Below are positions 1-40,991 of a stretch of 40,991 bases of DNA, piece after piece (position 1 is the first letter of the stretch; every line of letters starts with the position of its first letter). Under the pieces are notes generated by a model, which saw only the letters and a list, made by a program, of their open reading frames with translations, had not been told where the DNA came from and made no database searches. Location: the IMG/VR virus record IMGVR_UViG_3300038324_000021, positions 1 through 40,991 of that record; one strand, 5' to 3'. The DNA is from a virus. The translations under genes and the position numbers were made by a program.

Positions 1-1
1 G

Positions 2-247
2 TATCGCGGTGAGACATTCCCCGGCTTCAACAAGCCGAAGCGTACACCCAAGGGCCCAAAGAAATCTGCTGTGCTTGCCAAGAAGGGCGATGATGTTAAG
101 CTGGTTCGTTTTGGGTCCAAGGAGATGTCGATCAAGAAAGATCAACCCGAGCGCAAGAAAAGCTACTGTGCTCGATCGAGCGGCCAGAAAGGCACTAACG
201 ATAAATTTAGCGCCAACTACTGGTCGCGGAAAGCGTGGAACTGCTGA
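2..247 (+). CDS. 5'-truncated small basic phage protein
   Basis: An open frame runs from the window edge to TGA at 245-247, giving 81 residues with no start visible, so the gene begins upstream. It opens YRGETFPGFNKPKRTP and is rich in lysine and arginine, ending in a Cys- and Trp-containing tail (SYCARSSG, then RKAWNC). From memory, proteins with this opening sit among the small basic genes of uncultured marine phages; their function is unknown. It heads a run of six further tiny genes. Reading-frame assignment is strong, function is unassigned. Confidence 0.75.
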   Translation, partial: YRGETFPGFNKPKRTPKGPKKSAVLAKKGDDVKLVRFGSKEMSIKKDQPERKKSYCARSSGQKGTNDKFSANYWSRKAWNC

Positions 248-501
248 AGATGCTGGATTACGTCAACGAATTTTTGGCTGTTGTGCTTGCTGCAGTTGCC
301 TTCTTGGCTTGGCTCATTCGCTTGGAGGCGAAGGCGCTCGGTAACGAAAAGGAGATCAAGCGTTTGTGGCAACAGCGAAAAGAGGATCTCGAACAAGCGC
401 AAAAATCGCGTGACGAGACAAATACGATGTTGTCTGAGATGCGAGCAGACATCAAAATGATCCTGCAAAACTTTTCTATACGGAAGGACCGAGACTCATG
501 A
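235..501 (+). CDS. small membrane protein with coiled coil
   Basis: 88 residues from a GTG at 235; an ATG at 250 is an equally possible start and neither has a strong ribosome-binding site. A single hydrophobic segment (about residues 15-30, AVVLAAVAFLAWLI) is followed by a charged helical region rich in Glu, Lys and Gln (about 33-80) likely to form a coiled coil. The N-anchored topology resembles inner-membrane spanins or holin-associated proteins. A recognisable Rz/Rz1 pair lies elsewhere, so a lysis role is uncertain. The 3' end overlaps the next start as ATGA. Confidence 0.6.
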   Translation: MELLKMLDYVNEFLAVVLAAVAFLAWLIRLEAKALGNEKEIKRLWQQRKEDLEQAQKSRDETNTMLSEMRADIKMILQNFSIRKDRDS

Positions 502-680
502 ACCGCAGCAACATGAACCAGCAGATCACGAAGCCGCCGATGAAAAAGAAAGTCAACGGTTACATGGCCGGTGGCAAGATGAAGTCGGGCTCTCAGAAAC
601 GCGGATACGCCAAGGGCGGCAAAGTCGACCAGATGTCCTGCAGCCCCCGCAAGCGGATGGCGATGGAAGGCATGGGCTAG
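498..680 (+). CDS. lysine/glycine-rich miniprotein
   Basis: 60 residues, strongly basic, with repeated Lys/Met/Gly patches: MKKKVNGYMAGGKMKSG, then GYAKGGKVDQMSCSPRKRM. Starts at ATG 498 overlapping the previous stop and ends one base before the next start, so it is translationally coupled. No enzyme motif is visible. Basic miniproteins of this style next to virion genes are common in marine phage genomes. Binding to DNA or to virion proteins is an inference from charge only. Confidence 0.65.
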   Translation: MNRSNMNQQITKPPMKKKVNGYMAGGKMKSGSQKRGYAKGGKVDQMSCSPRKRMAMEGMG

Positions 681-681
681 G

Positions 682-882
682 ATGGCCAAGAAAAAGAGCA
701 ACAAGATCTGCGCCAAGGGCAAGGCTTGGGCGAAGCGGACCTTTGACACGTACCCCAGCGCGTACGCCAACATGGCGGCGAGCAAGTACTGCAAGGACCC
801 GAACTATGCTAAAGCGGCCAAGGGCAAATCGAAGTCCAAGACGAAGAAAGCAGCGAACGGCGGCCTTGTGAGGGTTTTCTGA
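682..882 (+). CDS. small basic protein, DUF5872-like
   Basis: 66 residues. The core GKAWAKRTFDTYPSAYANMA (residues about 13-32) matches my memory of the DUF5872 pattern found in phages and giant viruses. A lysine-rich linker follows, then the tail AANGGLVRVF, which recurs in the next protein. The stop TGA overlaps the next start (CTGATGG). Function unknown; its place among late genes suggests a virion-associated or DNA-binding role. Confidence 0.7.
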   Translation: MAKKKSNKICAKGKAWAKRTFDTYPSAYANMAASKYCKDPNYAKAAKGKSKSKTKKAANGGLVRVF

Positions 883-1148
883 TGGGCGAACTAAAGAAGT
901 GGCGCGAACAGAACTGGGTCAGGATCGATTCCAAGGGCAACATCGCCGGTGAATGCGGCACGTCCAAGGACAAGAAAAACCCTGACCGCTGCCTGCCGCG
1001 CAAGAAGGCCGAGTCGCTCAGCAAATCCGAGCGCAAAGCTACTGCCCGCAAGAAAAAGAAGGCTGGCGCGAAGGGTAAGACCGTTGTGTCCAACACCAAG
1101 AAAGCCAAGGTCAAAGCGGCCAACGGTGGACAGGTACGGGTCTTCTAA
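882..1148 (+). CDS. small basic protein, DUF6321-like
   Basis: 88 residues. The N-terminal part (WVRIDSKGNIAGECGTSKDK, then NPDRCLPRKKAESLSKSER) and the middle (KKKKAGAKGKTVVSNTKKAK) match a small uncharacterised family, DUF6321 as I recall it, seen in marine phages. Two cysteines (ECG, RCLP) could bind metal. The last residues AANGGQVRVF nearly duplicate the end of the preceding protein. Function unknown. Confidence 0.7.
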   Translation: MGELKKWREQNWVRIDSKGNIAGECGTSKDKKNPDRCLPRKKAESLSKSERKATARKKKKAGAKGKTVVSNTKKAKVKAANGGQVRVF

Positions 1149-1217
1149 TCAATTCTGCTGCAAAGCGGGAAAAACTCAGTTACTATGATCACGAACTCAA
1201 CCAACGGAGAGATCACC

Positions 1218-1367
1218 ATGGACAAGAAGATGATGCGCGGCAAGAAGACCGCAAAGCCAACCGCCGGTCGTGCAACCGCCAAGAAGGCCACGAAAAAGAA
1301 AATGATGCACGGTGGCACCGCCAAGAAAAAGATGATGGGCGGCGGCAAAGCTTACGGTAAGAAGTAA
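1218..1367 (+). CDS. lysine/methionine/glycine-rich miniprotein
   Basis: 49 residues from ATG 1218, chosen over an upstream in-frame ATG at 1185 because GGAGAG at 1207-1212 gives a well-spaced ribosome-binding site. The sequence is built from KKMMRGKK, KKKMMHGG and KKKMMGGG blocks, a degenerate internal repeat of roughly 12-14 residues. It is very basic with no hydrophobic core, so probably disordered. The TAA stop shares its last base with the next ATG. Confidence 0.6.
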   Translation: MDKKMMRGKKTAKPTAGRATAKKATKKKMMHGGTAKKKMMGGGKAYGKK

Positions 1368-1519
1368 TGGCCGACCAGAAAAAGAATGACTTTCCCGATC
1401 TGAACAAAGACGGGAAGGTCACCAAGGCCGACGTCCTGAAGGGGCGTGGGGTCAAGGGCTTTAAGAACGGCGGTTGTGTCATGGGCAACCGTGGCGTACG
1501 CGACACCAAAAAGGTGTGA
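1367..1519 (+). CDS. miniprotein with EF-hand-like loop
   Basis: 50 residues, start codon overlapping the previous stop (TAATG). Residues 11-22, DLNKDGKVTKAD, fit an EF-hand or dockerin-type calcium loop: Asp1, Asn3, Asp5, Gly6, a hydrophobic residue at 8, and Asp at 12. The loop is followed by VLKGRGVKGFKNGG, a Gly-Gly tail element like those of the neighbours. Only one loop is present, so calcium binding is an inference. Small proteins with this pattern occur in marine phage genomes; function unknown. Confidence 0.65.
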   Translation: MADQKKNDFPDLNKDGKVTKADVLKGRGVKGFKNGGCVMGNRGVRDTKKV

Positions 1520-1522
1520 TAG

Positions 1523-2191
1523 ATGACAACGTCAGGCTCCAGAGACTTTAACATCGACGTCGCGGAAGCGATCGAAGAGGCGTACGAGCGGTGCGGCCTC
1601 GAAGTTCGTACGGGCTACGACGCAAAGACCGCGCGTCGATCTCTGAACCTGATGTTTGCCGAGTGGGCAAACCGTGGTCTGAATCTCTGGACCGTGGAGC
1701 AAGAGGTTCTGACCCTGACACAAGGTCAGGCGCAGGAGGTTCTCGGCACGGACGTCATCGACATTCTTGAGATGGTGCTGCGCCGAGACGGCACTGATAT
1801 CGAGATGGAACGGATCAGCCGGGGCGACTACCTCGACTTTCCGAACAAAACCGATCAAGGTCGACCCTCGCAGTTCTACTTCGATCGCAGCATTCAACCT
1901 GTCATCAACCTCTGGCAAACGCCCGAGAACTCGACAGACCAGATCGTGTACTACTACGCACGTCGGATTGAAGACGCCGACGCCCTGACTAACACCACGC
2001 AGATCCCGTTCCGGTTCTACCCGTGCATGGTCGCAGGACTGGCGTACTATCTGGCGATGAAGCGGGCTCCCGATCGTGTGCAGCTGCTCAAGGCGGTATA
2101 CGAAGAAGAGTTTACGCGTGCGGCAACGGAAGACGAAGATCGGGTCAGCCTGAGACTGGTGCCCGACGGTCGCTTTATGCGGGGCTACTGA
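1523..2191 (+). CDS. head-tail adaptor, P22 gp4-like
   Basis: 222 residues. Helical N-terminus (IDVAEAIEEAYERCGLEVRTG), a conserved segment SLNLMFAEWANRGLNLWTVE, then a mostly beta central part and a C-terminal helix (MVAGLAYYLAMKRAP). Length and pattern fit the P22 gp4 / T7 gp11 group of ring-forming adaptors that join the portal to the tail. It sits immediately before two more neck-type genes and three bases after the miniprotein cluster. Family assignment is by recognition, not by search. Confidence 0.65.
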   Translation: MTTSGSRDFNIDVAEAIEEAYERCGLEVRTGYDAKTARRSLNLMFAEWANRGLNLWTVEQEVLTLTQGQAQEVLGTDVIDILEMVLRRDGTDIEMERISRGDYLDFPNKTDQGRPSQFYFDRSIQPVINLWQTPENSTDQIVYYYARRIEDADALTNTTQIPFRFYPCMVAGLAYYLAMKRAPDRVQLLKAVYEEEFTRAATEDEDRVSLRLVPDGRFMRGY

Positions 2192-2192
2192 T

Positions 2193-2492
2193 ATGGCATT
2201 CGCGTCAGACAAAAACGCCTACGGCATCTCGGACCGCTCTGGCTTTCGCTACCGATTGAAAGACATGCGCCGCGAGTGGAATGGCTTGCTCGTTGGCCCT
2301 GACGAGTACGAGCCAAAGCACCCGCAACTGTTCCCGCCTCGCCCGGGTCCAGATCCGCAGGCGTTGCGCAACCCACGCCCTGATCGAGACGAGCCTTTGA
2401 AGGTGTTCGCTTACACCGACACCGTGGGTCTTCCGCTGATACCCCCACGCATGGTAGGTAAAGCTGGACAAGTTACGGTGGTGACAACATGA
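2193..2492 (+). CDS. conserved phage structural-region protein
   Basis: 99 residues beginning MAFASDKNAYGISDRSGFRY and containing WNGLLVGPDEYEPKHPQL followed by a proline/arginine-rich stretch. From memory this signature recurs next to adaptor genes in podoviruses and siphoviruses, without known function. It starts one base after the adaptor stop and overlaps the next gene by four bases, indicating coupled translation. A neck or tail-completion role is inferred from position only. Confidence 0.6.
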   Translation: MAFASDKNAYGISDRSGFRYRLKDMRREWNGLLVGPDEYEPKHPQLFPPRPGPDPQALRNPRPDRDEPLKVFAYTDTVGLPLIPPRMVGKAGQVTVVTT

Positions 2493-3139
2493 GCTTTACC
2501 TTTGCTGAACTGAAGCAGGCGGTGCAGGACTTTGTTGAGTCCAGCGAAACTGCGTTGGTTAACAACCTGCCAATTTTTATTCGCCTGACCGAAGAGCGCC
2601 TGCTCAAAGGCGTGCAGCTGTCGCTGTTCCAGAAGAACGCGACCTCGCCCACAACGGTAGGTAGCCGTTTCTTGCCTGTACCACCAGACTTCTTGGCTCC
2701 GATGGCCCTGAACCTGACCGGCAGTGACGGCAACAAATTCTTCGTCCAGTTCAAGGACCTGAGCTTTGCCCAGTCCTACACACCGGACGAGTCGACCACA
2801 GGCGAGCCTAAATACTACGCTCAGTTCGACAACGACTACTTCCTGTTGTCGCCCGCGCCCGACGAAGCATACACAGCGCAGCTGCAGTACCTGTTCCGTC
2901 CAGCCAGCTTGACGGCCGGTCCCGAGGACGGCACAACATGGCTGAGCGAGAACGCTGATCTGGCCATGTTGTACGGTACGTTGATCGAGGCAAACACCTT
3001 CTTGAAGGGCGACCCCGACATGACGCAGCTTTACCAAGCGCGTTTCCAAGAAGCGATCTTGGGCCTCAAGCTTCTGGGCGAAGCCAAGCAGAGCACTGAC
3101 GAGTATCGCACCGGCGAACTGATTCGGAGAAAAGCATGA
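2489..3139 (+). CDS. phage adaptor / neck protein
   Basis: 216 residues. The N-terminal helix (FTFAELKQAVQDFVE) and the later pattern RLTEERLLKGVQL, then a beta-rich centre (FLPVPPDFLAPMAL) and a C-terminal helical segment (MLYGTLIEANTFLKGDPDM), fit the phage adaptor family acting at the head-tail joint. It overlaps both neighbours by four bases. Together with the 222-residue protein it would give two stacked connector components, as in P22 and T7. Confidence 0.6.
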   Translation: MSFTFAELKQAVQDFVESSETALVNNLPIFIRLTEERLLKGVQLSLFQKNATSPTTVGSRFLPVPPDFLAPMALNLTGSDGNKFFVQFKDLSFAQSYTPDESTTGEPKYYAQFDNDYFLLSPAPDEAYTAQLQYLFRPASLTAGPEDGTTWLSENADLAMLYGTLIEANTFLKGDPDMTQLYQARFQEAILGLKLLGEAKQSTDEYRTGELIRRKA

Positions 3140-3429
3140 TCACTGGAGCACTGGACATGGGCGCTGGCTTTCAGGTCAACGTCAACACCACGTCTAAGCG
3201 CGGTCTGACGACCGAGGAGCTTGCAACGCAGTGCGCGGACAAGATTGTTTCGGTGTCAGACACGGCACCGGAGCCGATCAGAGCGCAGGCGCATGCCTTT
3301 AAGGCACGTGTGGAGCAGCTGGTACAGCTGTATCTGAAACAAGCGGTGGAAAGCGACCGCACAACCGTGTACAATGCTCTTCGAGATGCTGGTCATCCAG
3401 AGCTGGCCGACGCACTGAAAGGACTTTAA
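3136..3429 (+). CDS. hypothetical structural-operon protein
   Basis: 97 residues, mainly helical. Contains KRGLTTEELATQCADKIVSV and APEPIRAQAHAFKARVEQLV, a pattern I recall from short proteins in phage structural operons without known function. It overlaps the upstream gene by four bases and ends one base before the next start. It could be an assembly chaperone or minor virion protein; nothing in the sequence decides. Confidence 0.6.
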   Translation: MITGALDMGAGFQVNVNTTSKRGLTTEELATQCADKIVSVSDTAPEPIRAQAHAFKARVEQLVQLYLKQAVESDRTTVYNALRDAGHPELADALKGL

Positions 3430-3430
3430 C

Positions 3431-3865
3431 ATGGCGTTTTCGGGAAACTTTATGTGCACCAGCTTCAAGCAGGAAATCCTGCAGGCTGTGCATAACTTCA
3501 CCAACGGTGGCAACACCTTCAGGCTGGCCCTGTATGACAACACCGCTACGCTGGATGCATCGACTACGTCGTTCACCACGTCGGGCGAAGTTGCAGACAG
3601 CGGAAGCTACACCTCTGGTGGCGGCGCACTGACTAACGTCACGCCCACAACCAGTGGCACGACAGCGTTCACCGACTTTGCGGACATCACCTTCACCAAC
3701 GCGACCATCACGGCTCGTGGTGCGCTGATCTATAACGACACTGCCACAGGTAACCCGTCGGTCGTCGTTCTGGATTTCGGCGAGGACAAGACTTCCACCG
3801 ACGGCGACTTTCAGGTGATCTTCCCCACTGCCGACGCTACCACCGCAATCATTCGCATCGCGTAA
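3431..3865 (+). CDS. virion structural protein, beta-rich
   Basis: 144 residues, low in charge and rich in Thr, Ser, Gly, Ala and Asp, with the alternating pattern of a beta-sandwich: NTFRLALYDNTATLD, ITARGALIYNDTATG, VVVLDFGEDKTSTDGDF. Similar proteins occur beside fibre genes in marine phages. A tail decoration or fibre-base role is inferred from composition and its place directly before the long fibre gene. Confidence 0.6.
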   Translation: MAFSGNFMCTSFKQEILQAVHNFTNGGNTFRLALYDNTATLDASTTSFTTSGEVADSGSYTSGGGALTNVTPTTSGTTAFTDFADITFTNATITARGALIYNDTATGNPSVVVLDFGEDKTSTDGDFQVIFPTADATTAIIRIA

Positions 3866-3880
3866 GCCGGGAGGTCCGGC

Positions 3881-5665
3881 ATGGTAAAGTTCGTCAATCG
3901 AGCCAAAGTAGCAACCTCGACCACTGGTACGGGGACGATTACACTTGGCGCAGCGGAAGCTGGCTTCCAGACCTTTGGCGGCGCAGGCCTCGTCGACGGA
4001 GACGTGGTCAGCTACGTCATTGAAGAGGGTGATGCGTTCGAGGTCGGCACGGGTACGTTCAACTCGACGGGTCCGACACTTACTCGGAACGTAGTTGAAA
4101 GCTCAAACGCTGACGCCGCCATCAACCTCAATGGCGCTGCCACTGTCTTTGTCACTGCGGCATCGGCAGATCTGGTTCCCGAGTCTGGCGGCACATTCTC
4201 CGGCAACGTGGACTTTGGCACAGGCATCGACGTCACGGGTGACATCACTGTCACAGGCACAGTTGACGGACGAGATGTTGCAGCGGACGGCACGAAGCTG
4301 GACGGCATTGAGTCTGGTGCGACTGCGGATCAAACAATCACCGCTGGCACAGGTCTTACCGGCGGTGGCACGGGTGACGTTACAGTCAGCCACGCAGATA
4401 CGTCGACCCAAGCTAGTGTGGACAACGCTGGCAACACCGTCATTCAGGATGTCACACTGGATGGATTTGGCCACGTCACAGGGCTGGCTTCGACAACTCT
4501 GACTACTACAAACGACGCGACGATTACGCTGGCAGCAGGCACGTCGATCACGGGCGGCGGTACGTTCACTACGAACCAGAGCACGCCCGAGACAATCACG
4601 TTCAACCACGGCGACACGTCGACGATCAGCGGTACTTTTGGCAGCACAGCCAGTGGCACGAAGATCGACACAATCACAATCGATGCCAACGGTCACGTCA
4701 CAGCGGTTGCGACCGGCGATACCGGTGATATCGACGCGGTAACTGCGGGCACAGGCCTTACCGGTGGCGGCACGTCTGGCTCGGTCACGCTGAGCCACTC
4801 AGACACCTCGGCGCAGGGCAGTGTAAACAACAGCGGCAATACCGTCATTCAAGACGTGACGCTGGACGGGTTCGGCCACGTCACCGCTTTGGGTTCCGTT
4901 GCTTTGTCGATCCCGAACGCTGCCAACAACGCCTCTATCTCTATCTCCGCAGGCAGTCAGCTGACTGGCGGCGGCACGTTTACAACGGACCAGTCGTTCA
5001 ACGAGACAATCACCCTCAACCACGGTGATACATCTGGCCTTTCTGGCACCTACGGAAGCACGGCTAACGGCACGAAGATCGATACCATCACTGTTGATTC
5101 CAACGGTCACGTCACCGCGGTTGCGACTGGCGCGACCGGTGACATTGACGCCGTGAATGCGGGTAGCGGTTTGACCGGTGGCGGCACGTCCGGCTCCGTG
5201 ACCCTGAACCACCAAGACACATCTTCTCAAGGTTCTGTCAACAACAGCGGCAACACGTTCATTCAGGACATCACGCTTGACGGCTTTGGTCATGTCACCA
5301 GCATTGGTAGTGCTGGTATAAACGAAGACGCTTTTCAAGGTACTGCGAAGGCTTGGGTAAACTTTAATGGTTCTGGGTCCGTGTCAATACGTGACAGCTT
5401 TAACGTGTCCAGTATTAGTGATTTTGGAACTGGCAATTACGGCGTGAACTTTTCCAGCAACTTTGCCGCTGGCAACTACGCTGTGGGGGCTATAGGCGAA
5501 AACATTAACGAAAGTACGGGCAGTGTTAATAGCACATCTTTGGATGTTACATCCCCTCCCGCCTCCTCTTCTTGTCGTTTACGTACAGGCTATAGCCGAT
5601 CCAATTTTTCGTTTGGTGCCTATCTAGATGGTGTCCACACAGCGGCAATTTTCACGGGTGATTAA
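3881..5665 (+). CDS. tail fibre with long internal repeats
   Basis: 594 residues with ribosome-binding site GGGAGG. The first 145 residues are a beta-rich base (VNRAKVATSTTGTGTITLG). Residues about 154-475 hold two full copies and one partial copy of a 134-138 residue unit containing GTGLTGGGTSGSVTLSHSDT, VIQDVTLDGFGHVT and KIDTITVDSNGHVTAVATG, as expected for a trimeric fibre shaft. The last 110 residues begin KAWVNFNGSGSVSIRDSFNV, a terminal domain I recall from other phage fibres and the likely receptor-binding tip. The DNA for the tip is visibly poorer in G and C than the shaft. Confidence 0.7.
   Translation: MVKFVNRAKVATSTTGTGTITLGAAEAGFQTFGGAGLVDGDVVSYVIEEGDAFEVGTGTFNSTGPTLTRNVVESSNADAAINLNGAATVFVTAASADLVPESGGTFSGNVDFGTGIDVTGDITVTGTVDGRDVAADGTKLDGIESGATADQTITAGTGLTGGGTGDVTVSHADTSTQASVDNAGNTVIQDVTLDGFGHVTGLASTTLTTTNDATITLAAGTSITGGGTFTTNQSTPETITFNHGDTSTISGTFGSTASGTKIDTITIDANGHVTAVATGDTGDIDAVTAGTGLTGGGTSGSVTLSHSDTSAQGSVNNSGNTVIQDVTLDGFGHVTALGSVALSIPNAANNASISISAGSQLTGGGTFTTDQSFNETITLNHGDTSGLSGTYGSTANGTKIDTITVDSNGHVTAVATGATGDIDAVNAGSGLTGGGTSGSVTLNHQDTSSQGSVNNSGNTFIQDITLDGFGHVTSIGSAGINEDAFQGTAKAWVNFNGSGSVSIRDSFNVSSISDFGTGNYGVNFSSNFAAGNYAVGAIGENINESTGSVNSTSLDVTSPPASSSCRLRTGYSRSNFSFGAYLDGVHTAAIFTGD
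4342..5313 (+). repeat. 402-414 bp in-frame fibre repeats
   Basis: Equivalent points of the repeat (codons for GLTGGG) start at 4352, 4754 and 5168, giving spacings of 402 and 414 bp. Two units are complete and the third stops near 5313, before the fibre tip. Copies differ at many third positions, so the duplication is old or under purifying selection. Confidence 0.8.
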
Positions 5666-5667
5666 GC

Positions 5668-6138
5668 ATGGTTGATTACAGCCAGTACAAACTCCACGAA
5701 CGTGAGATGATCTTCAAGAAACTCCAGAAGGATCTACCAGAGCCGTCCTACGCAATCATGTGGGAAGACCCTGCCAAACCTGATGAACCCATGAGGATCA
5801 CCAAGCCATCACCAACGTGGCTTGCTATGGCTATGCACGGTGACATCCTGCCGCCTGTAGAAGTCTATCACGCTCTGGCCGAAGATGAGGCCCGGCCGGG
5901 GTTTAAACGACACACCCGTGGTTATTTGATGCACGAAACCAAACCTCTCCCTGCGATGACTGAGAAAGAGGCGATGGAGTATCTTGTTCAGAAAGACATC
6001 CCTGCCCGCGTATGGCGAGACTATGAAGGCAATCGCGAAATTCTCAAGATCGTGCCGGTTGAACTTGTCCCTACTGACCGCTCACTGCGTAATGCTTGGG
6101 CGATTGACCAAAACGGTGATGAAAGGACCGCAGCATGA
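5668..6138 (+). CDS. fibre-associated hypothetical protein
   Basis: 156 residues, two bases after the fibre stop and overlapping the next gene by four bases. Hydrophilic, with several Trp and Pro residues (YAIMWEDPAKPDEPMRITKP) and a C-terminal part ILKIVPVELVPTDRSLRNAW. The RSLRNAW element resembles the short conserved stretch in phage tail-fibre assembly proteins, so a chaperone for the preceding fibre is possible. That is inference. Confidence 0.5.
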   Translation: MVDYSQYKLHEREMIFKKLQKDLPEPSYAIMWEDPAKPDEPMRITKPSPTWLAMAMHGDILPPVEVYHALAEDEARPGFKRHTRGYLMHETKPLPAMTEKEAMEYLVQKDIPARVWRDYEGNREILKIVPVELVPTDRSLRNAWAIDQNGDERTAA

Positions 6139-6485
6139 CAACTTACATCAACATCAACGGAGATGCCCGTGATACGGCATCCCTCGTTATCCCCCCCGAC
6201 CGTATCTTCCGTGAGGCGTGGCAGTTCAACGGAGATGTCGTCGAGATCGACATGGTCAAGGCTCGTGATATCCATCGTGATGGGCTTCGCGCAGAGCGTG
6301 AGCCTCGTTTTAATAAGCTGGACGTGGACTGGTTTCGGTCAGTTGAAACAAACAACACCACAGCGCAAGCAGACATTGCCGCCAAGAAGCAGGCGCTTCG
6401 TGATGCGACGACTGACGCACGCATTGACGCGGCCGCCACACCCGATGAGCTGAAAGCTCTGACCCTCGACGTTTTGTTGGGATAA
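6135..6485 (+). CDS. probable tail-fibre assembly protein
   Basis: 116 residues. Contains PPDRIFREAWQFNGDVVEID, then KARDIHRDGLRAEREPRFNK, LDVDWFR and KKQALRDATTD. The order 'arginine-rich helix, LD-W-R, Q-A-LRD' is typical of phage tail-fibre assembly or chaperone proteins, small helical partners made next to fibres. It lies between two fibre-like genes. Family placement is by pattern only. Confidence 0.5.
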   Translation: MTTYININGDARDTASLVIPPDRIFREAWQFNGDVVEIDMVKARDIHRDGLRAEREPRFNKLDVDWFRSVETNNTTAQADIAAKKQALRDATTDARIDAAATPDELKALTLDVLLG

Positions 6486-6491
6486 ACCCAG

Positions 6492-7358
6492 ATGCTCGGC
6501 TTTAGTCCTCTAGCTTCCTCGGCTCTTGCTGAAGCCGCAGCGGAATCTGCTTCCGTCGATGTCATTGTTACGGGTGTCCAAGCAACCGGTAACGTCGGTG
6601 CTCCTACGGTTGTTGGTGACGCCACCCTTTCGGTCGATGGTGTTCAGGCATCCGGTCAGGTTGGCGTTGTACTCGTTTCCACCAGCTCCGCTACACTTGT
6701 TACCGGCCTTGAAGCACCTACCGCCGTCGGCACCGTTGACGTTGTTGGTACTGCAAACATCTCAATCACGGGTGTTCAAGCGGCTGGTCAAGTTGGTACA
6801 GCCGACGCCGCTGCCAATGCAGACGTTTCAGTCACCGGACTGCAAGCAACAGCGTCTGTTGGCACGGTGGTTGCGGTCGCCAGCGCCAAGGTCTCAGTCA
6901 CTGGACTTGTGGCCACGGGCTCGGTCGGCACTGTTGAGATCATCGGCACGGCCAACGTCAACCCAACTGGCCTGCAGGGCACAAGTGCCGTCGGCACCGT
7001 AGTAGCAACCGCTGATGCCAACGTGTCGGTATTTGGCCGACAGGCTGACGCGGAAGTTGGTTCTGTTACCACCAGCGCCAATGCAGACGTCCCTGTTACC
7101 GGCTTGCAAGCCACGGGCTCTGTGGGCGTCGTCGAGGTCCTCGCTACCGCCACCGTCAATGTGACAGGCGTTCAAGGTGTCGGACAAGTCGGCACCGTTG
7201 ACGCCGCTGCTTCTGCCGAAGTGATCGTGCTTGGTGTGAGCGCCCGTGGACTGGTCACTCAGGTCGTTGTATGGAGCAGGGTCGACCCTGACATCAACCC
7301 CGACTGGACCGATCTCGACCCAGCGCCAACCGCCGACTGGACCGACGTTGCTGCCTAG
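6492..7358 (+). CDS. tail protein of eleven 22-residue repeats
   Basis: 288 residues. After a 25-residue leader, residues 26-267 divide exactly into eleven 22-residue units with consensus V-T-G-[VL]-Q-A-[TS]-G-x-V-G-T-V, then a variable half ending in A-x-V-x. Gly and Val positions are fixed, as expected for a beta-solenoid or stacked beta-hairpin fibre. The remaining 21 residues (INPDWTDLDPAPTADWTDV) are an acidic Trp tail that may attach to another tail protein. It lies between the assembly-protein gene and the collar-fibre gene, so a short spike or fibre is likely. Confidence 0.6.
   Translation: MLGFSPLASSALAEAAAESASVDVIVTGVQATGNVGAPTVVGDATLSVDGVQASGQVGVVLVSTSSATLVTGLEAPTAVGTVDVVGTANISITGVQAAGQVGTADAAANADVSVTGLQATASVGTVVAVASAKVSVTGLVATGSVGTVEIIGTANVNPTGLQGTSAVGTVVATADANVSVFGRQADAEVGSVTTSANADVPVTGLQATGSVGVVEVLATATVNVTGVQGVGQVGTVDAAASAEVIVLGVSARGLVTQVVVWSRVDPDINPDWTDLDPAPTADWTDVAA
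6567..7292 (+). repeat. eleven 66-bp coding repeats
   Basis: Tandem 66-bp units encode the 22-residue repeats of the tail protein. DNA identity between units is modest while the protein pattern is conserved, so the array is not a recent slippage product. Confidence 0.8.
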
Positions 7359-7393
7359 TGTATGCTGCGAGCAACTTTTTGAGGTGATCTCCT

Positions 7394-8611
7394 ATGCCTA
7401 GCTCCTTTAGTGCTAACTTGCTTCTTGAACTCATGGCCGATGGTGAAAACAGTGGCCTGTGGGGCGACATCACCAACGATAACCTTGAGATTCTCGGTCG
7501 CGCCATCAGCGGTGTGACCACGCTCGCGCTGGCTGGTACAACGACTACGTTGTCCACATTGCAAGGCACCTTGTCCGAGGGCCACTTTGCAGTACTTGAG
7601 CTAGGTGGATCTCCGACCGGCACAAACACGATCACGATTACGCCGAACACGATCGACCGTATCTACATGGTCAAGAACAACTCTGGCCAAGCCGCTGTCT
7701 TTACGCAGGGATCGGGTGGATCTGTGACCGTGGCCAACGGCAACTCCGCAATTATCTTCTGCAATGGCGCAGGTTCGACAGCCAAGGTCACCGAGCTGAC
7801 AGAAGGCTTTCTTCGCGGCGTGAACAATCTCTCCGAGGTGTCCGACCCCGCAGCGGCGCTCACGAACCTTGGGCTTACGGCCACTGCTGCAGAAATCAAC
7901 ACACTTGATGGGTTTACCGGCACAGTAGCAGATTTTAACTACGCTAAAGACCTGAGAGCCACGGGAGTAACTACCGCAGAGTTCGATAAGCTAGACGGCC
8001 TTACGGCCACGACCGCAGAGTTGAACATTACGGACGGCTTGACGGCATCGACGGCCGAGCTGAACACAATGGACGGCATCACTGCCACCACCGCCGAGCT
8101 AAACACACTTGACGGTGTGGACACTAGCGGCGCTGGCTTCGGTTATATCCCGCAGGGAGGTATTATCCTGTGGTCTGGCAGTATTGCCAGCATTCCAACC
8201 GGCTTTGCTTTGTGCGACGGAGCAAGCGGCACACCGGATCTTCGCGACCGGTTTGTGGTGGGAGCGGGCAGTACCTACAACCCCAACGACACGGGTGGCG
8301 CTAACAGCGTAACGCTGACCGAAGCGCAGATGCCATCACATACACATACCGGCACCGCAGATTCAACTGCGTTGGACGGAACGATAGGCCGGACCGCAGA
8401 CGACCAGCTGGATCAAACAGGCGGCGTCTTTACGCAAACAGCGACTGCGTCTGGGAATTTAAACGCGGCCTCCGCTGGCGCTATCAACGCATTTGTAACC
8501 TCCTTTGATGGGGCGCACGGTCACTCCCTCACCATCTCAAGCACGGGTGGTGACGCATCCCACGAAAACCGCCCGCCCTACTATGCGCTTGCATACATCA
8601 TGAAGCTGTGA
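7394..8611 (+). CDS. tail fibre with collar domain
   Basis: 405 residues, ribosome-binding site GAGGTGA. The N-terminal 130 residues form an attachment part (LLELMADGENSGLWGDITND). Residues about 155-245 contain repeats of the TATTAELNTLDG type. The C-terminal third is a phage tail-collar domain: IPTGFALCDGASGTPDLRDR, FVVGAGSTYNPN, MPSHTHTG, GAHGHSL and a final RPPYYALAYIMK. The His-X-His pairs recall the metal-binding histidines of T4 short fibre and related collar proteins. Likely a short tail fibre or receptor-binding protein. Confidence 0.75.
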   Translation: MPSSFSANLLLELMADGENSGLWGDITNDNLEILGRAISGVTTLALAGTTTTLSTLQGTLSEGHFAVLELGGSPTGTNTITITPNTIDRIYMVKNNSGQAAVFTQGSGGSVTVANGNSAIIFCNGAGSTAKVTELTEGFLRGVNNLSEVSDPAAALTNLGLTATAAEINTLDGFTGTVADFNYAKDLRATGVTTAEFDKLDGLTATTAELNITDGLTASTAELNTMDGITATTAELNTLDGVDTSGAGFGYIPQGGIILWSGSIASIPTGFALCDGASGTPDLRDRFVVGAGSTYNPNDTGGANSVTLTEAQMPSHTHTGTADSTALDGTIGRTADDQLDQTGGVFTQTATASGNLNAASAGAINAFVTSFDGAHGHSLTISSTGGDASHENRPPYYALAYIMKL

Positions 8612-8620
8612 GGCGCATAA

Positions 8621-10537
8621 ATGCCCCTGTCCAAACTTCAGTTTCGCCCCGGTTTCGTCAAGGACGCGACCGACTACGCCAACGAAGGCGGGTGGTTTAG
8701 TGGCGACAAGGTGCGGTTCCGCTTGGGTTTCCCTGAAAAGATCGGCGGCTGGCAGAAACTGTCCAGCAAGTCGTTCCTTGGTATCTGCCGTCGTTTGATT
8801 GCGTGGACAGATTTGTCTGGTCAACGGAACTTCGGGGTCGGCACCAACCTCAAATATTACGTCAACCGAGGTGGTGCATACTTTGATATCACCCCAGTGC
8901 GTACCACGACAGCGGCTGGCGACGTGACGTTTTCGGCAATAAACGGTTCTGCAACCATCACCGTAACAGACACCGCTCACGGTGCGCTGGCCGACGATTT
9001 TGTTATCTTCAGTGGCGCAACAGGGCTTGGGGGCAACATCACCGCCGACGTGTTGAACCAAGAGTATAAAATCGACACTATCATCGACCCCAACAACTAC
9101 ACCATCACAGCTCGGACAGCGAACACATCTATTACCTCAATCACTGTGGACGGCGAGCTAAGCTTCACCCCTGTCACAGCAAACAGCTCTGACACAGGGG
9201 ACGGCGGCACATCCACTGTTGGCACGTACCTTTTGAACCGTACGCTGGACACGACCGTGCTTGGTGTGGGTTGGGGCGCAGGACCGTGGTCCGACGGAGC
9301 GTGGAGCGAAGACGCTTCGATCCCGATCACCGCAACTCAGATCGCCTTGTGGTCCCACGACACGTTTGGCGAAGATCTGCTGATCAACCAGCGGGGTGGC
9401 CCGATCTATCTTTGGGACACAAGTGTCGGCCCTTCTAGTCGCGCCGTCAACATCTCTACGCTCGCTGGCGCTTCGGACACCCCGGCACAGGTCAACCAAG
9501 TCATGGTATCAGACCGCGATCGTCACGTCATCGCATTCGGTGCCACGCCACAAGGCGGATCTGAGCTTGATCCGATGCTTATTCGGTTCTCGAACCAAGA
9601 GGATCCGGCCAACTGGACGGCGACCGCGACCAACACAGCTGGCGACTTGGTCCTTGGCTCTGGGTCCGAGATTGTCAGGGCGGTAGAGACACGTCAGCAG
9701 ACGATTGTGCTGACCGACAAAGCTGTGTACTCGCTGCAGTTCCTTGGACCGCCGTTCACGTTTGGCGTCACACTGCTCTCGCAGAACATCAGCATCATCT
9801 CACCTACTGCTGCCACAGCGGTGGACGACTTGGTTGTGTGGATGGGCGAAGAAGAGTTCTTTGTCTACGACGGTACGGTCAAGCCGCTGCCCTGCCCCGT
9901 GCGGGACTTCGTGTTCCAGACCATGGACCGGTCGGAACCGTTCAAGGTCATCTCGGGCAGCAACACCGCCTTTGGCGAAATATGGTGGTTTTACCCTACC
10001 CCTGATACAGGCGACGACGAAGCGTATGTCGTCTACAACTACCAGCAAAATATCTGGTACACAGGTTCATTGGAACGCACCGCTTGGGTCGATCGTGCTC
10101 GCAAGCAACTGCCGCTGGCCGCGAGCCGAGACGGCTACCTGTACTTCCACGAGTCTGGTTTAGATGACGGGTCTACCAACCCACCAAGCGCCATCAATGC
10201 GGTCATTGAATCCAGCCCGATCGACATACAGGACGGCAATGAGTTTTCGTTTATCACGCGGATTGTTCCCGACGTGGACTTTCGCACATCCACCAGCCCT
10301 GACACCAACGTTGAAATGACGGTCACCGCGTTTAACTACCCGGGCCAAGGTCCGTTGAACGGGGACGGCGGCGAGGTGATTCGCAGCGCCAGCGCCCCTG
10401 TCGATCTGTACACTGACAAGTTGGACGTACGCCTGCGCGGCAGGGCGTTCAGCCTGAAGGTTGAATCGGACGACACTGGCGTGGCATGGCGGCTGGGCGC
10501 ACCGAGGGTGGATGTCAAGCCTGACGGGAGACGCTGA
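8621..10537 (+). CDS. tail/neck stabilisation protein, P22 gp10-like
   Basis: 638 residues. Opens LSKLQFRPGFVKDATDYANEG and continues with GGWFSGDKVRFRLGFPEKIG, the hallmark start of P22 gp10-like packaged-DNA stabilisation proteins in podoviruses. The rest is predicted beta-propeller-like with repeated Trp-Asp elements (WSDGAWSEDASIP, VVWMGEEEFFVYDG). It would form the lower neck ring below the gp4-like adaptor. Starts 10 bases after the collar fibre and overlaps the following gene by one base. Confidence 0.7.
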   Translation: MPLSKLQFRPGFVKDATDYANEGGWFSGDKVRFRLGFPEKIGGWQKLSSKSFLGICRRLIAWTDLSGQRNFGVGTNLKYYVNRGGAYFDITPVRTTTAAGDVTFSAINGSATITVTDTAHGALADDFVIFSGATGLGGNITADVLNQEYKIDTIIDPNNYTITARTANTSITSITVDGELSFTPVTANSSDTGDGGTSTVGTYLLNRTLDTTVLGVGWGAGPWSDGAWSEDASIPITATQIALWSHDTFGEDLLINQRGGPIYLWDTSVGPSSRAVNISTLAGASDTPAQVNQVMVSDRDRHVIAFGATPQGGSELDPMLIRFSNQEDPANWTATATNTAGDLVLGSGSEIVRAVETRQQTIVLTDKAVYSLQFLGPPFTFGVTLLSQNISIISPTAATAVDDLVVWMGEEEFFVYDGTVKPLPCPVRDFVFQTMDRSEPFKVISGSNTAFGEIWWFYPTPDTGDDEAYVVYNYQQNIWYTGSLERTAWVDRARKQLPLAASRDGYLYFHESGLDDGSTNPPSAINAVIESSPIDIQDGNEFSFITRIVPDVDFRTSTSPDTNVEMTVTAFNYPGQGPLNGDGGEVIRSASAPVDLYTDKLDVRLRGRAFSLKVESDDTGVAWRLGAPRVDVKPDGRR

Positions 10538-10764
10538 TGTCGAGAAACCTGCCTCTACCATACCTGCCGGTTCCACCGGCGGAGTATGATCAACGATACT
10601 TTGCAGAGCTGGTTCAGTCGGTCGCTGTTTTCATGCAGCAAACACGCAACCCGGGCGAGGGTCGGTTCACGAACGTCGTGCTGACCGATCTGCCCACGTC
10701 ACCCACAGGGCTCGCCCCCGGCACGCTGTACAACGACAGCGGAACAGTAAAGGTCGTCACATGA
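10537..10764 (+). CDS. small tail-associated protein
   Basis: 75 residues. N-terminal PLPYLPVPPAEYDQRYF, then a helix (ELVQSVAVFMQQ) and C-terminal GLAPGTLYNDSGTVKVV. The last element, 'GLPPGSLYND-GTVKV', is a frequent ending of short phage proteins next to tail genes. Coupled to both neighbours by overlapping start and stop codons. No enzymatic function expected. Confidence 0.55.
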   Translation: MSRNLPLPYLPVPPAEYDQRYFAELVQSVAVFMQQTRNPGEGRFTNVVLTDLPTSPTGLAPGTLYNDSGTVKVVT

Positions 10765-10952
10765 AACCCAGCAGCAGCGTAAACCTAATCCACTGCAACC
10801 ACTGCCCAAACGCGGTTGACACGCCAGAAGAACACTTGAGCTACCCTGCCGGAAACTGCCCCGAGTGCGGCAATCCGTGGACCGGGGACGAGCGCACAGG
10901 CGTCCGCATTTTTGCAACCGTCCCCGACGCTGCCGACGGCGGCGCAGCCTAG
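10761..10952 (+). CDS. zinc-ribbon miniprotein
   Basis: 63 residues with two CxxC knuckles: C12-N-H-C15 and C33-P-E-C36, about 17 residues apart, fitting a small zinc ribbon. The C-terminus is acidic and alanine-rich. Starts four bases before the upstream stop. Zinc ribbons of this size often mediate nucleic-acid or protein contacts; the target cannot be inferred. Confidence 0.6.
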   Translation: MKPSSSVNLIHCNHCPNAVDTPEEHLSYPAGNCPECGNPWTGDERTGVRIFATVPDAADGGAA

Positions 10953-11002
10953 TCAGCGCGGTTGGGCTCTGATATACTACCGCAAACAAGCTTGGTGAAC
11001 AC

Positions 11003-12028
11003 ATGGTCCTTCCTCTTCTAGCCCCCATCGTCGGCGGTCTGATCGGCACAGCCGCAGCCCCTGCCCTTGGCATGAGCGCGGCTCTTGCTGCGGGGCTGGG
11101 TAGTGGTATCGCTTCGCTGGCTTCTGGTGCAGATCCAAAGACCGCGCTGCTATCTGGTCTGACCGGTGGCATCGCATCTGGCATCATGCCGGGGGTGGCT
11201 GGCGCAGCGGGCAAGGGCGCCGAAGCTGCAGCGGCTAGTGGTGCGGGCGCAGGCGCTGGGTCGGCGGCAGTCGGACAAGGCGCAAAGATGACCGCCGACA
11301 CACTAGCTAAAGGGGCAGTTCAATCGTCCACTCCGCTAACTGAGGCAGCGGTTGGCGCGGCTACAAAAAGCGGTTTTGATCCGATGAAGGCGTACCAGCT
11401 GACCTCGGCTATCACCGGAGGCGGGGAGCGCCCTGCCCCAGCCGCCACAGGGATAAACCTGCCAATGAACCCGGGCGGCGGTGGCGGCGTAAGCAGCGCC
11501 GAAGCCATGCAGCGGTTCTCGCAGATGCAGCAAGGTGACTTGCAAATGCCTGCAGATGCCGCTCCAACAACAGTAGATCAGATCGGACTTGGGTCAGTGC
11601 AAAGCGACTTCCAGCGTATTCCACTTGCTCCTTTGCGGTTTATGAACGGCGGCTTGGCATCGATCGCAGCGCAGGAAATGCAGCAGCGCGGCCTCAACCG
11701 CCTGCCAAACCTTGGCGACCGCGAGCAGGCGTTTATGATGGCGCAGCAAGAGTTTGCGCGTGGCGGCTACATTGAAGGCCCGGGCACAGTCACCAGTGAC
11801 GACATCCCCGGCACGATTTATCAAGACGGTCAGCCTGTTGGCGAGATCATGGTGTCCAACGGCGAGGTTGTCTTGTCTGGCAAAGACCTTGCTCAGCTCG
11901 ACGCTGACGGAAACATTGAGCGTGCGGGTGAAGAACTCGGTAACGCAGGCACGGGAAACCGTGGTAGAAAGGCGGCAGAGATGTTCAGGAAAGCCGAGCA
12001 GATCAGAAAAGAGCGAGGGATGAGCTAA
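11003..12028 (+). CDS. internal virion / ejection protein, Gly-Ala rich
   Basis: 341 residues. The first 90 are extremely rich in Ala and Gly with hydrophobic stretches (LLAPIVGGLIGTAAAPALGM) able to enter a membrane. The C-terminal part contains ARGGYIEGPGTVTSDDIPG and VSNGEVVLSGKDLAQL, a conserved element of marine podovirus internal proteins (recalled as GPGTGTSD...GEFVM). Another NGG element (FMNGGLASI) precedes it. It is first of four consecutive large internal proteins, so a role in DNA ejection is likely. Confidence 0.55.
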   Translation: MVLPLLAPIVGGLIGTAAAPALGMSAALAAGLGSGIASLASGADPKTALLSGLTGGIASGIMPGVAGAAGKGAEAAAASGAGAGAGSAAVGQGAKMTADTLAKGAVQSSTPLTEAAVGAATKSGFDPMKAYQLTSAITGGGERPAPAATGINLPMNPGGGGGVSSAEAMQRFSQMQQGDLQMPADAAPTTVDQIGLGSVQSDFQRIPLAPLRFMNGGLASIAAQEMQQRGLNRLPNLGDREQAFMMAQQEFARGGYIEGPGTVTSDDIPGTIYQDGQPVGEIMVSNGEVVLSGKDLAQLDADGNIERAGEELGNAGTGNRGRKAAEMFRKAEQIRKERGMS

Positions 12029-13254
12029 TGTGCGGCGGCGGCGGTAGCCAACCATCACAGACGACACAAATTCAGCAGCTGCCAATGGCAGCTCGCCCCT
12101 TCCTCTATGGTGGTGACGGCAGAGCTGGACTTCTTCCACAGGCATACGAGCTGGCGCAACAACCGCTCAACCTGCCCGACTTCATGGTCGCAGAGCGGAC
12201 GCCTACACAGATCGCTGCTGAGCAAATGGCTCGCGAAGCGCGAGGCAGCTTTGAGCCGTCCCTGCGCACAGGCGAAGCTCTGACCGGACAAGGCGTCATG
12301 GCCACGGAGCAAGCTGGGCGGCTCTCGCAGCAAGAGCTAGGCGCAGCGCAGGCTGAGCGACAGGCGGCACGTGAGGCCTTGGGCCTCGGCCTGATGGGTA
12401 CAGCCGAAGCGGGCATGGCCGGAATGGGCGCTGCCGAGCGCGGCATCGCAGGCCTTGCAGGCACAGGGGCAGAGTTTGATCCCGGTGCCACGCAGCGGTT
12501 CATGAACCCGTTCGAGCAGCAAGTCATCGACAGTGCGCTGGGCGACATCGCCCGCAGCGGACAGATGCAGCTGAACGAGGCACGGTCGCAGGCGGCACGC
12601 GCCGGTGCGTTTGGCGGTGCACGGGCAGGGCTGGTCGAGTCAGAAATCGGCCGCAACATTCTGGGCGAGCAGGCACGTACTGCCAGCCGCTTGCGCCAAG
12701 AAGGCTTTGAGTCGGCATCCAACCGAGCACAGTCCGCGTTCGAGGCGGCACGTCAGCGTCAACAGCAGGCAGCGACCACTACGGGTCAGCTTGGTCTGTC
12801 TGGCGCAAGCGCGGGTCTTTCCGCTGCCGGTCAAGCTGCCAACATCGGCGGTCAGTTCGGGCAGATCGGCACAGGCTTTGGCCAGCTGGGTCAGCAGGCA
12901 GCGAGCCAGCAGGCAGGCTTTGGCCAAGGTCTGGGTGCACTGGGTGCGCAGATGGCGGGCTTCGGCCAGCAGCGCCAAGGTCAGCAGCTGCAGGACATCA
13001 ACACCGCCCTGACGATGGGTGGTCAGCAGCAGGCACAGCAGCAGGCTGTGCTCGACGCGGCGCGCCAAAACCAGTATCAACAGACCATGTCACCGTATCA
13101 GTCGCTGGGCTTCTTCTCGGACATCTTCCAAGGTGCGCCGACAGGCACAAGCGCGGTCGTACAGCAGCAGCAGCCGGGGCCAAGCCCCGCTTCGCAGGTT
13201 GCGGGTCTGGGACTGGGCGCTTACGGCTTGGCCAAGTCCGGCCTGTTTAGCTAA
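12028..13254 (+). CDS. internal virion / DNA-ejection protein, Gln-Ala rich
   Basis: 408 residues, start overlapping the upstream stop (TAATG). Begins MCGGGGSQPS. Centre contains FMNPFEQQVIDSALGDIARS and SQAARAGAFGGARAGLVES, a signature shared by internal proteins of many uncultured marine phages. The rest is a long Gln/Gly/Ala helical region (QQRQGQQLQD), like the P22 and T7 ejection proteins in composition. No lytic transglycosylase motif is visible. Confidence 0.55.
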   Translation: MCGGGGSQPSQTTQIQQLPMAARPFLYGGDGRAGLLPQAYELAQQPLNLPDFMVAERTPTQIAAEQMAREARGSFEPSLRTGEALTGQGVMATEQAGRLSQQELGAAQAERQAAREALGLGLMGTAEAGMAGMGAAERGIAGLAGTGAEFDPGATQRFMNPFEQQVIDSALGDIARSGQMQLNEARSQAARAGAFGGARAGLVESEIGRNILGEQARTASRLRQEGFESASNRAQSAFEAARQRQQQAATTTGQLGLSGASAGLSAAGQAANIGGQFGQIGTGFGQLGQQAASQQAGFGQGLGALGAQMAGFGQQRQGQQLQDINTALTMGGQQQAQQQAVLDAARQNQYQQTMSPYQSLGFFSDIFQGAPTGTSAVVQQQQPGPSPASQVAGLGLGAYGLAKSGLFS

Positions 13255-13264
13255 GGGGATCAAT

Positions 13265-15244
13265 ATGCCTAACGACGCACGCAACAAGCTCCGCAACATG
13301 GGCGGCATCATGGCATCGTACCCCGAGCTAATGCAGGAGACGCAGTATTTTCAAGCGGGTGGTGATATCGACACGCGCAGCGGCTTGGAGCGGTTTGAAG
13401 CTGAAACCGAGGCGCAACTTCTCAGTGATTCGCCTACTGTGCGGGCTTTGCGTCTGTCCGAGATCGGTGGCAACATCGGAGAGTTTATTAACGAGGTGGG
13501 CATCAACGCTATCCGGCAAGCCGACGCTTTGCTTGCTGGCGGGGCTAGTTTGAGCAACCGTGGAGCAGCTGCTGGAACAGCGGCCTTGGGTGCTCTGACA
13601 TCAATCCTTGGTGCCCCTAAAGTAGGTGCGGCGCTTGAGCGAGCTTCTGGTCGGATGGCTGGACGTCGTGAAGAGTTTATGTCTCGTCAAGATCCAGAAG
13701 GCATGCCCTTTGGTATCAACGCCCCGCGTTTGTTCACGTCTGCGACCGAAGAGCCGTTTGAAATACCACAAGCGGCCAGAAATTTGTACACCCAAGCGGA
13801 GACAATGCGGAAGCTGGAGAACCTTCCAGAAGATTCCGCAGTGTTTGCTGAAGGTGCGCCCGTTGAAGATATTCCGACAAGCTACGGTTTGCTTGAGGGC
13901 TCAAGAGGTGTCAGCCCTTCTGGTATTACCACCATGATGCCGTCTAGTGTGGCTGCACCCCCTGTAACTCCCACTGGAGCACGGCCCTCGGGCGTGGGGC
14001 TTGCCGGAGCCCCAGCGCGCACTGCACCGTCTCGCCTTAGTCAATTTGATGTATCGACCGGTAGCCCTGTTTCTATGCGCACCATTGAAGAGGCTGCGCT
14101 TCCTTCACAGGAAGAGCTGGACCTAAACTTTGAGCGCAGTCAAAACCGCGAAGACGTGTTTCCAAACATCGACGCACCACTAACGCGTGGTCAGCCTGAA
14201 ACAGCAGACGTCCCTTTGATGGGAGAAGCTCAAGGTATCGCCCCTTTCCAAGGTCCAATGCCCGATGAAGACGCAGCGCGGCCCGAGGGCATAGAGGAGA
14301 CGATCGGAGAGTTTCTCGGCGATTACCTTGTCGACCCCGCACTGTCACAGGGCAGAAGGATTGCGGACCTGCTTGGAGCCGTCAACAGACGTGGTCAAGA
14401 GCGTGCTCGTTTGCGGGACGAAGACACCGTGATGGCACAGCCCGTGGCACCCGTAGCTGTTGAAGAAGCGGCTGAAGAGACGGAAGCACCCGCAGCCGCA
14501 GAAACGGAAGCAGCAGAAGATACAACCGATCCGCTCCTGCAAGATGTTGACCGTGCGGTTCAGGATCCGCAGAAGGCTGCAAAGATTCAAGAAGCGGCGC
14601 AGCAAAGCTTTGAAGAGCTGACGACGCGGCCGTCTAAAGGCGGTTTGCGGCAGCGGTACGACGACCGCTTGGCATTGTTCCAAGATATCTTTGGCACAGA
14701 CGACAAAGACGAAGCGCGGGACCGCGCCATGTCACTAGCCATGATGGGTCTTGCGATTGCTTCTGGTCAGTCACCGAATGCCTTGACCAACATTGCACAG
14801 GGCGCAATGGCAGGACTGCAGGGCATGAGCGAGCAGGAACAAGCACGTCGAGCACAAGAACAAGGCATGAAGACGCAAGCCTTTGAAACTGTGCTGGCAG
14901 AAATGGAAGCTGAGCGAGATCGTGCAGCGAAAGGAACAGACTTTGGCGCGCGCATTGATCCGATTTCTGCATACACTCGGCAACTAAGCGATCTTCGGAC
15001 TCAAGCCAGTGATACAATGGGACCCCTGTACACGGAGCTTTCCGAGCTGCCATACGATGAGCAAGAGCGCGAGCTGCAGCGACGTGCCTTTGAGGTTGTA
15101 CGTCGGACATACGGAGATTTGCCACCGCTCCTTGAGCTTGGTAGAAGGCTGGGGGTAGGCACTTCGTCCCCGCCAACGACCGTGCCGTCGACAGCAAGCA
15201 ATGGCTCTGACGCAGCGGCGGATGTATACGGTTTGGAGCCGTAA
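13265..15244 (+). CDS. large virion-associated protein
   Basis: 659 residues from ATG 13265 with AAGGGGA upstream; the frame stays open further 5' but that part lies inside the previous gene and looks non-coding. Opens NDARNKLRNMGGIMASYPEL, a pattern seen after Gln-rich internal proteins in marine phages. Middle is acidic, Pro/Ala/Glu-rich and probably disordered (about 400-470). C-terminal SLAMMGLAIASGQSPNALTN and IAQGAMAGLQGMSEQEQARR are the best-conserved parts. Probably an internal virion or ejection component. Confidence 0.55.
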   Translation: MPNDARNKLRNMGGIMASYPELMQETQYFQAGGDIDTRSGLERFEAETEAQLLSDSPTVRALRLSEIGGNIGEFINEVGINAIRQADALLAGGASLSNRGAAAGTAALGALTSILGAPKVGAALERASGRMAGRREEFMSRQDPEGMPFGINAPRLFTSATEEPFEIPQAARNLYTQAETMRKLENLPEDSAVFAEGAPVEDIPTSYGLLEGSRGVSPSGITTMMPSSVAAPPVTPTGARPSGVGLAGAPARTAPSRLSQFDVSTGSPVSMRTIEEAALPSQEELDLNFERSQNREDVFPNIDAPLTRGQPETADVPLMGEAQGIAPFQGPMPDEDAARPEGIEETIGEFLGDYLVDPALSQGRRIADLLGAVNRRGQERARLRDEDTVMAQPVAPVAVEEAAEETEAPAAAETEAAEDTTDPLLQDVDRAVQDPQKAAKIQEAAQQSFEELTTRPSKGGLRQRYDDRLALFQDIFGTDDKDEARDRAMSLAMMGLAIASGQSPNALTNIAQGAMAGLQGMSEQEQARRAQEQGMKTQAFETVLAEMEAERDRAAKGTDFGARIDPISAYTRQLSDLRTQASDTMGPLYTELSELPYDEQERELQRRAFEVVRRTYGDLPPLLELGRRLGVGTSSPPTTVPSTASNGSDAAADVYGLEP

Positions 15245-15262
15245 CAAAGTAAGGACGGGTCA

Positions 15263-18200
15263 ATGGCCACATACGAAGAGTTGCGCGCGCAGGTAAACGC
15301 AGCCCACGCCGCTGGCGACACAGACCTTGCCAAGCAACTGGCTGCGCAAGCCAAGGCCATTGGACCCAGCAGTGGTGCACCAACAGATCTTGAGAAGACA
15401 CCCGAGGACCCCGACCGCAACCTCAACCCAGCCAAAGACGCAAAAAAGGTTGAGGATGCTGATCTTAACCCTGCCTCGTACGAGGAACTGCGTGCGCAGG
15501 TAAATGCAGCTCATGCTGCGGGCAATACAGACCTCGCTCGAAAACTGGCTTTTCAAGCCAAGGCTGTCAAAGAAGCCGAGAAGACCAATACCTTTGCCGA
15601 CATCGGCAAAGGCGTAGGCGCGGGTGCCGTGAACATTGTGCAGGGCATCAGTGAACTCGGCGCGATGGGCTTGGACGCAGCTCTCGACACAGATTACTTG
15701 TCCGGTGTGACAGAGGGCATCGAAGAATTTAAACGCGACTCTGGCTTAGTACCCACGGGAACAGCAGGGAAGGTGGCCGAAGGTCTTGTAACCTACGGTT
15801 CTGCAGCCATTCCAATCGCAGGTTGGCTTGGCCGTGCTTCCAGTGTAGCGAAGGGGGCAAAAGTGCTTCCCGGCACTAGCCGCTGGGCGCGCACCTCCGA
15901 GGCGTTCGGCCGAAGCAAAGCAGGCAAAGCACTGCTGAACAACCGCGCTAAGCTGGCAGGGTCTACAGCCATCGCCACCGGCGCTGCTGACTTTCTCGTT
16001 GCACCCAGCACCGATGAAACCATCTCTGATCAGTTTGATGCGCTGCCGGATTTTTTGCGAACAGAGGATCTTGAAGGCATGACCGGCCGCGAGCGTAACG
16101 CTGCCGCTGCGCGTAACAAGCTTAGGCTGGCTTTTGAGGGCATGACAATCGGCCTCGGCGTTGACGCTGCCATGCCTGCGGTTGCGGCCACGGCGCGTGG
16201 TGTTTCTCAAGTTCCCGGCGTTCCAACCGCCGCCCGAGCCTTGAGCAGAGGTATGGACCTTGTTGGTGAACAACTCGGCAAAAGCACGTTTCTACGTCAG
16301 AATTTTACCTCGGCCGGTTTGTTGGAACCCAAGGTTTACGAAGACGTTCTGTCGACGGAAGGCCTTACCGATCAGTTTGCTGTTGAGGCGGGTCGTGCGT
16401 TTAAGAACTGGCACAACGCCACCATTCCAGCTGTGCGAGCGCAGAAACTGCTAACGCGAAACCGCAAGGGCGTCAGAGCTGCACATTCTGACCTGTACGA
16501 TTTTATGATCGGATCGCTGGACCCAAAAGAGTATTCGCGTAGATACGGTGTGCCTGCGTTGAAAGCAGCTGAAAACATGCGTACGCAAGTCGATGGCATG
16601 ACTGACATACTTGCTCGCCAAATTGATCAGGCCGACGTTGACCCCAAGGTCAAAGGGCAGCTGATCACTGAGCTTGAGAAAAACAAAGGCAAATATCTTC
16701 GCCGTTTGTACGACGTGCATCTCAATCCGGCAAAGTACGAGGGCAAAAACCTTACGAAAGACCCGAAGTACAAAGCCGCGTTGGAGCAGGTTACTAAAAA
16801 CTTGCAGCAGGCTGATTCTTCCCTGACATCAGACGTTGCCGCGCAGCGAGCAGAAGAAATTATTGCTGACACGATAAACGGTCAAGCTTCTAACCTTGGC
16901 ATAACAACCGGTGAGGCCGTCAACAAAATCGGTCAAGCGATGAGCCGTCAAGCACGGACAGATGCGGGCGGTCGCGCCCCGCTTTACCGTATTTCGGAAG
17001 GCATGCTGAAAAAAAGAAATCCCTATCTTACAGCCTCTCCTGCGCTGCGCGATCTCATGGGCGAAGTTAAGGACCCGAAAGCTCTGTACTTTAAAACGGT
17101 CGAAGACATGGCCAACGTCATCGCCGGTAACAAATTTTACAACACGATAAACCCGCTAGGGTTGCGCGAAGCTTTGCCGCAATTGCAAGCCGGTGGTCGT
17201 CCGATGGCAATCTCAGGGGACAGCGTATCTCCAGAGGTGGCACTGGAGTTGAACAAGGCTGGATACGTACAGCTCGGTGCACGAGGCAAGGACGCAGCCT
17301 TTGGTGAAGACACGGGGCAGCTGGTGGGGTCGGTCTTTGGCGGAGACTACGGTCGTTTGTCAGGGGCGTTTGTTCCAGCAGAATTGCAGAAAGCAATTAC
17401 GGCCCCCGTGCGTAACAGAAGCGTATTGCAAGAAGCATTGGCCTTGTCTTTGCAAGCCAAGGGCTTGTCGCAAATGTCGAAGACTGTGTTGAACCCGCTG
17501 TCCCAGATTCGAAACGCCTTGTCGAATAACTTTGTTCTGCTGGCCAACGGCAACTGGGGCAGGAACATGGACACCTCAGAGTCGTATCGTTTGCTTGCCG
17601 CCAACGTCGCCGACATGTCGGACGCCGCGTTTGAAAAAGAGCTGCGCATGCTGCAGGTTACGGGAACCGTTGGTCAGAACCTGACAACCAACGAAACCAA
17701 AGCATTGTTGCAAGAGGGGGCTGAGCAGCCGATCGCCAGTCAGGTGTCTAAGCTCGGTCAAACATTTGCCGAAAAGACTAAGGTTATCCCGTTTGCGCAA
17801 CGCCTGTATGCGGCTGGGGATGACTTTTTCAAGATCATTGGAACTCGCGCCGAGAAAGCGAAGTATGTTGCTGCACTTCGGCGTGGTGGTTTGACCGAGG
17901 ATCGCCTTCGTGAGATTGCACCGGAGCTTCAAGCGGCGGGTCTTCTGCCTCGGACCACGGAACTGACGGGCGAGGTCGACTTGATCGACCTGCTGTCAAC
18001 AGACATCGTCAAAAGCACGATGCCTACATACTCCCGTGTGCCAGAGGCCATCAAAAACATTCGCCGCATACCGATATTCGGTAACTTTGTTGCGTTCCCA
18101 GCAGAGATCATGCGTACCAGCACTAACATCTTGGACCGGGGTTTGAAGGAAATGTCTTTCAAACCGTCACCCGCGCTGGTGCAAAAGCTGGGGCAGAAAG

Positions 18201-19534
18201 AAGCCAACAGGCTGGCCCGGGAAATTCGAGCAATCGGATCACAGCGGGTGTCAGGGCTGGCCTCTGCTGCCGTTGTGTTGCCCGCAGCCACTGTCAAAGC
18301 CGCACACAGAGAGCTTGAGATTTCGGATACCGAAGAGCAGGCGTTGGATCGTATGTCCGCTTTTTGGGAAAAAGGCAGCCAGTTGATGTACGTGTCGAAA
18401 CCCAACAACGGTTACGCAGAATACCTCAACTTGAGCTACATGATGCCGTACGACTTTTTGCTTACCCCTGCCCGCGCGGCGATGAATGCGTACGCACGCA
18501 AAGGCGAGGTCAATGCCGAAGATATCTCCGTAGTTAAAGAGATGGTCAAAGCTTCGCTCGGCAAATTCTTGGAACCGTTTGCGTCTGAGTCACTGGCAGC
18601 TGAACGTGTGGCTGACGTGACGTATCGCGGTGGCCGCACCAGCCAAGGCGCTATCATCTACCGTGACGTTGAAGACGACGGAGACAAGATCAAGAAATCG
18701 ATCGTTCACGTAATGGGCGGTTTCATTCCCGGTTTGGCTGAGCAGGCGTTCAAGGTTAGTGGCGGCAAGGTTAAGCCCGGGCGAGTGACCCGCGCCATCA
18801 CAGGCGTACCCAGTGCGCAAGGGCAAGAGTTTAGTGTAGCAGAAGAGGCCGCAACGATGATGGTTGGCTTCCGTCGAATGGAGCTGAACCTGCGCGACAA
18901 CTTCAAGTACAAAGGCTCTGAGTACAGCAGCCTTCGTCGTCAAGCAGACGGGGTGTTTGGAAACGCCGCTGCCGCCAACGACACGACAGCTGAAGACGTC
19001 ATCGAGGCGTATAAAGAAACACTGCGGCTGCGTCGTAAGGTTCAAGCCGAGTTGTATGCTGATATTCAAGCAGCAAAAGCGTTGGATCTAAGCGAACAAA
19101 AAATAATTCAACAGCTGATGCAAGACGCAAACCTCGGCCGGAATGAAGTCGGTCTTATCATGCAAGGGAAGTTTGCTCCTTTGAAGATCAGCGATAATGC
19201 CGTAGAAAAAGTACTTCGTGAAGTAGGCGTTCAAAACCAAGCACGTGTTCTTCAGCGCCTGCCTGTACGCGAATTGGTAGAGATCTATCGAGATCAAGTT
19301 AACACCCCGTTGATCATAGAACCTGTTGAAGAGGCCGAGACACCCGCGCAAGCAACTCCTGCAGCACCGGCAGCTTCAGCGCCTGCGCAGGCAGCGCCTG
19401 TCCCTGCAGCACCGGCAGCGATACCGCCCAATGTGGCCAACCCAGCCACGCGCCAAGCGCCGCCCCAAGAGCTTCTCGGGGCGAACTTGATCGATCGCTT
19501 GAGGAATGCAGAGATCTTTAACCGGGGTCAGTGA
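15263..19534 (+). CDS. giant internal virion protein
   Basis: 1423 residues, the largest product here. Two copies of YEELRAQVNAAHAAG followed by [DN]TDLA lie at residues about 4-22 and 74-92. An amphipathic, partly hydrophobic region (LVTYGSAAIPIAGWLGRASS, AAVVLPAATV) precedes and follows long helical stretches. The C-terminus is a Pro/Ala linker (APAAPAASAPAQAAPVP). Size and position match the T7 gp16-type or DarB-like internal proteins that escort DNA into the cell. I see no clear transglycosylase or methylase motif. The stop abuts the opposing polymerase stop with no gap. Confidence 0.6.
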   Translation: MATYEELRAQVNAAHAAGDTDLAKQLAAQAKAIGPSSGAPTDLEKTPEDPDRNLNPAKDAKKVEDADLNPASYEELRAQVNAAHAAGNTDLARKLAFQAKAVKEAEKTNTFADIGKGVGAGAVNIVQGISELGAMGLDAALDTDYLSGVTEGIEEFKRDSGLVPTGTAGKVAEGLVTYGSAAIPIAGWLGRASSVAKGAKVLPGTSRWARTSEAFGRSKAGKALLNNRAKLAGSTAIATGAADFLVAPSTDETISDQFDALPDFLRTEDLEGMTGRERNAAAARNKLRLAFEGMTIGLGVDAAMPAVAATARGVSQVPGVPTAARALSRGMDLVGEQLGKSTFLRQNFTSAGLLEPKVYEDVLSTEGLTDQFAVEAGRAFKNWHNATIPAVRAQKLLTRNRKGVRAAHSDLYDFMIGSLDPKEYSRRYGVPALKAAENMRTQVDGMTDILARQIDQADVDPKVKGQLITELEKNKGKYLRRLYDVHLNPAKYEGKNLTKDPKYKAALEQVTKNLQQADSSLTSDVAAQRAEEIIADTINGQASNLGITTGEAVNKIGQAMSRQARTDAGGRAPLYRISEGMLKKRNPYLTASPALRDLMGEVKDPKALYFKTVEDMANVIAGNKFYNTINPLGLREALPQLQAGGRPMAISGDSVSPEVALELNKAGYVQLGARGKDAAFGEDTGQLVGSVFGGDYGRLSGAFVPAELQKAITAPVRNRSVLQEALALSLQAKGLSQMSKTVLNPLSQIRNALSNNFVLLANGNWGRNMDTSESYRLLAANVADMSDAAFEKELRMLQVTGTVGQNLTTNETKALLQEGAEQPIASQVSKLGQTFAEKTKVIPFAQRLYAAGDDFFKIIGTRAEKAKYVAALRRGGLTEDRLREIAPELQAAGLLPRTTELTGEVDLIDLLSTDIVKSTMPTYSRVPEAIKNIRRIPIFGNFVAFPAEIMRTSTNILDRGLKEMSFKPSPALVQKLGQKEANRLAREIRAIGSQRVSGLASAAVVLPAATVKAAHRELEISDTEEQALDRMSAFWEKGSQLMYVSKPNNGYAEYLNLSYMMPYDFLLTPARAAMNAYARKGEVNAEDISVVKEMVKASLGKFLEPFASESLAAERVADVTYRGGRTSQGAIIYRDVEDDGDKIKKSIVHVMGGFIPGLAEQAFKVSGGKVKPGRVTRAITGVPSAQGQEFSVAEEAATMMVGFRRMELNLRDNFKYKGSEYSSLRRQADGVFGNAAAANDTTAEDVIEAYKETLRLRRKVQAELYADIQAAKALDLSEQKIIQQLMQDANLGRNEVGLIMQGKFAPLKISDNAVEKVLREVGVQNQARVLQRLPVRELVEIYRDQVNTPLIIEPVEEAETPAQATPAAPAASAPAQAAPVPAAPAAIPPNVANPATRQAPPQELLGANLIDRLRNAEIFNRGQ

Positions 19535-21448
19535 TTACTCGACGTCGCCCCAGTCTTTCTCAAGGGCGACGTCGACCTTGCTTGGCACATTCAGCTTGAG
19601 CCCCTGCTCCATGATCTCGGTGATCGCTGAAGTCTGCTCTGGAGTGCTGATTGAAAAGCACAGTTCGTCGTGCACCTGAAGCATGGGCCGATGGCCAGCC
19701 TCATAGCACTCAGCGAACGCGAGCTTTGTCTGGTCGGCCGCTGAACCTTGGATCAGGCGGTTGAGCGCCTTGTAGGTAAACGCTCGCCGGATCCCCTGCC
19801 CCACTGTCCCGTAGGTCTTGACCGCCTCGTCGTACTTCAGCGGTTTGTTGTAGCCAAAGCTGCGCGGCTCCCACATATCAAAGCGGCACAGGCGTCCCAT
19901 GATCGTGCGGATTTGCCCGTTGCGCTCGGCTTGATCGCTGGCGACAGAGGCCAGCTTGCGCACAAACGGAACCTTTTCTTCGTGCAGGTTCAACAGATCC
20001 TTGGCTTCTTCCTCTGAGATGCCCAGCTGGTTGGCCAGCTTGCCTTTACCCATGCCGTACATGATGCCAAGGTTGACCGTCTTAGCCTGCTTGCGGTTGA
20101 TGCCAGCCATGTCGGCAACCATTTGGTGCAGATCAGCATCGCCCGCGTGGAACTCTTCTACGATCCGGTCGACCATCTCTCCGCGCATGCGCGGTGGCAG
20201 GGCGGCGGCGAAGTGTGTCAGCAGCCGTGGCTCTTGCGAGGCGTAGTCAAAGCTGCCCCACTGCTCGCCTTCTTCCGGCACGAAGATGCCACGGATCAGC
20301 TGCTTGATCTCAGGGTCGCGGGCCGGGATCTGCTGCAGGTTGGGGTTGGACGAACTGAACCGCCCTGTCACCGTGCCGCCGTCATCACTGCGGAGCTGAT
20401 GCATCTCGCAGTGAATGCGCCCCTTGTGCTCGAACTTCAGGATGCTGTCGATGAACGTGCTGTCAGCTTTGTCAGCTTCACGAATCTTGTTGATCGTCTG
20501 CGCAATCTCGTTCGGATGGTCCTTGAGGAAGTCCTTCGTGAACGACGGCGCTCCGGCTTCGGTCCTTGGATACGGGAGCTGTTGCTCCTCAAAGACCTTC
20601 TTGATGCTGTCAGCTGCCCAGACCTCGACGTCCACGCCGGTCTTGGCTTTGATGTAAGACAGCAGCTCTTTCTTGCGGTCGCGCAGGATTTTACGAGACT
20701 GCTCAGCACGGTCGAGGTCTACACGCACACCGCGTGCACGCATGTCGATGACGCCGGGAAGCACCCGCGTCTCCAGATCAAAGACAGACCACAGATCTTG
20801 TTTGCTGATTTCGCCCTTCATAAAGTCCCAGAGCTTCAAGGTCATAGCTGCGTCTTGCTCGCCGTATCCGCCGACGAAGCGTGCAGGCAGTTTCCACATC
20901 TCTGCCTTGGGATCGATGCCCCACTCGGCCGCTGCCGCCTTGAGGATCTTCTCGTCCTTGCGCATGCCGATGTATTCTTTGCCCAGCAAATCGAGGCGGT
21001 AGCTGAAGCGGTTCTCGTCCACCAGAGGCGCGGCGATCAAGGTATCGATGATTGGCCCTTGGACCTTGATCCCTTCTGCCAGCATCCAGCCGATATCGTA
21101 CGGCGCGTTGTGGCAGACCTTCGTGATGTCAGGGGTGGCCATCTGCTCCTGCAACCAGCCCAGTGTCATGTTCAGGTCGAGGTTTGGACCGTTGGCGTGA
21201 CGGATCGGGAAGTACCCGTGAAAGTCGCCCGCAGCTACAGCTATGCCGACAACATACCCGTCGTTGGTTGCCCATCCCGGCCCCTTGCCTGCCCCGATGC
21301 CATCGTCCCGTGTCTCAAGGTCGATCGCAATCGTCTTGCAGTTGGTCAGGTCAGGGAACTCGGTGGGTGCGGACCACTCTGTCTCGATGTTGTTGATGTC
21401 GTTCTTGAGCAGGAAGTCGTCCGTACCCTTGTCATATTTATCTTTCAC
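19535..21448 (-). CDS. family A DNA polymerase with 3'-5' exonuclease
   Basis: 637 residues from a GTG at 21448 with AAGGA seven bases upstream; an alternative TTG at 21502 would add 18 residues but has no good ribosome-binding site. Exonuclease motifs: AIDLET (Asp43, Glu45), CHNAPYDIGWM, and YGEQDAAMTLKLW. Polymerase motifs: A (FDYASQEPRLLTHFA, Asp401), B (RKQAKTVNLGIMYGMG) and C (QVHDELCF). There is no 5'-nuclease domain. In motif B, Leu replaces the Phe of E. coli position 762. This is the replicative polymerase, last gene of the leftward replication operon. Confidence 0.93.
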   Translation of the reverse strand: MKDKYDKGTDDFLLKNDINNIETEWSAPTEFPDLTNCKTIAIDLETRDDGIGAGKGPGWATNDGYVVGIAVAAGDFHGYFPIRHANGPNLDLNMTLGWLQEQMATPDITKVCHNAPYDIGWMLAEGIKVQGPIIDTLIAAPLVDENRFSYRLDLLGKEYIGMRKDEKILKAAAAEWGIDPKAEMWKLPARFVGGYGEQDAAMTLKLWDFMKGEISKQDLWSVFDLETRVLPGVIDMRARGVRVDLDRAEQSRKILRDRKKELLSYIKAKTGVDVEVWAADSIKKVFEEQQLPYPRTEAGAPSFTKDFLKDHPNEIAQTINKIREADKADSTFIDSILKFEHKGRIHCEMHQLRSDDGGTVTGRFSSSNPNLQQIPARDPEIKQLIRGIFVPEEGEQWGSFDYASQEPRLLTHFAAALPPRMRGEMVDRIVEEFHAGDADLHQMVADMAGINRKQAKTVNLGIMYGMGKGKLANQLGISEEEAKDLLNLHEEKVPFVRKLASVASDQAERNGQIRTIMGRLCRFDMWEPRSFGYNKPLKYDEAVKTYGTVGQGIRRAFTYKALNRLIQGSAADQTKLAFAECYEAGHRPMLQVHDELCFSISTPEQTSAITEIMEQGLKLNVPSKVDVALEKDWGDVE

Positions 21449-21788
21449 TGGGCGGTCCTTTCCAACGGTCGTCCTCGCCCGTGTTACGAGCTTCGTATGC
21501 AATCAAGAATGCGATGCAGCAGCCAGCGTGCCACAGGTGCGAGCGCCCCGTCTCGGGGTCGCAGTTCTCGCCGCGCCACCACGCCCACATGTGCCGCATC
21601 AATGCGCCGAAGGGACGGGACCACTTCATGCCGTGCTCCCAGTTTCGATCAGCGTACTTCTCAGCACCAAAAGTCAGGATGTCACCCACCGCCTCAAGCA
21701 GCTCGGGCGGAATCAGCTCCATGCGGATCTTATCGCTGTCATCCTTGTGTCCACCTTTGGCGATGGCGGCGTCTCGATCAACGGACAT
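21438..21788 (-). CDS. MazG-like dATP/dGTP diphosphohydrolase-type protein (DUF5664)
   Basis: 116 residues from ATG 21788, inside the end of the dCMP deaminase gene, with AGGGG upstream. Contains DDSDKIRMELIPPELLEAVG, then FGAEKYADRNWEHGMKWSRP, ALMRHMWAWWRGE and ETGRSHLWHAGCCIAFLIAY, the full pattern of the phage DUF5664 / dATP-dGTP diphosphohydrolase N-terminal family, an all-alpha MazG relative with conserved Glu, Asp and His. Expected to hydrolyse a purine dNTP and alter nucleotide pools. No PurZ-like gene is present, so base substitution is not supported. Confidence 0.75.
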   Translation of the reverse strand: MSVDRDAAIAKGGHKDDSDKIRMELIPPELLEAVGDILTFGAEKYADRNWEHGMKWSRPFGALMRHMWAWWRGENCDPETGRSHLWHAGCCIAFLIAYEARNTGEDDRWKGPPSER

Positions 21789-22227
21789 GAACAGTGACCC
21801 CTGCTTCAATGAACATTTCTAGTGAAAGCGTCATATCGTTTGCCCAACGCTCGACAAACGCGGGCTCTGGTGTAGGCCAGCAGACATTCTTGATGCCAAG
21901 TTGTATAGCCATGGCTGCACACTGCGTGCAGCAGGGGTGGGTGCAAAACAACGTCGAGCCATGCAGCGGCGCTGCCGCAAAGGCCACCGCGTTTTGCTCC
22001 GCATGCAGGACGATTTTGTATTTCAGGTCGCGGTCCTGCAGCCTGTCTTCGCTGTCCTCAACCCCGCGCGGAAACCCGTTGTATCCAACCGAGAGAAGCC
22101 GACGCTTGTCATCGAAGATCGCAGCTCCGACCTTGGTACTTGGATCTTTGCTCAAGGTGCTGACATGATCGGCAAGGCCAACGGCCCAAGTCCAAAGGCG
22201 GTCGTCTTCAAATGCAAACTTATTCAT
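21778..22227 (-). CDS. dCMP deaminase
   Basis: 149 residues from ATG 22227, preferred over ATG 22233 because GAGGG then sits six bases upstream. Zinc-deaminase motifs: H75-A-E77 within VLHAEQNAVAF and the cysteine pair in HPCCTQCA (Cys100, Cys103; an extra Cys99 precedes). DPSTKVGAAIFDD and VGYNGFPRG are the substrate-site segments of the deoxycytidylate deaminase family. Converts dCMP to dUMP for dTMP synthesis during phage replication. Overlaps both neighbouring genes. Confidence 0.88.
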   Translation of the reverse strand: MNKFAFEDDRLWTWAVGLADHVSTLSKDPSTKVGAAIFDDKRRLLSVGYNGFPRGVEDSEDRLQDRDLKYKIVLHAEQNAVAFAAAPLHGSTLFCTHPCCTQCAAMAIQLGIKNVCWPTPEPAFVERWANDMTLSLEMFIEAGVTVHVR

Positions 22228-22393
22228 CTTCATCCCTCGGATAGTAAACTTCTATAAAGCTGTTGCAGGTTGGACACGAAAGGTTTGTGACCATGGAAAA
22301 CTCTTCGTCATCTTCCATGTCATGGTCCCCGCCCCAGATCAGCTCTGTCCCGCAGTGCCAGCATATCATTCCGTTTGTGTCTTCAGATTTCAT
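22220..22393 (-). CDS. zinc-finger miniprotein
   Basis: 57 residues between the helicase and dCMP deaminase genes, overlapping both. Two CxxC knuckles: C11-W-H-C14 and C40-P-T-C43. Between them runs an acidic loop with WGGDHDMEDDEEFSMVTNLS. The pattern 'ICWHCG-WGGDHD...VTNLSCPxC' is one I recall from small proteins in many marine phages. Metal binding is well supported; function unknown. Reading frame, overlaps and motif spacing make it convincing despite its size. Confidence 0.75.
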   Translation of the reverse strand: MKSEDTNGMICWHCGTELIWGGDHDMEDDEEFSMVTNLSCPTCNSFIEVYYPRDEDE

Positions 22394-23897
22394 AGCGGCT
22401 CCGCTTATCGCTTTGAATTACATGTAGATTGTTCTTAGCACGTGTGAAACCAACATAGAAGACCCTATGTTCGTCGTCAGGGTGCAATGATTGTGCGGCC
22501 GCCCGTGTCGAACCAAGGTCCACGGCCACATTGTCATCCTCACCACCCTTGTTGCTGTGGATTGTTCCGACCTTGATCCTCGGCTCTTGGGTCACGTCCT
22601 CGCCTCGGCGTTCCAACGCGCGGATGTACGTGCGCTCACGATCGTTCATCTTGACGACACGCAGCGGGTCCGCACTATCCCCTGCCTGTAGCCCAAAGCT
22701 ACGCTGCAGCTCGTCGATGTTGTACGGCCGGTTTGGATCGGCCGCGTCAAGCAGCTTCTTGGCCCCTCGCAGCGTGGCTTTTGCGTCGAGCTGGTCATAA
22801 AGCTTGCGAACCTCTGTCAGGTAAACCTCGCCGCCGTCTGTCAATGAACGCCACGTGGTTAGCGCGTCTGCCAAGCCCTGCTGCAAACTCCGCTTGCCGT
22901 TCAGACTGAAAAGATAGCCGTCGTCGCGCAGCTGCTCGCCCCACTCTTGCGCCATGTAGTTTGCTCGGGTCATCAGCATCCACGACCCATGGGTCAAGTC
23001 CAGCGAATCACGTCCGGTTTCGAACCGGACTTTTCCTTCTTTGTCCATAGGCCGGTATACTTTTGGAATTCTGGTTTTTATTCTTGTCACTACACGCTGT
23101 GACAAATCGAACACACTTCTCGGCAGGCGGTAGCTCTGCTCCAGCAGTCGGATGTTTGGGCTGCAGTCCAAGAACCGCTTCACCTCTACCCCAGCCCATC
23201 GGTGAATTGCTTGGTCGTCGTCGCCAGCGAAGAAGATCTCGTCGGCTTTCTCTGCCAGCTTTTCGACCATCCGCCACTGCAGTGGTACAAGATCCTGTGC
23301 TTCATCCACAATCAGAAGGCGAAGACGCGGCACCTCGCCGTACTCCACGAACATCTTCAGCATGTCGACAAAGGTTACCTTGTTGAGCTGGTGCCGGTAC
23401 ACGTCGAGCAAACCCTCGACCTTTTTGAGCATCGACCAGTTCAGATCATAGCTCTCGGCCTCGCGATACTCTTGGTCGAGACTTACACCTCGCATCGTGG
23501 CCCTTTGTATCAGACGGAGATACGCGTCCCCCGAACCTTTGCCCATACTCATGGCTGCGCTGATATCGTCACGGCGGTGGTCGTCGCCGTTGACTTCCAT
23601 GCCCAGCTCTTGCCCGAACGCTTTCCAGTCTGCCGGTCCCATGACATCTTCGCGCTTCATGCCGAGCAACGAGAACCCCAAGGCATGCAGAGTTTTGAAG
23701 AAGGGCATGTCTTTGCTGTCGAGGCCGAACTCTGCCCCTGCTCGACCGGCTGCCTCGTTGACGGCTTTGCGTGTGAACGACAGAAAGCCAATCTCCCACG
23801 GTGACACGCCGCGAGACAGGGCGTCTCTGATAACCTCGATCAGTGTGTGGGTTTTACCACAGCCGGGAGGTCCAAGGATCAGGGTGGTGTTTTTCAT
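22383..23897 (-). CDS. UvrD/Rep-family superfamily 1 helicase
   Basis: 504 residues from ATG 23897 (GAGG five bases upstream; start overlaps the previous stop as ATGA). Motif I LGPPGCGKT (residues 8-16), motif II LLIVDEAQDLVPLQW, motif III FFAGDDDQAIHRWAG, motif IV LEQSYRLPRSV, motif V GTIHSNKGGEDDNV and motif VI HRVFYVGFTRAKNNL are all intact. An ATP-dependent 3'-5' DNA translocase is expected. No replicative DnaB- or gp4-type helicase is seen here, so this enzyme may work at the phage fork with the primase and polymerase. Confidence 0.9.
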   Translation of the reverse strand: MKNTTLILGPPGCGKTHTLIEVIRDALSRGVSPWEIGFLSFTRKAVNEAAGRAGAEFGLDSKDMPFFKTLHALGFSLLGMKREDVMGPADWKAFGQELGMEVNGDDHRRDDISAAMSMGKGSGDAYLRLIQRATMRGVSLDQEYREAESYDLNWSMLKKVEGLLDVYRHQLNKVTFVDMLKMFVEYGEVPRLRLLIVDEAQDLVPLQWRMVEKLAEKADEIFFAGDDDQAIHRWAGVEVKRFLDCSPNIRLLEQSYRLPRSVFDLSQRVVTRIKTRIPKVYRPMDKEGKVRFETGRDSLDLTHGSWMLMTRANYMAQEWGEQLRDDGYLFSLNGKRSLQQGLADALTTWRSLTDGGEVYLTEVRKLYDQLDAKATLRGAKKLLDAADPNRPYNIDELQRSFGLQAGDSADPLRVVKMNDRERTYIRALERRGEDVTQEPRIKVGTIHSNKGGEDDNVAVDLGSTRAAAQSLHPDDEHRVFYVGFTRAKNNLHVIQSDKRSRYEI

Positions 23898-24238
23898 TTT
23901 TGCCTCACATTCTTTTTGCCAGTGCCACGTGGTCGTCCATGCAACCAGTCGCGCACCTCGTTGAAATACCACCGCTTGGTGGCAAAGGGATCGTCCTCAC
24001 GCCCAAGGCACACCGGCCTTGGAAATGTGCCGTCACGCATCCACTTGTAGATCACAGCCTCGGATACCCCGAGCCATGCAGCAATCTGGCTGATCTTGAT
24101 CATGCGCTCTTCCGGTGGTGGGAAGGAGCCGCGTTCAATCAGTTGCAGGACAGAGGCGGGGGATGTGTTGAGCAGCCCTGCAACCTTGCTGAGAACATCG
24201 GTCAGCTCGTCCTCAGAAGGGGACTTGGGTTTGGCCAT
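23894..24238 (-). CDS. helix-turn-helix DNA-binding protein
   Basis: 114 residues, start inside the 3' end of the primase gene. Residues about 46-80 form a MerR/excisionase-type helix-turn-helix: MIKISQIAAWLGVSEAVIYK followed by WMRDGTFPRPVCLGR and KRWYFNEVRDWL. An acidic N-terminal helix precedes it (EDELTDVLSKVAGLL). Such small HTH_17-like proteins can be excisionases, repressors or replication accessories. With no integrase nearby, a replication or regulatory role is more likely. Confidence 0.7.
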   Translation of the reverse strand: MAKPKSPSEDELTDVLSKVAGLLNTSPASVLQLIERGSFPPPEERMIKISQIAAWLGVSEAVIYKWMRDGTFPRPVCLGREDDPFATKRWYFNEVRDWLHGRPRGTGKKNVRQK

Positions 24239-25769
24239 CGTCGCCCTCCACTGTCAAGTCAACCTCTTCGGTGTCGAACTCTGGCACACGCCAGACTCGC
24301 ACAGTTGTGTGGTTGCCGTCCTCTTTGCGAATCCGCATGACCGACAGCGCCTTGTCAGGGTCGTCATGCATGTCTTTGAGAATCTGCTGGATCTGTGGGC
24401 GGTTGAGCTTCTTGAAGTCTTTGCGCTTAAGAAACTCCATGAGGCCTTGGATCTTGAACGACGTCATGCTGTTGTTGGTCCACGGCTTACCCATGATCAG
24501 CTCTTCTGGAGCCATAGCCCGCACGCGGCTGGTGCAGAACTCCTGCAGCAGCTCAATGAACTCACCTTTGGTTGTCAGTTCTGGCCGCACTTCGACCTCT
24601 GTGGCCTCGGCCATCAGCCCGTTGATCAGCACACCCCACTCTTGGTCCTTCATGACGTCAGGGCGACGGCTCAGCTCCTGCAAACATTTCTTCTGGAACT
24701 CGCGCGGGCTGTTCAGTTCTTCAAGGGTCAGCTCCAACCGCTTACCGTCCACATTGACGTAGTACAGGCGCGGATCTGACAGCATAATCGTCATGCCGGT
24801 GAGCGTGGGGAAGAACATAGGTGCACCTCCGCCGCCGATACCGAACTTGCACTTGCGGCATTTGTCCTTGTCGCAGAAGTTTACCATGGGCGGCTCTTGG
24901 CACATGAACCCATAGTCCTTGCGCTTGTGCGACTTGAGCACAGTCTCGGCCAGCTCCGACGAGCTGAGCGGTGGGTTGATGTAGCGACGGTTGAACTCGT
25001 CCACCGCCTCCTCCCAATCGTCCGGCCGCTCTTTCTTGATGGCCACGGTGACGTGCATCATGAACTTGTTCCGGCTGTCGGACACGCCACCCAGCGCCAC
25101 CAGTGTTTGCACACAAGGCGGATACTCCTTCAGCTCCGACTGCTCGGGACGCTTTTCTTCCAACGTCTTTTCAAGGTCAGAGATCGTGCAGCGTTTCGCC
25201 TCGACCACGTCCAAGAACTGCTCAAGCGACAGAGCCTCGCCCTGTGGTCCAAGCGCGTAGCGCATCGAACGCTTGGCGTTGTGATACGGCAGGTTGATGA
25301 AGTTGCCCACGTCGCCCTTGTCATGCAGCACAGCGTCCTGCTTTGGGAAGATCTCTCTGCCAGCGAAGCCCAATAGGGCTGCCGCCTCGGTCAGATACTC
25401 TCGGACAAGGGACGCCTGCTCCCATTCTTTGAGGAACAGATAGATGTGTGCTCCACCGGACTTGGACCGACACACGACAAACGGCAAGCCCGTTGTCCAC
25501 ACCCGAGCGCAAACGTCTTGCAGGTTCAGGTCGTAGTCATCGACGTCGATTGCGCCGAACTTGCACATGTTCTTTGAGTTGATTGGAATAGACCCGATAC
25601 CTTGACCGCCGTTGAGGTGCGAATGCACTTTCTCCTCGGTCATCGGCTCTCGGACCACGAAGCTTTTGGCTTCGGCTTTTCCCAGTCTTGATGTTTTTCC
25701 TACGGTGGTCTGCCCGTGGGCTACTTCAGAACCCTCGAAAGCAGACATAAAACGTGCGGCGGTAGTCAT
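24213..25769 (-). CDS. archaeo-eukaryotic-type primase (AEP)
   Basis: 518 residues with AGGAG six bases before ATG. The AEP catalytic signature is clear: FGAIDVDDYD (Asp75, Asp77) and CRSKSGGAHIYLFL (His108), followed by REIFPKQD and NFINLPYHN. A cysteine cluster C290-x8-C299-x4-C304-x2-C307 leads into KFGIGGGG and could hold zinc or an iron-sulfur cluster. The C-terminal 200 residues lack Walker motifs, so no fused helicase. The fold matches TOTE-type and phage primase-polymerases, so it may prime or also extend DNA. Confidence 0.82.
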   Translation of the reverse strand: MTTAARFMSAFEGSEVAHGQTTVGKTSRLGKAEAKSFVVREPMTEEKVHSHLNGGQGIGSIPINSKNMCKFGAIDVDDYDLNLQDVCARVWTTGLPFVVCRSKSGGAHIYLFLKEWEQASLVREYLTEAAALLGFAGREIFPKQDAVLHDKGDVGNFINLPYHNAKRSMRYALGPQGEALSLEQFLDVVEAKRCTISDLEKTLEEKRPEQSELKEYPPCVQTLVALGGVSDSRNKFMMHVTVAIKKERPDDWEEAVDEFNRRYINPPLSSSELAETVLKSHKRKDYGFMCQEPPMVNFCDKDKCRKCKFGIGGGGAPMFFPTLTGMTIMLSDPRLYYVNVDGKRLELTLEELNSPREFQKKCLQELSRRPDVMKDQEWGVLINGLMAEATEVEVRPELTTKGEFIELLQEFCTSRVRAMAPEELIMGKPWTNNSMTSFKIQGLMEFLKRKDFKKLNRPQIQQILKDMHDDPDKALSVMRIRKEDGNHTTVRVWRVPEFDTEEVDLTVEGDDGQTQVPF

Positions 25770-25794
25770 CTCTTTCTCCTAGCAAAGGTGGTGT

Positions 25795-25826
25795 GGGCGG
25801 CACAGCCCATGACCTCTGTGCCGCCC
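25795..25826 (-). promoter_or_regulatory. hairpin between SSB-like and primase genes
   Basis: A perfect 11-bp inverted repeat (GGGCGGCACAG / CTGTGCCGCCC) with a 10-base loop fills most of the 74-base gap between the SSB-like stop and the primase start. No U-run follows on the leftward transcript. It could be an attenuator, a processing site, or a block that lets the SSB-like protein be made in excess over primase. Confidence 0.6.
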
Positions 25827-25843
25827 TTGGGTGACGAGATCCC

Positions 25844-26662
25844 TTAGAAGGGGATGTCGTCGTCCGAGTACCCACCGCCGCCAGCGGCACCCGGAGTCTG
25901 GTTCATGTCAGGGGCAGGGCTTTCTGCCTGCGCCTTGACCTCGCCTGCCACAACACTGTCGCGGAAAGCTTTGGCCTCTTGGAACACGTTCTTGTCATCG
26001 ACCAGACCGATGTTCTCGACCACCCAGTTCGAGAAGTCACCCTTGTCGTTGGACTCCTCGACAGCCCGCAGCTTCCACATCGACGCATACAGCGGCGGCG
26101 TGATCATCTGCCCTGTCTTCGGGTGCTTGATCTTCTTCATAGCGATCTGTGTCTTCCAGCGACGGCTGACCTTGAGCTGTGTGGACTTCATGTCCACGAC
26201 CACAGGCTGGGTCATGCCATCTTCTTCGACGATCAGGCAGAAGTGCTGGTCCGACTTGACCACCTCGTTGCCATCGGGAAGGATCTCCTTGCCGCCGCTG
26301 CGAGTGGTGTTTTGCAGACGTGGATCCGAAGGCGAGATCTCGCCACGGAAGCCGCCGCCCTGCTCACGCGGTGTGAACTCCAGATACTTGGTGGTCTGGT
26401 AACACGGCACGACAGTGATACCCTCGTCGCCCGACCAGAACTGGCCAGTGACGTTGTTGAACGGATCACCTGACGACAGGCCTTCGATGTACTCAGCCTT
26501 CTTCTTGTTGAGCTGAGGGCTCAGCGATTGGGCCAGACGGACGAACGGGATCTGCATCTCTGAGCTGTCATACGACGCGCCTTCACCGGCGTTCTCAAAG
26601 ATATCGTCCATCAGATCTGCGGACACTTCGGTGGTCTTTGCTTTTGCTACTGCGGTGTTCAT
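25844..26662 (-). CDS. single-stranded DNA-binding protein
   Basis: 272 residues, CGGAG upstream. The core (MQIPFVRLAQSLSPQLNKKK, GDPFNNVTGQFWSGDEGITV, VVPCYQTTKYLEFTPREQGG) matches a phage ssDNA-binding family unlike bacterial SSB. The tail is Gly-rich and ends SDDDIPF, the acidic-hydrophobic tip with which SSBs recruit partner proteins. It precedes the primase in the operon. Would coat single strands at the fork and contact polymerase and helicase. Start overlaps the upstream stop as ATGA. Confidence 0.75.
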   Translation of the reverse strand: MNTAVAKAKTTEVSADLMDDIFENAGEGASYDSSEMQIPFVRLAQSLSPQLNKKKAEYIEGLSSGDPFNNVTGQFWSGDEGITVVPCYQTTKYLEFTPREQGGGFRGEISPSDPRLQNTTRSGGKEILPDGNEVVKSDQHFCLIVEEDGMTQPVVVDMKSTQLKVSRRWKTQIAMKKIKHPKTGQMITPPLYASMWKLRAVEESNDKGDFSNWVVENIGLVDDKNVFQEAKAFRDSVVAGEVKAQAESPAPDMNQTPGAAGGGGYSDDDIPF

Positions 26663-26868
26663 TGAATATCTCCGTTCAAGTTTGTTTCTGTGTCTTCATC
26701 GTCGTCTACCCAACCATTGTTGAGATGCCATTCGATAGATTCGTGGAGCTGACGAGCAGCAGCAGAGTCCCAACCTTCTTTCCGCGCTTGGATGTCTGCC
26801 GCCTCTCTTTCTTCAGCCTCGGCATCACGTATTTGCTCTTCGAGAGCTGCCAGTTTTTCCTTATCCAT
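26659..26868 (-). CDS. small acidic helical protein
   Basis: 69 residues with a good AGGAAG ribosome-binding site. Two parts: an Ala/Glu-rich coiled coil (LAALEEQIRDAEAEEREAAD) and an acidic C-terminus (NNGWVDDDEDTETNLNGD). Lies between the coiled-coil replication protein and the SSB-like gene, coupled to the latter by ATGA. No known family recognised; an adaptor for replication proteins is a guess. Confidence 0.6.
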   Translation of the reverse strand: MDKEKLAALEEQIRDAEAEEREAADIQARKEGWDSAAARQLHESIEWHLNNGWVDDDEDTETNLNGDIQ

Positions 26869-26871
26869 GAA

Positions 26872-27432
26872 TTACTTCCTCTTGATCTCTGCGGTGTTGA
26901 CGATGAAGCCGTTGAAAAGGTCCAGCTCGATCGGCAAGCCGTTCTCGATGCGCTCGCGGACAAAGGCCTTGAGCGTGCCGGGGTGAACGTGCTGCTTCTG
27001 CTGCGGGTCATACCCACGATCACGGAGCTGACCCAGCACATCGCCAGCCTCGTTGTCTTGTCCGCGACCAAAGCTGCAGACAATATCGTTCTTGATGATG
27101 TCATCACAGTTGTTCTGCCGCAGCCACTCAAACGCTTCTTCCTTGCGTGCAGGTGGAATGGAAGCATGCACCACGTTCTTGCGAACGACGGACACACCAT
27201 CGACATCGAGACGCTCAACGCCCATTTCGTCCATGAGATTGGGGATGATCTCTGTCGACAGAGAATGCTTTTGTTGCTTGAGTGCTTTGATGTGGTTCTC
27301 GGCGTCCTCGATCTGTTGTTCGAGGGAGCGGAGGTTCCGTACGTGCCCAGACAGCTGGGTGGTAGTAGCGCCATCAATGTTTTGCAGAGCGTCTGCTTCA
27401 TTGAAGATGTCTTCGAAAATGTCGTCTGACAT
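26872..27432 (-). CDS. coiled-coil replication-operon protein
   Basis: 186 residues from ATG 27432, chosen because GAGGAG lies seven bases upstream; the frame remains open 29 codons further but that crosses the promoter region. Residues about 25-65 form a coiled coil (LRSLEQQIEDAENHIKALKQ). The C-terminal half contains VCSFGRGQDNEAGDVLGQLR and THPGTLKAFVRERI-like HVHPGTLKAFVRERIENG. I recall this layout from uncharacterised early proteins of marine podoviruses. First gene of the leftward replication operon. Confidence 0.6.
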   Translation of the reverse strand: MSDDIFEDIFNEADALQNIDGATTTQLSGHVRNLRSLEQQIEDAENHIKALKQQKHSLSTEIIPNLMDEMGVERLDVDGVSVVRKNVVHASIPPARKEEAFEWLRQNNCDDIIKNDIVCSFGRGQDNEAGDVLGQLRDRGYDPQQKQHVHPGTLKAFVRERIENGLPIELDLFNGFIVNTAEIKRK

Positions 27433-27458
27433 AAGTTTCTCCTCTTCAGGTTTCAGGG

Positions 27459-27487
27459 TTGACGAACATGCGTGTTGTTCGTAGGTT
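27459..27487 (+). promoter_or_regulatory. promoter with embedded palindrome, helicase operon
   Basis: TTGACG at 27459-27464 and TAGGTT at 27482-27487 are separated by 17 bases, fitting a sigma70-type promoter for the rightward helicase gene. A perfect 7-bp inverted repeat (ACGAACA / TGTTCGT, 27462-27482, 7-base loop) fills the spacer and touches both boxes, as an operator would. The leftward replication operon starts from the same 76-base gap. Confidence 0.5.
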
Positions 27488-27508
27488 GTGAACGTAAAGG
27501 AGGAACAA

Positions 27509-28972
27509 ATGACTGTCAACTACAAATTCAAAACAACACCGTACGCACATCAGGTAACCTGTCTCGACCGCAGCATCGACCGCCAAGCCTATGCTTTCTT
27601 TGCAGAAATGGGCGCGGGCAAATCCAAGATGCTGATCGATACCATGAGCAACCTATACCTTCGGGGCGAGATCGACTTCGCCCTGATCATCGCGCCGAAG
27701 GGCGTGTATCGCAACTGGACGAACAAAGAAATCCCTGACCATTTCCCTGAAGATGTACCCCATCGGGTCATCCGCTGGGTGGCCAATCCGAACAAGGCGC
27801 AGCAGGCAGAACTGAAGAGCGTCACGAAACCGTTCGAGGGCCTGACCATCTTCGTCATGAACGTCGAGGCGTTCTCCACAGTCAAAGGTCGCAACGCTGG
27901 CGAGTGGATGGCCAAGGCCCGTGGTCCTCGGGCGTTGGTCGGCATTGACGAGAGCACGACGATCAAGAACCACAAGGCCAAGCGAACCAAGGCGCTGATG
28001 AAGATCGGAGCTGGGTTCAGGTATAGGCGCATCATGACCGGCTCGCCTATTACCAAAGAGCCAATGGATATCTATGCACAGGCCGCGTTCCTTGGACCTC
28101 GGCTCTTGGGCCACGAATCTTTCTACAGCTTTCAAGGGCGGTACGCCATCACACAGCGCCGCACCATGGGCGCACATTCTTTCCAGCAGGTTGTCGGCTA
28201 CCGCAATCTCGACGAGCTGACACAGAAGATCGATACCTTCAGCTACCGTGTACTCAAGGCTGACTGTCTTGATCTGCCGCCCAAGAACTACACCGCACGC
28301 TACATCACGCTGACCAAAGAACAGCGGGATATGTACAACAAGTTGCGGCAGGACGGGTTCCTGATGCTGGACGATGGCGAGATGGTGTCAACACCACAGG
28401 TCATCACGCTCATGCTGCGCCTGCAGCAGGTTATGTCTGGCCACTTGATGACTGACGACGGCGAGCTGATGACGTTCCCGTCTGGCAGGCTTGACGCGTT
28501 GCTTGAGGTAGCAGCCGAGGTGTCTGGCAAGATGATCATCTTCTCGCGGTTCCGTCATGACATCCAAGAGATCAAGCGGGCGCTCGACAAGGAGTACGGC
28601 GAGGGCGCAGCTGCCACCTACTACGGCGACACCAGCGTCGAGGATCGCGAGGATGCCGTGCGCAACTTCCAAGATCCTGACAGCAACGTGCGCTTCTTCA
28701 TCTCCAACAAGACCGGTGCTTACGGCATCACGCTGACAGAAGCTTCGACCGTGGTATACTTCGCCAACGACTTCGACCTTGAGACACGCATCCAATCAGA
28801 GGATCGGGCGCACAGGATCGGGCAGAAGAATCCGGTGACCTATATCGACCTGATCGCGGAAGGCACCATCGACGAGAAGATCGTGGCCAACCTGCGAGAC
28901 AAGATCGACATGGGTGCCAAGGTGCTGGGAGAGGAGGCCCGCGAATGGCTGACCCTGAAACCGAAGACGTAG
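27509..28972 (+). CDS. SNF2-like superfamily 2 helicase
   Basis: 487 residues from ATG 27509 with a strong AAGGAGGA site (an upstream GTG at 27488 is disfavoured). Motif I EMGAGKSKMLIDT, motif Ia IIAPKGVYRNW, motif II GIDESTTIKN (a DEST box), motif III RIMTGSPITKEP, motif V TGAYGITLTEASTVVYFAND, motif VI QSEDRAHRIGQ. The last is typical of SNF2 enzymes. Likely a double-strand DNA translocase that remodels protein-DNA complexes or supports recombination or replication. It heads a short rightward operon divergent from the replication genes. Confidence 0.88.
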   Translation: MTVNYKFKTTPYAHQVTCLDRSIDRQAYAFFAEMGAGKSKMLIDTMSNLYLRGEIDFALIIAPKGVYRNWTNKEIPDHFPEDVPHRVIRWVANPNKAQQAELKSVTKPFEGLTIFVMNVEAFSTVKGRNAGEWMAKARGPRALVGIDESTTIKNHKAKRTKALMKIGAGFRYRRIMTGSPITKEPMDIYAQAAFLGPRLLGHESFYSFQGRYAITQRRTMGAHSFQQVVGYRNLDELTQKIDTFSYRVLKADCLDLPPKNYTARYITLTKEQRDMYNKLRQDGFLMLDDGEMVSTPQVITLMLRLQQVMSGHLMTDDGELMTFPSGRLDALLEVAAEVSGKMIIFSRFRHDIQEIKRALDKEYGEGAAATYYGDTSVEDREDAVRNFQDPDSNVRFFISNKTGAYGITLTEASTVVYFANDFDLETRIQSEDRAHRIGQKNPVTYIDLIAEGTIDEKIVANLRDKIDMGAKVLGEEAREWLTLKPKT

Positions 28973-29331
28973 GGCTGAAGACGCCCGAAGAGAAGATGGC
29001 GTGGTGGCAGATGTGCCGCATCGCCATCGACTACAAGAACGGACACCTGACGAGGGCCGAAGCTCTCAAGGATTTCTCTTACTGGGCAGAGCTGCCAGCC
29101 AGTGTGTCGTGGCTGCTGCTCAACCCGTTGGCCAAGGAGCGGATCGACTATCTGCGCAAGGCCTTTCCCGATTGGATCACCAAGGACAAGGAGCCGAAGT
29201 TCGATGACGCAGGTAAAGCAACGCGTGCTGGCAATCTTAGCCAACGCAAAAACTCCGGTCGCGATGCAGTTGGCCGCGATAACCGAGGCTACTGGCTACG
29301 ATACCGAAGAGGTGAGGACAGCGTTGATTGA
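28945..29331 (+). CDS. hypothetical protein after helicase
   Basis: 128 residues, starting 28 bases before the helicase stop. The first 85 residues look like a real helical protein (EEKMAWWQMCRIAIDYKNGH, LTRAEALKDFSYWAELPASV). The last 43 are Arg/Gly/Asn-rich and lie over the start of the following winged-helix gene in another frame, so this tail may be a by-product of overlap. No family recognised. Confidence 0.6.
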   Translation: MADPETEDVGLKTPEEKMAWWQMCRIAIDYKNGHLTRAEALKDFSYWAELPASVSWLLLNPLAKERIDYLRKAFPDWITKDKEPKFDDAGKATRAGNLSQRKNSGRDAVGRDNRGYWLRYRRGEDSVD

Positions 29332-29425
29332 GTTGCAGGACGCTGACTTGGTTTTCCTGCGCAATGGGTGGTACTCAGCGTCGACCGTGGCCCGCAATCA
29401 AGCGGTTTCGCCACGGACGATCTGA
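29204..29425 (+). CDS. winged-helix protein
   Basis: 73 residues from ATG 29204. The sequence VKQRVLAILANAKTPVAMQL then AAITEATGYDTEEVRTALIE and LQDADLVFLRNGWYS fits a compact winged helix: helix 1, recognition pair, and a beta wing ending in Trp-Tyr. It overlaps the previous frame by 128 bases and converges with the ribbon-helix-helix-like gene on the other strand. Probably a DNA-binding regulator; target unknown. Confidence 0.65.
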   Translation: MTQVKQRVLAILANAKTPVAMQLAAITEATGYDTEEVRTALIELQDADLVFLRNGWYSASTVARNQAVSPRTI

Positions 29426-29562
29426 CGGTGTGCTTCGCGGATCAGGACGCTCAGCTCTCGGGCCATGGATCTGCTCTCGGCATCAGCCAGTTCTTTCAGC
29501 AGGGCATGGTCTTCGACGGGTACGGCTACGTTCTGGAACCGTGGCTTTTCTTTCGCAGGCAT
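29398..29562 (-). CDS. ribbon-helix-helix-like miniprotein
   Basis: 54 residues with GGAGGG before ATG 29562. Opens PAKEKPRFQNVAVPVEDHAL, a short beta strand, then two helices (LLKELADAESRSM and ARELSVLIREAHRQI) as in Arc/CopG-type repressors. It is transcribed away from the lysis cassette start (67 bases between starts) and its 3' end overlaps the winged-helix gene by 28 bases on the opposite strand. A repressor of the lysis genes is an inference from fold and position. Confidence 0.65.
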   Translation of the reverse strand: MPAKEKPRFQNVAVPVEDHALLKELADAESRSMARELSVLIREAHRQIVRGETA

Positions 29563-29628
29563 AGTGCCCTCCGTAGGTTTTTGTGCTAGAGTATGTTATA
29601 GATCAGTTGTTTGCAGGACACAAGACCC

Positions 29629-30246
29629 ATGAGAAAATACAGCAAACGCAGCCTAGAGAACCTTCGCGGTGTGCACCCTGACCTCAAGCGCGTGATCGAC
29701 CGCGCTTTGCAGGAGGCTCCGCTGGACTTCATCGTCATCGAGGGTGTGCGCAGCGTCGAGCGACAGACCCGCCTTGTCTCTACAGGTGCGTCACAGACTA
29801 TGAACAGTCGTCACCTGACCGGACATGCAGTCGATCTGCTGCCCATCGGACCGGACGGCCCCGCCTTTGACTGGCCGCTGTACCATCAGCTCGGCCCCGC
29901 CGTGAAGGCGGCAGCGCAGGCGGAGGGTGTAGACGTCGAGTGGGGCGGTGACTGGACAAGCTTCAAGGACGGACCGCACTTCCAGCTGAGCCGCGAGGCC
30001 TACCCGAAGAGCGAGTGGATGACCGGAGAGCTGCCGCCAGAGCGCCGCCACAGCCCCGCTCAGTCCAAGACGGTACAGGCATCAGTCGCGACCGCCGCAG
30101 GCGGCGTAGGCACGGCCGTAGGCGCTGTCTCTGGGCTTGATCAGTACGCACAGTATATCGTGCTCGGCTTTGCTGGGATCGTGGTCCTTGGAGCTTTGTT
30201 CATCATGCGTGAGCGGCTCAAGGCGTGGGCCGAGGGGTGGCGGTAA
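29629..30246 (+). CDS. endolysin, M15-type peptidase with C-terminal membrane anchor
   Basis: 205 residues from ATG 29629; a TTG at 29611 is an unlikely alternative. Zinc peptidase motif SRHLTGHAVDL (His62, Asp69), then VEWGGDWTSFKDGPHFQL (catalytic Glu/Asp region and third ligand His117), as in L-alanyl-D-glutamate or VanY-type peptidases of phage endolysins. After a Ser/Ala/Gly linker, residues about 176-193 (YIVLGFAGIVVLGALFIM) form a transmembrane helix followed by a basic end. There is no N-terminal signal. First gene of the lysis cassette; the stop overlaps the next start. Confidence 0.85.
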   Translation: MRKYSKRSLENLRGVHPDLKRVIDRALQEAPLDFIVIEGVRSVERQTRLVSTGASQTMNSRHLTGHAVDLLPIGPDGPAFDWPLYHQLGPAVKAAAQAEGVDVEWGGDWTSFKDGPHFQLSREAYPKSEWMTGELPPERRHSPAQSKTVQASVATAAGGVGTAVGAVSGLDQYAQYIVLGFAGIVVLGALFIMRERLKAWAEGWR

Positions 30247-30434
30247 TGCTCTGGGCTCTGACCATACTCGTTTGCTTGGTTGAAGATAGCATAGTTGAGT
30301 GCCGCGATTGGCGGGTCGAGCCGTTTGCAACCAAGTACGAGTGCCAAGTCGCACGGCGCGAGGCTCTCGCGCAGCTGGAAGACACCACGCACGCATACGT
30401 GTACATGACCTGTGAGAGAGGAGATTACTCATGA
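30246..30434 (+). CDS. small secreted or membrane protein of lysis cassette
   Basis: 62 residues. N-terminal hydrophobic stretch MLWALTILVCLVED could be a short signal or membrane segment. The remainder has cysteines at VECRDW, KYECQVARRE and MTCERGD, suggesting a disulfide-bonded periplasmic domain. Start overlaps the endolysin stop (TAATG) and its end overlaps the spanin start. It could be a holin or a regulator; the single weak segment makes a holin uncertain. Confidence 0.55.
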   Translation: MLWALTILVCLVEDSIVECRDWRVEPFATKYECQVARREALAQLEDTTHAYVYMTCERGDYS

Positions 30435-30664
30435 TCTTCACCGAGGTGAGAATGTGGCTGATCGGGGTGGCGGTGTTTATCGCTGCCATCTTTGGCGTTT
30501 ATTTCAAGGGCGAGAGCGTCGGAGAGCGGAAGAACGAGAACAAGCACACTCGTCGTCGGATCGGTGCCATGAAGACAGCGAAAGAGGTTCGTGATGAAAT
30601 CCAAGATGATCCTTATTTTGTGGATCGCGCTCGCCAGTGGGTGCGCAAAGACGACGACCGGTGA
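30431..30664 (+). CDS. inner-membrane spanin, Rz-like
   Basis: 77 residues. N-terminal transmembrane helix (about residues 8-24, MWLIGVAVFIAAIFGVYFKG) then a charged helix (GERKNENKHTRRRIGAMKTA, KEVRDEIQDD). This topology and an Rz1-like lipoprotein gene beginning inside it in another frame identify the inner-membrane partner of a spanin pair. Such proteins bridge to the outer membrane and disrupt it in the last lysis step. Confidence 0.75.
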   Translation: MIFTEVRMWLIGVAVFIAAIFGVYFKGESVGERKNENKHTRRRIGAMKTAKEVRDEIQDDPYFVDRARQWVRKDDDR

Positions 30665-30809
30665 TTATTGCGACATAGCCTCGCCTCTGTACTTCGGCAG
30701 CGATGAGGTTGTCACATTTCTGGCAGAGAACGACGTTAGTTTGCTGCGTGAGATCGTCATCGCCAACGAGCAGTGGGTCAAGCTATGTGGTGGAAAAAGC
30801 TTTCGCTGA
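30594..30809 (+). CDS. outer-membrane lipoprotein spanin, Rz1-like
   Basis: 71 residues from ATG 30594, with AAAGAGG upstream. Signal peptide MKSKMILILWIALASGC ends in a lipobox (L-A-S-G-C17), so the mature protein would be lipidated at Cys17. The mature part is about 55 residues, longer than classical Rz1 and not proline-rich. It starts inside the Rz-like gene in another frame and extends 145 bases beyond it, the overlapping arrangement typical of spanin pairs. Confidence 0.78.
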   Translation: MKSKMILILWIALASGCAKTTTGDYCDIASPLYFGSDEVVTFLAENDVSLLREIVIANEQWVKLCGGKSFR

Positions 30810-31030
30810 TCACACATCGCATTCTGACAGGGCGCGAGTGTTCGTGGTGCGCATACGCGTGGGACAAAAGATTAGAGCGGGGCTGGTCCCCGCTCGTTTT
30901 GATCATGGGTGTCGAGCACTGCCGCAAGAGTTGGCTGCACTACTTCAGTTCACCCCGTCCTCTGGACCGACAGCGAGGTCGAGCTGCACTGCCAGCTCAT
31001 GACCCATCACGGTATCGATTGCGGCCGTGA
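30785..31030 (+). CDS. small Trp/Cys-containing protein after spanins
   Basis: 81 residues from ATG 30785, overlapping the spanin end by 25 bases. The first 57 residues look protein-like: WWKKLSLITHRILTGRECSW, then CAYAWDKRLERGWSP and VEHCRKSWLHYF, with three cysteines. The C-terminal quarter lies antisense to a leftward gene and may be read-through. I recall similar Cys/Trp-rich small proteins downstream of Rz1 genes but cannot name a family. Confidence 0.45.
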   Translation: MWWKKLSLITHRILTGRECSWCAYAWDKRLERGWSPLVLIMGVEHCRKSWLHYFSSPRPLDRQRGRAALPAHDPSRYRLRP

Positions 31031-31217
31031 CGATCCGGTCCATCGTCTCCTCGTCTGTCGGATCCGTGTAGGTCTGCAAGATCGCAGCCATAAGGGCTAC
31101 CAGCTGCGGTGTCGTGACGACCGGTGGCAGGACAGCGGACAGTTCATCCATCGCCGTTACGAATTCGTCGTCGCTGAGCGGCCGACCTGCAAAAAGTAAA
31201 GACGCGAATTCCTGCAC
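30945..31217 (-). CDS. small helical protein, paralogue of 31768-31977 product
   Basis: About 90 residues if GTG 31217 is used; ATG 31151, overlapping the upstream stop, would give 68. The helical stretch LPPVVTTPQLVALMAAILQTY aligns with LPNHMTIAQLASVIMTLTHA in the 69-residue protein at 31768-31977, and the preceding LSDDEFVTAMDELSAV aligns with its start, which favours the longer form. Function unknown. It ends the leftward operon and overlaps the 3' end of the rightward post-spanin gene. Confidence 0.55.
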   Translation of the reverse strand: MQEFASLLFAGRPLSDDEFVTAMDELSAVLPPVVTTPQLVALMAAILQTYTDPTDEETMDRIVTAAIDTVMGHELAVQLDLAVGPEDGVN

Positions 31218-31473
31218 GGGGGTGGATCTCCGATGTGGCGAGGCCGAGGTCACGCAAGCGAAACAGCAGGGCCAATGCGTTGGTGGGCGACATCGACAGG
31301 ATGTGCGCTAGATCGTTCTTGGTCAAGCTGCCTTTTCGTTGCAGGTGCACAAGAGCGGTCAGAAGTTTGTGCGGGATCCTCGGACCTTTGACCCCGTCCT
31401 TGACCATCCGCACGTTCTCCATGGTGCAGACGCTCTGGAGCTGGCGGGCGTAGGTCGCCTCGTCCACCATCAT
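31144..31473 (-). CDS. winged-helix regulator-like protein
   Basis: 109 residues from ATG 31473, overlapping the previous stop by four bases; the frame is open upstream but reads as a shadow. Residues about 38-80, LLTALVHLQRKGSLTKNDLA then HILSMSPTNALALLFRLRDL, fit a winged helix of the MarR/ArsR kind, followed by a basic tail (RSAAQRRRIRNGDG). Likely DNA-binding; target unknown. Confidence 0.6.
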   Translation of the reverse strand: MMVDEATYARQLQSVCTMENVRMVKDGVKGPRIPHKLLTALVHLQRKGSLTKNDLAHILSMSPTNALALLFRLRDLGLATSEIHPRAGIRVFTFCRSAAQRRRIRNGDG

Positions 31474-31679
31474 TCCATCAACTCGTTGACTTTGTCGTGA
31501 AGCCGACGGATCTCTTCCATGGCGTAATGGTTCTGGGTGGCAAGGAACTCCAGCTCGGTGGCAAACCAAGCAGGGGACTCCAGTATCAGCCCGCGTGACA
31601 GCATCACATGACACCGCTCACAGAGCTGTGTGCCTTCTGGTGTGCGGCTACCGCAACATTTGACTACGCATCTGCTCAT
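31470..31679 (-). CDS. zinc-finger miniprotein
   Basis: 69 residues, AGAAAGGAAG upstream. Cysteines at 4, 8, 9, 20 and 23 (RCVVKCCGSR, QLCERCHVML) suit a single treble-clef or ribbon zinc site, followed by a helix (HYAMEEIRRLHDKVNELME) probably forming a coiled coil. No family recognised. Common type among phage early proteins, some of which bind host RNA polymerase or nucleases; that role is not shown here. Confidence 0.6.
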   Translation of the reverse strand: MSRCVVKCCGSRTPEGTQLCERCHVMLSRGLILESPAWFATELEFLATQNHYAMEEIRRLHDKVNELME

Positions 31680-31691
31680 GCTTCTTCCTTT

Positions 31692-31751
31692 CTAAAAGGG
31701 TGGCTCTTGGTCCTTGGACGCAGGACGCCAGACAACGCTGACGCCATGCAT
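31692..31751 (-). CDS. possible 19-residue ORF in 88-base gap
   Basis: From ATG 31751 the gap encodes MHGVSVVWRPASKDQEPPF. Read upstream in frame the peptide continues naturally as IEDFILA to 31772, overlapping the preceding stop, but no ATG, GTG or TTG sits there (ATT only). It reads like a real miniprotein that either uses a rare start or begins at 31751. No ribosome-binding site decides. Confidence 0.25.
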   Translation of the reverse strand: MHGVSVVWRPASKDQEPPF

Positions 31752-31767
31752 CGCAAGGATGAAGTCT

Positions 31768-31977
31768 TCAATGTTTAGTGGCCACAAAACTTTTCGTGCT
31801 TTCCATGTGTTTCTCGCTGACCTCGGCCAGCTTGTCGAAGAATTCTGGTACATCCTCGGGTCGGATATACGCGTGAGTCAAAGTCATGATGACCGATGCC
31901 AGCTGTGCAATCGTCATGTGGTTGGGCAGCAGCTCGCCGACCTCGGCCACGGTCTTCGCCAGTTCTTCAGTGTCCAT
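31768..31977 (-). CDS. small helical protein
   Basis: 69 residues, start overlapping the upstream stop (TAATG). All-helical: MDTEELAKTVAEVGELLPNH, MTIAQLASVIMTLTHAYIRP, then FFDKLAEVSEKHM. Similar in layout and sequence to the protein at 30945-31217, indicating a duplication within the operon. Function unknown. Confidence 0.55.
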   Translation of the reverse strand: MDTEELAKTVAEVGELLPNHMTIAQLASVIMTLTHAYIRPEDVPEFFDKLAEVSEKHMESTKSFVATKH

Positions 31978-32453
31978 TACAGAAAGTCCTCCGGTGTTTT
32001 GGCCCACAGCACGTTGACTGCTCGCTTCAGGGATTTGTAGTGTACGTCCGCACGGGCCAGACGTTGTTCGGTAAAGAGCTTGGTCAGGATGTCCCGCGCT
32101 TTCATTGTCGGGATCTCCAGCCGCGCCGCCACCTCGCCCGTTGTCAGGTACGCATCGTCCTCTTCGAACAACGCCATGGTCTGCTCACGCAAGTCCGTAG
32201 TGGCAGGTTGCTCTTCCCTGTGTGTCTCTGGCATCTCCGTCTCGGGCGGGTAAACAAAGACACCCATCCACTTCGTGTTGGACTGACGCTCGGGGTTGTT
32301 CGGAATGACGTTCAACCGGCGCAGCTCGCCTGCAACAAGCTTCGATGCCCGTGTAACTCCCGGCGGAATATACACGCCTTCTTGTGTGTCAGGGATAATT
32401 GCAAACGCATCGTCGTTTACGGTGATGTTGGTGATAAGAGCTTGGTATTCCAC
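31977..32453 (-). CDS. two-domain protein: OB-like N-terminus, winged-helix C-terminus
   Basis: 158 residues. N-terminal part (YQALITNITVNDDAFAIIPD, GVYIPPGVTRASKLVAGELR, WMGVFVYPPE) looks like a small beta barrel. After an acidic linker, residues about 98-145 (DDAYLTTGEVAARLEIPTMK then ARDILTKLFTEQRLARADVH) form a winged helix. It is first in a leftward operon starting opposite the HTH regulator, so it may be one arm of the switch. Domain calls are by pattern. Confidence 0.6.
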   Translation of the reverse strand: MEYQALITNITVNDDAFAIIPDTQEGVYIPPGVTRASKLVAGELRRLNVIPNNPERQSNTKWMGVFVYPPETEMPETHREEQPATTDLREQTMALFEEDDAYLTTGEVAARLEIPTMKARDILTKLFTEQRLARADVHYKSLKRAVNVLWAKTPEDFL

Positions 32454-32463
32454 GTTTTCATCC

Positions 32464-32517
32464 TTGTGCGATTGTTTGTACGTTGTTAGATATAACCAAC
32501 AACAAGGGGAGATTCAA
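32464..32517. promoter_or_regulatory. face-to-face promoters with shared palindrome
   Basis: Rightward: TTGTGC (32464-32469), 17 bases, TAGATA (32487-32492). Leftward: TTGAAT (complement of 32512-32517), 17 bases, TATATC (complement of 32489-32494). The two -10 boxes overlap by four bases inside an inverted repeat GTTGTT / AACAAC (32482-32487 and 32498-32503). Only one direction could be active at a time. Confidence 0.5.
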
Positions 32518-32518
32518 G

Positions 32519-32863
32519 ATGAATTTTGACAGAGCTATCGAGCTTCGCCGTCAACGGCGCACGTACCAAGAGATTGCCGACGAGCTGGGCGTGTCGCGCA
32601 ACACGATCTACAAACGCTTCCGCAAGGAGTACGAGCTGGGTAACCTGACTGATCTGTCAGGGTATCGTGCAGCTCGGCCCTTGGATCCGCGTAACAACGG
32701 CGGCTACGAGCTGCGCTGTGGTGCTGTGCTGCCCGTGGGCAAGTCAATCGCCATGCAGCTGACCGTCAAAGAGAAGCACGCGGTCCTCGGGCTCATGCAA
32801 AAAGGTCGCCATCGAACGATGAACGACCTTCTGCTTGAGCTGCTGCGGCGGGAGATGGGTTAG
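32519..32863 (+). CDS. helix-turn-helix regulator
   Basis: 114 residues from ATG 32519 with AAGGGGAG upstream. Residues about 11-36, RQRRTYQEIADELGVSRNTI then YKRFRKEY, form a resolvase/LuxR-like helix-turn-helix. The C-terminal part (MQLTVKEKHAVLGLMQKGRH, RTMNDLLLELLRREMG) is helical and may dimerise. It is the only rightward gene in this region and lies between two leftward operons, with a palindrome over its own promoter, so autoregulation is plausible. Its stop overlaps the facing gene's stop by four bases. Confidence 0.72.
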   Translation: MNFDRAIELRRQRRTYQEIADELGVSRNTIYKRFRKEYELGNLTDLSGYRAARPLDPRNNGGYELRCGAVLPVGKSIAMQLTVKEKHAVLGLMQKGRHRTMNDLLLELLRREMG

Positions 32864-33414
32864 CTGTCTTCCACAAAGATCTCAGGATCGCTGCCGTCCT
32901 CGTTGTATTCGATGCGCCAGACTGCGGTGCGATCCGCTGCGGCTGCGTAGTCCGCGCTGCCTCGGCTCGGCCTAGTAACGGCAGATCTGGCAGCGTTACC
33001 TTCGTAGACATTGATCCAAACACACTTGCGCTCTGGTGCGGGCTTCGCGCGGTAGGTGACACTCGGTGCCCACTTAGGTTGCGTTGTAACCCAGCCGTCG
33101 CTTTTGAAAGCCTCCCAGCCATGCGGCCAAGATTGCAAACGCTGCTGCGTGTCCTCGTCCAGCAGACCGAAGGGCGTGGTGATCTTGGTCAGGTCAACTG
33201 GTGCCTCGTCTTCGTTCTTGATCAACTCAAACGCACCTGCCTCAAGCCAGTATGTCTCATGCATAGGGGTGTGCCACCTGTCCGTTTGAAACCGCGCAGC
33301 TATCGGGTGGAGATCGTCCACGGGACTGATCTTAACGATCTTGCCAATCGCACCTTTTTTGACCGTAAGGCCGTCCCTCAGCAGGCGGAGCTTCTTTCCA
33401 AGTTCGTATTCCAT
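32860..33414 (-). CDS. hypothetical early protein
   Basis: 184 residues. Opens MEYELGKKLRLLRDGLTVKK, followed by an SH3-like beta stretch (GAIGKIVKISPVDDL), aromatic segments (HETYWLEAGAFELI, SWPHGWEAFKSDGWV) and an acidic end. Start overlaps the upstream stop as TAATG. No family recognised; last gene of the leftward operon 35360-32860. Confidence 0.55.
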   Translation of the reverse strand: MEYELGKKLRLLRDGLTVKKGAIGKIVKISPVDDLHPIAARFQTDRWHTPMHETYWLEAGAFELIKNEDEAPVDLTKITTPFGLLDEDTQQRLQSWPHGWEAFKSDGWVTTQPKWAPSVTYRAKPAPERKCVWINVYEGNAARSAVTRPSRGSADYAAAADRTAVWRIEYNEDGSDPEIFVEDS

Positions 33415-33773
33415 TAGTCTGTTCCTTTCAGTGCGTGAATGGCAATCGCTTGCAGATCATGCTTGGCGATCTTGTTGAGCGCGGTGCGCAGGCGGGCCAG
33501 CTCTGTCTCGGCGTTGCAGAGTTTGGCTTGCAGCTCTCGGTTTTCTGCAACCTCGTCGCGGTAGCGGCCCTCCCAATACCGGTGGTCGGCAGGGTTTGGG
33601 TGGTGTTTGGTGGACGCCGCCTTCCACTCGTCGCGCTCTTTTTCGGCTCGCTCGACCCTCGCCTCTAGCTCCGACATCCGGCCACCGTCAAACAGGCTCT
33701 CGGCAACGAACACATGGCGGTACGGGTGATTGCTTTTCGGTGCGCCGCACTTCACACATCGTCTTTCGGTCAT
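33414..33773 (-). CDS. CxxC plus coiled-coil protein
   Basis: 119 residues. N-terminal knuckle C6-V-K-C9 with a nearby His (SNHPYRH) and a long coiled coil from residue 33 (MSELEARVERAEKERDEWKA; ENRELQAKLCNAETELARLR). The first part could bind one zinc with the histidine or by dimerisation. Start overlaps the preceding two-TM gene's stop. Function unknown. Confidence 0.55.
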   Translation of the reverse strand: MTERRCVKCGAPKSNHPYRHVFVAESLFDGGRMSELEARVERAEKERDEWKAASTKHHPNPADHRYWEGRYRDEVAENRELQAKLCNAETELARLRTALNKIAKHDLQAIAIHALKGTD

Positions 33774-33913
33774 CCGTCACGCCCCCACATGTAAAAGAGG
33801 ATCGCGAACAAAAGATTGTTCGTTGTGTCGATGCCAGCCGCCGCGATTACAGCGAAGAGGATACTGGCCACCGAACTGAGCAGCTTGACCCACGGTTCTA
33901 GGTTCTTGGTCAT
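33770..33913 (-). CDS. two-TM miniprotein
   Basis: 47 residues with a strong AAGGAAG site five bases before the start. Sequence MTKNLEPWVKLLSSVASILF, AVIAAAGIDTTNNLLFAILF, then YMWGRDG: two hydrophobic segments joined by a short polar turn. It overlaps the next gene by four bases and follows another two-TM miniprotein by ten bases. Size and topology allow a pinholin or a host-membrane-targeting early protein. Confidence 0.6.
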   Translation of the reverse strand: MTKNLEPWVKLLSSVASILFAVIAAAGIDTTNNLLFAILFYMWGRDG

Positions 33914-33923
33914 TGGTTCTTCC

Positions 33924-34097
33924 TTAGATGAAAAGTGCGCCCAGCTGCACGGCTGCGGCGACGATGAACACGGCGAAGGCGAACAGCAGGTTGACGCCGT
34001 TCGGATCCTCGCCCTCGCGGTACTGCGCCCCGCCAGCGAACGCCAAGAGCATCGCGCCGAGATACAGAAAGATTGCGGTGATGGAGAAATAGATCAT
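33924..34097 (-). CDS. two-TM miniprotein
   Basis: 57 residues from ATG 34097, sharing one base with the upstream stop. Segments IYFSITAIFLYLGAMLLAFA and LLFAFAVFIVAAAVQLGALF flank an acidic hairpin (GGAQYREGEDPNG), giving a helical-hairpin membrane protein. Its size fits class II holins, but it lies in an early-type operon away from the endolysin. Holin function is therefore only one option. Confidence 0.6.
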   Translation of the reverse strand: MIYFSITAIFLYLGAMLLAFAGGAQYREGEDPNGVNLLFAFAVFIVAAAVQLGALFI

Positions 34098-34414
34098 CAG
34101 ATCTTCTCCAGCAGATAGTTGGCGATGAACGCACGCAAGGATGCAACGTCCTCGCATGCGTCAAGCTCACGGCGTAGAGCCTCGGCCCTATGACCTTGGA
34201 TCTCGGCCTCGACACGCTCGTTCCTGCACGTCATGCACTCCGCCTCGCCCGTGGTGCCCGTCGAACGGGTGTGCTGGGTGCCACAGTGGGCACACAAGGG
34301 CAGGGCGCGGTAGGCAGCGGCCCTACGCGCTCTCTCGTCCTCATGGGCAGGGCACAGACGCTTGCCGTAGGGCTGCGCCTGCTCTCTGCATCCGTCGCGC
34401 TTGCACTGGGGCAT
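34097..34414 (-). CDS. double zinc-finger protein
   Basis: 105 residues. First site C4, C9, C21, H24 (QCKRDGCREQ, LCPAHEDE); second site C41, C44, C60, C63 (LCAHCGTQ, ECMTCRNE). A helical C-terminus follows (ALRRELDACEDVASLRAFIA). Both sites are complete, so two zinc ions are expected. Nucleic-acid or host-protein binding is likely; no family name is assigned. Confidence 0.65.
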   Translation of the reverse strand: MPQCKRDGCREQAQPYGKRLCPAHEDERARRAAAYRALPLCAHCGTQHTRSTGTTGEAECMTCRNERVEAEIQGHRAEALRRELDACEDVASLRAFIANYLLEKI

Positions 34415-34674
34415 CAGGGCACCACCTCCTTGACCAAGGCGTTGAACACCGCGACAGCGTAATCGTCGGTCGTGGCATCGATGTCATGCACGTCTGTGAT
34501 TGCGTTGCTGATCAGATCCAACAGGCACTCCATGCCCTCGCCGCCCGACAGCAGCTGGATCAGGTACTCCTTGGCACGGGTGCGGTGGTGATCGCGGGAC
34601 GCCAGATTCCAGTGCGCCAGCAACAGCTCGTCGGCCATGTGACGGGCGCGGAGGTGAGATGAATGTACGGTCAT
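34414..34674 (-). CDS. hypothetical early protein
   Basis: 86 residues, helical, beginning MTVHSSHLRARHMADELLLA and containing WNLASRDHHRTRAKEYLIQL and ITDVHDIDATTDDYAVAVFN. Start and stop both overlap neighbouring genes, indicating coupled translation. No recognised family. Confidence 0.5.
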   Translation of the reverse strand: MTVHSSHLRARHMADELLLAHWNLASRDHHRTRAKEYLIQLLSGGEGMECLLDLISNAITDVHDIDATTDDYAVAVFNALVKEVVP

Positions 34675-34973
34675 TATGCTTCCTCCAAAATCTTAGCAAG
34701 TTCGTGCTCGGAGATGATGTCCCAAGGACGGTCGCTGGCGTACAGATCGAGTCCGTCAAGCCAAACGCTCGTGTCCTCATTCTCCAAGGACACAATCCGA
34801 TGCTCAGAAGGATCGTCATACTGAGCCCTCGTAACCTCGTCCCAGAACTCGTACGTGTCCTCTGCTGCATCAGCACGCAAGATCTCCGCAGCATGCTCCG
34901 GTGTCTCAGCTATAACCTTGACCGTGCCGTAGACCGGCACGTTGTAGGCTATCGTTGCAGTGAATGTCGGCAT
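34674..34973 (-). CDS. hypothetical early protein, beta-alpha-beta
   Basis: 99 residues. Opens with two beta strands (PTFTATIAYNVPVYGTVKVI) then a helix (AETPEHAAEILRADAA), an arrangement common in small phage proteins of unknown function. The rest is acidic with several Trp residues (YEFWDEVTRAQ, SVWLDGLDLYASDRPWDII). Three bases separate it from the previous gene. Confidence 0.5.
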   Translation of the reverse strand: MPTFTATIAYNVPVYGTVKVIAETPEHAAEILRADAAEDTYEFWDEVTRAQYDDPSEHRIVSLENEDTSVWLDGLDLYASDRPWDIISEHELAKILEEA

Positions 34974-34976
34974 TGA

Positions 34977-35360
34977 TCAGTCCCCCACAGGCGCAGCGAG
35001 AAGGTTCTCGGTCATGGCAAGAGAGACATCGCGCAACGGGTCAAGCAGCTCGTCGCTCAGCGCCAGCTCATGGCCCTCGTCAATCACACCCAGAAGCTTT
35101 TTGTGCCAGTCATGCTGCGCTTTGAAATCAGGGTCGGGCAGGTTGGCTACAAAATGAAACGCCTTGGCAAAACATTCGTCCGGTGTGACAGCAGAGACAT
35201 GCTTTATCGGGATGGTGCTGACTTCGTGGCGGTCATAGAGAGCCACGGAGAAGTCACCGCGAACCATCATCATCGTGCTGATATACGGCTGGCCACCCAG
35301 CTTGGCCACAAGGGCAGAGTGCAGCTCGTCAAGCTTCTCGGGGATCAGTTTCGTGTCCAT
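34977..35360 (-). CDS. hypothetical early protein, first of operon
   Basis: 127 residues, AAAAGGAAC upstream, the same ribosome-binding motif as the hairpin-spaced genes near the right end. Contains an N-terminal helix (LIPEKLDELHSALVAKLGG), a beta section (YISTMMMVRGDFSVALYDRH) and a helical C-terminus (VIDEGHELALSDELLDPLRD). No family recognised. Transcribed from the promoter at 35391-35419. Confidence 0.55.
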   Translation of the reverse strand: MDTKLIPEKLDELHSALVAKLGGQPYISTMMMVRGDFSVALYDRHEVSTIPIKHVSAVTPDECFAKAFHFVANLPDPDFKAQHDWHKKLLGVIDEGHELALSDELLDPLRDVSLAMTENLLAAPVGD

Positions 35361-35390
35361 ATCATGTTCCTTTTGTTTGATACTGGTTGT

Positions 35391-35419
35391 AGGTTAGTTG
35401 TTGGTGGTGGTAGTGTCAA
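35391..35419 (-). promoter_or_regulatory. sigma70-type promoter of leftward operon
   Basis: On the minus strand TTGACA (35414-35419) is followed after exactly 17 bases by TAACCT (35391-35396), 31 bases before the first start codon. The -35 box is perfect; the -10 matches at four of six positions. Confidence 0.55.
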
Positions 35420-35557
35420 GCTTCTCGGACCTTGGGTCTTGGTTGGTTTGCTATCTGAGGTTGAATCTTGGACCTTGGTCCGTGGGCTACTACGGTTGCT
35501 TCCCTATAGAAAGTTTTTTCCTTTTTCTGAGTGTGAGTGTTTATGTTTTCTGTGAGG

Positions 35558-35780
35558 CGTAGTATCTGTAGTACCTCGTGTTTTTTGTTGTTTTTTGTGT
35601 TGTTTTACAATGACTTAACCCTGTTTTTTAGTACTACAAAGCACCGTAGTACTTGGCTTAGGTACTACGGTAAAAACGTAGTACTTGCCTGTCCTAGTCA
35701 GGTTGTTGGTTTTACCAACGTAGTACTTCACATCCGCAGGTTTTGACTTTTTGTCAACTCAAAGTAGTAAAGTACTTACC
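35558..35780. repeat. GTAGTAC-type element array
   Basis: A gene-free region (35361-35904) contains about eight copies of a GTAGTACTT-like element. Direct copies lie near 35558, 35567, 35644, 35676, 35718 and, broken, 35764-35777; inverted copies lie near 35630 and 35660. The pair at 35643-35671 makes a perfect 10-bp inverted repeat (ACCGTAGTAC / GTACTACGGT). Further small inverted repeats lie at 35708-35719 region and 35743-35757 (TTGAC / GTCAA). The surrounding DNA is AT-rich with T-runs. It may be a replication origin, an operator array or a packaging-linked site. Confidence 0.7.
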
Positions 35781-35904
35781 CAAAAAAAGACTATAGGGAA
35801 GGCCAAAAGGTGAACACTGTAAGAACATTGCCGGAACTCGTACTGGCTTGAGCTTCGAGGCTTGTTGGTTTATTGTGAAAGCATTCGCATTTTGGGGGTG
35901 ATCC

Positions 35905-36519
35905 ATGCCAAAACGTAAGGCTCCAGAGCCAAAAGAACTGACGTACAAGACCGCCGAAGAGCTGCGGATCGAGGCTGAGACGGGCCACAAACTGTCGATG
36001 CGCCAGCGCAGGTTTGCCGAACGCTTTGTCGAAGGGGATATCTCTGCCACCCAAGCCGCCATCGAAGCGGGGTACAGCCCGCGTTCCGCTGGTCAGCAAG
36101 CCTACCAGCTCCTCAACCCTGCCGATTCCCCGCAGGTGGTGGCTTATCTCTCGCAGCTGCGCGAGAACATGGAGATGCAGTACGGCGTGACCAAAGAGGG
36201 GATGCTGAAGCGGCTCTACACTTTGTCCCGTGGCGCAGAGGAGGGCGGGCAATACTCCGCTGCCATCAACGCTGAAAAGATCCGCGCCTCGCTGGGTGGT
36301 CTGACCATCGACCGGCGCGAGACAATCAACACCGTGCAGGACATGACCAAGGATCAGGTGATCGCTCGCCTTGAGGATCTGCGCAAGAAACATCCGTCTG
36401 CCTTCGCCATCATTGAGGGCCAATACGAAGAGGTGCTGAATGAGCAAGGGGCCAGAGGCGAACCTATGGCAATCGATGCGGAAATCATTGACGAAGGGGA
36501 TGAACCCGACCCGTCTTGA
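35905..36519 (+). CDS. terS: terminase small subunit
   Basis: 204 residues, GGGGGTGA upstream. The N-terminal DNA-binding domain is typical: LSMRQRRFAERFVEGDISAT then QAAIEAGYSPRSAGQQAYQL (residues about 30-70). A helical oligomerisation part follows (YLSQLRENMEMQYGVTKEGM), then an acidic C-terminus (IDEGDEPDPS) that could dock the large subunit. It would recognise packaging sites. The large subunit is not in the window. The 3' end overlaps the nuclease gene by 80 bases. Confidence 0.8.
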   Translation: MPKRKAPEPKELTYKTAEELRIEAETGHKLSMRQRRFAERFVEGDISATQAAIEAGYSPRSAGQQAYQLLNPADSPQVVAYLSQLRENMEMQYGVTKEGMLKRLYTLSRGAEEGGQYSAAINAEKIRASLGGLTIDRRETINTVQDMTKDQVIARLEDLRKKHPSAFAIIEGQYEEVLNEQGARGEPMAIDAEIIDEGDEPDPS

Positions 36520-37006
36520 GAACAGACATGGAGGTGGTGTCCCCGATCTTGAGCTGCAATGGCCCACCGGATCCGCGTTTGTCGAGCTGAAAGCCCCGCG
36601 CTCTGAGCCGCGAACGACTTTGCAAACTTTGCAAATTCGGCCACATCTTTTTGCAAACTCTGCAAACTTCTGGGAAAAAGCAGAGGCCGAGGGCCTAACA
36701 TGTGCGCAGCTCATACTTGAGGTGCCTGAACATGAGTTTGCCTCATACTCAAATCTTGCTCCGTACGCTTCGAAAGACCAGAAGGCTTGGCACGCAAGGC
36801 GCTACGCCAATGGCGGGGTGTCGTACTTCTTGCAAAGCACCCCGGGCCAAGGTCCGAAGTCCTTGTTTTCACCGTATATTTGTCCAGATGACGGCGCTCT
36901 GCGGCTCGGGCTGGTCTGTGAGCACGGTTCGTGGTCCGTGGTGCTCTGCGCCCTGCGGCTCTCGGCTGAGATGCATGCAGCTCATGCCCTGCGGCTTGGG
37001 TCATGA
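36440..37006 (+). CDS. PD-(D/E)XK nuclease, VRR-NUC-like
   Basis: 188 residues from ATG 36440 with GAGG upstream, overlapping terS. Nuclease core: ENRHGGGVPDLELQWPTGSA with Asp36, then FVELKAP with Glu49-x-Lys51, the PD-ExK triad of VRR-NUC and resolvase-like enzymes. KAWHARRYANGGVSYFL is the later conserved segment of the family. The last 30 residues are encoded by CTGCGGCTC-type repeats and look unrelated to the fold. Position next to terS suggests a role in packaging or in resolving branched DNA. Confidence 0.7.
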   Translation: MSKGPEANLWQSMRKSLTKGMNPTRLENRHGGGVPDLELQWPTGSAFVELKAPRSEPRTTLQTLQIRPHLFANSANFWEKAEAEGLTCAQLILEVPEHEFASYSNLAPYASKDQKAWHARRYANGGVSYFLQSTPGQGPKSLFSPYICPDDGALRLGLVCEHGSWSVVLCALRLSAEMHAAHALRLGS

Positions 37007-37013
37007 GCTTTGC

Positions 37014-37346
37014 TCATGGTTCGCAGGCTCGATAGTAGCCGCCCGAGAACCGTGGCCAGTCCTGCGCGTGGCCTGCTTCGACCATCAGGCATGCGAGATC
37101 GAGGCCCTGCGCGTTGAAACACTGGGCCACGACCCTGTCATAGTCGTCGACGCCCTTGATCCGGCACGTCAGCTCTGCGTCCCGCGTCAATTCTTGCATG
37201 TGCTCTGCGGCTCTGCGCCCTGCGCGCCGGTCCATCTCGGGTGCATCGATGCCCCAGAGGCGAACGGCTTGGCCGTCGGCGGTGAGTGTGTCACCGTCGA
37301 CGGCCGCCGCGCCTAGCAGGATGATAAACGCCTGCCCTAGTCCCAT
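37014..37346 (-). CDS. staphylococcal-nuclease-like protein
   Basis: 110 residues from ATG 37346, overlapping the upstream gene by ten bases. SNase-fold residues are in place: VDGDTLT, then RLWGIDAPE (Arg29, Glu37) and DYDRVVAQCF (Arg71), followed by LACLMVEAGHAQDW. The first 15 residues (GLGQAFIILLGAAA) are hydrophobic and resemble a short signal peptide, so it may be exported. Expected to cut DNA or RNA using calcium. Converges with the PD-ExK nuclease gene seven bases away. Confidence 0.75.
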   Translation of the reverse strand: MGLGQAFIILLGAAAVDGDTLTADGQAVRLWGIDAPEMDRRAGRRAAEHMQELTRDAELTCRIKGVDDYDRVVAQCFNAQGLDLACLMVEAGHAQDWPRFSGGYYRACEP

Positions 37347-37552
37347 TCCTTTTGATCCCCCTGCGCCTCTGCGTCTGCGTACCCTGCGCGGTAGGCTTCG
37401 ATCTCTGCCTCTGTCAGTTCTGCGCCTTCGATCTCGGGCGAGAGGTACGTGCCGCCGGTGAAGTAGTGCGGCCGCCATTGGCGACCGTACCAGAAGTCCG
37501 CGCGACCCCTGTCATAGGGGCCGCCGTGCCTTTCATCGTGTTGCGTGGTCAT
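37337..37552 (-). CDS. hypothetical phage protein
   Basis: 71 residues from ATG 37552, overlapping the upstream stop as ATGA. Contains GGPYDRGRADFWYGRQWRPH and LTEAEIEAYRAGYADAEAQG, a pattern (DRGxAD-YYGR, then AYxAGY) I recall from small uncharacterised proteins of many phages. Function unknown. Confidence 0.65.
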   Translation of the reverse strand: MTTQHDERHGGPYDRGRADFWYGRQWRPHYFTGGTYLSPEIEGAELTEAEIEAYRAGYADAEAQGDQKEWD

Positions 37553-37761
37553 TTGGCGAACCAATAGATCCACGTCACGCCGCCACCGTCGACCTTGACG
37601 GTGTATCCGTGCTCTTCAAGATATCTGATATCCTCGGGCTTTGCCCGAAGGCGCACGTGGCAGAGGGGTTCACCCTCTTCCACGGCGTGCTTGATTGCCC
37701 GTTCAAAGCGCGCAAGGCGCGCCTCTGGTAGGTCTGCGCGTGCTTGGTCTGCTGAATACAT
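37549..37761 (-). CDS. hypothetical phage protein
   Basis: 70 residues from ATG 37761 with AAAGGGGA upstream; the frame is open much further 5' but there it lies antisense-like inside the next gene. Sequence YSADQARADLPEARLARFER then IKHAVEEGEPLCHVRLRAKP and YLEEHGYTVKVDGGGVTWIY: a helix followed by a beta-rich end. No family recognised. Confidence 0.55.
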   Translation of the reverse strand: MYSADQARADLPEARLARFERAIKHAVEEGEPLCHVRLRAKPEDIRYLEEHGYTVKVDGGGVTWIYWFAK

Positions 37762-37772
37762 GGGATCCCCTT

Positions 37773-38471
37773 TCAGTGCATCGGGATTGCGATTGATTTG
37801 GGCGACTTGGTCGACGTGCCGCCACACAGGCGGCAGGCGGCGCATTGCACGCGTGCCCCCGCTTCTTTGCTTGCGGGGCAAAGGATCTCGTTTTCGCTGT
37901 CCAGCTCGGCAAGATTCTGCAGCACGCGGAAAGTCCGCTGGCCCTTGGCCCACGCTGCGCGCGCCTCGGCGTGGCTGTCCGCGCTCTGCATCGCAAGATC
38001 TGGACGCCACCCGCTTGCGTGGGTGTACGCTGTCCAGCTGGCGGCATCGCGCAAAAGATCCGTCCACACGTGGTCTGGAACACAGGCGGGGTCACCGTAC
38101 GTACCAATGCGCACGACGCGACCCGCGCCAATCGCTGCGCGCAGGCGTTGGCGCTGCGCTTCGGGATATGCGCCGTTGTGATACGCGCGCCACGTGATCA
38201 GCACACCCTGCCCGAGGTTCACGTAACATTTGCGATCCTTGGCAATCTTGCGCGCAGGATCCTCGGTCACCTCGCCCCGATGCTGGCAGGTGCCGCAAAT
38301 CGTTGCGTCGGCGCCCGTCTTGCTTGCGTCGCGCGGGTCAATATCCTCGCACAGGATATAGGTCTGCACGACGCCGCCCGTCTTGCGGTTGGCCTCGGTA
38401 TAGTTTGCGATGACAACGATTGGTTGCCCGTCGTACTTGCTCGGGCCGCGATAGATAATTCCGTTTTTCAT
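37773..38471 (-). CDS. conserved phage protein with Cys clusters
   Basis: 232 residues, AAAAGGAG upstream. Very characteristic: IYRGPSKYDGQPIVVIANYT, ICGTCQHRG, CYVNLGQG, VVRIGTYGDPACVPDHVWTD, AYTHASGW and a final CPASKEAGARVQ / CAACRLCGG cluster. I recognise this as a widespread phage and plasmid family of unknown function. Several CxxC pairs suggest one or two zinc or iron-sulfur sites. It has its own promoter-like sequence upstream. Confidence 0.75.
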   Translation of the reverse strand: MKNGIIYRGPSKYDGQPIVVIANYTEANRKTGGVVQTYILCEDIDPRDASKTGADATICGTCQHRGEVTEDPARKIAKDRKCYVNLGQGVLITWRAYHNGAYPEAQRQRLRAAIGAGRVVRIGTYGDPACVPDHVWTDLLRDAASWTAYTHASGWRPDLAMQSADSHAEARAAWAKGQRTFRVLQNLAELDSENEILCPASKEAGARVQCAACRLCGGTSTKSPKSIAIPMH

Positions 38472-38498
38472 AGTTCAAACTCCTTTTGAGACGTGGAT

Positions 38499-38526
38499 AG
38501 GATACCAGATAACAAGCTAAGCACAA
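38499..38526 (-). promoter_or_regulatory. promoter-like sequence for Cys-cluster gene
   Basis: On the minus strand TTGTGC (38521-38526) and TATCCT (38499-38504) are 16 bases apart and lie 28 bases before the start codon at 38471. Each box matches the sigma70 consensus at four of six positions. Confidence 0.4.
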
Positions 38527-38564
38527 GTGAAAAAGCACGCCGTTTACATGCCCTTGCATCTATG

Positions 38565-38644
38565 CCCTGCGCCCTGCGCCCCGCGTCTTTCTTTTATTAT
38601 CTCCCTGCGCCCTGCGCCCTGCGCCCTGCGCCCTGCGCCCTGCG
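38565..38644 (+). repeat. CCCTGCG heptamer arrays
   Basis: Two perfect copies at 38565-38578 and six perfect tandem copies at 38603-38644, separated by a 24-base pyrimidine/AT-rich spacer. Isolated copies of the same CTGCGCCCTGCG core occur in the nuclease genes near 36946, 37210 and 37360. Confidence 0.85.
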
Positions 38645-38720
38645 CGCCGCCTCTTCTCTTTTTATATGTCCAAGGCCCAAGGTGCGAGGCCAGCTCGATC
38701 GCCAGCCCCGCGCCGTGGTC

Positions 38721-38945
38721 CTAGTAAAGGTCCAGCTGGTCCAGCTGGTCCAGCCTTAGCCAGCGCGTCTCTGCCTGCGCCCGTGACGTGGATGGCCCGC
38801 CAGCTGGCTCGATACATACGATCGAGCTTTCTGGATACATGTCGCGGAAGTATTCGGTGACGCTCTCGACGCCATCGTCGAGCTCCATCGTGACGCCGAA
38901 TTCGTCGCCGCATTCGTCGAGCAAGGTTGCGTGATATGTTGCCAT
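38721..38945 (-). CDS. hypothetical early protein with repeat tail
   Basis: 74 residues. N-terminal MATYHATLLDECGDEFGVTM then YFRDMYPESSIVCIEP, a beta-alpha-beta type small protein. The last residues LRLDQLDQLDLY are encoded by three tandem 9-bp units (GGTCCAGCT on the plus strand, 38729-38755). It is the last of the hairpin-spaced genes; the 80-bp spacer upstream reaches back to the previous stop. Confidence 0.55.
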   Translation of the reverse strand: MATYHATLLDECGDEFGVTMELDDGVESVTEYFRDMYPESSIVCIEPAGGPSTSRAQAETRWLRLDQLDQLDLY

Positions 38946-39020
38946 GGTTTGTTCCTTTCAAAAGATGCAGGATCGCATCGTGACGCCGCCCCGTAGGGCG
39001 GCGCTGCGATACGGTCCTAG
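38941..39020 (-). promoter_or_regulatory. hairpin-plus-RBS spacer, copy A
   Basis: Covers the whole gap between two genes, from the stop of the 99-residue gene (39017-39019) to the start of the next (38943-38945). In transcript order it holds a GC hairpin (arms CGCCGCCC / GGGCGGCG, four-base loop), a second small hairpin (GATGC / GCATC), then AAAGGAAC before ATG. 74 of 80 bases match copy B. Confidence 0.75.
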
Positions 39021-39316
39021 TCGGCCATCGCCAGATACTCGGCCACGGTTGGTACGTCTGGTCCGTAGGTTTCCTGCCATGCCGGATCAGCTGCGACCAG
39101 CCGCCCGTACCGCTTGACCTCGATCGCGTACGTGTCGCCCATCTCGAACGATCCGAATGTTGCGTCTGACTTGGCCGCGACCATCCAGCGCGAATACATA
39201 TCCTCATTTTTAGCGAGCTTGTAAGTTTTCAGCACGCGCCACTCGAAGCCAGCTGGTCCCTCGTAAATCGCGTACGGGTTCTCGATCGGGCGTGTTTTTG
39301 CAAATGGGTTTGCCAT
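39017..39316 (-). CDS. hypothetical early protein
   Basis: 99 residues. NPFAKTRPIENPYAIYEGPA then GFEWRVLKTYKLAKNEDMYS and RWMVAAKSDATFGSFEMGDT, a beta-rich pattern with several aromatic residues that I recall from phage early proteins without function. Start preceded by the AAAGGAAC motif of spacer copy B. Confidence 0.55.
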   Translation of the reverse strand: MANPFAKTRPIENPYAIYEGPAGFEWRVLKTYKLAKNEDMYSRWMVAAKSDATFGSFEMGDTYAIEVKRYGRLVAADPAWQETYGPDVPTVAEYLAMAD

Positions 39317-39391
39317 GGTTCGTTCCTTTCAAAAGATGCAGGATCGCATCGTGACGCGGCCCCGCAGGGCCGCGCTTCGATACGGTCTTAG
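39312..39391 (-). promoter_or_regulatory. hairpin-plus-RBS spacer, copy B
   Basis: Fills the gap between the stop at 39388-39390 and the start at 39316. GC hairpin arms are CGCGGCCC / GGGCCGCG with a four-base loop. It differs from copy A at six positions, two of which are partners in the stem and keep the pair. Confidence 0.75.
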
Positions 39392-39639
39392 GTTTCGTCG
39401 AGTATGTCGCCTTGTCCGTCCTCAATGGTGACGTCTGAAGGGCGCTTCATGTCTGTTTCGACGCTGCCCAATTCACCTAGTTCGTGTGAAGTTTCGGTGC
39501 CGTCGGTCCACTCAATATAAAGAGTGTGCCACTTGATGCCCCAATCGGCCACGTCCTTCCACGTGCGCCCTTCGGGCAGCTCGAGTTCGCCGCAATGCGC
39601 TGAATTATAGCTGGTCACGATTGTGATTGTGTTGCTCAT
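39388..39639 (-). CDS. hypothetical early protein
   Basis: 83 residues. ITIVTSYNSAHCGELELPEG then RTWKDVADWGIKWHTLYIEW and an acidic C-terminus (TSHELGELGSVETDMKRPSD). The 'ELPEGRTWKDV' pattern is one I recall from small phage proteins without known function. AAAGGAAAC precedes the start. Confidence 0.55.
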   Translation of the reverse strand: MSNTITIVTSYNSAHCGELELPEGRTWKDVADWGIKWHTLYIEWTDGTETSHELGELGSVETDMKRPSDVTIEDGQGDILDET

Positions 39640-39660
39640 GTCTGTTTCCTTTTAGATGGT

Positions 39661-39680
39661 GCCCGCGCCGAAGCGCGGGC
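39661..39680 (-). promoter_or_regulatory. intergenic hairpin C
   Basis: Inverted repeat GCCCGCG / CGCGGGC with a six-base loop lies between the stop at 39690 and the AAAGGAAAC ribosome-binding site of the next gene. Same position in the spacer as hairpins A, B, E, F and G, with different sequence. No U-run follows. Confidence 0.65.
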
Positions 39681-39689
39681 TGTTGAGGC

Positions 39690-39866
39690 TTAGTGTCCTG
39701 CTTCGATTAGCTGGTCGAGCCGGTCAAACGCCTGCTGCATCAGCTGCTGCGCCTCTTCATTCCGGCCCGCTGACAGCATCAGCAGCATCATCTCGAGCTT
39801 GAATTTGGCCGCTGCGGCCGTGGTGGTGGTCGCGGGCTGGTCTGTCTCGATTGCGGTGAATTCCAT
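39690..39866 (-). CDS. small Thr/Ala and Met/Gln-rich protein
   Basis: 58 residues from ATG 39866 with AAAAGGAAC upstream; an upstream frame extension runs through the hairpin and another gene and is rejected. N-terminal MEFTAIETDQPATTTTAAAA then helices KFKLEMMLLMLSAGRNEEAQ and QLMQQAFDRLDQLIEAGH, a helical hairpin. No family recognised. Confidence 0.5.
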   Translation of the reverse strand: MEFTAIETDQPATTTTAAAAKFKLEMMLLMLSAGRNEEAQQLMQQAFDRLDQLIEAGH

Positions 39867-39913
39867 GGTTTGTTCCTTTTGAGATTGTATGTAGGTTGTG
39901 ATGATAGGCGATA

Positions 39914-39954
39914 GCAGGGGCGGCGTAAACCCCAAGTATTGGAGCCGCCCCTGC
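39914..39954 (-). promoter_or_regulatory. intergenic hairpin D
   Basis: Perfect 11-bp arms (GCAGGGGCGGC / GCCGCCCCTGC) with a 19-base loop that itself holds CCAA / TTGG. It lies just after the stop of the 99-residue gene and before an AT-richer stretch with GTAGGTTGTGA at 39891-39901. The longest of the series and the best candidate for a terminator stem, but without a U-run. Confidence 0.65.
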
Positions 39955-39960
39955 GCCGGT

Positions 39961-40260
39961 TCAGCCGATCCAGACGAACGTCTTGACGTCCCCGATCGTC
40001 TTATGCAGCTCGAACGCCTCGCGCCCGTGCAGCTCGATATAGCGGGCCTTGGACGGCGCGCCCTCGCGCTTGCTGATCTTGTACGTGGCAACGCCTTGCT
40101 CGATCGCCTTGGCGCGCAGCTCGCGCTTACGAGCCTCCAGCTCTTTCAGTATGCTGTCGGTATAGGCCAGCGCCGCGCCCAAGTCCTCGATGCTATCCAC
40201 CTTTTCGATGGTGTTGGCGTAGGTAGTCTGAACGCGCTTCAGGTTTGAAATGGTAGTCAT
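39961..40260 (-). CDS. coiled-coil early protein
   Basis: 99 residues. ISNLKRVQTTYANTIEKVDS then ALAYTDSILKELEARKRELR form helices likely to coil. The C-terminal half is basic then aromatic (YKISKREGAPSKARYIELHG, VKTFVWIG). AAAAGGAAC precedes the start. Function unknown. Confidence 0.55.
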   Translation of the reverse strand: MTTISNLKRVQTTYANTIEKVDSIEDLGAALAYTDSILKELEARKRELRAKAIEQGVATYKISKREGAPSKARYIELHGREAFELHKTIGDVKTFVWIG

Positions 40261-40281
40261 GTTGTGTTCCTTTTGAGAGGT

Positions 40282-40304
40282 GGCGCGGGCACCATGCCCG
40301 CGCC
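40282..40304 (-). promoter_or_regulatory. intergenic hairpin E
   Basis: Perfect 10-bp arms (GGCGCGGGCA / TGCCCGCGCC) with a three-base loop, between the stop at 40312 and the AAAAGGAAC site at about 40266-40275. Its flanks match hairpin F almost base for base over about 47 bases. Confidence 0.7.
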
Positions 40305-40311
40305 GTTGGGG

Positions 40312-40506
40312 TTAGTCTTTGCGAAAGGTGGTATGCGTGATGTACTCGCCATCGTCAGCGAATGACGCAACCTCGATCACGTCGTACCCGCCAAAGTCAC
40401 CGCCTCGGATGTATTCAGACACCCACCGCAAAGCTTCGGCCAGCTGGCTGAATTCTTCAAGCAGCTCCTCGGAGAGGTAGCCATAATCACCGTACACGTA
40501 AAACAT
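40312..40506 (-). CDS. small acidic early protein
   Basis: 64 residues from ATG 40506 with AAAAGGAAC directly upstream. FYVYGDYGYLSEELLEEFSQ then LAEALRWVSEYIRGGDFGGY and DVIEVASFADDGEYITHTTF: a helix followed by beta strands, rich in Tyr and acidic residues. No family recognised. Acidic early proteins of this size can mimic DNA, but the fold cannot be judged. Confidence 0.55.
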   Translation of the reverse strand: MFYVYGDYGYLSEELLEEFSQLAEALRWVSEYIRGGDFGGYDVIEVASFADDGEYITHTTFRKD

Positions 40507-40528
40507 TTCATGTTCCTTTTGAGATGGT

Positions 40529-40551
40529 GGCGCGGGCACCATGCCCGCGCC
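40529..40551 (-). promoter_or_regulatory. intergenic hairpin F
   Basis: Identical 23-base hairpin to E, again between a stop (40560) and an AAAAGGAAC site. The two flanking genes are unrelated in sequence, so the spacer has been duplicated or exchanged independently of the coding parts. Confidence 0.7.
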
Positions 40552-40559
40552 GTTGGGGT

Positions 40560-40799
40560 TTAAGCTTCGACCGTGTCGGCGCTCTCGGACACCTTCTGAA
40601 GCTTGTCCTTGAGATACACCGCCTCAAGCTCGAGAGACGTCACCGCGCCCGCCAGAGCCTCGCGCGCCGTACGGTTGAGGCTGGTCTGAATCCAGTTATC
40701 CGACGCTTTGGTCATCTCGATCAGCGCGAACAGCTCGCGGGTGGTGAAGGTCAGGCGAACCTGAAGTTCCGTGGTGTCGGTGTAAGCGTATGTTGCCAT
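40560..40799 (-). CDS. hypothetical early protein, first of operon
   Basis: 79 residues from ATG 40799; the frame continues upstream through the promoter and is not coding there. ATYAYTDTTELQVRLTFTTR then ELFALIEMTKASDNWIQTSL and a helical end (GAVTSLELEAVYLKDKLQKV). The 'LTREEL-LI' type start resembles small alpha-beta phage early proteins, no name assigned. AAAAGGAAC upstream. Confidence 0.55.
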   Translation of the reverse strand: MATYAYTDTTELQVRLTFTTRELFALIEMTKASDNWIQTSLNRTAREALAGAVTSLELEAVYLKDKLQKVSESADTVEA

Positions 40800-40820
40800 T
40801 GTGGCGGTTCCTTTTGAAAC

Positions 40821-40843
40821 AGCGTCGGGACCATCCCGCCGCT
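40821..40843 (-). promoter_or_regulatory. leader hairpin G
   Basis: Imperfect inverted repeat (AGCG-T-CGGGA / TCCCG-C-CGCT) with a three-base loop between the promoter and the first gene. Same position relative to AAAAGGAAC as the intergenic hairpins, so even the first gene has this element in its leader. Confidence 0.6.
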
Positions 40844-40845
40844 TG

Positions 40846-40879
40846 CCCTCTAGAATAGAGGGGCCAGCACCAGTGTCAA
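40846..40879 (-). promoter_or_regulatory. early promoter with palindromic -10 region
   Basis: On the minus strand TTGACA (40874-40879), 16 bases, TATTCT (40852-40857), about 50 bases before the first start. The -10 box lies in a perfect inverted repeat (CCCTCTA / TAGAGGG, three-base centre, 40846-40862), a likely operator. Best promoter seen in the window. Confidence 0.65.
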
Positions 40880-40938
40880 CAACAAAACAACAAGAAACAT
40901 GGTGCAACGTACGATTTTTTCGCGCATTCAAGGCAAGC

Positions 40939-40982
40939 GCCGCTCGATCACCGGCCGCGCGCCGCTCGATCACCGGCCGCGC
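40939..40982. repeat. 22-bp tandem repeat at window end
   Basis: Two exact copies of a 22-bp GC-rich unit (40939-40960 and 40961-40982) starting GCCGCTCGATCACC, followed by a partial similar GC stretch at the window edge. No gene is seen between 40880 and 40991. Confidence 0.85.
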
Positions 40983-40991
40983 CGCCCGCGC

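Follow-up and report, generated by a model that had tools for sequence, protein, structure and literature searches.

Phage early regions are rich in very small genes that are gained and lost even among close relatives; how such newcomers come to be expressed immediately has rarely been explained. This question is also raised by an early gene cluster in the window analyzed here, i.e., the whole stretch of 40,991 nt, which derives from an uncultured phage probably infecting marine bacteria related to Roseobacter: what joins its small genes to one another? Seven leftward open reading frames (g1 to g7) extend from 40799 to 38721 downstream of a sigma70-like promoter, and are followed by g8:

40852-40879, minus strand: sigma70-like promoter of the leftward early cluster, TTGACA-16-TATTCT, a consensus match only
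40560-40799, minus strand: g1, 79 aa, no family match
40312-40506, minus strand: g2, 64 aa, no family match
39961-40260, minus strand: g3, 99 aa, distantly related to 'gene A', which comes first in this cluster in other phages
39690-39866, minus strand: g4, 58 aa, homologous to a cassette that relatives swap in and out
39388-39639, minus strand: g5, 83 aa, no family match
39017-39316, minus strand: g6, 99 aa, a small protein of phages, 461 relatives of which were found in viral contigs
38721-38945, minus strand: g7, 74 aa, no family match
37773-38471, minus strand: g8, 232 aa, phrog_2554, the next gene after g7, with a AAAAGGAG site in the preceding gap

The seven genes were found to be mutually unrelated, as the original prediction had stated. 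When the small proteins were concatenated and searched directly, no relatives emerged; these were obtained instead via alignments of g8, the primase, the g3 family and g6. No g6 was found in the bacterial genomes searched, and since its confidently predicted structure (pLDDT 95) matched no solved structure with an E-value of up to 0.001, the model assigns no function to g6.

The stop-to-start spacers S2 to S7 measure 53, 51, 94, 50, 71 and 71 nt, respectively, whereas elsewhere in the window the genes mostly overlap or lie almost end to end. Compared with 1000 dinucleotide shuffles, their folding z-scores are -3.0 (S2), -4.0 (S3), -3.9 (S4), -3.4 (S5), -4.4 (S6) and -5.1 (S7), while the S1 leader, taken whole, folds more weakly (z -2.5) and structure in the 249-nt gap between g7 and g8 (38472-38720) is not significant (z -1.6). 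Across the whole 41 kb, five perfect stems made up entirely or nearly entirely of GC were detected (at least 8 bp, at least 8 G-C pairs and a loop of at most 9 nt), all five of them in the S-spacers. The proposed hairpin-plus-RBS spacers are thus real, their coordinates and sequence having been given correctly, and the hairpins are commoner than in shuffled sequence. The leader and the first four spacers carry the following hairpins:

40821-40843, minus strand: S1 hairpin within the 5' leader of g1, AGCG-g-CGGGA(TGG)TCCCG-a-CGCT
40529-40551, minus strand: S2 hairpin, 10 bp, GGCGCGGGCA(TGG)TGCCCGCGCC, 8 nt past the stop codon and 22 nt before the ATG, in spacer 40507-40559
40282-40304, minus strand: S3 hairpin, identical to that of S2, 7 nt past the stop codon and 21 nt before the ATG, in spacer 40261-40311
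39914-39954, minus strand: S4 hairpin, an 11-bp GC stem around CTCC-AATACTT-GGGG-TTTACGC, in spacer 39867-39960
39661-39680, minus strand: S5 hairpin, an all-GC stem of 8 bp capped by a cUUCGg tetraloop, 9 nt past the stop codon and 21 nt before the ATG, in spacer 39640-39689

The spacers are of several types. Simple spacers hold one GC hairpin about 7 nt past the stop codon and about 22 nt ahead of the start, and the spacing peaks at stop+7 and ATG-22; S4 and S6/S7 differ from S2, S3 and S5 and are longer. Constancy of hairpin position, as originally claimed, therefore extends to S2, S3 and S5 (7-9 nt past the stop, 21-22 nt before the ATG) but not to S4 or S6/S7. Likewise, a hairpin does follow the previous stop in S2 to S7, while S1 is a 5' leader and not a post-stop spacer. 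The internal motif of S4 recurs in relatives before two other gene families. The RBS motif reads [CT]AAAAGGAAC in S1 to S4, TAAAAGGAAA in S5 and GAAAGGAAC in S6 and S7. When the exact RBS motif (CTCAAAAGGAAC..ATG) was used as a search pattern in viral contigs, the matches listed were assorted contigs, and the pattern is unspecific; the S6/S7 tail returned one unrelated AT-rich contig, a chance match, and the pattern CTCAAC..ACCATCT..AAAGGA gave 13 matches, approximately the number estimated for chance, which lacked strong hairpins.

Among 28 tetraloops in a stop-hairpin-Shine-Dalgarno-ATG context, ten UNCG and ten GNRA loops were counted in the sense orientation and none in antisense. A hairpin of the same design was furthermore found outside the g1-g7 interval:

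25795-25826, minus strand: hairpin with an 11-bp stem and a 10-nt loop

It is situated between a Pam3 gp34-like gene (25844-26662), which had first been read as encoding SSB, and the primase gene (24213-25769), and is kept in 21 of 22 distinct relatives, where all nine pairs considered (9/9) are fully compensated in a hand-made alignment of the arms. Inverted repeats upstream of early genes might also represent sites for DNA-binding proteins, either the operators or promoters that have been proposed for ESAS or hairpin promoters used by an RNA polymerase of the N4 type, but this is highly improbable given that the stems differ in sequence between spacers while pairing is kept and that RNA-type tetraloops occur on one strand only; as to the N4-like variant, no RNA polymerase was recognized among the large proteins searched, with the PF00940 search run without a positive control and given no weight as evidence of absence. 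Part of the hairpin signal is general, because unrelated phages also show some excess in their gaps (54 of 250 with hairpins, against 17 expected). As the sequences of the simple hairpins differ, we infer a function common to them from their layout.

Comparison with relatives bears on the suggestion that the spacers serve as exchange points for small-gene cassettes, which is supported because small genes have been exchanged among close relatives precisely from spacer to spacer and in numerous combinations. Two relatives whose gene A is 96% identical differ by one unrelated gene with a hairpin on each side, the gene families F2 and F8 have each been seen with F1, F4 and F10, and pairs of relatives share spacers of 96-100% identity beside genes that are unrelated or approximately 72% identical. 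Among g6-carrying relatives whose spacer is 25 nt or longer, most have a hairpin in it, so that the hairpins are not missing from relatives that hold the same genes; the connector is not obligatory, however, since g6 overlaps or nearly touches its neighbor in 12 of 54 distinct loci. The arrangement of small promoterless ORFs, each followed by a hairpin and swapped as cassettes, together with a YTCAAC sequence that adjoins the hairpin in some relatives, is reminiscent of DNA-level exchange sites such as integron attC, whose folded single strands are recognized by a recombinase. Such sites are nevertheless very unlikely here: no RYYYAAC/GTTRRRY core pair surrounds the hairpins of the window, no tyrosine recombinase (PF00589) was found in the record while the control was positive in 14 genomes, and the restriction of UNCG/GNRA loops to the coding strand and the linkage to the RBS point to RNA. 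Ordinary homologous recombination within the shared spacer would account for the swaps, and this is what the sequences look like.

S6 and S7 represent a further type and contain two copies of one element:

39322-39390, minus strand: S6 connector RNA, from the g5 stop codon to the g6 Shine-Dalgarno site, with a P1 helix, HP1 (cUGCGg loop, core 39355-39374) and an alternative HP2 (GATGC/GCATC)
38951-39019, minus strand: S7 connector RNA, another S6-type copy (the second), with a cUACGg loop (core 38984-39003) and one pair change relative to S6, fully compensated

A covariance model of the S6 type returned 45 matches in the window and its relatives, with E-values down to 1e-17, and none in 59 unrelated contigs. 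All 45 lie on the coding strand, with the stop codon at offset 0 in every one, and the 3' end is the Shine-Dalgarno site of the next gene. The genes that follow are of at least 15 unrelated kinds (18 blast families, some starts being uncertain), in keeping with the expectation that the module would precede other non-homologous small genes. Two-sided changes number 70 against 21 in shuffles, and P1 covaries as well. None of the Rfam covariance models scored above its gathering score in the window and nine relatives (best sub-threshold hit tpke11, E 0.3), and the S6/S7 type is a structured RNA absent from Rfam.

P1 and HP2 are mutually exclusive, as one strand, at alignment columns 57-60, is common to both helices; the pairs of both are nonetheless kept with covariation, and columns 14, 57 and 91 change together. 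It is possible, if tentative, that S6 and S7 are translation-responsive switches, in which the terminating ribosome would cover the 5' strand of P1 and free the shared strand, HP2 would form beside the RBS, and initiation at the next gene would be tuned to translation of the previous one. Consistent with such a model, masking of 15 nt at the 5' end flips most predicted folds and raises the median predicted HP2 from 0.05 to 0.93. Predicted pairing of the Shine-Dalgarno site, however, is similar in the P1 and HP2 states (0.28 and 0.30), approximately 10 of 33 variants are predicted to favor HP2 unmasked, and in RcapNL, a cultured Rhodobacter phage that infects R. capsulatus SB1003, the related connector, which follows the DUF2303 gene (12446-12500 in that genome), is shorter and lacks HP2. 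In the main reading given below, too, the strand common to HP2 and the basal helix P1 means that the S6/S7 fold would change once a ribosome occupies the stop codon, leaving the RBS unclosed.

A weak 5-bp hairpin with TTTT behind it is also present in S6 and S7 and might suggest transcription terminators or attenuators that reduce expression stepwise along the cluster. This is improbable, as the T run 3' of HP2 is not conserved among relatives, the bases that follow the main hairpins of S2 to S5 are not T-rich and form no U-tract, and no intrinsic-terminator-like site is present on the coding strand of the cluster. Processing, whereby RNase III, RNase E or a phage enzyme would cut the early transcript at each connector and leave hairpin-ended mRNAs, appears unlikely, if less so: the hairpins are regularly placed between cistrons, the g1 leader has one too, and S6 and S7 form a long interrupted helix of approximately 16-21 bp, but the simple connectors offer only 8-11 bp, which is short for RNase III, and no conserved cleavage-like motif was seen apart from the RBS.

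On balance, it is probable from the sequence that the spacers act as sense-strand RNA connectors joining the cistrons of one polycistronic early transcript, with the hairpins as intercistronic barriers comparable to those of the Rhodobacter puf and E. coli malE-malF operons. Their likeliest role, we infer, is insulation of the cistrons and protection of the mRNA of this transcript. Each connector would lead from the previous stop codon through a very stable hairpin to the next Shine-Dalgarno site, the hairpin being placed so that it narrowly clears both the ribosome terminating upstream and the footprint of the initiating 30S subunit, where it may render translation of a cistron independent of that of its neighbor and, by blocking 3'-to-5' decay, allow every short cistron to persist alone. 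A role confined to keeping the RBS open is not supported, because shuffling of the hairpin hardly alters the predicted openness of the RBS. Since the same connectors recur in relatives between genes that are not related to one another, they look like standard joints that hold cistrons apart and permit genes to be swapped singly, and because a connector brings a stop-side flank, a hairpin and an RBS, a small ORF placed between two of them would be expressed at once, while the shared connector sequence may supply the homology for gene swaps. A more speculative and rather doubtful proposal combines these elements into a mobile family of connector RNAs outside Rfam, which would span exactly from stop codon to Shine-Dalgarno site, sense the terminating ribosome by two exclusive helices and serve as the standard joint that plugs unrelated small genes into the early operon. 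The connectors would provide a concrete answer to the question raised above, namely a ready-made joint that is reused and borders exchanges; the covariance model offers a sequence handle on small phage genes in metagenomes, and the S6/S7 type an example, open to testing, of RNA helices that exclude one another at a stop codon.

Hairpins between genes are known from several systems. In T7 early mRNA, RNase III acts between early genes, and the likeness lies in hairpins between consecutive early phage genes, although the simple connectors are short for a typical site and cleavage here is hypothetical. In integron attC cassettes, too, a hairpin follows a small ORF that has no promoter, and the cassettes are exchanged, but the connectors lack attC core sites and the record lacks an integrase. 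The original prediction drew a comparison with the mycobacteriophage SAS/ESAS elements, which resemble the connectors in being repeated just upstream of the starts of non-structural genes of unrelated families and, for ESAS, in their inverted repeats. Assignment to that class was not borne out, and the connection to SAS is an analogy only: the SAS of Cluster K mycobacteriophages is one fixed 13-bp sequence (PMC3203893), GGGATAGGAGCCC, for which five matches (with up to three mismatches) were found against 9.2 expected by chance, none of them at the g1-g7 starts, while the connectors vary in sequence and keep their pairing. Moreover, imperfect 17-bp inverted repeats that have a consensus in common, as in ESAS, were not found, the arms here being 8-11 bp, differing and compensated, and according to the authors the ESAS repeats do not support RNA pairing (PMC3203893), whereas pairing covaries here. 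Decay-blocking intercistronic hairpins of Rhodobacter puf and E. coli malE-malF (PMC5927463, PMC6238624) share with the connectors a stable post-stop hairpin without a U-tract inside an operon, followed by the next RBS. In the systems known so far, a single hairpin or a small number of them tunes a particular pair of genes (PMC5927463, PMC6238624), while here one hairpin per gene occurs in series, covarying and mobile, with decay protection putative. Finally, CUUCGG hairpins between T4 genes (Tuerk et al. 1988, as cited in PMC8948821) and the present hairpins are both very stable tetraloop hairpins located mostly between phage genes. The exact hexamer occurs only in S5 (39661-39680, cUUCGg), with UGCG and UACG in S6 and S7 and other loops in S2 to S4, and in contrast to the T4 type the connectors described here extend from stop codon to Shine-Dalgarno site at fixed spacing, include GNRA and other loops, and comprise several homologous types that stand before many unrelated genes and at the borders of cassettes.

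As judged from sequence evidence, the spacers of the small-gene cluster are covarying intercistronic RNA hairpins with a preferred spacing and sense-strand tetraloops, which are reused before unrelated genes and at which exchange takes place. The virus record (40,991 bp, ~57% GC) carries the cluster at its right end, among the following features.

40940-40991, closing the record: a short tandem repeat of roughly GCGCGGCCGGTGATCGAGCGGC
40879-40852, leftward: sigma70-like promoter ahead of the small-gene cluster
40799 to 38721, leftward: g1-g7, seven small ORFs
37773-38471, minus strand: g8, 232 aa, phrog_2554, next after g7
37014-37478, same leftward cluster: ORF encoding a domain that resembles staphylococcal nuclease (PF00565, E 3.6e-7)
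30875-30895, minus strand: terminator-like GAGCGGGG-ACCAG-CCCCGCTC followed by TAATCTTTTG, where another leftward group of small genes ends

The spacers between g1 and g7 measure 50 to 94 nt, as against mostly overlapping or near-touching genes elsewhere in the window. Searches of Pfam and PHROG returned no convincing match for any of the seven products and, as originally noted, mutual comparison revealed no relationship between them. The g6 gene (39017-39316) represents a large small-protein family, with 461 matches in viral contigs and no relatives found in bacterial genomes; it exhibits a 38% match to Pelagibacter phage HTVC115P, and its fold is confidently predicted, with no close solved structure. 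The g8 family (147 records), an unexplained protein, occurs in roseophages, in phages of Caulobacter, Klebsiella and Gordonia and in mycobacteriophages, its genes often being located near genome ends.

When each spacer was compared with 1000 dinucleotide shuffles, the stop-to-start spacers S2 to S7 (g1/g2 to g6/g7) returned folding z-scores of -3.0, -4.0, -3.9, -3.4, -4.4 and -5.1, respectively, confirming the originally noted hairpins, while the 5' leader before g1 (S1) returned -2.5. Furthermore, all five perfect stems detected in a window-wide scan (>=8 bp, >=8 G-C pairs, loop <=9 nt) fall in these spacers. The gap before g8 (38472-38720) contains no significant structure (z -1.6); runs of a GCAGGGCGCAGGG-like repeat are located there, and also upstream of g8 in the relatives L139, L149 and L207. 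Each spacer is closed by an A-rich Shine-Dalgarno (SD) site, i.e., [CT]AAAAGGAAC in S1-S4 and close variants in S5-S7. A AAAAGGAAC site is also present in a non-coding stretch (35361-35904, minus strand) preceding a second leftward small-gene set, alongside several occurrences of the palindrome GTACTAC/GTAGTAC, which could represent operator or origin repeats.

The constant position and architecture originally proposed hold for S2, S3 and S5, where the hairpin is located 7-9 nt past the stop and 21-22 nt ahead of the ATG, S2 and S3 being near-identical copies; this simple layout also occurs upstream of the window's primase gene. S4, S6 and S7 represent separate types. The 11-bp stem of S4 encloses an inner motif, CTCC-N7-GGGG-TTTACGC, also found in relatives' spacers ahead of two other gene families. 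S6 (39322-39390) and S7 (38951-39019) belong to a longer type that begins with the stop codon itself, and are near-identical, with one stem pair swapped on both sides and a loop that changes from UGCG to UACG, thereby retaining a UNCG tetraloop.

The suggested resemblance to mycobacteriophage start-associated sequences (SAS) goes no further than analogy, the SAS motif being absent beyond chance. Moreover, RNA pairing is reportedly not supported by the ESAS repeats of mycobacteriophages (PMC3203893), whereas pairing in hairpins of the window type covaries. Intrinsic terminators are absent from the cluster's coding strand, and integron attC-type sites were rejected, with neither attC core sites nor an integrase found.

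No close relatives were found with the cluster's own small proteins; the routes to relatives were g8, the primase and two family alignments, one covering 34 loci of the g3 family and the other the g6 family, of whose 461 relatives 80 were kept. The nearest isolates by g8 are roseophages (55% identity). In relatives thus selected through genes of the cluster, to which the hairpin and connector frequencies apply, the pre-primase spacer was examined in 22 distinct cases, of which 21 contain a hairpin. The stems diverge widely (GGGGGACGG/CCGTCCCCC, GAGGACGGC/GCCGTCCTC, AACAATCAC/GTGATTGTT); together with that of the window, these exhibit two-sided changes at 9/9 pairs with 100% of cells paired, in a hand-made alignment of the arms that leans towards structure. 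The cultured phage DSL-LC04, whose primase is 37% identical, possesses a GAAA-loop hairpin at the equivalent place. Since unrelated contigs also display some excess of hairpins in gaps, the simple type may be one form of a wider phage habit.

For hairpins detected as perfect stems in a stop-hairpin-SD-ATG context, blind to loop sequence, the commonest distances are 7 nt from the stop and 22 nt to the start. Of the distinct hairpins, 28 have four-nucleotide loops, comprising, on the coding strand, 10 UNCG, 10 GNRA and 8 others, with no antisense forms of UNCG or GNRA among them, against a background in the same loci of 45/183 four-base loops of these types, either strand counted. Since UNCG and GNRA loops are RNA-stable and strand-specific, these sequences indicate that selection acts on the transcript.

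A covariance model built from S6, S7 and seven relatives returned 45 matches in the fetched loci (best E 1e-17), all in the window or its relatives and on the gene-cluster strand, and none in 59 unrelated viral contigs. Every match (45/45) starts exactly at the upstream ORF's stop codon, and in nearly all the next start codon lies within ~10 nt of the match end. The expected recurrence before non-homologous genes was observed, this element preceding 18 blast families (safely at least 15, as a few starts are uncertain). A related, shorter element is present in the cultured Rhodobacter phage RcapNL (E 0.0015), and Rfam contains no match. Two-sided changes numbered 70 versus 21 in shuffles, in an alignment fitted to, and hence leaning towards, the model. 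The basal helix P1, whose start is only a few bases away from the stop codon, covaries too, though not part of the model. Its 3' strand is also the 5' arm of the hairpin HP2, rendering the two mutually exclusive, and alignment columns 14, 57 and 91 change in concert. Ensemble predictions give P1 as the dominant helix in most variants and favour HP2 in about a third; when the 15 nt that begin at the stop are masked, the predicted HP2 median rises from 0.05 to 0.93. Since predicted SD pairing is equal in both states, these predictions do not fit a simple on-off mask.

The proposed exchange of small-gene cassettes at the spacers is supported by several comparisons. For example, L207 (G003) and L208 (G013) share a gene A (first gene of the cluster in other phages, distantly related to g3) that is 96% identical and closely similar downstream genes, while the gene next to gene A is unrelated, encoding a 56-aa GFFNTPESF protein in one and a 48-aa g4 relative in the other; the borders of this exchange fall within both flanking hairpin spacers. 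Across the 34 loci, one hairpin may precede different genes and one gene may follow different hairpins: families F2 (g4-like) and F8 each precede F1 (the g6 family), F4 and F10, all six combinations being represented. In several pairs, spacers 96 to 100% identical adjoin genes that either lack any relationship or share just ~72% identity. In close relatives, loops also occur in both orientations within unchanged hairpin arms, i.e., TACCAT/ATGGTA (L225/L233) and CAACAA/TTGTTG (L217/L240) in the second spacer after gene A, and CTA versus TAG in L213/L214, as would follow from an inversion of the hairpin in situ, perhaps via template switching at the palindrome.

By analogy, we infer that the hairpin most likely acts as a barrier between cistrons. 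It would stay folded while one ribosome terminates upstream and another initiates downstream, and the observed spacing would fit ribosome footprints. A role confined to keeping the ribosome binding site open is unsupported, since shuffling the hairpin hardly alters predicted pairing of that site. Endonuclease processing at the spacers is possible, especially at the long S6/S7 type. For the barrier reading, the closest tested precedents are the intercistronic hairpins of malE-malF and puf, which lack a U-tract and block 3'-to-5' decay (PMC5927463; PMC6238624), and the CUUCGG hairpins present in T4 and further phages, including one that stabilises gene 32 mRNA (PMC8948821).
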